Below are positions 1-64,000 of a stretch of DNA of 64,000 bases, one piece after another. The stretch is from Rhodococcus sp. SBT000017 (GTDB lineage Bacteria > Actinomycetota > Actinomycetes > Mycobacteriales > Mycobacteriaceae): the NCBI RefSeq assembly GCF_003688915.1, contig NZ_REFU01000001.1, positions 868,001 through 932,000 of the forward strand. Reading direction: 5' to 3'. The stretch's first letter is position 1; each line of letters opens with the position of its first letter. Under the pieces are notes generated by a model that had not been told where the DNA came from, did not search any database, and saw nothing but the letters and a program-made list of their open reading frames with translations. The position numbers and the translations under genes are program-made.

Positions 1-684
1 CTCGACGACTCGATCGGAGACCTCGTGGTGCGGATCGGCGCCGTGAGGCCCGGACCCGACGATGATGAATTCAGGTGCTGTATGGCCTTCTTCGACGATC
101 GCGGCCGCGATGTCCGCGGCGATCTGCGCTTCCGTGCGGCCCACTCGAAGCCATTCACCCATCCGGGCGTGCACGCGGTCGATGGCGTGCCCAGCGCGCC
201 GCAACGCGTCGATCTCGGCCGCATCCTTGACCATTCGGAGTTCGCGAAGCACGTCGGTGGCCAGCACCGGGACCGTGCCGAAGACACCCGCCAGCGGCAC
301 GAAATGTAGGGCGGGCATGGCGTCGGCGACGGCTGTGCTCGTTCCACCGGGAACTGCCGATGCCACCAGTGCGTACGGATCCACACCGTCGACCCAGTCG
401 ACGAGCGTCAGAGACAGCTCTTGCGCCGCGGAATCGCCCAGTGCGGCGAGCTCGAGCCGAGGAACCACGACCGTGGGGGTGCTGCCGTCCGCGGGAACGA
501 CCAGAGCGATGAGACGCTCGAACGAACTGGCCTTCGATCCGATCAGGTACTGCAGATCCGGACCCGGGGTGATCAACAGGGCATCCAAGCCTGCTTCCGA
601 CGTCAGGCGAGCCGCGCGGGCGAGTCTGGACGCGTAGACATCGCTGGAGAAACGTGAGGAACTGACCGAAGAATCGACACTCAT
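1..684 (-). CDS. M24-family metallopeptidase (Xaa-Pro peptidase-like), 3' end cut by window edge
   Basis: Reading from an ATG at 684 down to base 1 gives 228 open codons with no stop, so only the N-terminal part is present. It begins [20 protein letters not shown] and has a creatinase N-like domain (residues about 15-140) followed by [20 protein letters not shown], the linker that opens the pita-bread catalytic domain of M24 peptidases. The metal-binding residues lie beyond the window, so activity cannot be judged. The best guess is a cytoplasmic dipeptidase of the mycobacterial PepE type. The start is set by TAGCCT six bases upstream of the ATG (leaderless pattern). It diverges from the exonuclease gene with less than 30 bp between them. 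Confidence 0.85.
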
Positions 685-690
685 CCCACC

Positions 691-696
691 AGGCTA
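691..696 (-). promoter_or_regulatory. leaderless -10 hexamer of the M24 peptidase gene
   Basis: TAGCCT on the minus strand, six bases before the ATG at 684. The spacing puts the expected transcription start on the start codon. Confidence 0.55.
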
Positions 697-711
697 GTGC
701 CGTTTGGCAAG

Positions 712-1689
712 ATGAGCCCCATGACCGCCCCCGGAAAGTCGCCGCTGCTGCTCCTCGACGGCGCGAGCCTGTGGTTCAGGGCCTACTACGCACTGCCCGA
801 GTCGATTACGGCCCCCGATGGCCGACCCGTCAATGCCGTCCGAGGCTTCCTCGACATGATTTCGGCGTTGATCGCGCGCACCGAACCCAGCCGACTGGCG
901 GTGTGCCTCGATCTCGACTGGCGGCCGCAGTTTCGCGTCGACCTGGTGCCGTCCTACAAGGCGCATCGGGTTGCCGAGGCCGCGCCGGAGGTCGCCGAGA
1001 GCGAAGAGGTGCCGGAGACACTGACACCACAGGTGGACATGATCATGGATGTGCTCGCCGCATTGGGGATCGCGACCGCAGGCGCAGAAGGTCTCGAAGC
1101 CGACGACGTGCTGGGAACCCTGGCAGCGCGCGAGCGTCAGGACCCCGTGGTCGTGGTCAGTGGAGACAGAGACCTGCTTCAGGTTGCCGCCGACGAGCCG
1201 AACGAGGTGCGCGTTCTGTACGTGGGCCGTGGGTTGGCCAAAGCCGAATTGTTCGATCCCGCACTGGTTTCCGAGCGCTACGGTGTGCCACTTCATCGAG
1301 CGGGCGAGGCGTACGCGGAACTTGCCCTGCTGCGCGGCGACGCCTCCGACGGCCTGCCCGGCGTCAAAGGAATCGGGGAGAAGACGGCGTCGACGCTGAT
1401 GCTGAACTACGAATCCGTCGCTGCGCTGCGCGCTGCGGCACTCGATCCGTCCTCGGACATGGCCAAAGGCATCCGGGCGAAGCTGGCCAATGCGAGCGAC
1501 TACCTGGACGCCGCACTTCCCGTCGTCCGAGTCGTCACCGACGCCGATGTCGTCCTGTCGAAGTCCGACGAGATTCCGGCCGAGCCCGACGATCTCGACG
1601 CACTGAACACGCTCGCCGAGACCCTCGGAATCGAGAACGCCGTCAACCGTCTCGTCTCTGCGATGGCGGCCACGGCGTCGAAGAACTGA
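712..1689 (+). CDS. 5'-3' exonuclease (PolA N-domain / FEN-like)
   Basis: About 325 residues, stand-alone, without the polymerase part of DNA polymerase I. The N-terminal PIN-like fold starts with [20 protein letters not shown]; acidic metal-ligand motifs follow ([12 protein letters not shown] and [14 protein letters not shown]), and the helix-hairpin-helix DNA clamp is [20 protein letters not shown]. The family removes 5' flaps and RNA primers during replication and repair. Candidate starts are GTG 697, ATG 712 and ATG 721; none has a clear ribosome site, and 712 is a compromise. It matches, by order and type, the exonuclease gene next to pepE in mycobacteria. It ends 19 bp from the convergent DUF4333 gene. 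Confidence 0.9.
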
Positions 1690-1708
1690 CCCGAGTGGCC
1701 GAGCCGGT

Positions 1709-5531
<3,823 letters not shown>

Positions 5532-5558
5532 GCGATCGACCCGACGGTCCGACCGAGG

Positions 5559-6530
5559 TCAGATCGTGTCGTCGTACTGTGCCTGTGCTCGGGTCGCGGT
5601 ACCGAAGCCGTTGGACGGCGGTGTCGGAGCGACAGCATCCGGTGACTCGATCGAACCTGCGCCGTCGATGCGCGTTGCTTCGTCATCTGACACATCACCC
5701 CATTCGTCTCTTCTCTTGCGCAACTTACGCTTGTCGTGAATTCGCGCAATCTGCACTGCCATTTCGAAGAGCACCGTCAACGCCAAGGCCAATGCCAGCA
5801 TCGAGAACGGGTCCTGCCCCGGAGTTGCGATGGCCGCGAAGACGAACAGCCCGAAGATGAGACCTCGACGCCACGCCTTGAGTCGCTCGTAGGTGAGTAC
5901 GCCGACGAAGTTCAGGGCGACGACCAGCAACGGAATCTCGAAGCTGACGCCGAAGATGATGAGGAGGTTGATCAGGAATCCGAAGTACTGATCGCCGCTG
6001 AGGGCGGTGATCTGCACGTTGTCGCCGATGGAGAGCAAGAAGTGCAGGCCCTTGGCGACCACGTAGTAGGCCAGGACGGCTCCGGCGACGAACAGCGCGG
6101 CCGCTCCGGAGACGAACGAAACAGCGTGTCGCCGTTCGTTGGCGTACAGGCCCGGGGTGATGAACGCCCAGATCTGATACAGCCAGATGGGGCAGGCCAG
6201 GACGACACCGGCAGTGAAGGCGACCTTGAACCGCAACAGGAACTGATCGAACGGTCCGGTCGCCAACAGACGACACTGGTCGTCGTTGCTCAGGTTCGCG
6301 CGCAGGCTGGGGTCGAGTGTGCAGTAGGGACCCCGTAGGAGGTCGCCGAGGCTCTCGACGCCGAGGATGGTGTGCGAGTACCAGAAGAACCCGAAGGCAG
6401 TCGTCAGCGCGACGGCAACCAACGACCACAGGAGCCGGGTTCGCAGCTCGTACAGGTGATCGACCAACGACATCGTGCCGTCGGGATTGACTCGGCGCTT
6501 GCTACGCCGCGGATCGAACGGAATGCGCAT
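5559..6530 (-). CDS. tatC: Sec-independent protein translocase subunit TatC
   Basis: 323 residues, six predicted membrane helices. The conserved N-terminal [13 protein letters not shown] (about 21-33) and the late motif [10 protein letters not shown] are typical TatC features that take part in twin-arginine signal recognition. TatC with TatA exports folded proteins across the cytoplasmic membrane. The C-terminal tail (about 60 hydrophilic, acidic residues) is longer than in E. coli TatC, as usual in actinobacteria. It lies between tatA and helY on the same strand. The 110-bp gap to tatA holds a strong hairpin that may set the tatA:tatC ratio. Confidence 0.96.
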
Positions 6531-6594
6531 GGTGTTCTACGGTCAGCCTTCTTCGGTCGGACGACGGCGATAGGCCGTCACCGACAGCAGTGAA

Positions 6595-6620
6595 CCTTCG
6601 GTGCCACCTGGCACCGAAGG
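6595..6620 (-). terminator. hairpin between tatA and tatC (attenuator or RNA-processing site)
   Basis: Perfect 11-bp stem CCTTCGGTGCC / GGCACCGAAGG with a 4-nt loop, located 20 bp after the tatA stop in the direction of transcription and 64 bp before tatC. No T-run follows, so full termination is unlikely; partial termination or protection of the tatA message is more plausible. Confidence 0.6.
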
Positions 6621-6640
6621 CGTGCTGAGCGGCCTTGCGC

Positions 6641-6907
6641 TCAGGCAGACTTGGCGTCGTGCTGGGTCTCGCTGGTCGGCTGCACGACCGGCGCGGGAGA
6701 GGGCAGCTGAGCGGGAGCGGTCGGCTGCTGCGCCGTCGCAGTGTCGGTGTCGGACTTGCCGTCGTTCTGCATCTCCTTCACCTCGCTCTTGAAGATGCGC
6801 AACGACCGGCCGAGTCCGCGAGCAGCCTCGGGCAGCTTCTTGGAACCGAACAGAATGATGACGACCACCGCAACGATGGCCCAGTGCCAAGGACTGGTGA
6901 ATCCCAT
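6641..6907 (-). CDS. tatA: Sec-independent protein translocase subunit TatA
   Basis: 88 residues. One N-terminal membrane helix ([15 protein letters not shown]), the [20 protein letters not shown] hinge and amphipathic helix, then a Pro/Thr/Gln-rich soluble tail. This is the classic TatA layout; TatA oligomers form the translocation pathway recruited by TatC. ATG 6907 is preceded by AGGAGG-like purines (GTAGGAGGTTCGC). It is the first tat gene after pafBC on the same strand, the arrangement known from mycobacteria. Confidence 0.95.
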
Positions 6908-6993
6908 GCGAACCTCCTACAGATCAGATGAACCGAGCGTACCCGACCCCGGGTGCCGCCTCCGGCAGCGGCGGGTGCCGGTTTGCCCCGTGT

Positions 6994-7989
6994 TCATGTG
7001 GCGACGGTGCCGTTCGCGCTGGTGGCGTCGAGCTCGGCGTACGCATCCAGGGCCGAGCGGGCTCGATCGCGGACGGAGTTCACCAAGGATTCAGGTGCCA
7101 GTACCGTGACGCCGCCACCGAAGCCCAAGGTCAATCGCGTCATCCACTGCAGCGTCGCGAACCGCATCGTGACCACGATCGACCCGTCCGCATCCGCGGC
7201 GACCTGGGTCATCGGGTAGTAGTCCAGGATCCAGGTGAAGGCAGGCGACACCTTCAACCGCGCCTGAGACAGCGAGGGATCGTCGTTGAAGATCTCGAAG
7301 GCGTCCTCGTCCTGCACCGATTCCGGCGGCGCGGCGGGTTCGTCGAGTTCGGTTGCCGAGTCGATGCGGTCGAAGCGGAACAGCCGAACTCCCTCGGCGC
7401 TTCGGCACCACGCCTGCACATAGCTGTTGTCGTCGACGACGACAGTCCTGATCGGGTCGACGGTCCGCTCGGTGACGACATCCCGCGATGCGGAATAGTA
7501 GGTCAGCTCCAGAGCGTGCCGATGACGCAGCGCAGATCGGACGGTGGCGGAGACCGGGCCTTCTTCCGCACCTGCGCCGTCGTGATCCGACGAGAGTGGC
7601 ACGTTGGCCGCCGCCGAGCCCGCTGCGGTCTCGATCTTCGCGATCGCGCGCTGAGCGGCGGACGGATCGACCATGCCGGGCATCGAGGTCAGGGACCGCA
7701 GTGCAACCAACAGGGCCGTCGCCTCGGTCGACGTCAGGCGTAGCGGTCGATCGATTCCGGCCGAGAACGTCACGTCGATGCTCTCCTCGGAGAAGGAGAG
7801 ATCGATGAGATCACCCGGGCCGTAGCCGGGCAGACCGCACATCCAGAGCTGATTGAGATCGGCCATCAGGGTCGCCGTCGACACCCCCAGCTCGCGCGCG
7901 GCCTCCTCGGCACTCAAGCCGGGATTGGCCATGAAGAACGGCACCATGTTGAGCAACCTGGCCAGCCGAACCGACAGTCGTGCGCTCAT
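6994..7989 (-). CDS. pafC: WYL-domain transcriptional regulator PafC
   Basis: 331 residues. N-terminal helix-turn-helix (RLLNMVPFFMANPGLSAEEAARELGVS, about 10-40) followed by a WYL domain (ELTYYSASRDVVTERTVDPI ... NSYVQAWCRSAEGVRLFRFDRI) and WCX-type C-terminus. PafB and PafC form a heterodimer that activates RecA-independent DNA-damage genes in mycobacteria. The ATG at 7989 overlaps the pafB stop (ATGA), which fixes the start and implies translational coupling. Longer upstream frames are out of register with pafB and not real. Confidence 0.92.
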   Translation of the reverse strand: MSARLSVRLARLLNMVPFFMANPGLSAEEAARELGVSTATLMADLNQLWMCGLPGYGPGDLIDLSFSEESIDVTFSAGIDRPLRLTSTEATALLVALRSLTSMPGMVDPSAAQRAIAKIETAAGSAAANVPLSSDHDGAGAEEGPVSATVRSALRHRHALELTYYSASRDVVTERTVDPIRTVVVDDNSYVQAWCRSAEGVRLFRFDRIDSATELDEPAAPPESVQDEDAFEIFNDDPSLSQARLKVSPAFTWILDYYPMTQVAADADGSIVVTMRFATLQWMTRLTLGFGGGVTVLAPESLVNSVRDRARSALDAYAELDATSANGTVAT

Positions 7990-8978
7990 CGCTCGTTCTC
8001 CACGTCGGCCGCCTTCTGCAGGGTGGAGATCACGTCGGCGCGCAGTTCCGCGGGTTCGAGCACCACCGCATCCGCGCCGTGACCGGCGATCAACCGCGAG
8101 ACCCAATCCCAGGACCGCACGGGAACCTCGACGACAGTGCCGCTGCGGGTGCCGAGACTCTGCACGCCGACCACCGTTCCCATTCTGCGCAATTCCAGCG
8201 CCCTCCCGTCCTGTAGCCATACCCGGGCCGTGCCCGATACCGAGGACGTGCCCGCCACTCGACGGACGATGTCCTGCAGATCGACGCCGTCGGGCTTGCG
8301 GACGCTCTGCGGGGTGCCGAACGACTTGACCTCGTCGCCGATTCGGGACAGTCGGAACGTGCGGGTGTCGTCGCGGTCCACGTCGTGTCCCACCAGATAC
8401 CAGCGGCCGCGAAACGTCACGACACCCCACGGCTGGACGGTTCTAGTGGTGAACGGCTCGGTCAGCGACGGGCGGTGTTGGAACCGTACCGACTTGCCGT
8501 CGTCGATCGCGGCCAGCAAGGCACCCAGCGCGGGTTCGGAGCCTCGGGTGCGTGCGGGAACCGCGGTCACCGCTGCGGCGGACTCGTTCTGGTCGACCTG
8601 AATTCCGGCGGCTCGGAGTTTGAGCAACGCACTCTGTGCCGCGGAGGTGAGCTCCGGCGATTCCCACAGTTTGACGGCGACCGCAACGGCGGCCGATTCC
8701 TCGCTGGTGAGGTCGATGTCGGGCAGTTCGTAGGCATCGCGATTGATGCGATAGCCCTCGACGCCACCGAATCTGGTTGCGGTACCGGTTTCCAACGGGA
8801 CTCCGAGGTCGCGCAGTTCGTTCTTGTCTCGCTCGAACATTCTGCTGAACGCTTCGTGGCTGGTGGAGTCGTCGTATCCGGCAACGCTCTCGCGGATCCA
8901 CTCCGCGGTCAGGAACTGACGTGTCGACAGCAGACAGATGACCAGATTCATCAGGCGTTCGACTTTGGTGGTGGCCAC
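7986..8978 (-). CDS. pafB: WYL-domain transcriptional regulator PafB
   Basis: 330 residues. N-terminal DNA-binding region (VERLMNLVICLLSTRQFLTAEWIRESV), then the WYL domain (RFQHRPSLTEPFTTRTVQPWGVV, WYLVGHDVDRDDTRTFRLSRI), with the signature W-Y-L triplet visible. It partners PafC. The GTG at 8978 is chosen because TAGGCT lies 8 bases upstream, suggesting a leaderless message separate from pafA even though pafA ends 61 bp upstream on the same strand. Confidence 0.93.
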   Translation of the reverse strand: MATTKVERLMNLVICLLSTRQFLTAEWIRESVAGYDDSTSHEAFSRMFERDKNELRDLGVPLETGTATRFGGVEGYRINRDAYELPDIDLTSEESAAVAVAVKLWESPELTSAAQSALLKLRAAGIQVDQNESAAAVTAVPARTRGSEPALGALLAAIDDGKSVRFQHRPSLTEPFTTRTVQPWGVVTFRGRWYLVGHDVDRDDTRTFRLSRIGDEVKSFGTPQSVRKPDGVDLQDIVRRVAGTSSVSGTARVWLQDGRALELRRMGTVVGVQSLGTRSGTVVEVPVRSWDWVSRLIAGHGADAVVLEPAELRADVISTLQKAADVENER

Positions 8979-8986
8979 GACAGTCG

Positions 8987-8992
8987 AGCCTA
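8987..8992 (-). promoter_or_regulatory. leaderless -10 hexamer of pafB
   Basis: TAGGCT on the minus strand, 8 bases before the GTG at 8978. Confidence 0.5.
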
Positions 8993-9039
8993 GTTGCTCA
9001 CCGGTGGCCGCAGCGGTAACGACCCGACTGCGTGCGGCG

Positions 9040-10398
9040 CTACATCGATGCGATCAGCCGTTCCACTCGCTCGTCGACCGAACGGAACGGATCCTTGCAC
9101 AGCACGGTTCGCTGAGCCTGGTCGTTGAGCTTGAGGTGCACCCAGTCGACCGTGAAGTCGCGACCTGCCTCCTGAGCGGCCGTGATGAATTCTCCGCGCA
9201 GCTTGGCTCGGGTGGTCTGCGGCGGCAGATCGACGGCCTCGTCGATCTGTTCGTCCTCGGTGACTCGTTTGGCCAGACCCTTGCGCTGCAACAGGTCGAA
9301 CACTCCTCGGCCGCGTTTGATGTCGTGATAGGCCAGGTCCAACTGCGCGATCTTGGGATCGGACAGCTCCATCGAGTACCGGTCCTGATACCGCTGGAAC
9401 AGTTTGCGCTTGATGACCCAGTCGATCTCGGTGTCCACCTTCGCGAAATCCTGTGTCTCGATGGCGTCGAGCGTTCGTCCCCACAGATCGACGACCTGCT
9501 CCACCTGAGTGTTCGGCTCGCGCGTCTTGAGATGCTCGACGGCTCGCGCGTAGTACTCGCGCTGAATATCGAGGGCGCTGGCCTGTCGTCCCCCGGCGAG
9601 TCGAACGGGACGCCGTCCGGTGAGATCGTGACTGACCTCGCGGATGGCGCGAATCGGATTGTCCAGTGCGAAATCTCGGAAGGACACGCCCGCCTCGATC
9701 ATCTCGAGAACGAGGGCTGCCGTTCCGACCTTGAGCATCGTCGAGGTCTCGGCCATGTTCGAGTCGCCCACGATGACGTGCAGTCGGCGGTACTTCTCGG
9801 CGTCGGCGTGCGGCTCGTCGCGAGTGTTGATGATGGGTCGCGAACGAGTGGTGGCCGAGGAGACGCCTTCCCAGATGTGCTCGGCGCGCTGTGAGAGGCA
9901 GAACGTCGCAGCCTTCGGCGTCTGGAGTACCTTGCCTGCGCCACAGATCAACTGACGCGTGACCAGGAACGGCAGCAGCACGTCCGAGATTCGGGAGAAC
10001 TCGCCGGCACGTTGCACGAGAAAGTTCTCGTGGCAGCCGTAGGAGTTTCCCGCCGAGTCGGTGTTGTTCTTGAACAGATAGATATCGCCCCCGATACCTT
10101 CTTCTGCCAGGCGTTGCTCAGCGTCGATCAGCAGGTCTTCCAGTACTCGCTCGCCGGCGCGGTCGTGGGTGACCAACTGCAACAGACTGTCGCACTCGGC
10201 GGTGGCGTACTCGGGGTGCGAGCCCACGTCGAGGTACAGGCGGGCACCGTTGCGAAGGAACACATTCGAGCTGCGACCCCACGAGACGACTCGGCGAAAC
10301 AGATAGCGAGCCACTTCGTCCGGACTCAGCCGTCGATGTCCGTGAAAAGTACATGTGACACCGAACTCTGTCTCGATGCCCATAATTCGTCGCTGCAC
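9040..10398 (-). CDS. pafA: Pup--protein ligase PafA
   Basis: 452 residues. Begins [18 protein letters not shown], the carboxylate-amine-ligase loop with the metal-binding glutamates (GIETEFG); later [18 protein letters not shown], the [18 protein letters not shown] nucleotide-binding segment and [20 protein letters not shown] are all shared with Dop. PafA uses ATP to join the C-terminal glutamate of Pup to substrate lysines. It lacks the extra Dop-loop seen in the paralogue at 14097-15596. GTG 10398 is preferred over the later ATG because TAGTGT lies exactly 6 bases upstream. Confidence 0.96.
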
Positions 10399-10404
10399 AC
10401 TTCG

Positions 10405-10410
10405 ACACTA
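10405..10410 (-). promoter_or_regulatory. leaderless -10 hexamer of pafA
   Basis: TAGTGT on the minus strand, 6 bases before GTG 10398; it decides the start codon of pafA. Confidence 0.55.
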
Positions 10411-10483
10411 CAACGCAACCCTCGAATCGATGTGTCGGAGCGCCCCGATGTCGTCCGTCCGTGAGGATGCCGTCGCACGTGCC

Positions 10484-10489
10484 TAGGCT
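10484..10489 (+). promoter_or_regulatory. leaderless -10 hexamer of the PAP2/kinase fusion gene
   Basis: TAGGCT, 7 bases before ATG 10497. Confidence 0.6.
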
Positions 10490-10496
10490 GGGCGTC

Positions 10497-11966
10497 ATGA
10501 CATCCACGCGTACCTCGATCGCGACGGCCGTCCACGCGTGGGATCTGTCCCTGGTGGCGCGAAGTGCTGCTCTGCGGCAGAGCAGAGCGGACGGTGGCCT
10601 GCGCGCCTTGAGCAACGCCGCCGATCACGGCCGTCTGTGGCTCGGCGCGGCTGCGCTTCTCGTGGCCGTAGGTGGCCCGGCCCGACGCGGTGGCGTCCGG
10701 GGGCTCGTGGCACTGGCCGGTGCGAGCTCTGTGGCGAACGGGCTGCTCAAACCACTCTTCCCGCGGACTCGTCCCGATTCCGAGTCGGTTCCCGTCCTGC
10801 GTCAAGTACTGGCTCCGCCGGTGTCGTCGTCGTTTCCCTCGGGGCATTCGGCGTCCGCGGCCGCGTTCGTCACAGCGGTGGCGATCGAATCCCCGGTGGC
10901 AGGCGTGCTGCTGGCACCCGTTGCGGCCGCGGTGTGTTACTCCAGGGTGCACGTCGGGGTGCATTGGCCGACCGACGTCATCGCCGGTGCGGCTCTGGGC
11001 TCGGCCATCGCGTTGTCCACCCGTCGCTGGTGGGCCGTGCGATCGGAAAAGCCTGCCGATCTGGGTTCCCCGGTAGAGATCGATCCACTGCCCGGCGGCC
11101 GGGGGCTGCTGGTACTCGTCAATCCGGGTTCGGGCGACGATTCGGACGCGGTGCCCGACGCGATCCGTCGAGCACTTCCCGATGCCGATCTGTTCGTGCC
11201 GAATCCCGATCAGGACTTCAACGAGCAACTGGAACAGCGAATTCGGAGCACGTCCCCGCGTGCCCTCGGTGTGTGCGGTGGCGACGGAACGGTGGTCAGC
11301 GTTGCTGCATCGGCGGTGCGCAACGGATTACCGCTCGCAGCATTTCCGGGCGGCACCCTCAACCACTTCGCGCGCGACACCGGGTTGACCGTCGTGGAGG
11401 ACACTGCTGCCGCCGTGGAAGCGGGCACCGCCGAACGGGTCGACATCGCCGAGGTGTCCGTCGACTGCCGCAGTGTGTCCTTCGTCAACACCGCGACGTT
11501 CGGTGGCTACCCCGACTCGGTGCGGCTGCGTCAGAAGTTGCAACGCCGAATAGGTAAATGGCCGGCCGCCGCCATCGCGATGACGAGGGTCCTGGCAGCT
11601 GCGGAACCACTGAACATCAGGCTCGACGGCACCAGACATTCGGTGTGGATGCTGTTCGTCGGCAACGGCAACTACGCACCGGCCGATCAAGTTCCCATGT
11701 CTCGCAGCAGCATTCACACCGGAACGCTCGATGTTCGGTTTCTTCCGTCCGAGCCGAGGGCATCCAGAACCAGACTGCTGTGGGCAACGTTGACCGGCAC
11801 CCTCGGCTCGTCGCCCGCCTACGTTCGTCGAGCGGTGAAGCAGTTGACCGTCGAGGTGGAGGGCTCCCCCGTTGCGCTCGCCGCCGACGGCGAAGTGGTG
11901 GGCGACGGAACGTGGTTCGAGTTCACCAGCGACAAGAACGGCCTCGTGCTCTACCGAAAGCGATAG
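10497..11966 (+). CDS. PAP2 phosphatase fused to a diacylglycerol-kinase-like domain
   Basis: 489 residues with two enzymes in one chain. Residues about 30-190 carry the three PAP2 motifs: KPLFPRTRP, PSGHSASA and SRVHVGVHWPTDVIAG (catalytic His residues present). Residues about 200-485 are a lipid-kinase fold with VLVNPGSG, VCGGDGTV and FPGGTLNHFARDTG. One half can remove a phosphate from a lipid or polyprenol, the other can add one, so a lipid-recycling or phosphatidate/undecaprenyl-phosphate role is plausible but unproven. Several hydrophobic segments occur in the PAP2 half. It stands alone on the plus strand between pafA and prcA. Confidence 0.88.
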   Translation: MTSTRTSIATAVHAWDLSLVARSAALRQSRADGGLRALSNAADHGRLWLGAAALLVAVGGPARRGGVRGLVALAGASSVANGLLKPLFPRTRPDSESVPVLRQVLAPPVSSSFPSGHSASAAAFVTAVAIESPVAGVLLAPVAAAVCYSRVHVGVHWPTDVIAGAALGSAIALSTRRWWAVRSEKPADLGSPVEIDPLPGGRGLLVLVNPGSGDDSDAVPDAIRRALPDADLFVPNPDQDFNEQLEQRIRSTSPRALGVCGGDGTVVSVAASAVRNGLPLAAFPGGTLNHFARDTGLTVVEDTAAAVEAGTAERVDIAEVSVDCRSVSFVNTATFGGYPDSVRLRQKLQRRIGKWPAAAIAMTRVLAAAEPLNIRLDGTRHSVWMLFVGNGNYAPADQVPMSRSSIHTGTLDVRFLPSEPRASRTRLLWATLTGTLGSSPAYVRRAVKQLTVEVEGSPVALAADGEVVGDGTWFEFTSDKNGLVLYRKR

Positions 11967-11976
11967 CGCACGAGGC
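11941..11976. terminator. hairpin at the convergent end of the fusion gene and prcA
   Basis: Nine-bp perfect arms GCCTCGTGC / GCACGAGGC separated by 18 nt, overlapping the stop codon of the plus-strand gene. No T-run. Its place between convergent genes suggests a bidirectional terminator. Confidence 0.4.
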
Positions 11977-11999
11977 CGAACGAATGTCGGGACCACCGG

Positions 12000-12773
12000 T
12001 CAGTAAGGCGGTGCACCTTCGGTGTCGGTGACCGCCTCGACCGACGCAGTCGGCGTCGGCAACATGTCCTCCAACGCAGCTCCGGCGATGCGTCGGAACG
12101 CTCGTCGCGGCCGCGCCTGGTCCAGCACCGCGACCTCGAGCGCCGAGACCTCGAGGACCTTCTTCTCCGGCTCACCGCCCGCAGGGGGCGGCGTCGCGGG
12201 ACCTGCCGTGAGGGCGGCAACAGCAACCCGTACCGCCTCGGCCAGGTCCAGGCCGGAACGATAGGTGTCCTTCAGCGCGGCCACGATCGGCTCGGTCGTG
12301 CCACCCATGACGACGAAATCCTGTTCGTCGACGATGGATCCGTCGTAGGTGATGCGGTAGAGCTGCGTAGCGACCGGCTCGTCCTGATGCGACACCTCCG
12401 CGACACAGATCTCGACCTCGTACGGCTTGAGCTGCTCGGTGAAGATCGTGCCGAGTGCTTGCGCGTACGTCTTGGCGAGCGAACGGCCGGTCACGTCACG
12501 CCGATCGTAGGTGTATCCCTTGATATCGGCGTGCTGGATGCCGGCCTTGCGCAGGTTCTCGAACTCGTTGTACTTGCCCACGGCCGCGAAGCCGATCCGG
12601 TCGTAGAGTTCGCTCACCTTGTGCAACGCGGTCGAACGGTTTTCGGCCACGAAGAGGACCCCGTCCGCATACGTCAGCACGATGACGCTGCGGCCGCGGC
12701 CGATTCCCTTGCGCGCCAACTCCGAACGATCGCGCATGATCTGTTCGGCAGATGCGTAGTACGGCATCGTCAT
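12000..12773 (-). CDS. prcA: 20S proteasome subunit alpha
   Basis: 257 residues. Starts [23 protein letters not shown], the alpha N-terminal region that forms the gate, then [21 protein letters not shown] and the conserved [20 protein letters not shown] region. Seven alpha subunits make each outer ring and receive the Mpa ATPase. No catalytic N-terminal threonine, as expected. Its start overlaps the prcB stop by 4 bp (ATGA). The C-terminal tail (about 30 residues after the fold) is variable in the family. Confidence 0.97.
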
Positions 12774-13711
12774 GGTGCGCTACCCCCTTCGCTCACTTGC
12801 TGGCCGGCCCGGGTGTGATGCTCGGCACCGCCGGAATGCGCTGCACTCTCGGTCCGCTCCGCGAGGACGGACCGAGCGGCAGCCGAAATCCGCTCGTGCG
12901 CAACGTCGTCCGCCCCGACACTGGTGATGGCGACAGCCGTCGGGTAGATCCCGCGGGTGACGTCCGGACCACCGGTGGCCGAGTCGTCGTCGGCGGCGTC
13001 GTACAGCGATTCCACCGCTGCACGAATCGCCTCCTCCTCGGTCATTCCCGGGCGATAGAGCTTCTTGAGCGCGGACTTGGCGAACAACGATCCCGATCCC
13101 ACCGCGTGATAACCCGAACGCTCCTCGTATCGCCCGCCGACCACGTCGTAGGACACGATGCGTCCGGCTCGATCCGGATCCGAGATGTCGATGTCGAATC
13201 CGACCAGCAATGGGACGGCGGCAAGCCCTTGCATCGCGGCACCGAGATTGCTTCGCACCATCGACGACAGCTTGTTGGCCTTGCCGTTGAACGTGAGCGG
13301 AACGCCTTCGATCTTCTCGTAGTGCTCGAGTTCGACGGCGAAGAGCCGGACCAGCTCGATCGCGATGCCCGCCGTTCCGGCGATACCCGCGGCGGAGTAG
13401 TCGTCGGTGACGTAGACCTTCTGCATGTCGCGATTGGCGATCAGATTGCCCTGCGTGGCTCGCCGGTCACCCGCGATCAGTACGCCGCCCGCGTAGGTCA
13501 GGGCGACGATCGTCGTCCCGTGCGGGGCGATGCCGGACTTGTCGGTGGTGCCGTTGGCGGTGTGCGACGCCAGATCCGCCGCGATACCGCTCTCGGGCAA
13601 CAGGTGGGGGGCGTGCCGACGAAGATAGTCGGAGAACGACGAGCTGCTCGACCCGAGTGGGATCGTCATTCCGTCGCCGGCCGACCGTGGGTCCGAACGA
13701 TCCACCGTCAC
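12770..13711 (-). CDS. prcB: 20S proteasome subunit beta, with propeptide
   Basis: 313 residues. The catalytic threonine is Thr66 in [21 protein letters not shown], so autoprocessing removes a 65-residue propeptide. Conserved GDRRATQG and the [14 protein letters not shown] segment follow; the last ~35 residues form a hydrophilic tail. The mature N-terminal Thr is the nucleophile of the protease. The gene overlaps pup by 4 bp at its start and prcA by 4 bp at its end, so pup-prcB-prcA is a tightly coupled operon. Confidence 0.97.
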
Positions 13712-13902
13712 TGGCCGCCCTTCTGAACGTAGGCGCGGACGAAGTCCTCGGCGTTTTCCTCGAGCACGTCGTCGATCTCGTCGAGAAGGTCGTCGGTCTC
13801 CTCGGCCAGCTTCTCGCGTCGTTCCTGACCACCGGCTCCGGTGTCGCCGGGAACCTCATCGTCGTCGCCGCCGCCAGAGCGCCGTGTCTGCTCCTGTGCC
13901 AT
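13708..13902 (-). CDS. pup: prokaryotic ubiquitin-like protein Pup
   Basis: 64 residues, acidic and disordered, ending VQKGGQ. The C-terminal glutamine must be deamidated to glutamate by Dop before PafA can ligate it. The central [24 protein letters not shown] stretch (residues about 27-47) is the coiled-coil segment that binds Mpa. ATG 13902 has a strong GGAGGAGG about 11 bases upstream, unlike the leaderless neighbours. It is the first gene of pup-prcB-prcA; the promoter should lie in the 194-bp gap toward dop. Confidence 0.97.
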
Positions 13903-14096
13903 AGTCGCCGACCTCCTCCGTATATCGAGAAAACAGATCTACTGCACTCTCACCGGTCGATCCGAGGTGCACCGTCGTGGATGTGCAAGTGCAACCGAAC
14001 GTTCCGCCGAAAGTGCACGGACCTTTACCCTACCGACAGACCGACTCCGCCGGTTGGCAAGACACCGCGATTGGTCGGCACCGGTCTGTGGGTGCG

Positions 14097-15596
14097 TCAG
14101 GTGGTGAGCTGATCGACGAGCTCTGCGGCGCTGTCGACCGACTCGAGCAGTGCACCGACGTGCGATTTGGTGCCTCGGAGCGGCTCGAGGGTCGGGATGC
14201 GAACGAGGGAGTCGCCGCCGAGATCGAAGATGACCGAGTCCCAGCTCGCCGCGGCGATGTCGGCCCCGAACTTGCGCAGGCACTCGCCGCGGAAGTAGGC
14301 CCTCGTATCCTCCGGCGGCGTGCCGACTGCATCGAGTACCTGCTGCTCGGTGACCAGTCGATCCATCGATCCGCGAGCGACCAGCCGGTTGTACAGACCT
14401 TTGTCCAGCCGCACATCGGAATACTGCAGGTCGACCAGATGCAGCCGCGGAGCCGACCACCCGAGCCCCTCCCGCTGGCGGAAGCCTTCGAGCAGGCGCA
14501 GTTTCGCGGGCCAGTCCAGCAGGTGGGCACACTCCATCGGATCCCGCTCGAGCAGGTCGAGAACCATGGCCCACTTGTCGAGCACGTCCAGCGCGCGCGC
14601 ATCGCCACTGCCCTCGGCGGCCACGAATTTCGCAACGCGCTGGTGGTAGATCCGCTGCAGCGCAAGCCCGGTGAGTTCGCGGCCGTCGGCGAGTGCGACG
14701 GCCTTGCGCAGCGTCGGATCGTGGCTGATCTGATGGACTGCGGTCACCGGCCTGGCCAGCTGCAGATCGGACAGATCGACTCCCGCTTCGATGATGTCGA
14801 GCACGAGCGCTGTGGTGCCGACCTTGAGGTAAGTCGACATCTCGGCGAGGTTCGCGTCGCCGATGATGCAATGCAGGCGGCGATACTTGTCCGCGTCCGC
14901 GTGCGGTTCGTCGCGCGTGTTGATGATGCCGCGCTTGAGGGTGGTCTCGAGGCCCACCTCCACCTCGATGTAGTCCGCCCGCTGCGAAAGCTGGAAGCCC
15001 GCTTCGTCACCGGACTGGCCGATTCCGACGCGTCCCGACCCGGTGATGACCTGCCTCGAGGCGAAGAACGGCGACAGACCGGCGATGACCGCCGAGAACG
15101 GCGTCTCGCGCGACATCAGGTAGTTCTCGTGGGTGCCGTACGACGCACCTTTACCGTCGACGTTGTTCTTGTACAGCTGAAGGCGCGGCGCTCCCGGGAC
15201 GCTCGACGCGTGGCGGGCGGCGGCTTCCATCACGCGCTCGCCTGCCTTGTCCCAGATGACTGCGTCCAGCGGGTCACGTACCTCCGGAGCCGAGTACTCG
15301 GGGTGAGCGTGATCGACGTACAGGCGGGCACCGTTGGTGAGAATCATGTTGGCTGCGCCGATCTCGTCGGCGTCGATCACCGGAGCCGGGCCGCTGAAGC
15401 GTCCTAGGTCGAAGCCGCGGGCATCACGCAGCGGCGACTCGACCTCGTAGTCCCAGCGCGTGCGCTTGGCCCGAGGCACTCCGGCGGCTGCCGCGTACGC
15501 CAACACCGCCTGGGTGGACGTCAGGATCGGGTTGGCGGTGGGTTCGGTGGGCGAAGAAATGCCGTACTCGACCTCGATACCGATGATGCGCTGCAT
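14097..15596 (-). CDS. dop: Pup deamidase/depupylase Dop
   Basis: 499 residues, PafA-like fold. Starts [16 protein letters not shown]; the extra loop near residues 40-75 ([16 protein letters not shown] region) and the longer chain separate it from PafA. Shared nucleotide-binding motifs include [21 protein letters not shown] and [20 protein letters not shown]. It deamidates Pup's C-terminal Gln and also removes Pup from substrates. The C-terminus [11 protein letters not shown] is conserved in type. ATG 15596 is fixed by TAGGCT 6 bases upstream. An 11-bp hairpin separates it from mpa. Confidence 0.95.
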
Positions 15597-15602
15597 AAGT
15601 CG

Positions 15603-15608
15603 AGCCTA
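15603..15608 (-). promoter_or_regulatory. leaderless -10 hexamer of dop
   Basis: TAGGCT on the minus strand, 6 bases before ATG 15596, just downstream of the hairpin that follows mpa. Confidence 0.6.
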
Positions 15609-15626
15609 GACGGCCGACAGATGCAG

Positions 15627-15659
15627 TTCGGGGCGCGCCCTGTGCGGACGCGCCCCGAA
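15627..15659 (-). terminator. GC-rich hairpin after mpa
   Basis: Perfect 11-bp stem TTCGGGGCGCG / CGCGCCCCGAA with an 11-nt loop, starting about 18 bp after the mpa stop in the direction of transcription. No T-run follows, which is common for actinobacterial terminators. It isolates mpa from dop. Confidence 0.6.
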
Positions 15660-15677
15660 AACTGCTCAGCGATGGAT

Positions 15678-17441
15678 CTACAGGTACTGGCCGGTATTGG
15701 CCTCGGTGTCGATCGCCCGGCTCGCGCTGGCGTTCTTGCCGGTGACCAGCGTGCGGATGTAGACGATCCGCTCGCCCTTCTTGCCGGAGATTCGAGCCCA
15801 GTCGTCCGGGTTCGTGGTGTTCGGCAGGTCTTCGTTCTCGGCGAACTCGTCGACGATGGAGTCGAAGAGGTGTTGGATTCGCAGACCGCCGTTGCCGGTT
15901 TCGAGTACCGATTTGATGGCGTACTTCTTCGCGCGGTCGACGATGTTCTGAATCATGGCACCGGAGTTGAAGTCCTTGAAGTACAGAACTTCCTTGTCTC
16001 CGTTGGCATACGTCACCTCGAGGAAGCGGTTGTCGTCGCTTTCGGCGTACATGCGCTCGACGACACGGTCGATCATCCCTCGGATGCAGGCAGCGCGGTC
16101 TCCGCCGAACTCGGCGACATCGTCGGCGTTGACCGGCAGCGAGTCGGTCAGGTACTTGGAGAAGATGTCCTGTGCCGATTCGGCGTCGGGCCGCTCGATC
16201 TTGATCTTCACGTCCAGGCGACCGGGCCGCAGGATCGCGGGGTCGATCATGTCCTCACGGTTGGAAGCACCGATCACGATCACGTTCTCGAGCCCCTCCA
16301 CGCCGTCGATCTCCGCGAGCAGCTGCGGCACGACCGTCGTCTCGACGTCGGACGAGACGCCCGAACCACGGGTGCGGAAGATCGAATCCATCTCGTCGAA
16401 GAACACGATGACCGGGGTGCCCTCGGACGCCTTCTCCCGTGCGCGCTGGAAGATCATCCGGATGTGACGCTCTGTCTCGCCGACGAACTTGTTGAGCAGT
16501 TCGGGGCCCTTGATGTTGAGGAAGAACGACTTCGCTTCCTTGGCGTCCTGCCCGCGGGCCTCGGCGATCTTCTTGGCCAACGAGTTGGCAACCGCCTTGG
16601 CGATCAACGTCTTTCCGCAACCGGGAGGGCCGTACAGCAGCACACCCTTGGGCGGACGCAGCGAGTACTCGCGAAACAGATCCTTGTGCAGGAACGGCAG
16701 TTCGACGGCGTCGCGAATCTGCTCGATCTGTCGACCGAGACCACCGATGTCCTCGTATCCGACGTCCGGCACCTCTTCGAGGACCAGGTCCTCCACCTCG
16801 GCCTTGGGGACACGCTCGAAGGCGTAGCCGGCCTTGGTGTCGACGAGCAGGGAATCGCCGGGGCGGAGTTTGCGGGACGGTTCGTCCGGGTCGATGGGGC
16901 CCTCGTCGTTGACCATGTCGATCAACGGCTTGGCCAGCCACACGACTCGCTCCTCGTCGGCGTGACCGACGACGAGTGCCCTCGATCCGTCGCCCAGAAG
17001 CTCACGCAGAGTGCTGATTTCGCCGACCTGGTCGAAGGTGCAGGCCTCGACGATGGTCAACGCTTCGTTCAGTCGCACCGTCTGTCCCGGTGCGAGTGAG
17101 TCGGCCTCGATGTTGGGTGAACACGTCAGCCTCATCTTGCGTCCGGAGGTGAACACATCGACCGTGCCGTCGTCGAAGACGCTCAGCAGAACGCCGTAGC
17201 CGCTCGGTGGTTGGCCGAGGCGGTCCACTTCCTCGCGGAGTGCGATGAGCTGTTGCCTGGCCTCTTTGAGGGTGTCCATCAACTTGGCGTTGCGGAGCGC
17301 CAGCGAATCGACGCGACCTTCGAGTTCACGTACCTGCTCGGGGGACTCCCCCAGTTGACGGCGCAATGAAGCAGCTTCGGCTCGCACGGCGTCCAGTTCG
17401 GCTCTGGCCGCGGCCACATCCGGATTGTCTGTTGAGCTCAT
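15678..17441 (-). CDS. mpa: proteasome-associated AAA ATPase Mpa (ARC)
   Basis: 587 residues. An N-terminal coiled coil (about 10-78, [21 protein letters not shown]) that captures Pup, two OB folds, then one AAA module with Walker A GPPGCGKT near residue 290, Walker [13 protein letters not shown] and arginine finger region [15 protein letters not shown]. It ends TGQYL, the tail that docks into the alpha ring and opens the gate. It unfolds pupylated substrates into the 20S core. ATG 17441 is preferred over upstream in-frame codons because GGGAGGAG lies about 8 bases before it. Confidence 0.96.
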
Positions 17442-17562
17442 GAGCGACTCCTCCCAGTGACGATCTATCAACGCTACCGGCACCGGCCCGAATGCGCGGA
17501 CCGACACCACGATCGGGACGGAGAAGCAGTGTGTCTCGACCGCACCCGAGCGTCGGTCGAGT

Positions 17563-17581
17563 TCATGTTAGCCTCACCTGA
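17563..17581 (+). promoter_or_regulatory. possible DtxR/IdeR iron box upstream of the lipoprotein gene
   Basis: TCATGTTAGCCTCACCTGA agrees with the 19-bp IdeR/DtxR consensus (recalled as TTAGGTTAGCCTAACCTAA) at 15 of 19 positions; the GTTAGCCT core is intact. It lies 40 bp before the lipoprotein start and 122 bp before mpa. Iron control is inferred only from this match. Confidence 0.35.
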
Positions 17582-17620
17582 CAAAGCAGCGGACCGACCA
17601 CGGAGTCAGGGGCTTCACCA

Positions 17621-18112
17621 GTGAAGATGCGCAATTTCTCGGTAGGTGTCGCGCTCGCGGCAGCGGTGATTTCGGTAGCCGGATGCAGCTCGGCCGACGA
17701 ATCCGATCAAACCGATCACAATTCGACGTCGGTCGCCGAGAGCAGCGCCCCGGCAACCGATGCACCCGCCGTCGCTCCCCCGACATCCGATGAACTCGAA
17801 GCATCTCTGCTGCAACTGGTGGCCCCGAACGTCGACGCAGCGACGAAGGCGGCCTCGGTCGAGAACGGGCAAGCACGCCTGACCAACCTCGACACGATGA
17901 CCGCGGCCCTGGCGAACTACGGGGCGATCACGTTCGAGGTTGCCGAACCGACGGTCGAGGGCGAGACATCCACCGCCGACGTCGCGATCGCCACTCCTCG
18001 GGGAACGGCAGCTCCGTCCCCTCAGACCTGGGTGCTGATCGACGGCGAGTGGAAGCTTTCCGATGCCAGCACCTGCCAGATTCTCGCGATGGGACAGGCT
18101 CCCTGCTCCTAG
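17621..18112 (+). CDS. small secreted lipoprotein
   Basis: 163 residues. Signal peptide KMRNFSVGVALAAAVISVAG with lipobox VAGC, so lipidation at Cys22 is expected; a Ser/Thr/Ala linker follows. The rest (about 60-160) resembles a low-molecular-weight antigen MTB12-like fold, ending in a Cys pair (STCQ, APCS) and the phrase TWVLIDGEWKLSD typical of NTF2-like lipoproteins. Gene order matches the mycobacterial lppK position between mpa and trmI, but sequence identity to LppK was not tested. Start is GTG 17621 or ATG 17627. A possible iron box lies just upstream. Confidence 0.78.
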   Translation: MKMRNFSVGVALAAAVISVAGCSSADESDQTDHNSTSVAESSAPATDAPAVAPPTSDELEASLLQLVAPNVDAATKAASVENGQARLTNLDTMTAALANYGAITFEVAEPTVEGETSTADVAIATPRGTAAPSPQTWVLIDGEWKLSDASTCQILAMGQAPCS

Positions 18113-18121
18113 ACCGAGAGG

Positions 18122-19243
<1,122 letters not shown>

Positions 19244-19283
19244 TCAGACTACGGCCTTGACCGAAGATGTCGGACCAACGGCA

Positions 19284-19289
19284 TAGGGT
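19284..19289 (+). promoter_or_regulatory. leaderless -10 hexamer of the RecB-like nuclease gene
   Basis: TAGGGT, 7 bases before GTG 19297. Confidence 0.55.
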
Positions 19290-19296
19290 CGCAGTC

Positions 19297-20205
19297 GTGA
19301 GTATTTCCGTGTCGACGCCCATCGACTTGCCTCTACTCGATCCCGGCGACAGTGCGCACCAGTCGCCGTCGATGTCCGGCTCCCGCAGTACACCGGCGTT
19401 GTCGCCTTCGCGCGCAGGTGATTTCAAGCAGTGCCCGCTCCTCTATCGCCTTCGAGCCGTCGACCGAATTCCCGAGGTCTCCACCGAAGCTCAGGTGAAG
19501 GGAACTGTGGTGCATGCCGCACTGGAGGCCCTGTACGCGTTGCCCGCACAGGATCGTGTGCCGACCACTGCACGAGAGCTTGTCGATCCGGCGTGGGAAC
19601 GAGTGGTCGCGCGGTCGCCCGACATCGAGACTCTGGTTCCGGTGGACGAACGACCGGCGTTTCTCGACCGGGCTCGCGCGCTGGTCGCCGGCTATTACGA
19701 ACTCGAAGACCCCACCCGGTTCGAGCCCGAATCCTGCGAACAGCGAGTGGAGGTGGTGCTGGACGACGGTACTCCGCTGCGCGGGTTCATCGATCGGATC
19801 GACGTTGCACCGAACGGGATGATCCGTGTCGTCGACTACAAGACGGGCCGGGCGCCGCGGGAGTTCACCGAGTCCAAGGCGCTGTTCCAGATGAAGTTCT
19901 ATGCCCTGATGATCATGCGGATGCGTGGAGTCGTTCCGGCGCAACTGAAGTTGATGTATCTCTCCGACAAACAGGAGCTGACCTACACCCCCGACGAGGG
20001 CGAACTGCGCAGGTTCGAGCGCATGCTCTCCGCGATCTGGAAAGCGATTCTGGCCGCAGGCGAGACCGGTGATTTCCGCGCCAAACGGGGTGCGTTGTGC
20101 AAGTGGTGCGATCACCAGGCGCTGTGTCCGGAGTTCGGTGGTACTCCCCCGCCGTATCCGGGGTGGCCCAGGGCCGCTGCCGAACCGGTGGGAGCCGAGC
20201 TGTGA
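19297..20205 (+). CDS. RecB/Cas4-like exonuclease with four-cysteine cluster
   Basis: 302 residues. PD-(D/E)XK nuclease motifs are KGTVVHAALEAL (His), LRGFIDRIDVAPNG (Asp) and IRVVDYKTGRAP (Asp-x-Lys). One cysteine near the N-terminus (FKQCPLLYRLR) and three near the C-terminus (CKWCDHQALCPEF) match the iron-sulphur clasp of AddB and Cas4 nucleases. No helicase domain is present. Role is inferred as DNA repair; M. tuberculosis has a similar gene next to trmI. GTG 19297 is set by the leaderless promoter, and the stop overlaps the next gene. Confidence 0.85.
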   Translation: MSISVSTPIDLPLLDPGDSAHQSPSMSGSRSTPALSPSRAGDFKQCPLLYRLRAVDRIPEVSTEAQVKGTVVHAALEALYALPAQDRVPTTARELVDPAWERVVARSPDIETLVPVDERPAFLDRARALVAGYYELEDPTRFEPESCEQRVEVVLDDGTPLRGFIDRIDVAPNGMIRVVDYKTGRAPREFTESKALFQMKFYALMIMRMRGVVPAQLKLMYLSDKQELTYTPDEGELRRFERMLSAIWKAILAAGETGDFRAKRGALCKWCDHQALCPEFGGTPPPYPGWPRAAAEPVGAEL

Positions 20206-21014
20206 CGGTTCCGAACGCCTTCTTCGTTCCCGCCGGTGTCGGTAGTGAGGGCCACGAGAGGGTCACCGCGACCGAGCACACCGTCAGCCTGTGGGCACCG
20301 ACGATGCAGCACGGGGCTCCACCTTCGGCGCTGTTGGTTCGTGCGCTCGAACGAGTGGACGCCAGGGAGGACACCCGCATCAGTCGCGTGGCCGTCGACA
20401 TCCTCGGGCCGGTTCCGGTCGGGGACATCGAGATCCGAGCGTGGACGGAGCGTCCCGGCACCAATATCGAGCTCGTCGTGGCGGAACTCTGGGCGGACGG
20501 CACCTCGGGAACTGCGCGGGCGGTGGCCCGTGGCAGCGCATGGCGTATGCGCACCACGCCGACCGACGACGTTGCGCACTCGGGCGATCCGGTGATGCGA
20601 CCGGTGAGCGACGGTGTCGACTACACGTTCGGTGGCACCTGGTCGTCGGGTTATCTCGACGCCGTCGAGTTCAAGATCCTCACCGGGCTCGGTGCCGATG
20701 GGCCGGGCGAGATCTGGGCCAGGCCCATACCTGCTCTCGTGCAGGGTGAATCGATGACATCCCTGGAAAGACTCTTCTCGATTGCGGACATCGCGAACGG
20801 AATCGGAGCGAAGCTCCCGATCGACGAATGGACGTTCTTGAACACCGACCTGACCGTGCACGTGTTCCGAGTGCCGCAGGGCGAATGGATCGGGGTGTCG
20901 GCCGAGACCTCCACCGGGCCGGACGGTATCGCGATGTGTGCGGGCACACTCAGCGACGAACTGGGACCGGTCGGGCGCATCGCTCAGACGGTGCTGGTTC
21001 GGCGTCGCAGCTGA
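20202..21014 (+). CDS. acyl-CoA thioesterase family protein (double hotdog)
   Basis: 270 residues. Two hotdog-like halves: an N-terminal segment (HTVSLWAPTMQHGAPPSALL, ARVAVDILGPVPVGDIEI-type strands) and a C-terminal one (FSIADIANGIGAKLPIDEWTFLNTDLTVHVFR). It resembles TesB-like thioesterases that hydrolyse acyl-CoA. GTG 20202 overlaps the nuclease stop (GTGA), so the two are coupled although their functions seem unrelated. It ends just before a 33-bp tandem repeat. Confidence 0.8.
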   Translation: MTVPNAFFVPAGVGSEGHERVTATEHTVSLWAPTMQHGAPPSALLVRALERVDAREDTRISRVAVDILGPVPVGDIEIRAWTERPGTNIELVVAELWADGTSGTARAVARGSAWRMRTTPTDDVAHSGDPVMRPVSDGVDYTFGGTWSSGYLDAVEFKILTGLGADGPGEIWARPIPALVQGESMTSLERLFSIADIANGIGAKLPIDEWTFLNTDLTVHVFRVPQGEWIGVSAETSTGPDGIAMCAGTLSDELGPVGRIAQTVLVRRRS

Positions 21015-21018
21015 CGAG

Positions 21019-21123
21019 TCAGGGCAGGAGTGGAGCCTGCGGAACGACCAGTCAGGGCAGGAGTGGAGCCTGCGGAACGACCAGTCAGGGCAGGAGTGGA
21101 GCCTGCGGAACGACCAGTCAGGG
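21019..21123. repeat. 33-bp tandem repeat, 3.2 copies, between convergent genes
   Basis: Three identical 33-bp units (21019-21051, 21052-21084, 21085-21117) plus TCAGGG. Each unit begins TCAGGGCAGGAGTGGAGCCT and ends GCGGAACGACCAG. Within each, GCAGG and CCTGC can pair around a 7-nt loop. The last partial unit contains the stop codon of the convergent thioesterase gene (TGA on the minus strand, 21118-21120). A related single copy occurs at 32152-32180. Confidence 0.95.
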
Positions 21124-21564
21124 TGTAGTCGGTCGAGGTGTGTGGGCCTTGACGACGGTGCCCTGGGCGACTGCGACGACGCGTTCCTTCTCGCCGTCGA
21201 TCGAGTGAACGGTGCAGTGGCAGACGGCCTGGCTGCGTGTGACTGACACGGCGTGTGCGCGGGCGATCAGGTACTCGCCCTTTGCCGGCCTCGCAAAATC
21301 GACGGTGCACTGCGATGTCACCGCGTCCCCGCCGAGTGCGACTCCACCGGCGAAGGTCACGGCGTTGTCGGCGAGATAGCTGATGACGCCGCCGTGCACG
21401 AAACCGTGTTGCTGCTGCAACTCGGGCCTGTTTCGGAGCCGAACTTCGACGTGACCTCCGGCCGTCGAGATCAGTTCGGCACCGAGCAACCGGGTGAACG
21501 GCTGCGCGTCGAACACGGCCCGCGCCAGACGGGCGAGATTCTGTTCGGAAGTATCGGATGTCAT
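21118..21564 (-). CDS. PaaI-like hotdog thioesterase
   Basis: 148 residues. Single hotdog fold with HGFVHGGVISYLADNAVTFA, the PaaI-family helix carrying the active-site region, then TSQCTVDFARPAKGEYLIARA. These enzymes hydrolyse aromatic or short-chain acyl-CoAs. ATG 21564 starts 26 bp after hisG ends on the same strand, so it could be the last gene of the metH-HAD-hisE-hisG run. Its stop codon lies in a tandem-repeat unit, meaning the array may have grown from its 3' end. Confidence 0.87.
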   Translation of the reverse strand: MTSDTSEQNLARLARAVFDAQPFTRLLGAELISTAGGHVEVRLRNRPELQQQHGFVHGGVISYLADNAVTFAGGVALGGDAVTSQCTVDFARPAKGEYLIARAHAVSVTRSQAVCHCTVHSIDGEKERVVAVAQGTVVKAHTPRPTTP

Positions 21565-21590
21565 GCGCCCCCCAGACGGCCGGACCGGAT

Positions 21591-22442
21591 TCAGAACGCC
21601 CGGCAGGACCTGATGTCGGAGGCGAGGATCGCCTTGGCGCCCAACTCGGCGAGCTGATCCATGACGTTGTTGTGCACCTTGCGAGAAACCATGGCGCGCA
21701 CGGCAACCCAATTGTCGTCGACCATCGGGGCGAGGGTCGGTGATTCGATTCCGGGGGTGATCTTCACGGCCTCGTCGAGGATCGACTTGGGGCAGTCGTA
21801 ATCGAGCATCAGGTACTGCTGTGCGAAGACGACGCCCTGCACGCGGGCGATGAGTTGCTTGCGTGCGGAGTCGGTGCCCGGTGTGCCTGCTCGTTCGATC
21901 AACACACCCTCCGAATCGCAGAGGGATTCGCCGAAGGCCACGAGGTTGTTCTGACGCAGCGAGCGTCCCGACTCCACGACGTCGGCGATCGCGTCGGCGA
22001 CCCCGAGCTGAATGGAGATCTCGACTGCTCCGTCGAGGCGAATGACCGTTGCTTCGAGTCCTCTGGCGGCCAGATCCTTGCGCACCAGGTTGGGATAGGA
22101 CGTGGCGATGCGCAGTCCGCCCAGGTCCTCGGGTGCCCACTGCTTGCCCGCGGGTGCGGCGTAGCGGAAGGTCGATCGACCGAATCCGAGTGCCAGCCGT
22201 TCCTCGACCGCGGCACCCGAATCGAGAGCCAGGTCGCGTCCGGTGATGCCCAGATCCAATTGACCGGATCCGACGTAGATCGCGATGTCCTTGGGACGCA
22301 GAAAGAAGAACTCGACGCCGTTCGCCGGGTCGAGAACCGTCAGGTCCTTGGAATCGCTTCGGCGTCGGTAGCCGGCTTCACTGAGAATTTCGGCGGCGGA
22401 CTCGGAGAGAGCGCCCTTGTTGGGTACGGCTACGCGCAGCAT
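21591..22442 (-). CDS. hisG: ATP phosphoribosyltransferase (long form)
   Basis: 283 residues, the long form with the C-terminal regulatory domain for histidine feedback (about 205-283). Starts [20 protein letters not shown]; the PRPP-binding loop is [22 protein letters not shown] and [17 protein letters not shown] is conserved. It catalyses the first step of histidine synthesis. ATG 22442 is preceded by GGAAG. It lies 47 bp after hisE, so the two act as one transcript for steps one and two. Confidence 0.96.
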
Positions 22443-22489
22443 GGAGTCTTCCTTGTTCGACGAGTTCGTGAGTGACATGCGGATCGAAC

Positions 22490-22753
22490 TCACAGATGCT
22501 TGTAGACGTCCTCGAGTTCGAGGCCTCTGCCCACCATCATCACCTGTACCCAGTAGAGGAGCTGTGAGATCTCCTCGGCGAGCGCCTCGTCGCTCTCGTG
22601 CTCGGCAGCGATCCACACTTCACCGGCTTCTTCGAGGACCTTCTTGCCCTGGAAATGAACTCCCGCGTCCAACGCTGCTACGGTGCCCGAACCCTCGGGA
22701 CGGGTCTTCGAGCGGTCGGTGAGCTCGGCGAACAGCGAATCGAAAGTCTTCAC
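22490..22753 (-). CDS. hisE: phosphoribosyl-ATP pyrophosphatase
   Basis: 87 residues, the usual length for the stand-alone MazG-like HisE. Metal-binding [16 protein letters not shown] with later [13 protein letters not shown] gives the Glu/Asp cluster. It hydrolyses phosphoribosyl-ATP to phosphoribosyl-AMP, step two of histidine synthesis. It sits upstream of hisG in the same orientation, the order found in mycobacteria. Confidence 0.96.
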
Positions 22754-22803
22754 GGCTGGTTATTCTTTCACGTCGTCGCTCGGGTACACGAATACGGTCG
22801 AGA

Positions 22804-23481
22804 TCAGGGTGTTCGGCCTGACCAAGCCCGCCGGACGTCGTCGGCAGTCAGACCGAGCAGACCGTCACGGATGGTGTAGCCCGGAGCTTGTGCCACCGCG
22901 ATCTCCGAGGGAACGACCAGTACCGGACAGCCCGCCGTGTGGGCAGAGAGCGATCCGGTGGGCGAATCCTCGACCGCAAGGCACGACGCGGTGTCGAGTC
23001 CGAGCAACGCAGCACCGCGTAGGTATGGAGCCGGGTGCGGTTTGCCTGCCTCGACCTCGTCGCCGGTGACCGTGATGTCGAAGTACTCGCGCCCCAGGGT
23101 GTCCAGAGCCCGCTCGACCAGACCCCGCTCGGTGTTGGTGACCAGCCCGGTGGACAGGCCCATCTCGCGCACGAGCGCAAGAGCGTCCTTGGCACCGGGC
23201 CGCCACGGAATCCCCTCGGCGAACAGGTCTCCGACGCGGGCCGTCAGCCACTCGCGCCCCTCGGACAGATGCTCGTCGGTGACCGCGACGGAGGCGTTGG
23301 CCAGCACCTTGCTCAGTGCGTCCCGCATGGAGTTGCCGAGGGTGCTCTCGCGCACCTCGGTACTGAGCTCCGTTCCCAGCGTGCGGGAGTACTCACCGAT
23401 AGCAACGTCCCAGATCTTCTCCGAGTCGAGCAGTGTGCCGTCCATGTCCCACAGGACACCGTGCAGGTGGGTGCTAGACAT
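22804..23481 (-). CDS. HAD-superfamily phosphatase (beta-phosphoglucomutase-like)
   Basis: 225 residues. Nucleophile motif WDMDGTLLD (Asp12, Asp14), TNTERGLVERAL motif II, VEAGKPHPAPYL (Lys, motif III) and LAVEDSPTG (motif IV). A helical cap follows motif I, as in subfamily I HAD enzymes that dephosphorylate small metabolites. The substrate is not evident. ATG 23481 overlaps the metH stop by 8 bp, so translation is probably coupled to metH. Mycobacteria have a HAD-type gene in this general neighbourhood. Confidence 0.87.
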   Translation of the reverse strand: MSSTHLHGVLWDMDGTLLDSEKIWDVAIGEYSRTLGTELSTEVRESTLGNSMRDALSKVLANASVAVTDEHLSEGREWLTARVGDLFAEGIPWRPGAKDALALVREMGLSTGLVTNTERGLVERALDTLGREYFDITVTGDEVEAGKPHPAPYLRGAALLGLDTASCLAVEDSPTGSLSAHTAGCPVLVVPSEIAVAQAPGYTIRDGLLGLTADDVRRAWSGRTP

Positions 23482-26400
23482 TGAAGTACTTGGCCTCCGG
23501 GTGATGAAGTACGAACGCATCGGTCGACTGTTCGGGGTGTAGCTGCAGTTCCTCGGAGAGCTTCACGCCGATTCGCTCGGGCTCGAGGAGCGCGGCGAGC
23601 TTGATGCGGTCCTCGAGATCGGGGCATGCTCCGTATCCGAACGAGTAACGCGCACCGCGGTATTCGAGTTTGAAGAAGCCCTCGGCCTCGGTGGGATCCT
23701 CCGAGGCAACGGACTTTCCGTCGGACAGCTTCAATTCCTCGCGCACCCGGCGATGCCAGTACTCAGCCAAGGCTTCGGTGAGCTGGACGCCGATTCCGTG
23801 AACCTCGAGGTAGTCGCGGTACGAGTCGGCGGCGAACAGTTCGTTCGCGAAGTCGGCAATGGGCTGGCCCATCGTCACCAGGTTCATCGGCAGAACATCG
23901 ACCTTGCCCGATTCCCGTGCAGCCGAACGCGATCGAACGAAGTCTGCAACACAGAGGAATCGATCGCGGTGCTGCCGCGGGAACGTGAACCGAAAGCGTT
24001 CGGGCGCATCGGGTTCCGGTTCGGTGAGCACCACTACGTCGTCGCCCTCCGAGACCGCCGGGAAGTATCCGTACACCAGTGCCGCGTGCGCGAGGATGCC
24101 GTCGGTGCTCAACCGATCCAACCAATAACGCAGGCGCGGTTTGCCTTCCGATTCCACCAGATCCTCGTACGTGGCGCCTTCACCCTTCCGGGCACCGCGC
24201 AGACCCCACTGCCCCAGGAACAGAGCCCGCTCGTCGAGTAGCCCCGAGTACTCCGACAGTGACACGCCCTTGACGATGCGCGTGCCCCAGAAGGGTGGCA
24301 CCGGGATGTCGATGTCGGCAGCGACATCGGATCGCTCGGGCACGACCACCGGTGCTTCGGCGGCCTTGCGCTTCTCGGCGATGCGCTTGGAGCGTTCGTG
24401 GCGTTCCTTGCGCTCGGCGGTCTTGGCCTTCGCGGCGAGCGCCTCGGGGCTGTCCGGAGCCGGTCCGCCGCCACGCTTGGTGGTCATGATGGTGTCCATC
24501 AACCGAAGGCCCTCGAATGCGTCACGCGCATAGTGCACGTCGCCCTCGTAGACGTCCTGCAGATCGTTCTCGACATACGACCGCGTCAGCGCCGCTCCGC
24601 CCAGCAGAACCGGGAATTGCTCGGCGACACCCCGCGAGTTGAGTTCGATCAGGTTGTCCTTCATGACCACGGTGGATTTGACCAACAGCCCAGACATGCC
24701 GATCACGTCGGCGCGCTTGTCGATCGCAGCTTCCAGAATGGTCGAAATCGGTTGCTTGATACCGAGATTGACCACCTCGTAGCCGTTGTTGCTCAGGATG
24801 ATGTCGACGAGGTTCTTGCCGATGTCGTGCACATCGCCCTTGACGGTACCGAGGACAATGCGGCCCTTGCCGTCGTCGTCGGTCGCCTCCATGTGCGGCT
24901 CGAGGTACGCCACAGCAGCTTTCATCACCTCGGCGGAGGCGAGCACGAACGGCAGCTGCATCTGGCCGGAGCCGAACAGCTCGCCCACGGTCTTCATACC
25001 CGAGAGCAAGGTCTCGTTGATGATCTCGAGCGGCGGCTTCTCGGTCATCGCGGTGTCGAGATCGGCGTCGAGGCCGTTGCGTTCACCGTCGACGATGCGC
25101 CGTTCGAGTCGCTCGAACAGCGGCAATCGGCCGAGTTCTTCGGCGCGGGATTCGCGAGCGGAGGCCGCGGAGACACCCTCGAAGAGCTGCATGAGCTTCT
25201 GCAGCGGGTCGTAGCCCTCGCTGCGGCGGTCGTACACCAGGTCGAGGGCAGTCTCGCGCTGCTCGTCGGGAATCTTGTTCATCGGCAGGATCTTCGACGC
25301 GTGCACGATGGCGGTGTCGAGACCGGCCTGCGTGCACTCGTGCAGGAACACCGAGTTCAGCACCTGGCGTGCGGCGGGATTGAGGCCGAACGAGATGTTC
25401 GACAGCCCGAGGGTGGTGTGCACCTTCGGGTATTTCTCCTTGAGCTGCCGGATCGCCTCGATCGTCTCGATGCCGTCGCGTCGCACCTCTTCCTGGCCGG
25501 TCGAGATCGGGAAGGTGAGGGTGTCGACGATGATGTCCTCGTGGCGCAGGCCCCAGTTCTCGGTGATGTCGGTGATCAACCGGTCTGCGACACGCACCTT
25601 CCACTCGGCCGTACGGGCCTGTCCCTCTTCGTCGATGGTCAGAGCAACGACAGCGGCGCCGTGCTCCTTGACCAGACGCATGATCTTCTGGAACCGCGAG
25701 TCGGGCCCGTCGCCGTCCTCGTAGTTGACCGAGTTGACCGCGCTGCGGCCACCGAGGTGCTCCAACCCTGCTTCGAGAACGGCAGGTTCGGTGGAGTCGA
25801 GCATGATCGGCAGGGTCGACGCCGTCGCCAGGCGGCTCGCCAATGCCGCCATGTCTGCGGCACCGTCGCGGCCGACGTAGTCGACGTTGAGATCGAGCAT
25901 GTGCGCACCGTCGCGCGTCTGATCCTTGGCGATGTCGAGGCACTTCTCGTAGTCCTCGGCGAGCATCGCGTCGCGAAATGCCTTGGATCCGTTGGAGTTG
26001 GTGCGCTCACCGATCATCAGGATGCTGGCATCCTGCTCGAACGGAACGGCGGTGTAGAGCGAGGAGACGCCCGGCTCGGGAGCCGGCCGACGTTCGAGTT
26101 TCGTTGCCCCGTGGACCATGTCGGCAACCTGGCGGATGTGCTCGGGGGTGGTGCCGCAGCAACCGCCGACCAGAGCCAGCCCGTACTCGTTGACGAAACC
26201 GCTCAGAGCCTCGGCCAGTTCGGGGGCGGTCAGTGGGTACTCGGCACCTTTCGCGCCCAGGGTCGGCAGGCCGGCGTTGGGCATCACCGACACGGGAAGG
26301 CGTGAATGCTTGGACAGATGGCGCAGGTGCTCGCTCATCTCGGCCGGGCCGGTCGCACAGTTGAGCCCGATCATGTCGATACCGAGGGGTTCGAGTGCGG

Positions 26401-27043
26401 TCAGTGCGGCACCGATCTCGCTGCCCACGAGCATCGCACCGGTCGTCTCGACGGTGACGTGGGTGATGATCGGGATTCGCACGCCGAGCCTGTCCATCGC
26501 GTGCTGGCTACCGATGATCGCGGCCTTGACCTGCAACAGATCCTGGCAGGTCTCGACCAGGATGGCGTCGGCACCGCCGTCGATCATGCCGAGGGCGGCT
26601 TCGGTGTATGCGTCGCGCAGCCGGGCAAACGGGGCGTGTCCGAGAGTGGGGAGCTTGGTGCCCGGGCCCATCGAGCCCAGCACGTAGCGGCCCATTCCAT
26701 CGCGGCCGGGGCCCATCTCGTCGGCGGTCTCGCGCGCGAGCCGGGTGCCCTTCTCCGCAAGTTCACGGATGCGGTCCTCGATGTCGTAATCGGCGAGGTT
26801 GGGCAGATTGCAACCGAAGGTGTTGGTCTCGACGGCGTCCGCACCGGCCGCGAAGTACTCGCGGTGGATCTCCCGCAGGACATCCGGCCGGGTGTCGTTG
26901 AGGATTTCGTTGCATCCTTCGAGACCGAGAAAGTCGTCGAGAGTCAGCTCGGCGTCCTGGAGCATCGTGCCCATCGCGCCGTCGCCGATGACAACGCGAC
27001 GTGAAATCGCATCGAGCAGACTGGGCTTGTGTTCAGCGGGCAT
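23474..27043 (-). CDS. metH: cobalamin-dependent methionine synthase
   Basis: 1189 residues with all four MetH modules in order. The homocysteine domain (DGAMGTMLQ near 20; zinc Cys pair in ALVGGCCGTTPEHI near 305), methyltetrahydrofolate domain (ERTNSNGSKAFRDAM near 345), B12 domain (GTVKGDVHDIGKNLVDIILS, His ligand in DxHxxG, near 720) and the activation domain ending LHHPEAKYFNV. It methylates homocysteine to methionine. ATG 27043 is preferred over upstream in-frame codons because TACTCT lies 6 bases upstream. The leader is too short for a cobalamin riboswitch. Confidence 0.97.
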   Translation of the reverse strand: MPAEHKPSLLDAISRRVVIGDGAMGTMLQDAELTLDDFLGLEGCNEILNDTRPDVLREIHREYFAAGADAVETNTFGCNLPNLADYDIEDRIRELAEKGTRLARETADEMGPGRDGMGRYVLGSMGPGTKLPTLGHAPFARLRDAYTEAALGMIDGGADAILVETCQDLLQVKAAIIGSQHAMDRLGVRIPIITHVTVETTGAMLVGSEIGAALTALEPLGIDMIGLNCATGPAEMSEHLRHLSKHSRLPVSVMPNAGLPTLGAKGAEYPLTAPELAEALSGFVNEYGLALVGGCCGTTPEHIRQVADMVHGATKLERRPAPEPGVSSLYTAVPFEQDASILMIGERTNSNGSKAFRDAMLAEDYEKCLDIAKDQTRDGAHMLDLNVDYVGRDGAADMAALASRLATASTLPIMLDSTEPAVLEAGLEHLGGRSAVNSVNYEDGDGPDSRFQKIMRLVKEHGAAVVALTIDEEGQARTAEWKVRVADRLITDITENWGLRHEDIIVDTLTFPISTGQEEVRRDGIETIEAIRQLKEKYPKVHTTLGLSNISFGLNPAARQVLNSVFLHECTQAGLDTAIVHASKILPMNKIPDEQRETALDLVYDRRSEGYDPLQKLMQLFEGVSAASARESRAEELGRLPLFERLERRIVDGERNGLDADLDTAMTEKPPLEIINETLLSGMKTVGELFGSGQMQLPFVLASAEVMKAAVAYLEPHMEATDDDGKGRIVLGTVKGDVHDIGKNLVDIILSNNGYEVVNLGIKQPISTILEAAIDKRADVIGMSGLLVKSTVVMKDNLIELNSRGVAEQFPVLLGGAALTRSYVENDLQDVYEGDVHYARDAFEGLRLMDTIMTTKRGGGPAPDSPEALAAKAKTAERKERHERSKRIAEKRKAAEAPVVVPERSDVAADIDIPVPPFWGTRIVKGVSLSEYSGLLDERALFLGQWGLRGARKGEGATYEDLVESEGKPRLRYWLDRLSTDGILAHAALVYGYFPAVSEGDDVVVLTEPEPDAPERFRFTFPRQHRDRFLCVADFVRSRSAARESGKVDVLPMNLVTMGQPIADFANELFAADSYRDYLEVHGIGVQLTEALAEYWHRRVREELKLSDGKSVASEDPTEAEGFFKLEYRGARYSFGYGACPDLEDRIKLAALLEPERIGVKLSEELQLHPEQSTDAFVLHHPEAKYFNV

Positions 27044-27058
27044 CACTACAGAGTAGTG
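27044..27058. promoter_or_regulatory. 15-bp inverted repeat abutting the metH start
   Basis: CACTAC-AGA-GTAGTG: perfect 6-bp arms with 3-bp spacer (plus strand), directly next to the metH ATG and containing its predicted -10 (TACTCT on the minus strand, 27050-27055; N6 to ATG 27043). It could be an operator or chance symmetry. Confidence 0.45.
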
Positions 27059-27081
27059 GGCACCGAAGTTACGTCGGGTCG

Positions 27082-27087
27082 TAGGCT
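27082..27087 (+). promoter_or_regulatory. leaderless -10 hexamer of the PAC2-family gene
   Basis: TAGGCT, 6 bases before GTG 27094. It makes GTG 27094 more likely than the adjoining GTG 27091. Confidence 0.6.
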
Positions 27088-27093
27088 GTCGTG

Positions 27094-28119
27094 GTGAGTC
27101 CCCGAAACCTCGATGGCCAGTCCCCGATCGACGACGGTACCGAAAATGCGGACATTTCAGGTTCCGGATCGGATGTGCCTCTCGATGCTGCATTGATCGA
27201 GGCAGTCCACGACGCTGTGGCCAACGCCACAGACCTCGACGATCTCGATGATCTCGACGATGACATTCCCGAGCTGCGCTCCCCGATCCTGGTGGCTGCC
27301 TTCGAGGGCTGGAACGACGCAGGCGATGCGGCCAGCGGCGCGATAGAACATCTGGAGCTGATCTGGGACGCCAGCCCGCTGGCCGAATTGGATTCCGAGG
27401 ACTACTACGACTACCAGGTCAACCGCCCTACGGTGCGCCAGGTGGACGGTGTCACCCGCGAGATCGAGTGGCCGTCGACGCGGCTGTCGGTGTGTTCGCC
27501 TCCCGGCAGCTCACGCGATGTGGTGTTGCTGCGCGGCATCGAGCCGAACATGCGCTGGCGCAGTTTCTGCGACGACCTCCTCGAATTCGTCGAACAGCTC
27601 GGCGTCGAGACCGTGGTGATCCTGGGAGCGCTGCTGGCCGACACCCCGCACACCAGGCCCGTTCCGGTGACCGGCACGGCCTACAGCACCGAGTCGGCCG
27701 AACAGTTCAACCTCGAACAGACCCGGTACGAGGGACCGACCGGAATCACCGGTGTACTGCAGGACGAGTGCGTCAAGGCCGGGGTGCCCGCGGTCTCCTT
27801 CTGGGCTGCTGTTCCCCACTACGTCTCTCAACCGCCCAACCCCAAGGCCACCGTGGCGCTGCTGCAGCGAGTCGAGGACGTGCTCGACATCGAGGTACCG
27901 CTCGGCGAACTGCCCACCCAGGCCGAGGAATGGGAAGAGGCGGTGACCGAGATGACGAAGGAAGACGAGGAGATCAGCGAATACGTCCGCAGCCTAGAGG
28001 AGCGCGGCGACGCCGAGGTGGACATGTCCGACGCGATCGCCAAGATCGACGGCGACGCCATCGCGGCCGAGTTCGAGAAGTACCTGAGGCGACGCGGTCC
28101 GGGCAACTTCGGGCTCTGA
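27094..28119 (+). CDS. PAC2-family protein
   Basis: 341 residues. The PAC2 fold starts about residue 65 with SPILVAAFEGWNDAGDAASGAIEHL and includes VVILGALLADTPHTRP and VSFWAAVPHYVSQPPNPKAT. PAC2 is the family named after a eukaryotic proteasome-assembly chaperone, but no assembly function is established for the bacterial members. The first ~60 residues are acidic and disordered (DLDDLDDLDDDIPE). The C-terminus is acidic and helical. It diverges from metH with both promoters in 50 bp. It lies 9.6 kb from mpa, so any proteasome link is speculative. Confidence 0.85.
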   Translation: MSPRNLDGQSPIDDGTENADISGSGSDVPLDAALIEAVHDAVANATDLDDLDDLDDDIPELRSPILVAAFEGWNDAGDAASGAIEHLELIWDASPLAELDSEDYYDYQVNRPTVRQVDGVTREIEWPSTRLSVCSPPGSSRDVVLLRGIEPNMRWRSFCDDLLEFVEQLGVETVVILGALLADTPHTRPVPVTGTAYSTESAEQFNLEQTRYEGPTGITGVLQDECVKAGVPAVSFWAAVPHYVSQPPNPKATVALLQRVEDVLDIEVPLGELPTQAEEWEEAVTEMTKEDEEISEYVRSLEERGDAEVDMSDAIAKIDGDAIAAEFEKYLRRRGPGNFGL

Positions 28120-28172
28120 CCGACCGCACACGAGGGACCGGCAGCCGGTGAGGTCTTTCTGATCCCGACGTA

Positions 28173-28193
28173 ACGTCACCGCAGCGGTGACGT
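28173..28193. promoter_or_regulatory. 21-bp perfect palindrome before the nirBD operon
   Basis: Arms ACGTCACCGC and GCGGTGACGT around one central base (28183), 27 bp before the first operon start and 54 bp after the PAC2 stop. It is most simply read as an operator for nitrite-assimilation control; it could also fold as an 8-bp hairpin with a 5-nt loop and end the PAC2 message. Confidence 0.55.
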
Positions 28194-28219
28194 CACCCCG
28201 ACCCCGCAACCTCGTGTGT

Positions 28220-28567
28220 ATGGCCAGCACACCGCGATTTCTGCAAGGCATCTTCTCCTTCACCGGGCACGGTCTGGACAAGCCCGAGCTGATCGATCCC
28301 AGCCTGAGCTTCGTCGTCCCCGAGGGTGCGACGGCTCAGCCGCTGTATTTTCGCGGCGGAAACTCGAGCGACGAGCTGGTGGTCGTGACCTTGCTGCGCG
28401 ACGGCAGCCCGATGCGCATGTTTCCGATGGGTGCCAAGAGCGGAGTGAACATTCCGCTGCGGGTGGTCGAGGACGTGGATCCGGACACGGTGCTCGAACT
28501 GGTGATTGCCGCCCCTGCCGGAACCAGCGGAGAGGTCGTCGTCGATTTCGGTCTGGTGCTGATCTGA
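28220..28567 (+). CDS. small conserved protein of unknown function leading the nirBD operon
   Basis: 115 residues, starting MASTPRFLQGIFSFTGHGLD. The chain looks all-beta (YFRGGNSSDELVVVTLLRDG, VVDFGLVLI) with no cysteines, signal peptide or membrane helix. I do not recognise the family; the strand pattern suggests a beta-sandwich. Its stop overlaps the nirB ATG (TGATG), so expression is coupled to nirB and a role in nitrite reductase maturation or regulation is an inference from context only. Start could be GTG 28214 instead of ATG 28220. Confidence 0.7.
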   Translation: MASTPRFLQGIFSFTGHGLDKPELIDPSLSFVVPEGATAQPLYFRGGNSSDELVVVTLLRDGSPMRMFPMGAKSGVNIPLRVVEDVDPDTVLELVIAAPAGTSGEVVVDFGLVLI

Positions 28568-31056
28568 TGACTTCGGGCAAGCAGCGACTACTGGTGGTCG
28601 GCAACGGGATGGCCGGTGCCAGGGCCGTCGAGGAGATCATCAAACGCGACGGCAGTTCGCTGTTCGAGATCACCATGATCGGCGACGAGCCGTACGGCAA
28701 CTACAACCGAATCATGCTCTCGCACGTGTTGTCGGGCGAGGCCACCGTCGACGACGAGGATCTGATCCTCAATCCCATGAGCTGGTACAGCGAGAACGGC
28801 GTCACGCTGCACGCCGGGGACCGCGCGGTCTCGCTCGACCGGTTCTCCAAGACCGTCGTCTGCGAAAGCGGTCGGTCCGTCGACTACGACGTGCTGATCA
28901 TCGCCACCGGCAGCAACACGTTCTTCCCCAACATGGACGGTCTGCGCGAGTCCGACGGCAGGCTGGCGCGCGGCGTGTTCGGCTTCCGCACCATCGCCGA
29001 CACCAATGGGATGCTGCAGATGGCGCAGTCCCGTGACGACGTCTCGGCGGTCGTCATCGGTGGCGGACTCCTCGGCCTCGAAGCCGCGTACGGCTTGCGC
29101 ACTCAGGGCCTGGAAGTGAACGTGGTGCACTCCCCCGGCCACCTGATGAATCAGCAGCTCGACGAGCGCGGCGGACGCGTGCTGCGCAACAAGATCGAGT
29201 CACTCGGCGTCGGCGTTCACACCTCCAAGCGGACCACCTCGGTGGTGCGCTCCGAGGACGGCGTCGTCACCGGCGTTGGGTTCAACGACGGCACCTCGCT
29301 CGACGCGGACATGGTCGTGGTCACCGCGGGCATTCGTCCCAGTGTCGATTTCGCTCGCGCGGGCGGGCTGGTGATCGAACGCGGAATTGTCGTCGACGAC
29401 CAATTGCGTTGCGAGGACGAGGGTTCCATATATGCCGTCGGAGAATGCTGCCAGCATCGCGGCGAGGTCTACGGCCTCGTCGCGCCGCTGTGGGAGCAGG
29501 CCGTCGTGCTGGCCGACGTGCTCACCGGTGCCGATCCCACTGCGGCGTACCACGGTTCGCGGCTGACCACCAAGCTCAAGGTCGCCGGTGTGGACGTCGC
29601 CTCGATGGGGATCACCGCCCCCGAACGCGACGACGACGAGTTCGTCCAGTTCTACGAGCCGCGTAGTGGCACGTACAAGTCGGTGATCGTGCGCAATAAC
29701 AAACTCGTCGGTGCCACCCTGCTGGGCGACATCTCCAAGGCCAACTTCCTGACTCAGGCATTCGACGAGAAAGTGCCGTTGCCCGACGAGCGCATCAGCA
29801 TGCTCTTCGACATGGGAACTCCCTCTGCGGCAACAGGAGCCGCCGAGCTGGCCGACGACGTCCAGGTGTGCAACTGCAACGGCGTCACCAAAGGCGCCAT
29901 CGTGGCCTGCGTGCACGCGGGCGCCAAGAACCTGAGCGACGTGACCGCGAAGACTCGGGCGGGCAAAGGGTGCGGATCGTGCAAGGGCCTGGTCAAGGAC
30001 ATCATCGCGTGCGCAGCAGGTGGAGCCGTCGAGGCCGATCCCACGGCCGACTGGTACGTCCCCTGCATCCCCATGACCAAGCCGGAACTGATCGACGCCA
30101 TTCGAGCGCAGGATCTGCGGGCGGTGTCTGCGGTGTTCGCGGCGCTGGCGACCGGCGGAGCGGAGGATGCCGCCGCCAAGATGCCGTTGGCGTCGTTGCT
30201 GCGGACGGTGTGGGGCCCGGACTGGGTGGACGAGCGCGGCGCGCTGTTCATCAACGACCGCGTCCACGCCAACATCCAGCGCGACGGCACGTTCTCGGTG
30301 GTGCCGCAGATGAAGGGTGGCGTCACCACCCCGGATCAGTTGCGCAAGATCGCCGACGTCGCAGACAAGTACCACGTACCCCTGGTCAAGGTCACCGGCG
30401 GACAACGTATCGACCTTCTGGGCATCAAGAAGGAAGACCTGCCGAAGGTGTGGGGCGATCTGGACATGCCCTCCGGCTTCGCCTACGGCAAGAGCATGCG
30501 CACGGTGAAGACCTGCGTCGGCAGCGACTTCTGTCGCTTCGGCCTGGGTGACTCGACGGCTCTGGGTATCGCCCTCGAAGAGCGGTTCCAGGGCCTGGAG
30601 ACTCCGGCGAAGTTGAAGCTCGCGGTCGCGGGCTGCCCGCGCAACTGCTCGGAGGCGCTGTGCAAGGACTTCGGCGTCGTTTCGGTGGGCGAAGACAAAT
30701 GGGAGATCTACGTCGGCGGTGCGGCAGGCGCACACATCCGCAAGGGCGATCTACTGGCCACCGTGACGGGGGCCGAGGAGGTTCTGACCGTGGCAGGCAG
30801 GTTCATTCAGCACTACCGCGAGAACGCTCAGTGGCTCGAGCGAACGTACGCATGGGTTCCGCGTGTCGGCCTGGAGGAACTGCAGAGCGTGCTGATCGAC
30901 GACCGCGATGGCATCGTCGCCGGACTGGACGAGCGAATGCAGGCATCGGTGGACGGGTACGTCGACCCCTGGCAGGATCGCGCGGCACCGAAGTCACCCG
31001 CCCAGTTCACCCCGTCGTTGCCCCTGCTTCCGCTCCCGCAGGTGCCGGTCCGATGA
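28567..31056 (+). CDS. nirB: assimilatory NADH nitrite reductase large subunit
   Basis: 829 residues. FAD domain (LLVVGNGMAGARAVEEII), NADH domain (VVIGGGLLGLEAAYGLR), BFD-like [2Fe-2S] domain (CNCNGVTKGAIVA ... GKGCGSCKGL, about 436-480), ferredoxin-like half-domain, and the sirohaem/[4Fe-4S] domain with TCVGSDFCRFG and AGCPRNCSEALCKD. It reduces nitrite to ammonia. Overlaps both the gene before and nirD after it, forming a three-gene operon. No nitrate reductase gene is in the window. Confidence 0.96.
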   Translation: MTSGKQRLLVVGNGMAGARAVEEIIKRDGSSLFEITMIGDEPYGNYNRIMLSHVLSGEATVDDEDLILNPMSWYSENGVTLHAGDRAVSLDRFSKTVVCESGRSVDYDVLIIATGSNTFFPNMDGLRESDGRLARGVFGFRTIADTNGMLQMAQSRDDVSAVVIGGGLLGLEAAYGLRTQGLEVNVVHSPGHLMNQQLDERGGRVLRNKIESLGVGVHTSKRTTSVVRSEDGVVTGVGFNDGTSLDADMVVVTAGIRPSVDFARAGGLVIERGIVVDDQLRCEDEGSIYAVGECCQHRGEVYGLVAPLWEQAVVLADVLTGADPTAAYHGSRLTTKLKVAGVDVASMGITAPERDDDEFVQFYEPRSGTYKSVIVRNNKLVGATLLGDISKANFLTQAFDEKVPLPDERISMLFDMGTPSAATGAAELADDVQVCNCNGVTKGAIVACVHAGAKNLSDVTAKTRAGKGCGSCKGLVKDIIACAAGGAVEADPTADWYVPCIPMTKPELIDAIRAQDLRAVSAVFAALATGGAEDAAAKMPLASLLRTVWGPDWVDERGALFINDRVHANIQRDGTFSVVPQMKGGVTTPDQLRKIADVADKYHVPLVKVTGGQRIDLLGIKKEDLPKVWGDLDMPSGFAYGKSMRTVKTCVGSDFCRFGLGDSTALGIALEERFQGLETPAKLKLAVAGCPRNCSEALCKDFGVVSVGEDKWEIYVGGAAGAHIRKGDLLATVTGAEEVLTVAGRFIQHYRENAQWLERTYAWVPRVGLEELQSVLIDDRDGIVAGLDERMQASVDGYVDPWQDRAAPKSPAQFTPSLPLLPLPQVPVR

Positions 31057-31352
31057 GCGTGCCGGTCGGGGCCGTGGAGGATCTGACACCCGGCGAGGGA
31101 CGGGCCTACGTGGTGGACGGCAAGCAGGTTGCGGTGTTCCTGCTCAGCGACGGCTCGGTGCGGGCGATGGACGCCGTGTGCCCCCACAAGGGCGGGCCCC
31201 TGGCAGACGGTCAGATCGACGGATCCATCGTCGTGTGCCCGCTGCATCAGTACACCTTCTCGCTCGACGACGGCACCTGCCCCAGCGGCATCGACCCGGT
31301 GCGCACCTACCCCGCCGCAGTGGTGGACGGAAAAGTGACCGTGGAGATCTGA
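31053..31352 (+). CDS. nirD: nitrite reductase small subunit (Rieske-type)
   Basis: 99 residues. Rieske [2Fe-2S] ligands CPHKGG and CPLHQYTF are both present, so this is a cluster-bearing NirD rather than the cluster-less E. coli type. It completes the NADH nitrite reductase. ATG 31053 overlaps the nirB stop (ATGA). Confidence 0.94.
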   Translation: MSVPVGAVEDLTPGEGRAYVVDGKQVAVFLLSDGSVRAMDAVCPHKGGPLADGQIDGSIVVCPLHQYTFSLDDGTCPSGIDPVRTYPAAVVDGKVTVEI

Positions 31353-31390
31353 CACCTTCGCGGTGGCTCAGCTGTGTCGATTGCCGATAT

Positions 31391-31413
31391 TCACCAAGTG
31401 AGTCACAATGTGA
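31391..31413. promoter_or_regulatory. double-palindrome operator of the toxin-antitoxin pair
   Basis: Two 11-bp sites of the form TCAC-N3-GTGA (31391-31401 and 31403-31413), centres 12 bp apart, just before the antitoxin ATG at 31417. A direct repeat ATGTGAAAC (31408-31416 and 31421-31429) straddles that start. This fits autoregulation by an antitoxin or toxin-antitoxin complex. Confidence 0.65.
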
Positions 31414-31416
31414 AAC

Positions 31417-31728
31417 ATGGATGTGAAACGTTTGCCTGTGACGCTCGACAGCGATGACCAAGCCGAGGTGGCCGTGTTCTCCGACCCGAATCGCGCCGAG
31501 TCCGTCATCCTCCGTGCGTGGGCGCAACAGAATCACATTGCGGTCCGCGACAATTCCGAGTCTGGAATCGTCCGTGCATTGCTACGCGCCGGTGCGGAGT
31601 CACTTCGAGAGAAGGCGCTCGAGGCGGGCTACGCAGAGCTCGCCAAAGATCAGGCCGACGGGCTCGACGAGCAACGCGCGCGGCGAAACCGCTACGTCGA
31701 GCAGGTCGACCGGGCCTACGGCGAATGA
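31417..31728 (+). CDS. antitoxin of a MazEF/PemIK-type pair
   Basis: 103 residues, overlapping the toxin gene by 4 bp. Residues about 28-65 (AESVILRAWAQQNHIAVRDNSESGIVRALL) look like a small helical DNA-binding or dimer unit, and the C-terminal third is charged and helical, as in regions that wrap MazF-like toxins. I do not assign the fold with certainty (ribbon-helix-helix is likely). Upstream palindromes suggest it represses its own operon. The family is known to neutralise the partner by direct binding. Confidence 0.75.
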   Translation: MDVKRLPVTLDSDDQAEVAVFSDPNRAESVILRAWAQQNHIAVRDNSESGIVRALLRAGAESLREKALEAGYAELAKDQADGLDEQRARRNRYVEQVDRAYGE

Positions 31729-32045
31729 CGGCCGCAGTTCGCGGGCAAATCTACTGGTGCGACCTGGGGCACGGTGAAAAGCCGTGGGTCGTGGTCTCCA
31801 ACAACGTCCGCAACCGCAACCTGAACACTGTCCTTGCGGCGCGGGTGACCACAACGCCGAAACATGGCATCCCGACAGCCGTCACTCTCGGGAGTTCGGA
31901 CCCACTCGTCGGATCGATTCTCGCCGATGACCTCGTCCAGCTTTTCGACGACGAGATCGCCGCGAGCAGGCCTGCCGGTGCGCTCTCCCCTGCCACTGTG
32001 CTCGAACTGAACAAGGCGCTTGCGGTCGCCCTCGGGCTTCCCTGA
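31725..32045 (+). CDS. MazF/PemK-type toxin (endoribonuclease)
   Basis: 106 residues. MazF-like signature VRGQIYWCDLGHGEKPWVVVSNNVRN at the N-terminus, then LAARVTTTPKHG with the catalytic Thr/Ser strand and VGSILADDLVQLFDDE. MazF toxins cut mRNA at short motifs to stop growth until the antitoxin returns. ATG 31725 overlaps the antitoxin stop (ATGA). The pair sits between nirBD and the Wadjet operon. Confidence 0.85.
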   Translation: MTAAVRGQIYWCDLGHGEKPWVVVSNNVRNRNLNTVLAARVTTTPKHGIPTAVTLGSSDPLVGSILADDLVQLFDDEIAASRPAGALSPATVLELNKALAVALGLP

Positions 32046-32151
32046 ACGACGAGACAGTACGAGCACGGTTGAACGACTGAGGCACCTTTAGAGCGGCTAG
32101 AATTAACTGTGTTGATTGGATAACCCAAGAAACCGGCCTCAAACCTCTCAG

Positions 32152-32180
32152 GGTCGTTCCGCAGGGCTCCACTCCTACCC
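32152..32180. repeat. single diverged copy of the 33-bp repeat, at the Wadjet promoter
   Basis: GGTCGTTCCGCAGGGCTCCA followed by CTCCTACCC. It is the reverse complement of the 21019-21123 unit, with one extra G and one G-to-A change over 28 positions. It ends 3 bp before the jetA -10 hexamer. Confidence 0.8.
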
Positions 32181-32182
32181 CC

Positions 32183-32188
32183 TACCCT
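32183..32188 (+). promoter_or_regulatory. leaderless -10 hexamer of the Wadjet operon
   Basis: TACCCT, 6 bases before GTG 32195 of jetA. The repeat copy at 32152-32180 occupies the -20 to -45 region. Confidence 0.5.
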
Positions 32189-32194
32189 GTTCCA

Positions 32195-33718
32195 GTGAGC
32201 GAATCAGGCGAGGACGCGCGGCAGGGAGTCGTGAACGCGTTCGTGGAGGAAGATCGTCTCGGTCTGTTCTCGTTCGCCGTCGCCGAGAAGCGATCCGAGT
32301 ACCTGGCCGTTCTGCGGGCATTCGACACCGCACGAGCCAACTACGTCGTTCTGCTGCACTCCGGAGACGTAGCCGACCTCATCGCACGCAGCCCAGGTCG
32401 GCACGACGCCCTGACCACCCTCGACATCGCACCTCTGCTCGATCAGCTCCACGCCTGGGGCCTGCTCGAACGCAGCTACGACGGCACCCGCGCCGCAACC
32501 CTCGCCGAGTACCGCAACCGTCACTTCGTCTACCAGTTCGGCCAAGCCGGCTACAAGGCCTACCGCGCGGTCGAGGACGTCCTCGGGGCCCGCCTGGACG
32601 ACGCCGCGCTGTCGAGGCTGGTGCTCCCCGAGCTGTTGGCGGATATGCACGAGCTGGCCGAGGCGAACCGTCAGGCAGACGGCGATCGCATCTACCGCAA
32701 GCTCAGCCGACTCGATTCGACGCTGTCGGAGATGGCGACCCGCGCCGCCCACTTCTATCTGGTGCTCGGTGACCTCGTGCGCACCACCGAGATCACGCCG
32801 GAGTCGTTTCTGGTCCACAAGGACGCCCTGCTGACGCACATGCGTGAATTCAGCTCCGATCTGGCTCGCTACGCACCGAAGCTCGCCGAGGCGATAGCAC
32901 TCGTCGAGAGCACCGGGATCGAGGAACTCGTCGAGCGAGCCGCGATCAGCGACGAACGAGTCTTCCTCACCGTGGACGAACGCCGAGCCGACTGGACCGA
33001 TCGATGGGCCGGCCTCTCGCACTGGTTCGTCTCGGCCGAGTCCGAGCTCAGCGAGTCCGAGCGACTCCGTGAGGGCACGATGAGCGCGATCGCCGCCGTG
33101 CTGTCGCTACTGCGCCGCGTCACCGAAACCCGCAAGGGCGGAGTGAGCCGCGAGAGCCAATTGCGCCACCTGGCCGGTTGGTTCGCCGCCGCACCAACCG
33201 AAGACAGCGCGCACGCCCTGTTCCATGCCGTGTTCGGCCTCGGCAGACCACGGCATCTGTCGATGGTGCATCCCGACGCCGACATCATCTCCACGTCCCG
33301 ATCGTGGTGGGAGGCACCGCCGGTCGAGATCTCGCGAACCCTGGCCGAGACCGGACGCACCCCCACCCCCGGTGTTCCGGGACGGGTGCAGCGTAACGAC
33401 GGTGGCATTCGACGCCTTCGGGAGCAGCAACTCGAATCGCAGCGATCACGCAGCGCCGCAGCGCAATCGCTCGCCTCGGCCGGAATCCACGACCGCATTC
33501 TGAGCGAGCAGGAAACCGAGGTGCTGTTGAGCTTGTTGAATGCTGCGTTGACCGCGCGGGTGCGCGTGAGCGGGCGCACCTCAGACTCGTCGGGATCCGA
33601 CAGCGGCGTGCGCCTGACACTGAGCGACAGCGACCGTTCGACGATCGTGCGGACCAGCAGAGGCCGATTGCATCTGGACCGCCTCGCGCTCGAAGTCAGC
33701 GAGGTGGCACGCCGATGA
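32195..33718 (+). CDS. jetA: Wadjet type III component JetA (DUF2397, TIGR02677)
   Basis: 507 residues. N-terminal winged-helix region (LTTLDIAPLLDQLHAWGLLE), a long helical middle and the DUF2397 core SRESQLRHLAGWFAAAPTED plus HALFHAVFGLGRPRHLSM. By family this is the MukF/kleisin-like subunit that links the SMC motor to the rest of the complex. The C-terminal ~150 residues are Arg/Ser-rich. GTG 32195 is fixed by the leaderless promoter, and the stop overlaps jetB (ATGA). Named from family and gene order; function is inferred. Confidence 0.88.
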   Translation: MSESGEDARQGVVNAFVEEDRLGLFSFAVAEKRSEYLAVLRAFDTARANYVVLLHSGDVADLIARSPGRHDALTTLDIAPLLDQLHAWGLLERSYDGTRAATLAEYRNRHFVYQFGQAGYKAYRAVEDVLGARLDDAALSRLVLPELLADMHELAEANRQADGDRIYRKLSRLDSTLSEMATRAAHFYLVLGDLVRTTEITPESFLVHKDALLTHMREFSSDLARYAPKLAEAIALVESTGIEELVERAAISDERVFLTVDERRADWTDRWAGLSHWFVSAESELSESERLREGTMSAIAAVLSLLRRVTETRKGGVSRESQLRHLAGWFAAAPTEDSAHALFHAVFGLGRPRHLSMVHPDADIISTSRSWWEAPPVEISRTLAETGRTPTPGVPGRVQRNDGGIRRLREQQLESQRSRSAAAQSLASAGIHDRILSEQETEVLLSLLNAALTARVRVSGRTSDSSGSDSGVRLTLSDSDRSTIVRTSRGRLHLDRLALEVSEVARR

Positions 33719-35187
33719 GAGCTCGTGAGATCTCCACCCTCGCATTGGATTCCTACCAGCGGGCCGCCCGGGTCGCGCTGTCGAATCATCTGGTGACCAC
33801 CACGTACCCCGATCGGATCGCGCTGCCACTGCTGCGTCGATGGGCCACCGAGTTGCGCGAGGACCTGCTCGAACTGTTCGGGTATCGCCTCGAGGTCACC
33901 GAGACCACCGCACGTCTGTTCCCGGTGATCGACGCACTGGACGACAGCCAACCCGCGCGAACGTCCACCGACCGAATCTTCGACCGCCGCAGATACGCGT
34001 ACCTGGCGTTGGCGCTCGCGGCACTCGGCCGGGCGGGCAACCAGATCACTCTGTCCGAACTCGCCGATCACGTTGCGGCCGAGGCGAGTCAGGTCGACGG
34101 CGTCGAGCTGACGACCGACCGAGCAAGCGACCGAGACGCGTTCGTCGACGCGATCGGCTGGCTCGCGACGCGCGGCGCCATCGCGTTGGCCGACGGCGAT
34201 GCGACCGGCTGGGCGAACAACCCATCCGCGGGCGAGGCGCTCTACGACATCGACCGTCCCGTCGTCGTCGCCATGTTCCGGCCGCCCCGCGCCGTGCAGC
34301 ACCTGCGATCGATTCGCGGTCTGCTGGCCGGCTCGGACGCCCCGATCGATCCCGAGGATTCCGAGCTCGGGATCCACACCGATTCCGGGCGTGAGGCTGA
34401 CCCGAAGGAAACGCTGCGTACGGTACGCCGAGCGTTGGTCGAGCAACCGGTCGTCTACCTCGACGATCTCGACCCGGACGGCCGCACCGCGCTGGCTGCG
34501 TCGCGCACCGTTGCCGACGTCGAGTTGTTGACCGGCCTCGTTGCCGAGCGTCGCTCCGAGGGAGTCGCCCTCATCGACACCTCGGGCCGGCTCTCGGACT
34601 ACCGGTTCCCCAGCACCGGAACCATCGCCCAGGTCGCATTGTTGATTGCGGGCGAAATTTCGGACCGGGTGATCGATCCGGATGCACCCGCGCTGGCGGC
34701 CTACCCCCTTCCCGACGGTGACGCCCTGGTAGAGCAGTTGGACAGCGCCATTCCCGACGGCGGAATCTTCGGCGATCTCGCCGAGTTCGGGTTCGGTTCC
34801 GATGCAACGGCATTCGATGATGCTCAACAGAAGAAGCTGTATCCGTTGATCGAGGACAGTTGGCTGACAACGGTCGTCGACGATCTCGTCGAACGTTTCG
34901 GCCGCACCTTCGCAGCTCAGTGGCAGACCGATCGGGACGGTCTGCGAGTGCGGGCGATCGCGCTGTTGCACCGACTCCGACTGATACACAGCGTGTCCGG
35001 CGGCGTACTGGTGCTGCCGGTGATCGCGCGCTACCGCGACGTGATGGTCAGCGTGCGTGATCGGATCCCGCAGGACTCACTGTTCGGCACCGAACAAGCC
35101 CCCAGCACCGCACAAGCCCCCAGCACCGCACAAGCCCCCAGCACCGCACAGCCCGTCAGTAACGAATCGTCCGAAGTAGAGGCCTGA
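33715..35187 (+). CDS. jetB: Wadjet type III component JetB (DUF2398, TIGR02678)
   Basis: 490 residues. DUF2398 features include ALSNHLVTTTYPDRIALPLL, the RRYAYLALALAALGRAGNQI helix and ALYDIDRPVVVAMFRP. By family it is the MukE/KITE-like subunit that bridges kleisin and SMC heads. An 18-bp tandem repeat gives a (QAPSTA)x3 tail at residues about 461-478, probably flexible. ATG 33715 overlaps jetA; jetC begins 4 bp after its stop. Codon usage looks like that of neighbouring core genes. Confidence 0.88.
   Translation: MRAREISTLALDSYQRAARVALSNHLVTTTYPDRIALPLLRRWATELREDLLELFGYRLEVTETTARLFPVIDALDDSQPARTSTDRIFDRRRYAYLALALAALGRAGNQITLSELADHVAAEASQVDGVELTTDRASDRDAFVDAIGWLATRGAIALADGDATGWANNPSAGEALYDIDRPVVVAMFRPPRAVQHLRSIRGLLAGSDAPIDPEDSELGIHTDSGREADPKETLRTVRRALVEQPVVYLDDLDPDGRTALAASRTVADVELLTGLVAERRSEGVALIDTSGRLSDYRFPSTGTIAQVALLIAGEISDRVIDPDAPALAAYPLPDGDALVEQLDSAIPDGGIFGDLAEFGFGSDATAFDDAQQKKLYPLIEDSWLTTVVDDLVERFGRTFAAQWQTDRDGLRVRAIALLHRLRLIHSVSGGVLVLPVIARYRDVMVSVRDRIPQDSLFGTEQAPSTAQAPSTAQAPSTAQPVSNESSEVEA
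35095..35148. repeat. 18-bp tandem repeat in the jetB tail, 3 copies
   Basis: Three identical units CAAGCCCCCAGCACCGCA at 35095, 35113 and 35131, encoding (QAPSTA)x3. Copy number can vary without frameshift. Confidence 0.95.
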
Positions 35188-35191
35188 GTAG

Positions 35192-38100
35192 ATGACCGCA
35201 CACTCGACACGCTTTCGGCCGACGCGAGCAGGGATCGTCAACCTGTGGGACTACCGCGATCAGGAGTTCTCCTTCGCCGACGGTCGCCTGGTACTGCGTG
35301 GTCCCAACGGATCCGGCAAGACCAAGGCACTCGAAGTGCTGTTTCCCTTCGTCTTGGACGGCCGCATCGAACCCCGCCGACTCAATCCCTTTGCCGGAGA
35401 AGAGCGGACGATGAAATCCAACCTGCTCTACCGAGGGCAGGAAAGCGCGCATTCGTACGTGTGGATGGAGTTCGGCCGCGGTTCACGCGAGGACCCCGAA
35501 TCGGTGACGGTCGGAATCGGAATGCGGGCCAGCCGCCACAACGACAAGGTGACCCGCTGGTACTTCGTGGCCGACGGTCGAGTGGGCGTGGACTTCTCGT
35601 TGTTGGGTTCCGACGACCGGCCGTTGACGAAGAAGCAGCTCGGTGAGCAGCTGGGTACCGACGCGTTGACCGATCGCCCGGTGGACTATCGCGCCGCGAT
35701 CGATGCCCGCATGTTCGGGCTGGGCGCGCAGCGCTACGACCAACTGATCAATCTCATTCTGACGCTTCGTCGCCCGCAATTGGCCAAGAACCTCGACCCC
35801 AAGGGGCTCTCGCAGGCGTTGACCGACGGTCTGCGTCCGCTGGACGAGCAGCTGGTGCTCGAGGCAGCGCGCTCCTTCAGCGACATGGAAGAAGTAGGCC
35901 GGGCACTCGAAGGACTGGCGCAGGCCGATCACGCCGCCAAGAACTTCGTCTCGGTGTACTCCAAATACCTTCGGGTGCAGACCCGTTCGGATGTCGAGCA
36001 GGTCTCGCGCCGGCTCGAGGCGGTGACTCACGCGACCACGGCGCACTTTGCCGCTGCCGCCCTGAAGGACCGGCGGCTGCTGGAACGAGCGGCTGCGGAA
36101 ACTCGATTCGACGAGGCCGAACGCGCCCTGGATCAGGCCGTGGCAGACCGCGAGACCCTGCAGCGCTCGAGCGCATACGAGGGCAAGCAGCAACTGGACG
36201 ATCTGGCCGAGTCCGCTGCGAAGCTGGAGATCTCGACCGCCCAGCAGGCCGACCGCGCACGCAAGGCGCAGGCCGAACTGGAACAGCGCACCACCGAGGC
36301 GGCTCGCGCCGACTCGGCACTCCGGGACTCCGTTGCCGGGGTGACCCGTGCCGAGGAGGAACTGCAGACTGCGGCCGAGGACGCGGGCATCGTCTGGACG
36401 CCACTGCCCGGAACAGCCCGCAGCGATCAGATCAGCACCGCACTGCGTGGCCATGCCGAGGAGCGCGACGGCGACGTGCGGGCGGTGCGTGAGGCGCTGG
36501 GAACCGTCGAGAAGGCGTCGACGGAACGCGCTCGTGCGGAGAAGGCCGCATCGAAGGCTCGCGAGATGCTCGAGGCAGCGTCGGCTGCGGTCACCGAGGC
36601 CGAGGCGACCGTGGACCTGGAGAAGGCGCAGTTCGCCTCGGGACTGCGGGCCTGGTGGTCTGCCAATTCGGCGCTCTACTCCTCCGCGGGCATCACCTCC
36701 GCAGCGTTCGAGGCCCTCGACGCGGCGTTGGCGGGCATCGGCGACGACGATGCCCCGAGCCTGGAATCGGTGTTGGCCGACCAGACCGCAGACGCAGTCG
36801 ACGGGCTTCGTGGCCGCCAGGCCCAGGCACGCGTCGACGTATCGACCCGCACGGCCGAGCTGAACGCGCTGCGTGACGAACTGACCCTGGTGCGCGCCGA
36901 ACACGATGACGCGCCGCCGCCGTTCGCGGCACGAACCGATTCTCGCGTCGAACTCTCGGGCGCTCCTCTGTGGCAGCTGGTTCGGTTTGCCGACTCGGTG
37001 TCCCCTGCCGACGCGGCGGGGATCGAATCCGCACTGCAGGCGGCAAACCTGCTCGACGGCTGGATTCACCCGGTCGCGGACTTCCCCGTCGACTCGAGTT
37101 CGGAGCAGTATCTGTCGCCGCTACCGGAGGCCTCGAGGCCGACCGGGACCACCTTGGCGTCCGTCCTCCAACCCGAGCCCGGTACCGCCGTATCCGAATC
37201 GCGCATCCTCGACGTGCTGAACTCGGTGGCACTGCAACAGGATCAAGGAGCAGTCTCGGGCGGTGCCGTCTCGGTGGGCGTCGACGGTCGGTACTGGCAG
37301 GGGGTGCAGCAGGGCCGCCACACCAAGACCGATGCCGAGTACATCGGCGCGACGGCCCGTGCGCGGCGACGAGAGCAACGGATCGCCGAACTCGGTGCCG
37401 CGATCGAAACCGCAACCGCCGCACTGGCGGCCGCGACGGCCGACGAGCGCTCTGCCCGCGAGTTGGTCCAGGCACTGGCCGCGGCCGCCAAGCAACTGCC
37501 CCGAGTCTCGGCCATCGTGAAAGCGCAACGCGCGGTCACCGCCGCCGCCGGGGCGCTGCGCACCTCGAAGGAGGGGTCCGCAGCGGCCGACCGTGAATTC
37601 GACCAAGCGATTGCAGACCTGTCCGCGAAAGAGAAACAGCTGCGCACCGCCGCCGTGGCTCATCGCACCCCACACATCGGTCGAGACATCGATGCCCTCG
37701 CCGCGGCGATTCGGCATTTCGAGCACCAGGGCTCGGTGGTGATCCGCAAGCGCAGCGATCACACACGCGAAGCAGAACGCGCCCGCGAAGCAACCAACCG
37801 ACTCGAAGAAGCAAGTGGCCTGGCCGAGGAGCTCGCCGAGGAAGCCGCCATAGCCGACGAGAACTACCGACAGCAGGTCCAACGCCTCGAGCTCCTGAGC
37901 GAAAAGCTCGGTGCCACAGCCGAACAGATCGACATTGATCTCGAGAACGCGCGCGAACGCATCGAGAAATGCCGCGCCGAGCAGCGGGCAGCGCGCAAAG
38001 CGGACAAGGAGGCAGGCGAAGCGATCGGCAAGGCCGAGGGGGCCTGCAACACAGCGCTGGAAAGCCTGCGCGGTGCCGTCACGGAAACCCTGGGCGACGC

Positions 38101-39376
38101 CGTGCGTCTCGCGCCCTACGCTCGGAAGGATCTACTCGGCATCCTCGGCGTCCACGAGGCGTACACGTGGCCGGCGAGCGACTCGGCGTGGCTCAGTGTG
38201 GAGCAGATTCTCTATCGAGTCCAGCAGGCCGAGGGTCCCGACGACGAGGTTCCGGTACTTCCGCCGGTGGTGCGCGCGCTGCATTCGGCACTCGATGCGG
38301 CGACGGCGTCGGTGAAAGTCAGTGACTCGAGCCGAAAGTCGACCCGGACGGCGCTGACGAGTGCGCTGCAGGAATTCGACTCGCAGCTCGCCGCATCGGG
38401 TCAGGACTACCGCCTGCAGTGGGATGCGCCGGACGGTTTGACCGTGGTCCGCGTCCAGGACGAGCAGGGCTACTCGTCGGTCGGAGACTTCGCCGACCGA
38501 ATCGGTGCCGCGAGAGCCGATCAGGAGTTGCTGCTGACCGAGCAGGAGCGCCGAATTCTCGAAGATGCACTGCTGACCGGCCTGGCGCAGCAGATTCACG
38601 AGCGCACCGTCGACGCACGTGAGCTGATCGCGCAGATGTCCGCCGAGATGAAGCAGCGCCGCATGTCCTCGGGCAACACGATCGGTGTGCACTGGGTGCT
38701 CGCGGACAACCTCGACGACGGGGCCCGGGCGGTGTCCAAACTGCTCGACCGCGACGCCTCGGCGTTGAACCAGGACGATCTTGCCGCGATGCGAGCCCAC
38801 TTCGCGTCGGAGATCAGGATCGCGCGTGCGGCCCATCCGGAACGGTCCTACCCCGAGATCCTGTCCACGACACTGGACTATCGCCGCTGGCGCGTGTTCG
38901 CCTTCACGCTCATCAGCGGCGACGGCAACGAGGATCGTCTCACCGTCGCACGCCACAGTGCGCTCTCGGGCGGTGAGCAATCGGTGTCGCTGCACCTGCC
39001 ACTGTTCGCCGCGGCACACGTGATGCTTTCGTCCGCCGATCCACATTCGCCTCGACTGCTCGCGCTGGACGAGGCATTCGCCGGTGTCGACGACAACGGC
39101 CGCAGCGAATTGCTCGGTCTGAGTGTGCAATTCGATCTCGATCTGTTCATGACCGGATACGACCTGTGGATCACTTACGGGGACGTTCCCGGCTGCGCGC
39201 ACTACGACCTGGCGCATTCGACAGCCGAGAACACCGTCAGCGCAGCTCTTCTGGTGTGGGAGAACGGCGAACTGTTCGCCGAGCACGACGGTACCGACCT
39301 CGCTGCCGCACTCGGGTCACCGCTGACGCGCCGTGTGCCGACCCGAACCGAAGGTGGGCTGGAGTTTGACCGGTAA
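35192..39376 (+). CDS. jetC: Wadjet type III SMC-like ATPase JetC (TIGR02680)
   Basis: 1394 residues, SMC/MukB layout. Walker A GPNGSGKT at 37-44, two long coiled coils (about 250-480 and 770-970) around a hinge-like centre, signature motif LSGGEQSVSLHLPLF from residue 1258 and Walker B LLALDEAFAGVDD with Asp1293 and Glu1294. All ATPase residues are intact. Wadjet SMC complexes extrude DNA loops and detect small closed circles. The gene is full length and collinear with jetA, jetB and jetD. Confidence 0.92.
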   Translation: MTAHSTRFRPTRAGIVNLWDYRDQEFSFADGRLVLRGPNGSGKTKALEVLFPFVLDGRIEPRRLNPFAGEERTMKSNLLYRGQESAHSYVWMEFGRGSREDPESVTVGIGMRASRHNDKVTRWYFVADGRVGVDFSLLGSDDRPLTKKQLGEQLGTDALTDRPVDYRAAIDARMFGLGAQRYDQLINLILTLRRPQLAKNLDPKGLSQALTDGLRPLDEQLVLEAARSFSDMEEVGRALEGLAQADHAAKNFVSVYSKYLRVQTRSDVEQVSRRLEAVTHATTAHFAAAALKDRRLLERAAAETRFDEAERALDQAVADRETLQRSSAYEGKQQLDDLAESAAKLEISTAQQADRARKAQAELEQRTTEAARADSALRDSVAGVTRAEEELQTAAEDAGIVWTPLPGTARSDQISTALRGHAEERDGDVRAVREALGTVEKASTERARAEKAASKAREMLEAASAAVTEAEATVDLEKAQFASGLRAWWSANSALYSSAGITSAAFEALDAALAGIGDDDAPSLESVLADQTADAVDGLRGRQAQARVDVSTRTAELNALRDELTLVRAEHDDAPPPFAARTDSRVELSGAPLWQLVRFADSVSPADAAGIESALQAANLLDGWIHPVADFPVDSSSEQYLSPLPEASRPTGTTLASVLQPEPGTAVSESRILDVLNSVALQQDQGAVSGGAVSVGVDGRYWQGVQQGRHTKTDAEYIGATARARRREQRIAELGAAIETATAALAAATADERSARELVQALAAAAKQLPRVSAIVKAQRAVTAAAGALRTSKEGSAAADREFDQAIADLSAKEKQLRTAAVAHRTPHIGRDIDALAAAIRHFEHQGSVVIRKRSDHTREAERAREATNRLEEASGLAEELAEEAAIADENYRQQVQRLELLSEKLGATAEQIDIDLENARERIEKCRAEQRAARKADKEAGEAIGKAEGACNTALESLRGAVTETLGDAVRLAPYARKDLLGILGVHEAYTWPASDSAWLSVEQILYRVQQAEGPDDEVPVLPPVVRALHSALDAATASVKVSDSSRKSTRTALTSALQEFDSQLAASGQDYRLQWDAPDGLTVVRVQDEQGYSSVGDFADRIGAARADQELLLTEQERRILEDALLTGLAQQIHERTVDARELIAQMSAEMKQRRMSSGNTIGVHWVLADNLDDGARAVSKLLDRDASALNQDDLAAMRAHFASEIRIARAAHPERSYPEILSTTLDYRRWRVFAFTLISGDGNEDRLTVARHSALSGGEQSVSLHLPLFAAAHVMLSSADPHSPRLLALDEAFAGVDDNGRSELLGLSVQFDLDLFMTGYDLWITYGDVPGCAHYDLAHSTAENTVSAALLVWENGELFAEHDGTDLAAALGSPLTRRVPTRTEGGLEFDR

Positions 39377-40604
39377 CAGCGAATGGCGCGGCAGCGCCGA
39401 ATTGGCTGCACTGCTCGATGCGGCACGAAAGAAGTTGGAATCCAACTGGCTTCGTGTCGGCGGCAACATCACCGTCGACCTGAGCGACGCCCCGGAGCTG
39501 TGGCGTCTGTGCAGCGCGATCTCTCGGTCCAACTCCAGTCTGCATTCTCGGGCGCGCAGCACCAGGCTCGACCTCGAGCGTTTCGACGCGTGGTTGAGCC
39601 ATCCGCTCAACGGCGGCCTCGGACTGATCGACACCCTCACACAGCAGGCCCCGTTGCAGAACAAGAAGAAGATCGCAGCCGACAAGGCTCAGGTCCGCGC
39701 GGATGCACTCGATCGGGCCAGGGAGGTTCTCGGCGGCGATACCGATCGCGAGTGGATCGAGCACTGGATCGCGTCGCTGCTCAATCAGGACGGCACTCTC
39801 GGGGGCCGCGTCGCCGTCGACGCGCTCGCGGTGGCGACACAGGTCCTGGCGCTGCTTCCGGTGGACGGGATGTCGCTGACCGAACTCGCGGAACTGGCCT
39901 GCGGTGATACGAAGGCGCTCTCGGGCGGCGGTGCCCCGAAACTCGTCCTCGACGCATTGTCGTTGCGCGAGAACGTCCCTCGACCCGTCGATCCGGTCGG
40001 CATCAGGGCGTTGTGGGAGACCGCCGGCGTGTCGGTCGACGCAGTGTCCAGCCGGGTGTTGGTACTCGGCTACCGCGTCGACGAAACCCACACGGTGGCT
40101 CGTTGGCTCAACGATGCGGCAGAGGAGGGCATCCCCTTCCCCGTCACCGTGGACATGCTCTCGCGCGGCCCGCTCACCAACAGCTCGTCCACGGTGTTCG
40201 TCTGTGAGAACGTGGCCGTGCTCGCCGCTGCAGCCCGCACCCTCGGTTCGAACTGCGCGAGCCTGATCTGCACCGACGGTCAGCCCTCCGCCGCTGTCCA
40301 CCGGCTGCTGGGCTCACGCGCACCCGGCACCACCATCCGCTGGCGTGCCGATTTCGACTGGGCCGGAGTGCACATGGTGACCCGAGCCATCTCCCGATAC
40401 GACGCCTCGCCGTGGCGCATGGACGTCGACTCCTACCGGGACGCGCTCGATGCACGGAATTCCGAACCACTGAAAGGTCATCCGACGGACAGTCCGTGGG
40501 ACCCGGAACTGGCTGCCGCCCTCCGTGATTCGGGCCGGGCAGTCATGGAAGAACGGCTGATCCCGGATATGCTGACCGATCTGCGGCTGGGACCTGCGAG
40601 CTAG
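39366..40604 (+). CDS. jetD: Wadjet type III nuclease JetD (DUF2399, TIGR02679)
   Basis: 412 residues. The C-terminal half has a Toprim-like metal site: Glu281 in VFVCENVAVLAAA and Asp329/Asp331 in RADFDWAGVHMV; in the family this domain cleaves the plasmid. The N-terminal half (about 1-200) is helical with LSGGGAPKLVLDAL, the DUF2399-type arm. TTG 39366 is favoured because GGTGGG lies 7 bases upstream; GTG 39354 and GTG 39333 are alternatives. It overlaps jetC by 11 bp and ends 12 bp from convergent mshC. Confidence 0.87.
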   Translation: MTGNSEWRGSAELAALLDAARKKLESNWLRVGGNITVDLSDAPELWRLCSAISRSNSSLHSRARSTRLDLERFDAWLSHPLNGGLGLIDTLTQQAPLQNKKKIAADKAQVRADALDRAREVLGGDTDREWIEHWIASLLNQDGTLGGRVAVDALAVATQVLALLPVDGMSLTELAELACGDTKALSGGGAPKLVLDALSLRENVPRPVDPVGIRALWETAGVSVDAVSSRVLVLGYRVDETHTVARWLNDAAEEGIPFPVTVDMLSRGPLTNSSSTVFVCENVAVLAAAARTLGSNCASLICTDGQPSAAVHRLLGSRAPGTTIRWRADFDWAGVHMVTRAISRYDASPWRMDVDSYRDALDARNSEPLKGHPTDSPWDPELAAALRDSGRAVMEERLIPDMLTDLRLGPAS

Positions 40605-40616
40605 GTCGGGGAACGA

Positions 40617-41858
40617 TCAGCGCAGCGGCACGCCGAGCAACGCGTCGACCGCATCGGCGAAGGCACCGGGTGCGCCCGCATCCGATCCGCCGCGTTCGAC
40701 CGCGAAACTCGCCCACGCGTCGAGCGCATCGAGGGCCTTGGGGGTGTCCAGATCGTCGGCCAGATGCTGCCGCAACCGATTGATCACATCCTCGGCCGAC
40801 GCCGCGCTCTCAAGCGCCGCCGCCCGGCGCCACAGGGCGAGCCGGGCGTGAGCCCGTTCGAGAACCTCGTCGGACCACGGCCGATCCTGCCGGTAGTGCC
40901 CGGCGAGCAGACCGAGCCGAACGGCACCCGAATCCACATTCTCGGCACGAAGTTTCGAGACGAACACCAGATTGCCGCGGCTCTTGGACATCTTCTCGCC
41001 GTCGAACCCGATCATTCCGGTATGCACGTAGTGACGCGCGAAACGCGGATCACCGGTCGCCGCCTCGGCGTGGGCGGCCGAGAATTCGTGGTGCGGGAAG
41101 ATGAGATCGCTTCCACCGCCCTGGATGTCGAAGGCGGTACCGATGCGGTTGAGCGCGATCGCAGCGCATTCGATGTGCCACCCGGGCCGGCCCGGACCCC
41201 ACGGCGACGGCCACGACGGCTCGCCCGGCCGCACCGCGCGCCAGAGCAACGCATCGAGTGGATCCCGCTTACCGACCCGATCGGGGTCGCCCCCGCGCTC
41301 GGCGAAGAACGTGTCCATCGTGGCGCGGTCGTAGCCGGACTCGTAGCCGAACTGCTCGGTGGCATCGGCACGGAAGTACACATCCGGGTATTCGGCATCG
41401 TCGACGACGTACGCCGCACCGGCCGCGACCAGCTTCTCCACCAGTTCGACGACCTCGTCGACGGACTCGACGGCGCCGATGTAGTCGCGCGGAGGGAGCA
41501 CCCGGAGCGCTTCCATGTCTGCGCGGAAGAGCTCGATCTCACGAGCTCCCAGATCGCGCCAGTCCTCGCCGTCGCGGTCGGCGCGCTCGAACAGTGGATC
41601 GTCGACATCGGTGACGTTCTGAACGTAGTGCACGTCCGTGCCCGCGTCCAGCCACAGCCGGTAGATCAGGTCGAACGTCAGGTACGTCGCCGCGTGCCCC
41701 AGGTGGGTGGCGTCGTACGGGGTGATTCCGCAGACGTACATCCGAGCCGTCGAACCGGGGGTGACGGGACGGACCTGGCGGTCTGCGGTGTCGAACAATC
41801 GAAGCGCTGGACCCTGTCCTGGGATTGTCGGGATCTCCGGGCTCGACCAAGAATGCAT
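40617..41858 (-). CDS. mshC: mycothiol synthesis cysteine ligase MshC
   Basis: 413 residues, cysteinyl-tRNA synthetase-like but shorter, without the tRNA-binding tail. [20 protein letters not shown] holds the zinc Cys and HIGH-like element, [11 protein letters not shown] the second zinc ligand region, and KMSKSRGN the KMSKS loop. It joins cysteine to glucosaminyl-inositol using ATP, step three of mycothiol synthesis. ATG 41858 is set by TAGGCT 7 bases upstream. It lies downstream of two conserved actinobacterial genes on the same strand. Confidence 0.95.
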
Positions 41859-41865
41859 GCAGCCG

Positions 41866-41871
41866 AGCCTA
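41866..41871 (-). promoter_or_regulatory. leaderless -10 hexamer of mshC
   Basis: TAGGCT on the minus strand, 7 bases before ATG 41858, inside the short gap after the upstream gene. Confidence 0.6.
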
Positions 41872-41882
41872 TCCGAGCCCGA

Positions 41883-42695
41883 TCAGAAGGCGGGCCAGGG
41901 TATGGGTCTGCTCGAGCGAGGTTCCGGCATGACGGGGCGGGCGATCAGCTCCTGTGCCCGGTCGAGAACCGCGACCGTTTCGGTCAGTGTGATCTTGTCG
42001 ACCAGGCGCGGAGCGGTGACTGCGTCGAACGTCTCGACGAACCGCACCACGTCGGTCATCAACGCGTCGTCGACCGCCTGGCCTGCCCACCCCCACAGCA
42101 CCGTGCGCAACTTGTTCTCGGCGTGCAGGCAGATACCGTGATCGACTCCGTACACGTATCCGTCGAGACCTTCGAGCGCGTGCCCGCCCTTGCGATCGGC
42201 ATTGTTGAGGATCACGTCGAGAACCGCCATCCGCTGCAGCCGCGGATCGTCGGCGTGGATCAGCGCGATCTCCTCGCCCTCGCCGTCGTAGGCCTGCAGG
42301 ACCGGAATCCAGCCCGCCGGAACGAGATCGGGACGGCAGATATCGACGAGGTCGACGCGTCCCTCGGCGTGATCATCGGGCGTGTCGATCCACTTCTGCA
42401 CCATGCCGGGACCGAACGGCCCGTCGCGCAGCACCGTCGGCGGAATGACGCCCCAACCGAGAGCCTCGGAGATTTCGTACGACGCCACCTCGCGGCCCGC
42501 GAGAGTGCCGTCCGGAAAGTCCCAGAGCGGCACTTCCCCGCGAACGGGTTTGTACACGCACCGCACGGCCGTCTCGCCCTCGCCCGCCTCGCACACCAGC
42601 GTGGCGTTGCTGGCCGACACCACCCGACCGACGACGGTCAGGTCGCCGGTCTCCATGGTTTCGCGGCCCTCGAACGGCGGCAGTTCGACGGTCAA
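41883..42695 (-). CDS. SCO1664-family protein (PI3/4-kinase-like fold)
   Basis: 270 residues from TTG 42695, which overlaps the stop of the upstream gene (TTGA); ATG 42656 is an alternative with GAGGG upstream. Kinase-like features are VRCVYKPVRGEVPLWDFPDG (lysine), MAVLDVILNNADRKGGHAL (catalytic-loop Asp/Asn) and VYGVDHGICLH (metal Asp). The family is conserved in actinobacteria next to mshC; substrate unknown. The active-site residues look intact, so phosphotransfer is plausible but untested. Confidence 0.8.
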   Translation of the reverse strand: MTVELPPFEGRETMETGDLTVVGRVVSASNATLVCEAGEGETAVRCVYKPVRGEVPLWDFPDGTLAGREVASYEISEALGWGVIPPTVLRDGPFGPGMVQKWIDTPDDHAEGRVDLVDICRPDLVPAGWIPVLQAYDGEGEEIALIHADDPRLQRMAVLDVILNNADRKGGHALEGLDGYVYGVDHGICLHAENKLRTVLWGWAGQAVDDALMTDVVRFVETFDAVTAPRLVDKITLTETVAVLDRAQELIARPVMPEPRSSRPIPWPAF

Positions 42696-43282
42696 GACTC
42701 GTCGACCTCGGTCACCGGTCCGAACGTCGCACCGCGGCGGTAGCCGTTGGTCCTGATGCAGACGTGTCCCTCGGGAGCCAATGGCTGTCCGCACAGCGGG
42801 CACGGCGCGCGGCCCGCTGCGATGACGCGCTCGGACCGCACCGCGAATTCGCGGGCCTGCACCGGAGTGAGGAACACACGAACGGCATCGGGGCCCTCGT
42901 CGGTGTCGTCGAGAACGACGGATTCGTCCACCTCGACCTCGCTGACGGCGAGAAGTTCCACCACGACGGCGTTGGCATCGGCATCCCAGCCGAGCCCCAT
43001 CGTTCCGACGCGGAACTCGGTGTCGATCGGAGTCAGCAACGGACTGGTGTCGACCGGATCGGTCTCCTCGGCCGGAACGTCGGCTCCGAAGCGGCGGTGC
43101 ACTTCTTCGAGTAGCAGCCCCATCCTGTCTGCGAGTACCTGGACCTGCTGCTTCTCCAGCGCAACCGACACCACGCGGGCGTCGTGCACCGCCTGCAGGA
43201 AGAACGTTCGGTCGCCCGGTTCCCCAACGGTCCCGGCAACGAAACGATCAGGGGTGCGAAAAACGTGTATGGCGCGCGGCAT
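42692..43282 (-). CDS. DUF3090 family protein
   Basis: 196 residues. MPRAIHVFRTPDRFVAGTVG at the start, an acidic middle and a four-residue zinc site near the end (APCPLCGQPL ... HVCIRTNGY, with three Cys and one His). Conserved in actinobacteria in this gene order; function unknown. ATG 43282 has an excellent AGGAGGTG 5-12 bases upstream. It overlaps the SCO1664-type gene by 4 bp, so they are coupled. Confidence 0.85.
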   Translation of the reverse strand: MPRAIHVFRTPDRFVAGTVGEPGDRTFFLQAVHDARVVSVALEKQQVQVLADRMGLLLEEVHRRFGADVPAEETDPVDTSPLLTPIDTEFRVGTMGLGWDADANAVVVELLAVSEVEVDESVVLDDTDEGPDAVRVFLTPVQAREFAVRSERVIAAGRAPCPLCGQPLAPEGHVCIRTNGYRRGATFGPVTEVDES

Positions 43283-43417
43283 TGCACCTCCTAACGACTC
43301 GAACAGCTCCGCGAAGCAATTCTCGGAACTTTCATTATCGGCCACAGATCGACCATGGACGGTATTGCTTGCCCTCCAGCCTGCCACCGATCGGGGTGTC
43401 AGCGCCGAATCGACGCT

Positions 43418-44125
43418 CTAGCGGCCTGCCCCACCACCGACGACCGCGTCGGAAGAGTCCGCGTTGCCCGATTCCGACGTGCTGGGCTCCTCGGCCTTCG
43501 GTACGAACGCACTCAGATCGGACCCGGTGTCGTTGGTCCGCAGCACGAAAGGACGCGTCGAGGTGTAGCGAACGACGCTGATCGATGCCGGGTCGGCAAC
43601 GATGCGCTGGAAGGAATCGAGGTGGGCACCCATCGCGTCCGAGAGCACCGACTTGATCACGTCACCGTGCGAGCACGCCACCCACAACACGTCGCGACCG
43701 TGCTGCGCGGCCAACCGGGCGTCGTGCTCGCGCACCGCCTGCACCGCGCGTTGCTGCACCTTCGCCAAGCCCTCGCCCTCCGGGAACACCGCAGCCGACG
43801 GATGCTGCTGGACCACCTTCCACAGCGGCTCGGCCAGCAAGTCCTTGATCGCTCGACCGGTCCACTGGCCGTAGTCGACCTCCACCAACCGATCCTCGAC
43901 CACCGGCGAAAGCCCGAGCTTGGCAGCCAACGGCTCGACCGTCTGCTCGCACCGCAGCAACGGCGAGCGAACGATCTCCGCGACCGGCAGATCACCGAGA
44001 CGATCCGCGACCGCCTGTGCCTGCTCACGCCCACGATCGTCGAGCTCGACGCCGGCGCTGCGACCCGCGAGAGTGCCCGCGGTATTCGACGTCGAGCGGC
44101 CGTGCCGAAGCAAGATGACTGTCAT
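43418..44125 (-). CDS. histidine phosphatase (phosphoglycerate mutase family)
   Basis: 235 residues. Catalytic LLRHGRSTSNT with His8, the acid/base Glu in DRLVEVDYGQWTG and the second His in ACSHGDVI. Such enzymes dephosphorylate small substrates through a phospho-His; the substrate is unknown. The C-terminal ~35 residues are a Ser/Gly/Asp tail. ATG 44125 is set by TAGGCT 7 bases upstream. It follows uppP by 25 bp on the same strand but has its own predicted promoter. Confidence 0.88.
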   Translation of the reverse strand: MTVILLRHGRSTSNTAGTLAGRSAGVELDDRGREQAQAVADRLGDLPVAEIVRSPLLRCEQTVEPLAAKLGLSPVVEDRLVEVDYGQWTGRAIKDLLAEPLWKVVQQHPSAAVFPEGEGLAKVQQRAVQAVREHDARLAAQHGRDVLWVACSHGDVIKSVLSDAMGAHLDSFQRIVADPASISVVRYTSTRPFVLRTNDTGSDLSAFVPKAEEPSTSESGNADSSDAVVGGGAGR

Positions 44126-44132
44126 TGCACCG

Positions 44133-44138
44133 AGCCTA
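44133..44138 (-). promoter_or_regulatory. leaderless -10 hexamer of the histidine phosphatase
   Basis: TAGGCT on the minus strand, 7 bases before ATG 44125. Confidence 0.6.
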
Positions 44139-44150
44139 ATGAGGGTGAAC

Positions 44151-44990
44151 CTACGTTGCCGAAACGACCCCGCCGGCCAGCAGACCGAGCACCACGACAC
44201 CCAGCACGATGCGGTATCCCACGAACCAGTACAGCGAGTGGTTCGCGACGAACTTCAGCAGCCAGGCGATCGAGGCGTAGCCGAGCCCGAAGGCGATGAT
44301 CGTGGCCACCAGCAGCTGCGGGCCCGACGCGGCCAGTCCCGAGCCGACGGGCTCGAAGGCGTCGGGCAGCGAGAAGAGACCGGAGGCGGTGACCGCCGGG
44401 ATGGCGAGCAGGAACGAGAATCGCACTGCTGCCTCGCGTTCGAGCCCGAGGAACAGGCCGGCGCTGGTCGTCGCCCCGGAACGGGACACGCCGGGGATCA
44501 GGGCGAGACACTGCGCCAGACCCATCACGATGCCGTCGCGGGTGGTCAACTTCTCGATCGGACGTTCCTTCCGACCCACCTTCTCCGCGATCGCGATGAC
44601 GACGGCAAACGCGATCAACATGAACGCGATGAGGTACAGGTTTCGGGCACCGGTTCGGATCTGGTCCTTGAACAGCAGGCCGAGAACGCCGATGGGAATG
44701 GTGGCGATGATCACGTACCACCCCATGCGGTAGTCGAGTCCGCGCTCGTCCTTCTGCTTGAGGCCGACGAACCAGGCCTTGACGATTCTGACGATGTCTC
44801 GCCAGAAGAACAGCAGCACAGCGGCTTCGGTGCCGAGCTGGGTCACCGCAGTGAAGGAGGCACCAGCGTCCTCGTTCCAGAACACACTGGACACGATGCG
44901 CAGGTGCCCGGACGAGGAGATCGGCAGGAATTCGGTCAGGCCCTGCACCGCGCCGAGGATGATCGCCTGCAGCCACGTCATGTCGATCAT
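44151..44990 (-). CDS. uppP: undecaprenyl-diphosphatase
   Basis: 279 residues, about eight membrane helices. Catalytic motifs [14 protein letters not shown] (Glu20, Ser residues, His29) and [18 protein letters not shown] are intact. It recycles undecaprenyl diphosphate for cell-wall synthesis and can confer bacitracin tolerance. ATG 44990 has GGAGGGTGG upstream; ATG 44981 is less likely. It diverges from an aldo/keto reductase gene over a 202-bp gap. Confidence 0.95.
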
Positions 44991-45132
44991 GCGGCGCCAC
45001 CCTCCGAGATCGGTGTCGATGGACGGTTCACTATCGATGCGCGGCCGCCGGCCTGCCCCCTGAATTCGCGATTCACGGGCACGACCGTACCCGGCGCGGC
45101 ACGTACGCACCGAGCGGCGCGGCGCACTACTG

Positions 45133-45150
45133 TGCACTGGCGGCAGTGCA
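45133..45150. promoter_or_regulatory. inverted repeat in the uppP / aldo-keto reductase gap
   Basis: TGCACTG-GCGG-CAGTGCA: perfect 7-bp arms with a 4-bp spacer, 43 bp before the plus-strand gene. Possible operator for the divergent pair; no regulator is encoded next to it. Confidence 0.4.
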
Positions 45151-45192
45151 GTTCGACACCGACGATCACACGTAAAAGGACATTCGGCACAT

Positions 45193-46125
45193 ATGAAGCA
45201 GAGATCGGTCGGCACCAGCGGACTTCGAGTCTCCAGACTCGGCCTCGGCACCCTCGGATGGGGTAGCGGAACCGACGGTGACGACGCCGCAGCGCAGTTG
45301 TCGGCGTTCGCCGAGGCCGGCGGCACGCTCGTAGACACGTCTCCGGCGTACGGGGACGGACGCGCGCAACGAGTGCTCGCCGAGTTGCTCGACGACGTGG
45401 TCCCGCGGCACGAATTGGTGATCAGCAGCGCAGCGGGGCTGAGTTCGCGCTACGGCCGCTATCACGTGGACTGCTCGAGGCGCGGATTGCTCGGCCAACT
45501 CGACGCCACGCTGCGCGAACTGGGAACCGACTACCTCGACCTGTGGCAGGTGGCGACGTGGGACCCGATGACTCCGGTCGACGAGGTCGCCGCCACGCTC
45601 GACTACGCCGTGACCAGCGGGCGGGTCCGCTACACCGGAGCCCGCGGATACCTCGGCTGGCAACTGGCGACGGCGGCAGGCGCAGCCGGTACCGGACACA
45701 TCGTGGCCACTCAGGCCGAGTACTCACTGCTCGCACGCGGCATCGAGGACGAGCTGATTCCCGCCGCAGACCACCACGGCATCGGTGTCCTCGCCGCGAT
45801 TCCCCTGGCTGGCGGCGTGCTGACAGGTAAGTACCGCAACGGAATCCCGGCCGACTCCCGCGGCGCCGACGAGGTGCACGCGGAGTCCGTGCTGACGTAC
45901 CTGACCGATTCTGCGGTCAGCATCGTCGACGCTGCGGTCACCGCCGCCGACGGGCTGGCCACCTCTCCCCTGGTCGTCGCACTCGCATGGGCTCGGGACC
46001 GACCCGGAGTGAGCAGCGCCATCGTGGGCGCGCGGGACCTCGCGCAATTGATGGGCGCACTGATGGCCGAGGAACTCGAGCTGCCGCCCGCGATCGCGTC
46101 GGCCCTGGACGACGTCAGCGCCTGA
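45193..46125 (+). CDS. aldo/keto reductase-fold protein with altered active site
   Basis: 310 residues, full TIM-barrel length. The tetrad Asp48 and Tyr53 are kept in [12 protein letters not shown], but the usual Lys (in ATKAG-like strands) is Ala80 in VISSAAG and the usual His (QVH) is Ala121 in [14 protein letters not shown]-binding GVLTGKY and late [12 protein letters not shown] are present. It may bind cofactor yet lack normal reductase chemistry. AAAGGA lies about 13 bases before ATG 45193. Placed before the haem importer, function unknown. Confidence 0.85.
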
Positions 46126-46137
46126 TCACCCGCAAAC

Positions 46138-46156
46138 ATCGGACAGGCTAACCTTC
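46138..46156 (+). promoter_or_regulatory. DtxR/IdeR-like iron box overlapping the hmuT -10
   Basis: ATCGGACAGGCTAACCTTC keeps the AGGCTAACCT core and agrees with the recalled IdeR consensus at about 13 of 19 positions. It overlaps the predicted -10 (TAACCT 46149-46154, N6 to GTG 46161), so bound repressor would block transcription. Confidence 0.5.
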
Positions 46157-46160
46157 CGTT

Positions 46161-47168
46161 GTGACCGTCAATCGTCTCGCCGCCGTGCTCCTCGTCGCCG
46201 GACTCCTGGTCGCCTGCTCGGCGAACACCCCCGGCGTAGGATCCTCGGATTCCGTCGGTCCCCGCACCGCCGTCGTCGACGATCCGAATCCGGAACCAGT
46301 CACCGACGATCCGGCCGCGGTACTGCCCGTGACAGTGACCGGATTCGACGGCGTCGCCGTCACGGTGACGGACAACAGCCGCATCGTCGCTGCCGACCAG
46401 TACGGCACGCTGGCCGAGACCGTCTTCGCGCTCGGACTCGGCGACAACCTCGTCGGGCGTGACACCTCTGCTGCATTTCCCGCGGCCGAGAGCGTGCCCG
46501 ATGTCACCCCGACCGGCCATTCTCTGAGCGCCGAAGGAATTCTGGCGCTGTCGCCGACCGTCGTCCTGACCGATACCAGCATCGGTCCACGCGCTGTGCA
46601 GGATCAGATCCGAGCCGCGGGAATTCCCGTCGTGTACTTCGATCCCACCCGCACTCTGGCCGGCGTCGCCACCCAGATCGAGGCCGTGGCGGCCGCCCTG
46701 GGTGTGCCCGACGCCGGTGCTGCCCTCGCCGAACGAACGAACACCGAGATATCGGCAGCAGCGAACGACACACCCGAATCCACCGAACCGCTGAAGATCG
46801 CGTTTCTGTACATGCGCGGGCCCGCGATCAAGATGCTCGCCGGGCCCGGTTCGGGAGCGGATGCACTGATCGAGGCTCTCGGTGCTACGGACGCCGGTGT
46901 CGAATCGGGTCTGACCGAGCAATTCGTGCCGGTCACCAGCGAAGCGTTGATCGCCGCAGCACCCGACGTCATTCTGATGATGACCAAGGGCCTGGAATCT
47001 ATCGGCGGAATCGAGGGTCTCGAGCAGATCCCCGGAATTGCTCAGACCCCCGCGGGCAAAGAACGCCGGGTGGTGGACATGGACGACGGGACCATCCTCA
47101 GTTTCGGCCCGAACACCGGAAAGGTGTTGGGCGCACTGTCGAAGGCCGTCTACGACCCGGCGTCATGA
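46161..47168 (+). CDS. hmuT: haem ABC transporter substrate-binding lipoprotein
   Basis: 335 residues. Signal peptide with lipobox LLVAC (Cys near 20). The class III binding-protein fold shows IVAADQYGTLAETVFALGLG, LVGRDTSAAFP, ALSPTVVLTDTS and MTKGLESIGGIEGLEQIPGI, a pattern I recognise from actinobacterial HmuT. It carries haem or a haem-like ligand to the permease. The 4-bp overlap with the permease gene shows an operon. Start is GTG 46161, set by the leaderless promoter within an iron-box-like site. Confidence 0.88.
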   Translation: MTVNRLAAVLLVAGLLVACSANTPGVGSSDSVGPRTAVVDDPNPEPVTDDPAAVLPVTVTGFDGVAVTVTDNSRIVAADQYGTLAETVFALGLGDNLVGRDTSAAFPAAESVPDVTPTGHSLSAEGILALSPTVVLTDTSIGPRAVQDQIRAAGIPVVYFDPTRTLAGVATQIEAVAAALGVPDAGAALAERTNTEISAAANDTPESTEPLKIAFLYMRGPAIKMLAGPGSGADALIEALGATDAGVESGLTEQFVPVTSEALIAAAPDVILMMTKGLESIGGIEGLEQIPGIAQTPAGKERRVVDMDDGTILSFGPNTGKVLGALSKAVYDPAS

Positions 47169-48232
47169 CCGACAGAACACTCGCCGAACCACGCGCGGGC
47201 CGAGGACGGGTACTTGCCACATTCGGAGCCCTGGTCGTTGCACTGGTGGTCCTGGCTTTGATCTCGGCCGTCGTGGGACAGGTGCCGACGACTCCGCTGG
47301 AAGTACTGGGCAGCATCGCACATCGGGTGGGACTCGACATCGGCCCGATGCCGGCACATCCCAGCGGCGAAGTGACGCTGTGGCAGGTCCGATTCCCGCG
47401 GCTGACGCTGGCAATCGTCGTCGGCGCGTGTCTTGGCTGCGCGGGTGCGTTGCTCCAGGGGGTGTTCGCCAATCCATTGGCCGAGCCGGGCGTCGTCGGG
47501 GTCTCCTCGGGCGCTGCTGTCGGTGCAAGCTCGGTCATCGTGCTCGGTGGCAGCTTCGCCGGAGTCTGGAGTGTGGCGCTCGCCGCATTCGTCGGCGGGC
47601 TCGTCACCACGATCGCGGTGTATTTCCTCGCTCGCAACGCAGGCCGCACCGAAGTGGTGACACTCATCCTCACCGGTGTTGCAGTCAATGCCTTCGCCGG
47701 CGGTGTCATCGCGTTCTTCACCTTCGTCGCCAGTCCCGCCGCCCGCGATCAGATCGTGTTCTGGCAACTCGGGTCGCTCGCGGGCGCAACCTGGCAGTCG
47801 GTGGCCGTGGTCGGCCCGCTCGCGCTGATCGGAATCGGAGCCTCACTGGCGATCGCCCGCCGGCTCGACCTGCTTGCACTCGGGGAGAACGTGGCACGCC
47901 ATCTGGGAGTGAACGTCGAACGACTCAGACAGTTCGCCATCGTCGTCGTCGCCCTCCTCGTCGCGTCCGGGGTCGCGTTCACCGGAATCATCCTGTTCGT
48001 GGGTCTGGTGGTTCCGCACGCCATGCGGATGGTGCTCGGCCCCGCGCATCGACTGCTCATCCCGTCCAGCGCCCACGCCGGGGCCGTCGTGCTGCTCGCC
48101 GCCGATCTCGTCACGCGAACCCTCGTCGCGAACGTCGACCTGCCGCTCGGCATGGTGACCTCACTGGCGGGTGCCCCGTTCTTCTTCTGGCTGCTCCGCC
48201 GCACCCGTGCTCGCCAGGGCGGCTGGGCGTGA
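47165..48232 (+). CDS. hmuU: haem ABC transporter permease
   Basis: 355 residues, FecCD family with about ten membrane helices. Typical motifs are PRLTLAIVVGACLGCAGALLQ, NPLAEPGVVGVSSGAAVGA, and FVGLVVPHAMRMVLGPAHR, the loop that contacts the ATPase. It forms the dimeric channel for the ligand delivered by HmuT. Start overlaps hmuT (ATGA) and stop overlaps hmuV (TGATG). Confidence 0.92.
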   Translation: MTDRTLAEPRAGRGRVLATFGALVVALVVLALISAVVGQVPTTPLEVLGSIAHRVGLDIGPMPAHPSGEVTLWQVRFPRLTLAIVVGACLGCAGALLQGVFANPLAEPGVVGVSSGAAVGASSVIVLGGSFAGVWSVALAAFVGGLVTTIAVYFLARNAGRTEVVTLILTGVAVNAFAGGVIAFFTFVASPAARDQIVFWQLGSLAGATWQSVAVVGPLALIGIGASLAIARRLDLLALGENVARHLGVNVERLRQFAIVVVALLVASGVAFTGIILFVGLVVPHAMRMVLGPAHRLLIPSSAHAGAVVLLAADLVTRTLVANVDLPLGMVTSLAGAPFFFWLLRRTRARQGGWA

Positions 48233-49071
48233 TGGGGCGCACAGCGCGCCGGGACATCCCGGTCATCCCTGAACCGGGCTCGAGCACCCTCGTCGCCTGC
48301 GGAGTCTCCGCACGGCGCGGGGACGCGACGGTGTTGTCCGACGTCCACCTCGACGTGGTGGCCGGCGAGATACTGGCGTTGGTGGGCCCCAACGGCGCTG
48401 GTAAATCGACGCTGCTGTCGGTCCTGGCCGGAGACACCGAGCCCAGCGCCGGATCGGTTCGGCTGGGCGACGAACCGCTGACCCGCATCCGCACGGTGGA
48501 CGTGGCCAGGCGACGCGCTGTGCTGCCTCAGCAACACAGCGTCGGATTCGCGTTCACCGCCGGCCAGATCGTCCGGATGGGCCGAGCACCCTGGGTCGGT
48601 ACGTCGGCGGCACGCAACGACGACGACCGCGTCACCGCAGCCATGTCCGCCTGCGACGTAGCGGAGTTCTCGCATCGACCGTTCGCATCGCTCTCCGGCG
48701 GCGAGCAGGCCCGGGTCGCGTTGGCGCGCGTCATCGCCCAGGACACCGCGACGATCATGCTGGACGAGCCCACTGCAGCACTCGACCTCGGACATCAGGA
48801 GTCGGTGATGGCCGTGGTGCGTTCACTCGCCGCCGCCGGCCGTGCCGTGGTCGTCGTACTGCACGATCTCGGCCTCGCAGCGGCCTACGCCGACCGCGTC
48901 GCGATCCTGGACTCGGGTGAACTGATCGCAACCGGTCCGCCGCGGGACGTTCTGACCGCCGAAAGGCTGGCCCGGGTGTACCGACACCCCGTCGACGTGT
49001 TCGATCATCCCGACACCGGCGAACAGCTGGTGGTTCCCCACCGTGTCAGAAACCCTCCAGCACGGAATTGA
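48232..49071 (+). CDS. hmuV: haem ABC transporter ATPase
   Basis: 279 residues. Walker A GPNGAGKST, Q-loop AVLPQQHSV, signature LSGGEQARVALARV, Walker B TIMLDEPTAALD and H-loop VVLHDLGLAA are complete. It powers import of haem with HmuTU. ATG 48232 shares its A with the hmuU stop. Its 3' end overlaps the convergent small gene by 26 bp. Confidence 0.93.
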   Translation: MGRTARRDIPVIPEPGSSTLVACGVSARRGDATVLSDVHLDVVAGEILALVGPNGAGKSTLLSVLAGDTEPSAGSVRLGDEPLTRIRTVDVARRRAVLPQQHSVGFAFTAGQIVRMGRAPWVGTSAARNDDDRVTAAMSACDVAEFSHRPFASLSGGEQARVALARVIAQDTATIMLDEPTAALDLGHQESVMAVVRSLAAAGRAVVVVLHDLGLAAAYADRVAILDSGELIATGPPRDVLTAERLARVYRHPVDVFDHPDTGEQLVVPHRVRNPPARN

Positions 49072-49420
49072 CCCGGTTGAAGAAGGCCCGCACCGCTGTG
49101 GTGTCCCGCTGTGACGCATCGGACAGCTGCTGCGCATGGGCGACCGCATCACGCACCACACCGACGATGCTGCGCTCGTCCGTCAGATCGACCTCGGTGA
49201 CCGAATGCTCGGCAACCGCTTCGACCTCGGACCGGTCCGGTACCGGAGATTGCACATCGGCGCGGTATATCTCCACGTACAGGGTGCTTCGGTGCACCCG
49301 AAACGCGAACGCCCGGCCGTCGTCGGTGCGTCCGAAGCCGTTCGGATGCGTTCCCGCGTTCACTTCCTCGACGACGAAGTGTGATTCCTCGGTTCCCACG
49401 TCCACTCCCATGTCGTGCAC
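49046..49420 (-). CDS. conserved actinobacterial protein of unknown function
   Basis: 124 residues with no recognised domain. The first ~55 residues (EESHFVVEEVNAGTHPNGFGR, RAFAFRVHRSTLYVEIYRAD) look beta-rich; the last ~60 are helical (RSIVGVVRDAVAHAQQLSDA, VRAFFNRVNSVLEGF). A comparable small gene next to the pyrD-region lipoprotein exists in mycobacteria, as far as I recall. It overlaps the end of hmuV by 26 bp in convergent orientation. Start GTG 49420 or ATG 49411. Confidence 0.7.
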   Translation of the reverse strand: MHDMGVDVGTEESHFVVEEVNAGTHPNGFGRTDDGRAFAFRVHRSTLYVEIYRADVQSPVPDRSEVEAVAEHSVTEVDLTDERSIVGVVRDAVAHAQQLSDASQRDTTAVRAFFNRVNSVLEGF

Positions 49421-49558
49421 TCACCCCGGACGAACACGCTACCGCTTCTTCGGACGCAACCGGACGACAACCGATCCGGCGCGGTCGATTTCGCCGAGAT
49501 CGCCGCACGCTGGTACAGATGTGGCAGCGCCTCCACAGGCAGCGTCATCTCGAGGAAG

Positions 49559-49564
49559 TAGGTT
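49559..49564 (+). promoter_or_regulatory. leaderless -10 hexamer of the propeller lipoprotein gene
   Basis: TAGGTT, 7 bases before ATG 49572; it excludes the much longer upstream in-frame reading. Confidence 0.6.
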
Positions 49565-49571
49565 CGGCCTC

Positions 49572-50597
49572 ATGCGAACACCGTCGGCTCGTTCGATTCG
49601 GGCGGCAGTCGCGTCCGCGCTCGCCGTCGTCACAGTCCTGTCGATCGGCGGGTGTTCCAGCGACGACGAGGACGCCGACGACATCTCGGTCGAACCCCGA
49701 CCGCCGGCGGAGTCCCCCGAGGCGACCGTGACCCCCGCCGGCACCGTCAGCGCGTTTGCGCCCGTGGATGCCCTCACCTTCGACCCCGCCACCCGCACCC
49801 TGGTGGCGCTGACCGACGCATCCACAACGGTGACCCTGGTCCGCGACGGAGCCACGGCCGAGACCCGCGTGGTCGACCTGGGCTCCACGGGCGCAGAACT
49901 CGTCGCCGGACGGGAATCGACCGTTCTGGTCCCCATGGACGGTGCCGTCGCGAGAATCGCAGTGGCGGACGGACAGCGCACCGACCTGACGGTCGACGCA
50001 GACGCATTGTCCGCAGCAGACCTGCCCGACGGCACGACGGCCGTCGGGGACGACACCGGAGCGGTCCGCGTGCTCGACACCAACGGGCAGGTCACCGCCA
50101 CGGTCTCCGGCGGCAGCGTGACCTCTGCCGATTCTCTGGCCAGTACACCGAACGGTGTCTCGGTTCTGGATCGTCGTCAGACGTCGGTGACCGACCTGGA
50201 TCTGGACGACGGCACCCTCGGAGTGGCCTTGCGCGCAGGCGAAGGTGCCGCGGAGATGACCAGCGACGAGTTCGGTCGCCTGCTGGTCACCGATTCGACC
50301 GGGACCGAGTTGCTCGTCTTCACCTCGCACGATCTGCTGATGCGCCAACGGTTTCCGGTCGGGTCGCAGCCGTGGGCGATCGCCTACGATGAGCAATCCG
50401 GTGTCGCATGGGTGACGCTGCCCGCTCTCAACGAGGTGGTCGGGTACACACTCGATACCGGAATTCCGGTCGAGGCCAGGAGGTTGGCCACTGTGCGGCA
50501 GCCCAATTCGGTTGCCGTCGACGCCGACACCGGCGACCTGTACGTGGGATCGGCAACCGGTGACGGTCTGCAGCGCATCCCCGCTGCGGGTCGCTGA
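49572..50597 (+). CDS. beta-propeller lipoprotein (LppL-like position)
   Basis: 341 residues. Signal peptide RSIRAAVASALAVVTVLSIG with lipobox SIGGC (Cys near 29), acidic linker, then repeated blade-like units (DALTFDPATRTLVALTD, GEGAAEMTSDEFGRLLVTD, PNSVAVDADTGDLYVGSAT) of a YncE-type propeller. Likely cell-surface and ligand- or protein-binding; the ligand is unknown. Start is fixed by TAGGTT seven bases upstream. Lies between the small gene and pyrD as in mycobacteria. Confidence 0.85.
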   Translation: MRTPSARSIRAAVASALAVVTVLSIGGCSSDDEDADDISVEPRPPAESPEATVTPAGTVSAFAPVDALTFDPATRTLVALTDASTTVTLVRDGATAETRVVDLGSTGAELVAGRESTVLVPMDGAVARIAVADGQRTDLTVDADALSAADLPDGTTAVGDDTGAVRVLDTNGQVTATVSGGSVTSADSLASTPNGVSVLDRRQTSVTDLDLDDGTLGVALRAGEGAAEMTSDEFGRLLVTDSTGTELLVFTSHDLLMRQRFPVGSQPWAIAYDEQSGVAWVTLPALNEVVGYTLDTGIPVEARRLATVRQPNSVAVDADTGDLYVGSATGDGLQRIPAAGR

Positions 50598-50622
50598 CTT
50601 CGGTTGAATGGCAAGGAGGCAT

Positions 50623-50883
50623 GTGAACGCACACGAGAGTTCGGCACCCGGCCGCGCGAAGATGCCCGTCGGATGGGAAGTGTCGCCGTCCGACGATTGG
50701 GAGTACGTGCCGTTGCGGCTGCCGCCGGATGTGACCCGTGTGACGGCCTCGATGCGTCTGGCGATTCAAGCGGAGTTCGGCGGCTGGGAACTGTCGCGGG
50801 TTCGCCTCTACACCGATGGCAGCAGGCGTGTGCTGCTCAAACGCAAGAAGACCGCGCATCACATCCCTGAGCCGGGAATCTGA
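50623..50883 (+). CDS. DUF5703-type small protein
   Basis: 86 residues, basic C-terminus (RRVLLKRKKTAHHIPEPGI). The core DDWEYVPLRLPPDVTRVTAS and WELSRVRLYTDGS suggests a small beta-rich fold found in actinobacteria; function unknown. AAGGAGG ends 3 bases before GTG 50623, giving weak support; ATG 50608 is an alternative. It precedes pyrD by 84 bp. Confidence 0.72.
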   Translation: MNAHESSAPGRAKMPVGWEVSPSDDWEYVPLRLPPDVTRVTASMRLAIQAEFGGWELSRVRLYTDGSRRVLLKRKKTAHHIPEPGI

Positions 50884-50967
50884 GCGAGTCGCAGTACTGT
50901 TCTGACCGCACGATCGTCGAAACCACAGCATGAGTTCGACCGAGCCAGATCGACCGGAGAGAAGACC

Positions 50968-52050
50968 GTGGGAGACCATCTGTACCGCGTCCTGTTACGC
51001 CTGATGTTCCTCGTGCCACCGGAGAGGATTCACCACCTGGCGTTCGCGGTGCTCCGCGCCGTCGCCGTCGTGCCGCCGCTCCGCTATCTGGCCGAGAAGA
51101 TGTTCGTGGTCGATGATCCACGGCTGCGCTCGACGGTGTTCGGCGTCGACTTCCCGGCTCCACTCGGTCTCGCGGCCGGCTTCGACAAGAACGCCGACGG
51201 AATCGATGCGTGGGGGCCGATCGGATTCGGTTTCGCCGAGATCGGCACCGTGACCGCGCAGAGCCAGCCGGGCAATCCGACTCCGCGACTGTTCCGGTTG
51301 CCTCCGGACCGCGCCATCGTCAACCGCATGGGTTTCAACAACCACGGCGCCGAGCACGCTGCTCAGCGCGTCCGTGCCAGGCGCACGGGTATCCCGATCG
51401 GTGCCAACATCGGCAAGACCAAGATCGTCGAGCCGGACGGTGCTGCCGCGGACTACACCGCCAGCGCCCGGCTGCTGGGCCCGTTGGCCGACTTCGTGGT
51501 CGTCAACGTCAGCTCCCCCAACACCCCTGGACTGCGTGACCTCCAGGCCGTGGAATCGCTGCGGCCGATTCTGGTGGCGGTTCAGTCGGCGGTGACGGTG
51601 CCGGTACTGGTCAAGATCGCCCCCGATCTGTCCGACGAGGACATCGACGCCGTGGCCGATTTGGCCGTCGAACTCGGTCTCGACGGGATCGTGGCCACGA
51701 ACACGACGATCTCCCGCGCCGGTCTGCGCACCGACGCCGACGTGGTCACCGCAGCAGGAGCAGGCGGCCTGTCCGGTGCTCCGCTGGCAGACCGCTCGCT
51801 CGAGGTGCTGCGACGCCTGTACCGCCGAGTGGGTACGCGTCTGACGCTGATCTCGGTCGGCGGAATCGAGACCGAAGCGCAGGCATGGGAACGCATCACC
51901 GCGGGCGCGTCGCTGGTGCAGGGCTACACCGGGTTCATCTACGGCGGCCCGCTGTGGATCAAGAACATTCACCGCGGACTGGCCGCTCGGCTCGAGCAAC
52001 ACGGGTTCGCCACGATCGCCGATGCGGTGGGCTCCGCGAACAGGCCCTGA
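50968..52050 (+). CDS. pyrD: dihydroorotate dehydrogenase (quinone), class 2
   Basis: 360 residues. An amphipathic N-terminal helix pair ([21 protein letters not shown]) anchors it to the membrane, as in class 2 enzymes. FMN-binding [12 protein letters not shown] and [12 protein letters not shown], and the catalytic-Ser segment [15 protein letters not shown] are present; [13 protein letters not shown] closes the phosphate site. It oxidises dihydroorotate in pyrimidine synthesis. GTG 50968 has CGGAGAG about 9 bases upstream. Confidence 0.96.
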
Positions 52051-52052
52051 AC

Positions 52053-52089
52053 CGTCGGGTGTCGGAGACGAGTCCTCCGGCACCCGACG
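52053..52089. terminator. long hairpin between convergent pyrD and the YbhB gene
   Basis: Outer stem CGTCGGGTG / CACCCGACG (9 bp) and inner stem CGGAG / CTCCG (5 bp), with one unpaired base on each side and a 7-nt loop. It fills the 46-bp gap between convergent genes and has no T-run; likely a bidirectional terminator. Confidence 0.65.
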
Positions 52090-52096
52090 ACGGAGC

Positions 52097-52624
52097 TCAG
52101 GCCTCGTAGATGCCGGTGAGGACCGCGCGACCGATGGCGTGCGAGAACAGATTGAAGCCGAGGTAGGCCGGGGTTGCCGTCTCGTCCACTTCGAGCCGTT
52201 CGACGTCCACCGCGTGAACCACGATGAAGTAGCGGTGCGGGCCGTGGCCTGCGGGCGGTGCAGCACCGATGTAGCGGAACAGGCCTGCGTCGTTCTTGAG
52301 CGTCACCGCGGTGCTGGGTACCCCGGTCCCGCCGTCGTCGCCCGCGCCGGACACCAGTGATGTCGTCTCGACGGGGATGTTCGCCACTGCCCAGTGCCAG
52401 AAGCCGGATGCCGTCGGCGCGTCGGGGTCGTAGACGGTGACGGCGAAGCTCTTGGTGCCCTCTGGGAATCCGGACCAGGACAGCTGCGGAGAGTTGTCGT
52501 GTCCACCGGCTCCCATGATTCCACTGACCTGCTGAGCGGCCAGTGTCTTACCGTCCTCGACGTCCTCGGACGTCAGCTCGAAGGACGGTAGGTCCGGAAG
52601 CGAGTCGTATGGGTTGTACGCCAC
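52097..52624 (-). CDS. YbhB/YbcL family PEBP-like protein
   Basis: 175 residues. PEBP fold with [24 protein letters not shown] (DPDAP motif) and [13 protein letters not shown], the ligand-binding His/Asp region. Bacterial members are cytoplasmic and of unsettled function, some linked to kinase inhibition. GTG 52624 has AAAGGAACC just upstream. It follows the M20 peptidase gene by 16 bp on the same strand, as in mycobacteria. Confidence 0.9.
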
Positions 52625-52640
52625 GATGGTTCCTTTCGTA

Positions 52641-54011
52641 TCAGCTGTGCAGCAAGAAGTGTTCGAGTACCTGTGTACCGAACTCCAACGATTCCACGGG
52701 TACTCGTTCGTCGATGCCGTGAAACAACGCCGCGAAATCCAGTTCCGGCGGCAACTTCAGCGGGGCGAAGCCGAAGCAGCGAATGCCGATGCGCGCGAAT
52801 GCTTTTGCGTCGGTGCCACCGGAGAGCATGTAGGGAACGGTTCGACCGTTCGGGTCGTGTGCCAGGACTGCGTCGTTCATCGCATCGACGAGATCTCCGT
52901 CGAAGGTGGTCTCGTACGGTTCGAGTTTCGTGATCCACTCGCGTTCGACGTTCGGGCCGATCAACTCGTCGACCTCCTTCTCGAAGGCCGCCTGCCGCCC
53001 CGGCAACACTCGGCAGTCCACCACTGCCGTCGCCGTCTGCGGAATCACGTTGGCCTTGTAGCCGGCCGAGAGCATCGTCGGGTTCGCGGTGTCGCGCAGG
53101 GTCGCTCCGACGATGCGGGCGATGCTGCCGAGCTTGAGCAGGGTGCCGTCGATGTCCGGTGACGTCGGGTCGAAATCGAGCCCCGATTCCTCCGAGACCG
53201 CCTGCAGAAACTGCGAGACCGATTCGGTGAGCACCAACGGGAACGTGTGATTGCCCAGTTTGGCCACCGCCTCGGCGAGGTACGTCACGGCGTTGTCGTC
53301 GTGCAGGAACGATCCGTGCCCGGCTCGCGCCTTCGCCGTCAGGCGCATCCACGCCAGGCTCTTCTCCGCCGTCTCGACCATGTAGAGCCGCTTCTCGGTG
53401 CCGTCCGGGCGGGCGACGGTCAATGAGAACCCGCCGACCTCGCCGACCGCCTCGGTGATGCCCTCGAACAGATCCGGTCGGTTGTCGACCAACCAGTGCG
53501 ATCCGTACTTGCCACCTGCCTCCTCGTCGGCCAGGAACGCGAACAGGATGTCGCGAGGTGGGACGGTTCCGTTGGACTTGAACTGGCGGGCCAGCGCGAG
53601 GGCCATGCCGACCATGTCCTTCATGTCCACTGCGCCCCGGCCCCACACGTACCCGTCCTCGACGGCCCCGGAGAACGGATGCACGCTCCAGTCGGCGGGC
53701 TCGGCCGGCACGACATCCAGGTGTCCGTGGACCAGCAGCGCGCCGCGAGAGGAGTCCGCCCCACGCAGCCAGGCGAACACGTTGCCTCGACCGGGAGCAC
53801 CGGACTCGACGTACTCCGTTTCGTACCCCACCTCCTCGAGCTTGCTCGCCACCCACTCGGCGCATTCCTTCTCACCGACCGTGGTCTCGAGCTCCCCCGT
53901 GTTCGAGGTGTCGAAACGGATGAGGGAACTGACGAGATCCACGACTTCGTCGAGGGCAACGGTGGCATCGACATCGCCTGGGTTTCCGGGGTTGCTCACA
54001 TCGTTGGGCAC
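52641..54011 (-). CDS. M20-family metallopeptidase
   Basis: 456 residues. Zinc ligands in [14 protein letters not shown] and [10 protein letters not shown], catalytic Glu in [13 protein letters not shown], and a dimerisation domain (about 190-320) with [14 protein letters not shown]. Likely a cytoplasmic di- or aminoacyl-peptidase or deacylase. The final metal His lies near [13 protein letters not shown]. Substrate cannot be told. GTG or ATG near 54011 begins [15 protein letters not shown]. It heads a two-gene unit with the PEBP gene. Confidence 0.9.
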
Positions 54012-54176
54012 ACGTCGTTCCTACCACCAGAATCCGCTCCGGGCACCATGAGAAACGGCCTCGAGCATGAACTGACGTGGGGATTTGGGTTATCGGGAAC
54101 CCGTCGGATAATCTTACGCAGCACACAGCGGCCGGCTGTGAAAGCAACAAAAGAATATGCGGCAGAGGTCGCACTT

Positions 54177-54262
54177 GTCCGAGTGGCGGAATGGCAGACG
54201 CGCTAGCTTGAGGTGCTAGTGTCCTATTAACGGACGTGGGGGTTCAAGTCCCCCCTCGGACA
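54177..54262 (+). tRNA. tRNA-Leu (anticodon GAG)
   Basis: 86-nt class II tRNA. Acceptor GTCCGAG pairs with CTCGGAC; discriminator A54262. Anticodon arm CTAGC-TTGAGGT-GCTAG gives GAG. Long variable arm TGTCC-TATTAAC-GGACG and T-arm GGGGGTTCAAGTCCCCC fit leucine tRNA. The CCA tail is only partly encoded (CC). Confidence 0.96.
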
Positions 54263-54323
54263 CCGTCTGAAAGATGTAGCCAGACAGAGATTTTCACAGA
54301 TCTGAGTTGAGACAGACGAAACG

Positions 54324-54354
54324 GACCCTGATTCTTCGGAATCGGGGTCTTTTT
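54324..54354 (+). terminator. intrinsic terminator after tRNA-Leu, UUCG tetraloop
   Basis: Stem GACCCTGATTC / GAATCGGGGTC (11 bp, one G-U pair), loop TTCG closed by C-G, and a T5 run. This is the clearest rho-independent terminator in the window and ends the tRNA transcript. Confidence 0.92.
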
Positions 54355-54407
54355 CGTTCTGCACTCGCTTCTTTCGGCTCGAAGGGGCCGATGCTAGGAG
54401 ACCGAAT

Positions 54408-55868
54408 ATGGACGCGATCGACCCGACCGATCTCGAGACGTGCCTGCGAGTGCTGAAGCAGGCCGCAGAGCTGGACAAGAATCATCCGGATTCGATCGCT
54501 GTGCAGCGCGCGTCCGGTGCCATGTTCAAAGACCTCAAGCGTGCTCGACGCGTCGCCGCGCGCAATGCCGTCAACGCGGCCGACCGTGCCGTCGTCGCCG
54601 CCACCGCGACAGGATCCCCGGACCGGATCGACGACGAGACAGCAGGACTGTCTCTCACCTCCCGCGCCGAAGGAGACATCGCAGGCACGCTGATCAAGGC
54701 TCGTCCCTGCTACATCTGCAAGCAGCGCTACACCCACGTCGACTCGTTCTATCACCAGCTGTGCCCGGAGTGCGCGACGCTCAATCGCGGCAAGCGGAAC
54801 GCTCGAACCGACCTGTCCGGTCGGCGGGCTTTGCTGACCGGTGGGCGGGCGAAGATCGGCATGTACATCGCACTTCGACTGCTTCGCGACGGTGCCCACA
54901 CCACGATCACCACTCGTTTTCCCAACGATGCCGTGCGGCGCTTCGCGGCGATGGACGACAGCGACCAGTGGCTGCATCGTCTGCGCGTCGTCGGTATCGA
55001 TCTTCGCGATCCGGCTCAGGTTGTGGCACTTGCCGATTCGGTCGCGGCAGAGGGTCCTCTGGACATCCTGATCAACAATGCCGCACAGACCGTCAAGCGC
55101 TCCCCCGGTTCCTACAGCGCTCTGGCCGACGCCGAGGCCGAAGCTCTGCCTGCGGCCCTGACCGAGGGCTCAGGACCGGAGCGCATCACGTTCGGCAAGA
55201 CCAGCGATGCGCACCCCGCGTCGCTGGCGAGCTCGTTGCCTGCCACCGCGATCGGCGACAGGTCGACCGCTGCTCTGAGTGCCGACGACGTTGCCTCGCT
55301 GGCCATGGTCGCCGGTTCGGTCACGGCCGAGAGGATCGAGAGCGGGCTCGCCATCGATGCAGGCGGCCTGGTGCCCGATCTGGCCGAGACCAACAGCTGG
55401 ATCCACACCGTCGAGCAGGTGGACCCGGTGGAACTGCTCGAGGTGCAGCTCTGCAATTCCGTCGCACCCTTCATCCTGGTCTCGCGGCTCCGCACCGCGA
55501 TGGAAGCCTCGGAGGCGCGACGAAAGTACGTCGTGAACGTCTCGGCCATGGAGGGCCAGTTCGGCCGCGCCTACAAGGGGCCGGGTCATCCCCACACCAA
55601 CATGGCCAAGGCCGCGCTGAACATGCTGACGCGCACCAGCGCGAAGGAGATGCTCGACAGCGGGATCCTGATGACCGCCGTCGACACCGGTTGGATCACC
55701 GACGAGCGGCCACACCCCACCAAGATGCGGCTCGCCGACGAGGGTTTCCACGCTCCTCTCGACCTGGTGGACGGTGCCGCTCGGGTGTACGACCCGATCG
55801 TGCAGGGAGAACTCGGAATCGATCTGTACGGCTCCTTCCTCAAGGACTATCAGCCGTCACCCTGGTGA
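54408..55868 (+). CDS. zinc-knuckle SDR-like protein with altered catalytic triad
   Basis: 486 residues. A CxxC-x16-CxxC zinc knuckle (RPCYICKQRY ... YHQLCPECAT, about 100-123) precedes a Rossmann fold with ALLTGGRAKIGMYIALRLL and DILINNAAQ. Where classical SDRs have Ser-x12-Tyr-x3-Lys, this reads VNVSAMEGQF then HTNMAKAAL, so Thr replaces the Tyr while Lys remains. About 110 residues are inserted after NNAAQ. Catalysis is therefore uncertain. The first ~90 residues are helical and charged. It lies after the tRNA and stands alone. Confidence 0.82.
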   Translation: MDAIDPTDLETCLRVLKQAAELDKNHPDSIAVQRASGAMFKDLKRARRVAARNAVNAADRAVVAATATGSPDRIDDETAGLSLTSRAEGDIAGTLIKARPCYICKQRYTHVDSFYHQLCPECATLNRGKRNARTDLSGRRALLTGGRAKIGMYIALRLLRDGAHTTITTRFPNDAVRRFAAMDDSDQWLHRLRVVGIDLRDPAQVVALADSVAAEGPLDILINNAAQTVKRSPGSYSALADAEAEALPAALTEGSGPERITFGKTSDAHPASLASSLPATAIGDRSTAALSADDVASLAMVAGSVTAERIESGLAIDAGGLVPDLAETNSWIHTVEQVDPVELLEVQLCNSVAPFILVSRLRTAMEASEARRKYVVNVSAMEGQFGRAYKGPGHPHTNMAKAALNMLTRTSAKEMLDSGILMTAVDTGWITDERPHPTKMRLADEGFHAPLDLVDGAARVYDPIVQGELGIDLYGSFLKDYQPSPW

Positions 55869-55972
55869 TTTTCGCGTGCGTCCCCCTCGGCGAACGCGGA
55901 CTGCGATACTCGTAGCCGAAGTCGTTGCGCGCGAGCGAACGGCCCTTCTTCACGCACCGATAGGCGGTCACC

Positions 55973-57469
55973 ATGGGCGAGGACGTCGAGCGCCGTAAGT
56001 TCACCAGGCAGGACCGGCACGAGTTTCGACAGAAGGTCCAGGACTGTCTCGACGCGCTGGCGATCATGTTGGCCGACGAGACCTTCCACGTCGGTGAACC
56101 GCAGATCGGCATGGAAATCGAGCTCAATCTCGTCGACGACGACATGGAGCCGTCGATGGCCAACGCGGCGGTGCTCGACGCCATCGCCGACCCCGACTAT
56201 CAGACCGAGCTCGGCCAGTTCAACATCGAGATCAACGTCGACCCTCGGCCACTTCGCGGTGCCTCGATCGCCGAATTGGAGACGGACCTGCGCAGATCAC
56301 TCAACGCAGCGGACGAACGCGCCCGCACCTCGGGTAGTCGTCTCGCCATGATCGGCATGCTCCCGACTCTGGACGAGAAGCACTTCGAGCACCGATGGCT
56401 CTCGGCGAATCCGCGGTATGACCTGCTCAATCAGCAGATCTTCGCCGCGCGCGGTGAGGACATCGAACTGAAGATCGGCGGAGTTCGGCTGCCCGGTGCC
56501 GCTGCCGCCGAGGACCTCGACATCGTGACCGACACGATCCTCCCGGAGGCAGCCTGCACCTCGGTTCAGCTGCATCTGCAGGTGGCTCCGGACGATTTTG
56601 CGTCGTATTGGAATGCAGCGCAAGCTCTTTCGGGAGTGCAGGTGGCGCTCGCCGCCAACTCGCCGTTCTTCGCCGGTCGCGCGCTGTGGCACGAGACTCG
56701 CATTCCGCTGTTCGAGCAGGCCACCGACACCCGGCCGCAGGAGCTCAAGAATCAGGGTGTCCGACCGCGGGTGTGGTTCGGCGAACGGTGGATCACCTCG
56801 ATCTTCGATCTGTTCGAGGAGAATTCGCGCTACTTCCCTGCGTTGCTGCCCGTCTGCAGCGAGGAGGACCCCAAGGCTGCGCTCGCGGAGGGGAAGACGC
56901 CGTCGCTGTCCGAACTGCGCATGCACAACGGAACCGTCTACCGGTGGAATCGGCCGATCTACGATCGGTCCGGCGACGGCCACCACATCCGGCTCGAGAA
57001 TCGCGTACTCCCGGCCGGACCGTCGGTGGTCGACACTCTCGCCGACGCGGCGTTCTACTACGGCACCGTGCGCGCGCTTGCCGACGCCGACCGCCCGCTG
57101 TGGTCCCAGATGTCGTTCGACGCAGCCGAGGAGAACGTGCACTCCGCCGCCCGCGGCGGGTTCGACTCGATGCTCTACTGGCCGGAGGTGGGCTGGGTGA
57201 GTCCGCAGGAACTGGTGTTGCGTCGGCTGCTGCCGCTGGCCGACGCCGGGTTGGCCGCCTACGGCGTGGACGCGACGGTCCGCGACCGATATCTCGGGGT
57301 GATCGAAGCGCGGTGCCTGGCCAAGCAGTCCGGCTCGGTGTGGCAGCGCAACGCCGTCGTCGCCCGTGAACGTGCCGGCGAGAAGCGCGATCGCGCGCTC
57401 GCCGGAATGCTCGGTGATTACGTCACACTCATGAATGCCGGAGAACCCGTGCACACCTGGACGAACTGA
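55973..57469 (+). CDS. glutamate-cysteine ligase-like protein (GCS2/YbdK type)
   Basis: 498 residues. Carboxylate-amine ligase features include IGMEIELNLVDDDMEPSMAN, ELGQFNIEINVDPRPL and HLQVAPDDF, plus TVYRWNRPIYD and HHIRLENRVLPAGPSV. Family members make gamma-glutamyl amides with ATP; in mycothiol producers the substrate is unclear because glutathione is usually absent. ATG 55973 is the first in-frame choice. It precedes the saccharopine-dehydrogenase-like gene by 44 bp. Confidence 0.85.
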   Translation: MGEDVERRKFTRQDRHEFRQKVQDCLDALAIMLADETFHVGEPQIGMEIELNLVDDDMEPSMANAAVLDAIADPDYQTELGQFNIEINVDPRPLRGASIAELETDLRRSLNAADERARTSGSRLAMIGMLPTLDEKHFEHRWLSANPRYDLLNQQIFAARGEDIELKIGGVRLPGAAAAEDLDIVTDTILPEAACTSVQLHLQVAPDDFASYWNAAQALSGVQVALAANSPFFAGRALWHETRIPLFEQATDTRPQELKNQGVRPRVWFGERWITSIFDLFEENSRYFPALLPVCSEEDPKAALAEGKTPSLSELRMHNGTVYRWNRPIYDRSGDGHHIRLENRVLPAGPSVVDTLADAAFYYGTVRALADADRPLWSQMSFDAAEENVHSAARGGFDSMLYWPEVGWVSPQELVLRRLLPLADAGLAAYGVDATVRDRYLGVIEARCLAKQSGSVWQRNAVVARERAGEKRDRALAGMLGDYVTLMNAGEPVHTWTN

Positions 57470-57500
57470 CGGCGCGTCGACTCGCCGGGGTGACCCGCGT

Positions 57501-57506
57501 TAGTGT
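57501..57506 (+). promoter_or_regulatory. leaderless -10 hexamer of the saccharopine-dehydrogenase-like gene
   Basis: TAGTGT, 7 bases before ATG 57514; it favours this start over the earlier in-frame codon at 57490. Confidence 0.55.
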
Positions 57507-57513
57507 CGCTGGT

Positions 57514-58779
57514 ATGAACTCGCCTGCATCCGACTCGACCATCGGCCCCGATCGCACTCACGACATCGTCGTCTACGGCGTCACCGGCTTCGTCGGGAAA
57601 TTGACGGCCAAGTACCTCGCCGAGCACGCACCGGCCGACACCCGGATCGCCCTCGCAGGGCGCTCGAGGTCGCGGGTGGAAGCTGCGCGGAAGGATCTGG
57701 GCTCGAGGGCTCAGCAGTGGTCCGTACTCGAGGCCGACGCCACCGACGTCGCATCGCTCAAGGCCATGGCCCGATCGACCAAGGTCGTCATCACGACCGT
57801 CGGTCCCTACGCCAAGTACGGCTTGGAATTGGCAACCGCGTGTGCCGAGGCCGGGACGGATTACGTCGACCTCACGGGCGAGGTGCTGTTCGCTCGCGAG
57901 AGCATCGACACCAACCACGAGATCGCTCAGCGCACCGGGGCTCGCATCGTCCACTCGTGCGGCTTCGATTCCATTCCGTCCGACATCGGCGTGCACGCCC
58001 TGTACGAGGCAGTGACCGCGGACAATGCCGGTGAGCTGACCGACACGACCCTGGTGGTCACGTCGATGTCCGGCGGGGTCAGCGGCGGCACCATCGACTC
58101 GCTGCGCGGGCAGATCGAAGCGATGAAGAAGGACAAGCGGGCCCGACGCATCGCCGCGCGGCCGTACTCGCTCAGTCCCGATCGCGGCCTCGAGCCGCAG
58201 CTCGGCCGTCAGCTCGACACCGTGCTGATCGACGGCAAGAAGATCGACCCGAGCCTGCGTGGCTGGAAAGCACCGTTCGTGATGGCCTCGTACAACACAC
58301 GAGTCGTCCGGCGCACCAACGCACTTCGCGACTGGGCCTACGGAAAGCAGTTCCGCTACAGCGAGGTGATGAGTGTCGGCTCGTCGTTCGCCAGCCCCGT
58401 CCTCGCCGGCGCCTTGTCTGCGGGGCTGTTCGTCGGTGTGTCCGCCATGACGGTGCTTCCGGGCAAGGTGCTCGACCGCATTCTGCCCAAGCCGGGCACC
58501 GGCCCCAGTGAAAAAGCCCGGGAGAAGGGACATTTCACGGTCGACCTGTACACCCTCACCACCTCCGGCGCGCGCTACCGGGCGCGGGTCAAGGCCTCGG
58601 GTGACCCCGGCTACAAGGCCACCGCGGTCATGCTGGCGGAGTCGGCACTCGCGCTCGTGCACGGCGGCGATGCCCTGCCCAAGGCCAGCGGAGTTCTCAC
58701 GCCCGCCACCGCGATCGGCGACGTCCTCGTCGATCGTCTCAACGCCGCCGGAATGGAGATCTGGGCCAAGCGGAACTGA
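57514..58779 (+). CDS. saccharopine dehydrogenase-like / trans-acting enoyl reductase family protein
   Basis: 421 residues. N-terminal Rossmann fold DIVVYGVTGFVGKLTAKYLA and VVITTVGPYAKYGLELATACA, then GTDYVDLTGEVLFARESID and HSCGFDSIPSDIGV, typical of this family. A hydrophobic stretch (AGALSAGLFVGVSAM, about 300-315) may touch the membrane. Mycobacterial relatives include a trans-acting enoyl reductase of surface-lipid synthesis, so a lipid role is possible but not shown. Confidence 0.87.
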   Translation: MNSPASDSTIGPDRTHDIVVYGVTGFVGKLTAKYLAEHAPADTRIALAGRSRSRVEAARKDLGSRAQQWSVLEADATDVASLKAMARSTKVVITTVGPYAKYGLELATACAEAGTDYVDLTGEVLFARESIDTNHEIAQRTGARIVHSCGFDSIPSDIGVHALYEAVTADNAGELTDTTLVVTSMSGGVSGGTIDSLRGQIEAMKKDKRARRIAARPYSLSPDRGLEPQLGRQLDTVLIDGKKIDPSLRGWKAPFVMASYNTRVVRRTNALRDWAYGKQFRYSEVMSVGSSFASPVLAGALSAGLFVGVSAMTVLPGKVLDRILPKPGTGPSEKAREKGHFTVDLYTLTTSGARYRARVKASGDPGYKATAVMLAESALALVHGGDALPKASGVLTPATAIGDVLVDRLNAAGMEIWAKRN

Positions 58780-58822
58780 AATCCCGTTCGTCGTTGTGGA
58801 CAGGTGCTGGCACGATGGACCC

Positions 58823-59293
58823 GTGCCGAACCACAACTACGGACTCACGGTGAACTGGACGGGCAACCGCGGCGTCGGTACCACCGGCGCCGCAGCCTAC
58901 GACCGCGATCACATCGTCTCGGCGCCCGGGAAGCCGGACCTGCACGCAAGCTCCGATCCGAGCTTTCGGGGCGATCCCGAACGCTGGAATCCCGAGGAGA
59001 TGCTCGTCGCCTCACTGTCGAGTTGCCACATGCTGTGGTACCTCGGGCTCGCTGCAGCATCGGGCGTGGTCGTCACCGGATACACCGACTCCCCCACCGG
59101 AGTGATGACCGAACAATCCGATGGTTCGGGTCAGTTCGTCGAGGTCACATTGGCTCCGGTCGTGACCGTCGTCGACCCGTCGATGGTGCCGCGCGCCGAG
59201 AAGCTGCACGCGTCCGCATCGTCGAAGTGCTTCATCGCGCGATCGGTCAATTTCCCGGTGCGGCACACCCCGACGACAGAGGTGGCGTCATGA
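58823..59293 (+). CDS. OsmC/Ohr-family protein
   Basis: 156 residues. OsmC features ERWNPEEMLVASLSSCHMLWYL and LHASASSKCFIARSVNFPV give the two active-site cysteines (SSC and SKC) for hydroperoxide reduction. GTG 58823 is the in-frame start; no clear ribosome site. It overlaps the nucleoside hydrolase gene by 4 bp. Confidence 0.87.
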   Translation: MPNHNYGLTVNWTGNRGVGTTGAAAYDRDHIVSAPGKPDLHASSDPSFRGDPERWNPEEMLVASLSSCHMLWYLGLAAASGVVVTGYTDSPTGVMTEQSDGSGQFVEVTLAPVVTVVDPSMVPRAEKLHASASSKCFIARSVNFPVRHTPTTEVAS

Positions 59294-60366
59294 CCGTCCC
59301 TTTGATCGTCGACGTGGACACCGGAATCGACGATTCTCTGGCGCTGCTGTACCTGCTGGCCAGCGAGGATGCCGAGATCCTCGGCATCGCATCCACCGCG
59401 GGCAACGTCCCGGTCAACCAGGTTGCCGCGAACAATCTCGCCTGGCTCGACCTGTGCCGCGCAGACGATGTCGAGGTCTCGCTCGGCGCACAGGTACCCC
59501 TCGTGGCACCGCTGATGACCACCGAGGACACTCACGGGCCGCAGGGCATCGGCTACGCGGAGCTTCCGGTGTCGACGCGGCCGCTGTCCGACCGGGACGC
59601 CACCACGATGTGGGTGGAGCTGGTTCGCTCGCGGCCGGGCGAGATCACCGGGCTGGTGACCGGCCCGCTGACCAATCTCGCTCTCGCGATCCGTCGGGAT
59701 CCCGAGCTACCTCGACTGCTGAAGCGACTGGTGTTGATGGGCGGCGCATTTCAGCACCAGGGCAACACGACACCGACCAGCGAGTGGAACATCGCCGTCG
59801 ACCCGGAGGCCGCCGCAGAAGTGTTCTCGGCCTTCTCGGGACTACCGCCGGAACGGTATCCCGTCGTCTGCGCGCTCGACGTCACCGAGACCATCGAAAT
59901 GACCCCCGAGCACATCCGTCGGCTGGCCGCGCGAGCGGGAAGCCTTCCGGTGGAGTCGATCTCCACCGACGACGCACCGGGTGTTCGGTCGATCGCGTCG
60001 AACCCGATCGTTCGGCACTTCTCCGACGCGGTGCGGTTCTACATGGAGTTCCATCGCGATCACGATCAGGGTTTCCTGGCGCACATGCACGATCCCTTCG
60101 CGGCAGCGGTGGCCGTGCAACCGGACATAGCCAGGTATCGACATGCGACCGTCGACGTCGAACTAGTCGGAACCCTCACCCGCGGAACGACCGTCGCGGA
60201 CTGGCGCGGGATGTGGGGAAAGGCCCCCAACGCGGCGATCGTCACGCACACCGATCCCGAGGCGTTCTTCGACCGACTGATCGAACGGGTCGGAGCACTC
60301 GCCGCCCGGCTCTACCCCGCGTCGCCTGCGGCCGAAACGGAGTCAGGAATCGAACGCGTCGAGTAG
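59290..60366 (+). CDS. nucleoside hydrolase
   Basis: 358 residues. The calcium-binding DVDTGIDDSLALLY motif (Asp8, Asp10, Asp14, Asp15), LVTGPLTNLALAIRRDP, LMGGAF and EWNIAVDPEAAAEVF are all conserved, with the C-terminal catalytic HDPFAAAVA His/Asp. It cleaves the N-glycosidic bond of ribonucleosides for salvage. ATG 59290 overlaps the OsmC stop; its last 24 bp overlap convergent meaB. Confidence 0.9.
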   Translation: MTVPLIVDVDTGIDDSLALLYLLASEDAEILGIASTAGNVPVNQVAANNLAWLDLCRADDVEVSLGAQVPLVAPLMTTEDTHGPQGIGYAELPVSTRPLSDRDATTMWVELVRSRPGEITGLVTGPLTNLALAIRRDPELPRLLKRLVLMGGAFQHQGNTTPTSEWNIAVDPEAAAEVFSAFSGLPPERYPVVCALDVTETIEMTPEHIRRLAARAGSLPVESISTDDAPGVRSIASNPIVRHFSDAVRFYMEFHRDHDQGFLAHMHDPFAAAVAVQPDIARYRHATVDVELVGTLTRGTTVADWRGMWGKAPNAAIVTHTDPEAFFDRLIERVGALAARLYPASPAAETESGIERVE

Positions 60367-61341
60367 CTCCTGGGCGGCCAATGCGGCCGTCAGAGAACCG
60401 TCGCGCACACGGGCTTCGACGTCGCCGCGAATCGCCTTGACGGAAGGATTCTGCGCCAGCCTGCGCAGCAGTTGGTCGTTGACCATCGTCCAGGTCCAAT
60501 CGACCTGCTGCTTGCGGCGCTTCTCCGCGAATTCGCCTGCGTCGCTGAGTACTTGCTGGTGCCGCAGCACGGTATCCCAGTACTCGTCGAGTCCGGTGCC
60601 CTCGATGGCACTCATGGTCAACACCGGAGGCTTCCAGATCGCATCGTGCGGGTAGATCAGCCGCAGCGCCCCCGCCAACTCCCGCGCCGCGTTCTTCGCG
60701 TCGGTCGCGTGCTTGCCGTCGGCCTTGTTGACGGCCACCAGATCGGCGAGCTCGAGAACGCCCTTCTTGATGCCCTGCAACTGATCTCCGGTGCGCGCGA
60801 GTGTGAGGAACGTGAAGCAGTCGACCATGTTCGCGACCGTCACCTCGGACTGCCCGACGCCCACCGTCTCCACCAGAATGACGTCGAAGCCTGCCGCTTC
60901 GAGGAGCACGATCGTCTCCCGCGTCGCGCGTGCGACCCCGCCCAGAGTTCCCGACGTCGGGGACGGCCGAATGTATGCGTTCTCCTGCACCGCGAGCCGC
61001 GACATCCGGGTCTTGTCACCCAGGATGGAACCACCGGTACGCGTCGACGACGGATCGACGGCGAGCACCGCGACCCGGTGCCCCTTCTCGATCAACCGCA
61101 TCCCCAGCGCGTCGATGAACGTCGACTTGCCGACGCCCGGCACTCCGGTGATGCCGACCCGATGGGAGCCGCCTGCGTCGGGCAACACCCGCAACAGCAA
61201 CTGCTGAGCCAGGTCACGATGATCCGAGCGGGTGGACTCGACCAGGGTGATGGCACGGGCCAGACCGGATCGTTCGTTCGCTCGGACCGACTCCACAACC
61301 GCGTCGATGTCGATGGCGCGGCCCTTGTTCGGAGAGTTCAT
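60343..61341 (-). CDS. meaB: methylmalonyl-CoA mutase-associated GTPase MeaB
   Basis: 332 residues. G1 (P-loop) GVPGVGKS at 67-74, G3-like VDPSS/VETVGVGQSE, and NKADGKHA for guanine. MeaB protects and repairs the mutase during turnover. It follows mutB by 2 bp on the same strand. The 3' end overlaps the convergent nucleoside hydrolase by 24 bp. Confidence 0.94.
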   Translation of the reverse strand: MNSPNKGRAIDIDAVVESVRANERSGLARAITLVESTRSDHRDLAQQLLLRVLPDAGGSHRVGITGVPGVGKSTFIDALGMRLIEKGHRVAVLAVDPSSTRTGGSILGDKTRMSRLAVQENAYIRPSPTSGTLGGVARATRETIVLLEAAGFDVILVETVGVGQSEVTVANMVDCFTFLTLARTGDQLQGIKKGVLELADLVAVNKADGKHATDAKNAARELAGALRLIYPHDAIWKPPVLTMSAIEGTGLDEYWDTVLRHQQVLSDAGEFAEKRRKQQVDWTWTMVNDQLLRRLAQNPSVKAIRGDVEARVRDGSLTAALAAQELLDAFDS

Positions 61342-61343
61342 AT

Positions 61344-63629
<2,286 letters not shown>

Positions 63630-63630
63630 C

Positions 63631-64000
63631 TCAGGCTCCCAGGGTGTCGAGAAGTTCGGTCAGCACTGCGACGGCGTCGACTTTCGCGGTCAGGAATCCA
63701 TCGGGACGCGAGGTGCCCTCGATGCCGGTGAAGATCTTCTCGGGGCCGGCGAGCAGAACCTGCGTGACGCCCGCTGCCCGGAGCGCGTCCACCGCAGTGG
63801 CGGCCTCGTCGGCGTATCGCTTGTCGGTGCCGCACACCACGACGGTGTGAGCTCCAGACGCCTCCACTGCCCCGGCAACGGCGTCCACGGTCAGGGGACC
63901 GGGGTTGACCGCCTCGATACCGCCCGACGCCAACAGGTTCGACGCGAATGTCGTTCGGACGTTGTGTTCGGCGACGCTGCCCAGCGGCACCAGGAGCACT
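63631..64000 (-). CDS. mutA: methylmalonyl-CoA mutase small subunit, C-terminal part
   Basis: About 123 codons visible, open at the window's right edge, so the N-terminal part and start are missing. [24 protein letters not shown] and [22 protein letters not shown] plus [21 protein letters not shown] match the C-terminal region of MutA, which resembles a B12-binding fold without the cofactor-ligating DxHxxG. It stops 1 bp before the mutB ATG, giving mutA-mutB-meaB order. Confidence 0.92.

Follow-up and report, generated by a model that had tools for sequence, protein, structure and literature searches.

The closest described relatives of the locus analysed here are the Wadjet systems, in which, according to passages of PMC10586767 and PMC12647877, a DNA circle is extruded completely and the nuclease JetD is then activated. 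Part of the review PMC10586767 gives JetA the role of kleisin and JetB that of KITE protein. Passages of PMC10482375 report Wadjet in 42% of Actinobacteria; of 97 Rhodococcus genomes, 73% are said to combine it with RM and with Eleos or PD-T4-3. EptABCD of Mycobacterium smegmatis is presented in parts of PMC10586767 and PMC12287153 as a Wadjet that curbs the uptake or maintenance of plasmids; it looks like a type I system, unlike the type II system described below, because a figure of PMC10123090 shows mksFEBG of M. smegmatis alongside the type I operon of C. glutamicum. A complex from Neobacillus vireti is called type II in the title of a paper cited by PMC12647877. Pseudomonas aeruginosa MksBEF, described as MukBEF-like, is an SMC motor without JetD.

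The window, that is, the whole stretch of 64,000 nucleotides analysed here, belongs to the Rhodococcus fascians group, and the best named locus is 98% identical to it in JetC. ORF analysis of positions 32195-40604 revealed four genes in the order jetA-jetB-jetC-jetD, all on the + strand and touching or overlapping: jetA (32195..33718, 507 aa), coding for a DUF2397, type II kleisin-like subunit; jetB (33715..35187, 490 aa), which overlaps the jetA stop and codes for a DUF2398, type II KITE-like subunit; jetC (35192..39376, 1394 aa), coding for a TIGR02680 SMC-like ATPase motor; and jetD (39333..40604, 423 aa from a GTG at 39333), which overlaps the jetC stop and codes for a DUF3323+DUF2399 protein. 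Codon-position G+C backs all four frames. A preliminary description of this DNA had proposed a complete JetABCD Wadjet operon of overlapping or nearly touching genes for DUF2397, DUF2398, TIGR02680 and DUF2399 proteins. The ORF coordinates confirmed the layout, the NCBIfam and Pfam profile searches bore out the family calls, and all four intact genes matched NCBIfam, Pfam and PADLOC models. The plain MukBEF/MksBEF without JetD that the same description named as the alternative to a Wadjet is not what the window contains, since jetD is present.

The subtype, in contrast, had been given as type III, and this label is not supported by our data. The best PADLOC models were JetA2 (609.6 bits), JetB2 (707.1 bits), JetC2 (1437.9 bits) and JetD2 (378.2 bits), and no type III Jet model was listed by PADLOC for any of the four proteins at E ≤ 0.001. 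JetA also exceeded the TIGR02677 cut-off (232.9 against 165.85 bits) and passed Pfam DUF2397; JetB reached 128.3 bits with TIGR02678 (cut-off 124.65) and passed Pfam DUF2398 with 223.4 bits; JetC scored 718.9 bits with TIGR02680 (cut-off 462.85) and passed Pfam SbcC_Walker_B. JetD passed both Pfam DUF2399 and DUF3323, its TIGR02679 score of 189.1 bits lying slightly under the curated cut-off of 196. Judged from its proteins and gene order, the system of the window is a type II Wadjet. The type I Wadjets, or MksBEFG (C. glutamicum, E. coli GF4-3, P. aeruginosa PA14), belong to other families, namely DUF3375, DUF4194 and JetD_C. The genome that carries the window has a separate type I locus, in which jetC is split into two frames.

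Among PDB entries, 9qe0/9qe1 were the only credible sequence relatives of the window's Jet proteins, and this through JetC (9qe0_A JetC, E=5.4e-74) and JetA (9qe0_E JetA, E=1.2e-15). We infer that these entries are the Neobacillus vireti type II complex; the PDB result itself names no organism. The N. vireti system would then share the JetABCD set and homologous JetC and JetA proteins with the window while being a far relative. A PDB sequence search gave no credible match for the window's JetB, and PDB sequence and profile searches with JetD returned chance matches only.

The motifs of the motor and of the nuclease are in place. In JetC, Walker A (GPNGSGKT, residues 37-44, 35300..35323, + strand), the ABC signature LSGGEQ (residues 1258-1263, 38963..38980, + strand) and the Walker B Asp-Glu pair (DE 1293-1294 within LDEAF at 1292; 39068..39073, + strand) lie exactly where they had been placed before. 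JetD may start at GTG 39333 (423 aa) or at TTG 39366 (412 aa), the latter giving a length shared by many of the nearest JetD proteins in the databases. Its Toprim acidic residues are Glu292 (40206..40208, + strand) and the pair in D340-F-D342 (40350..40358, + strand); numbered from the TTG start they become 281 and 329/331, and the Glu281/Asp329/Asp331 of the preliminary description are thus the same triad. Comparison of the predicted JetD model by VIA-align on Foldseek's top 1000 showed a Toprim/topoisomerase VI-A fold, at least a fifth of the rows spanning residues 236-423 only, with the N-terminal part barely covered.

The operon sits among chromosomal genes that are shared with relatives. 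Of the two core genes proposed earlier as its flanks, mshC (TIGR03447, 728 bits) does adjoin it, running convergently, with 12 bp separating jetD from its 3' end; PAC2 (27091-28119) is present but not adjacent, being about 4 kb upstream and separated from the operon by nirB, a nirD-like Rieske ORF and a PemK/MazF-like gene preceded by a small ORF. metH also lies upstream. The claim that integrase and transposase genes are lacking held among the 40 further, larger ORFs of the window scanned with Pfam, where none matched, part of these being listed at E ≤ 1e-10 only. TIGR02680 (JetC) and TIGR02677 (JetA) each exceeded the cut-off in all 37 genomes of the genus, and mshC adjoins the operon in 30/30 fetched genus loci. 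Within the fetched flanks of the best 80 of 369 named loci, PAC2/metH or mshC was found in 63 (PAC2 or metH in 54, mshC in 41, both in 32) and neither in 17, several of which are contig ends. Plasmids seldom carry type II JetC: it matched 26 of 72,556 plasmid records, none of them from Rhodococcus. A mobile island was considered and rejected, as there is no G+C drop over the operon, no integrase or transposase in the scanned ORFs, and the neighbours are common to relatives. We conclude that the operon has long resided in the chromosome of the Rhodococcus/Nocardia group, which goes beyond the "may be a stable resident" of the preliminary description.

What that wording missed is that JetD is often absent. 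In the genus, PF09664 (DUF2399) was found in 29/37 genomes and was absent genome-wide from eight (G001, G002, G005, G007, G012, G013, G016 and G035), which are 99-100% complete and none of which holds a JetD_C (PF09983-type) protein. Among the best 80 of 369 named loci, 57 had JetABC without an adjacent JetD and 21 had JetD, two being set aside as unjudgeable because they reach a contig end too early; all 28 Nocardia loci judged among these 80 lacked jetD. The jetC-mshC spacing is only about 50-65 bp in six JetD-less named loci (L039, L054, L056, L058, L064, L065). Three of these (L054, L058, L039) end cleanly, with a terminator-like inverted repeat before the convergent mshC and no visible jetD remnant. 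In a pair of Rhodococcoides kyotonense loci, L044 has jetD and L039 lacks it, mshC following 62 bp after jetC.

The pattern extends to the family. In a sample of 301 family genomes, JetC was over the cut-off in 122 and DUF2399 in 42. About 38 of the 122 JetC genomes also hold DUF2399 (23/30 in the genus and 15/92 outside it), a count obtained by joining two genome lists by hand that becomes 39 if G249, whose JetC pieces are unlisted, is included. At least six of the 15 non-genus JetDs accompany a distant type II JetC, 28-37% identical to that of the window (G114, G171, G198, G236, G282, G298). Outside the family, DUF2399 accompanied JetC in 69/83 genomes of the order and 21/21 beyond it, or 90/104, leaving 14/104 without it. 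The difference between 38/122 and 90/104 gave p=8e-18 in a Fisher test, which takes related genomes as independent.

JetABC is well preserved where JetD is missing. Walker A, signature and Walker B were intact in 23/23 rows with JetD and in 64 of 65 JetD-less rows (three of which repeat a genome), the remaining row being truncated where its contig stops; full-length JetA and JetB frames were found in 62/65 of the JetD-less rows. Median pairwise dN/dS in JetD-less groups was 0.026-0.144 for jetA, 0.050-0.190 for jetB and 0.054-0.153 for jetC, against 0.050-0.064, 0.085-0.090 and 0.064, respectively, in groups with JetD; mshC gave 0.041-0.075 across all groups. JetABC without JetD is thus under purifying selection. 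Some JetD-less groups reached 0.14-0.19, two to three times the values of the window's group, so that constraint may be looser there, although these pairs are younger as well (lower dS). On the branches of the R. kyotonense pair, changes in the jetD-less L039 versus L044 numbered 59/46 in JetC, 14/10 in JetA, 26/23 in JetB and 15/7 in mshC, with no marked burst. Canonical Smc was over the cut-off in 9/9 genomes tested, and JetABC is therefore an additional complex.

We asked what the JetD-less complexes might do in place of cutting through JetD. Positions conserved in the presence of JetD largely remain so in its absence (174/202 in JetA, 131/151 in JetB, 384/421 in JetC), so a docking surface could remain in use, as would be expected if these lineages were still immune via an unrelated nuclease encoded elsewhere. 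We regard this as unlikely, if conceivable: DUF2399 and JetD_C proteins are absent from all eight JetD-less genus genomes, and a crude frame-based scan showed no obvious conserved same-strand neighbour gene. Clustering of the flanking frames in search of a replacement effector beside JetABC gave mostly shadow frames and lineage-specific neighbours, with no shared candidate. A lost JetD-docking site was also sought and rejected; the sole position kept with JetD and mostly changed without it was JetB D251, and no site could be named.

The distribution of jetD could reflect losses or gains. The JetDs of the core loci form one clade (support 96/84) in a tree outgrouped with JetDs of Pseudonocardia, Thermocrispum, Actinophytocola, Nakamurella, Nonomuraea, Acrocarpospora and Streptosporangium and those of the outgroup loci, and for this reason repeated loss fits better than repeated gain: the core clade's ancestor probably carried jetD, which was then lost many times. 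Under a loss-only model, in which jetD is basal and never regained, the 54-row core JetC tree requires 16 losses; collapsing branches below 80 lowers this to 13, and below 95 to 10. One row scored as JetD-less in this tree (L168, repeat L157) has no more than about 0.7 kb of sequence following jetC; the genome concerned, G099, is missing from the list of family genomes with DUF2399.

Undirected parsimony on the JetC tree asks for 5 state changes in the core, fewer than the loss-only count, and this would suit an ancestor that lacked jetD and descendants that gained it several times by transfer next to jetC. The clean ends of L054, L058 and L039 and the JetD of L067, placed elsewhere than its JetC, would suit such gains as well. 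We nevertheless hold them to be distinctly improbable: the core JetDs are set off as a single clade from the remaining actinobacterial JetDs in the tree, their genes immediately follow the same jetC, and jetD is carried by all 7 of the fetched outgroup loci that lie nearest to the core (two genomes of family f2 without DUF2399, G962 and G976, were left out of the fetched outgroup loci). Forcing the L067 JetD into the window's group was rejected (AU p=0.017), and forcing its JetC outside that group was borderline (AU p=0.059). In the outgrouped JetD tree the L067 JetD groups with L079, whose placement outside was unrejected for JetD (AU p=0.178). If the L067 JetD was acquired by transfer, the loss counts become 14, 11 or 9, and if that of L079 was too, 9, 8 or 7. 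At least one transfer of jetD within the clade is possible.

Since 57 of the best 80 named loci retain JetABC in the absence of JetD, one might also suppose that the window operon serves chiefly to organise the chromosome and that its JetD is a dying relic, the more so as jetD dN/dS (0.095-0.124 where the gene is retained) exceeds that of jetA, jetC and mshC. We give this little credence: values around 0.1 still denote strong constraint, 29/37 genus genomes keep jetD, and the Glu-Asp-Asp triad is invariant in alignments of 57 and of 32 JetDs. That the JetD-less loci are artefacts of assembly or annotation, or hold a JetD too divergent for detection, is scarcely believable even though the genomes are drafts and 2/80 named loci stop at a contig end, because the frames were searched directly in the DNA independently of annotation, the eight JetD-less genomes are 99-100% complete, the gap to mshC is as short as given above in six loci, and the JetD profile and two Pfam models concur.

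Taken together, these results make it highly probable that the window holds an intact type II operon, an old resident of which JetABC is the stable core and jetD a dispensable, repeatedly lost part, with a cutting-independent role of JetABC being likely. In the MksBEF-like arrangement, no JetD is encoded at the locus; this is not the case in the window, and it is the case in 57 of the best 80 named loci. The JetD-less complexes resemble P. aeruginosa MksBEF in being an SMC motor without JetD, and differ from it in being of type II (TIGR02680) and in having probably lost JetD within one bacterial family. In the open-access literature searched, we found no description of such a recurrent nuclease-less, well-constrained type II state in this family.

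For the window operon itself, sequence and the JetD model show the four genes and their catalytic motifs, whereas loop extrusion and cutting are extrapolated from what has been published for other Wadjets. By homology, the SMC motor assembled from JetC, JetA and JetB would be dimeric, would load on DNA and would use ATP to extrude loops; when the DNA is a small circle, it would be extruded completely, and a JetD dimer would then be switched on and cut it. The best reading is accordingly that the window operon would cut small circular DNA, and lineages of its type would keep JetD for plasmid restriction. Where JetD is missing, JetABC could handle chromosome or plasmid DNA in an MksBEF-like way, and the likeliest reading is that type II JetABC also functions without cutting. 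More tentatively, and at somewhat less than an even chance, type II JetABC may serve the Rhodococcus/Nocardia family as a second condensin with a housekeeping role, JetD being a plug-in nuclease that selection retains or discards with plasmid pressure; the jetD-less form would handle chromosomes, or silence circles instead of cutting them.

The window operon is itself an ordinary type II Wadjet, and the family is the more interesting subject. If this picture is true, the family would offer a natural nuclease-on/nuclease-off series of one motor at one locus, including the pair L044/L039. Whether a Wadjet motor acts on the chromosome, or has any role without cutting, becomes directly testable in non-pathogenic Rhodococcus. 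Evolution appears to have repeatedly parted the motor from the nuclease, mostly at one chromosomal place, and scoring JetABC as anti-plasmid immunity may thus overstate defence in Rhodococcus and Nocardia.

The C-terminal end of JetB, encoded by the second gene of the type II Wadjet operon, carries three copies of the motif APSTAQ (residues 462-479; window 35098-35151). When sites were compared between loci with and without the DUF2399 nuclease gene jetD behind jetC, the JetB segment adjoining these repeats showed the greatest, though small, difference in conservation. In two of the JetD-less loci, L054 (14165-14230) and L058 (14147-14200), inspection by eye showed an inverted repeat between jetC and the convergent core gene mshC, which looks like a two-way terminator.

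Directly upstream of jetA, a small ORF is followed by a PemK/MazF-like gene (window 31417-32045) that matches PF02452 at 49.9 bits, and the two may form a toxin-antitoxin pair. Because tblastn found no match to either gene in the 110 fetched Wadjet loci of related genomes, many of which end short of that upstream region, the pair seems to be restricted to this strain and perhaps its closest relatives.

A second, separate Wadjet locus, of type I, is present in the window's own genome, comprising JetA1, JetB1, JetC1 and JetD1 (L164 3335-9810; contig C1 ~2149334-2155809). Its JetC1 is split into two open frames, with pieces of 772 and 314 aa, and the jetC1 frame is interrupted between them, which may be a genuine break or a sequencing error.

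Second, distant type II JetABC loci were found in G035, a genome of the window's genus lacking any DUF2399 protein (L155), and in the sampled genome G163 (L159), with JetC identities of 33-34%. No match to JetD was detected in the fetched 16 kb of either locus, and L155 and L159 are possibly further nuclease-less type II systems.
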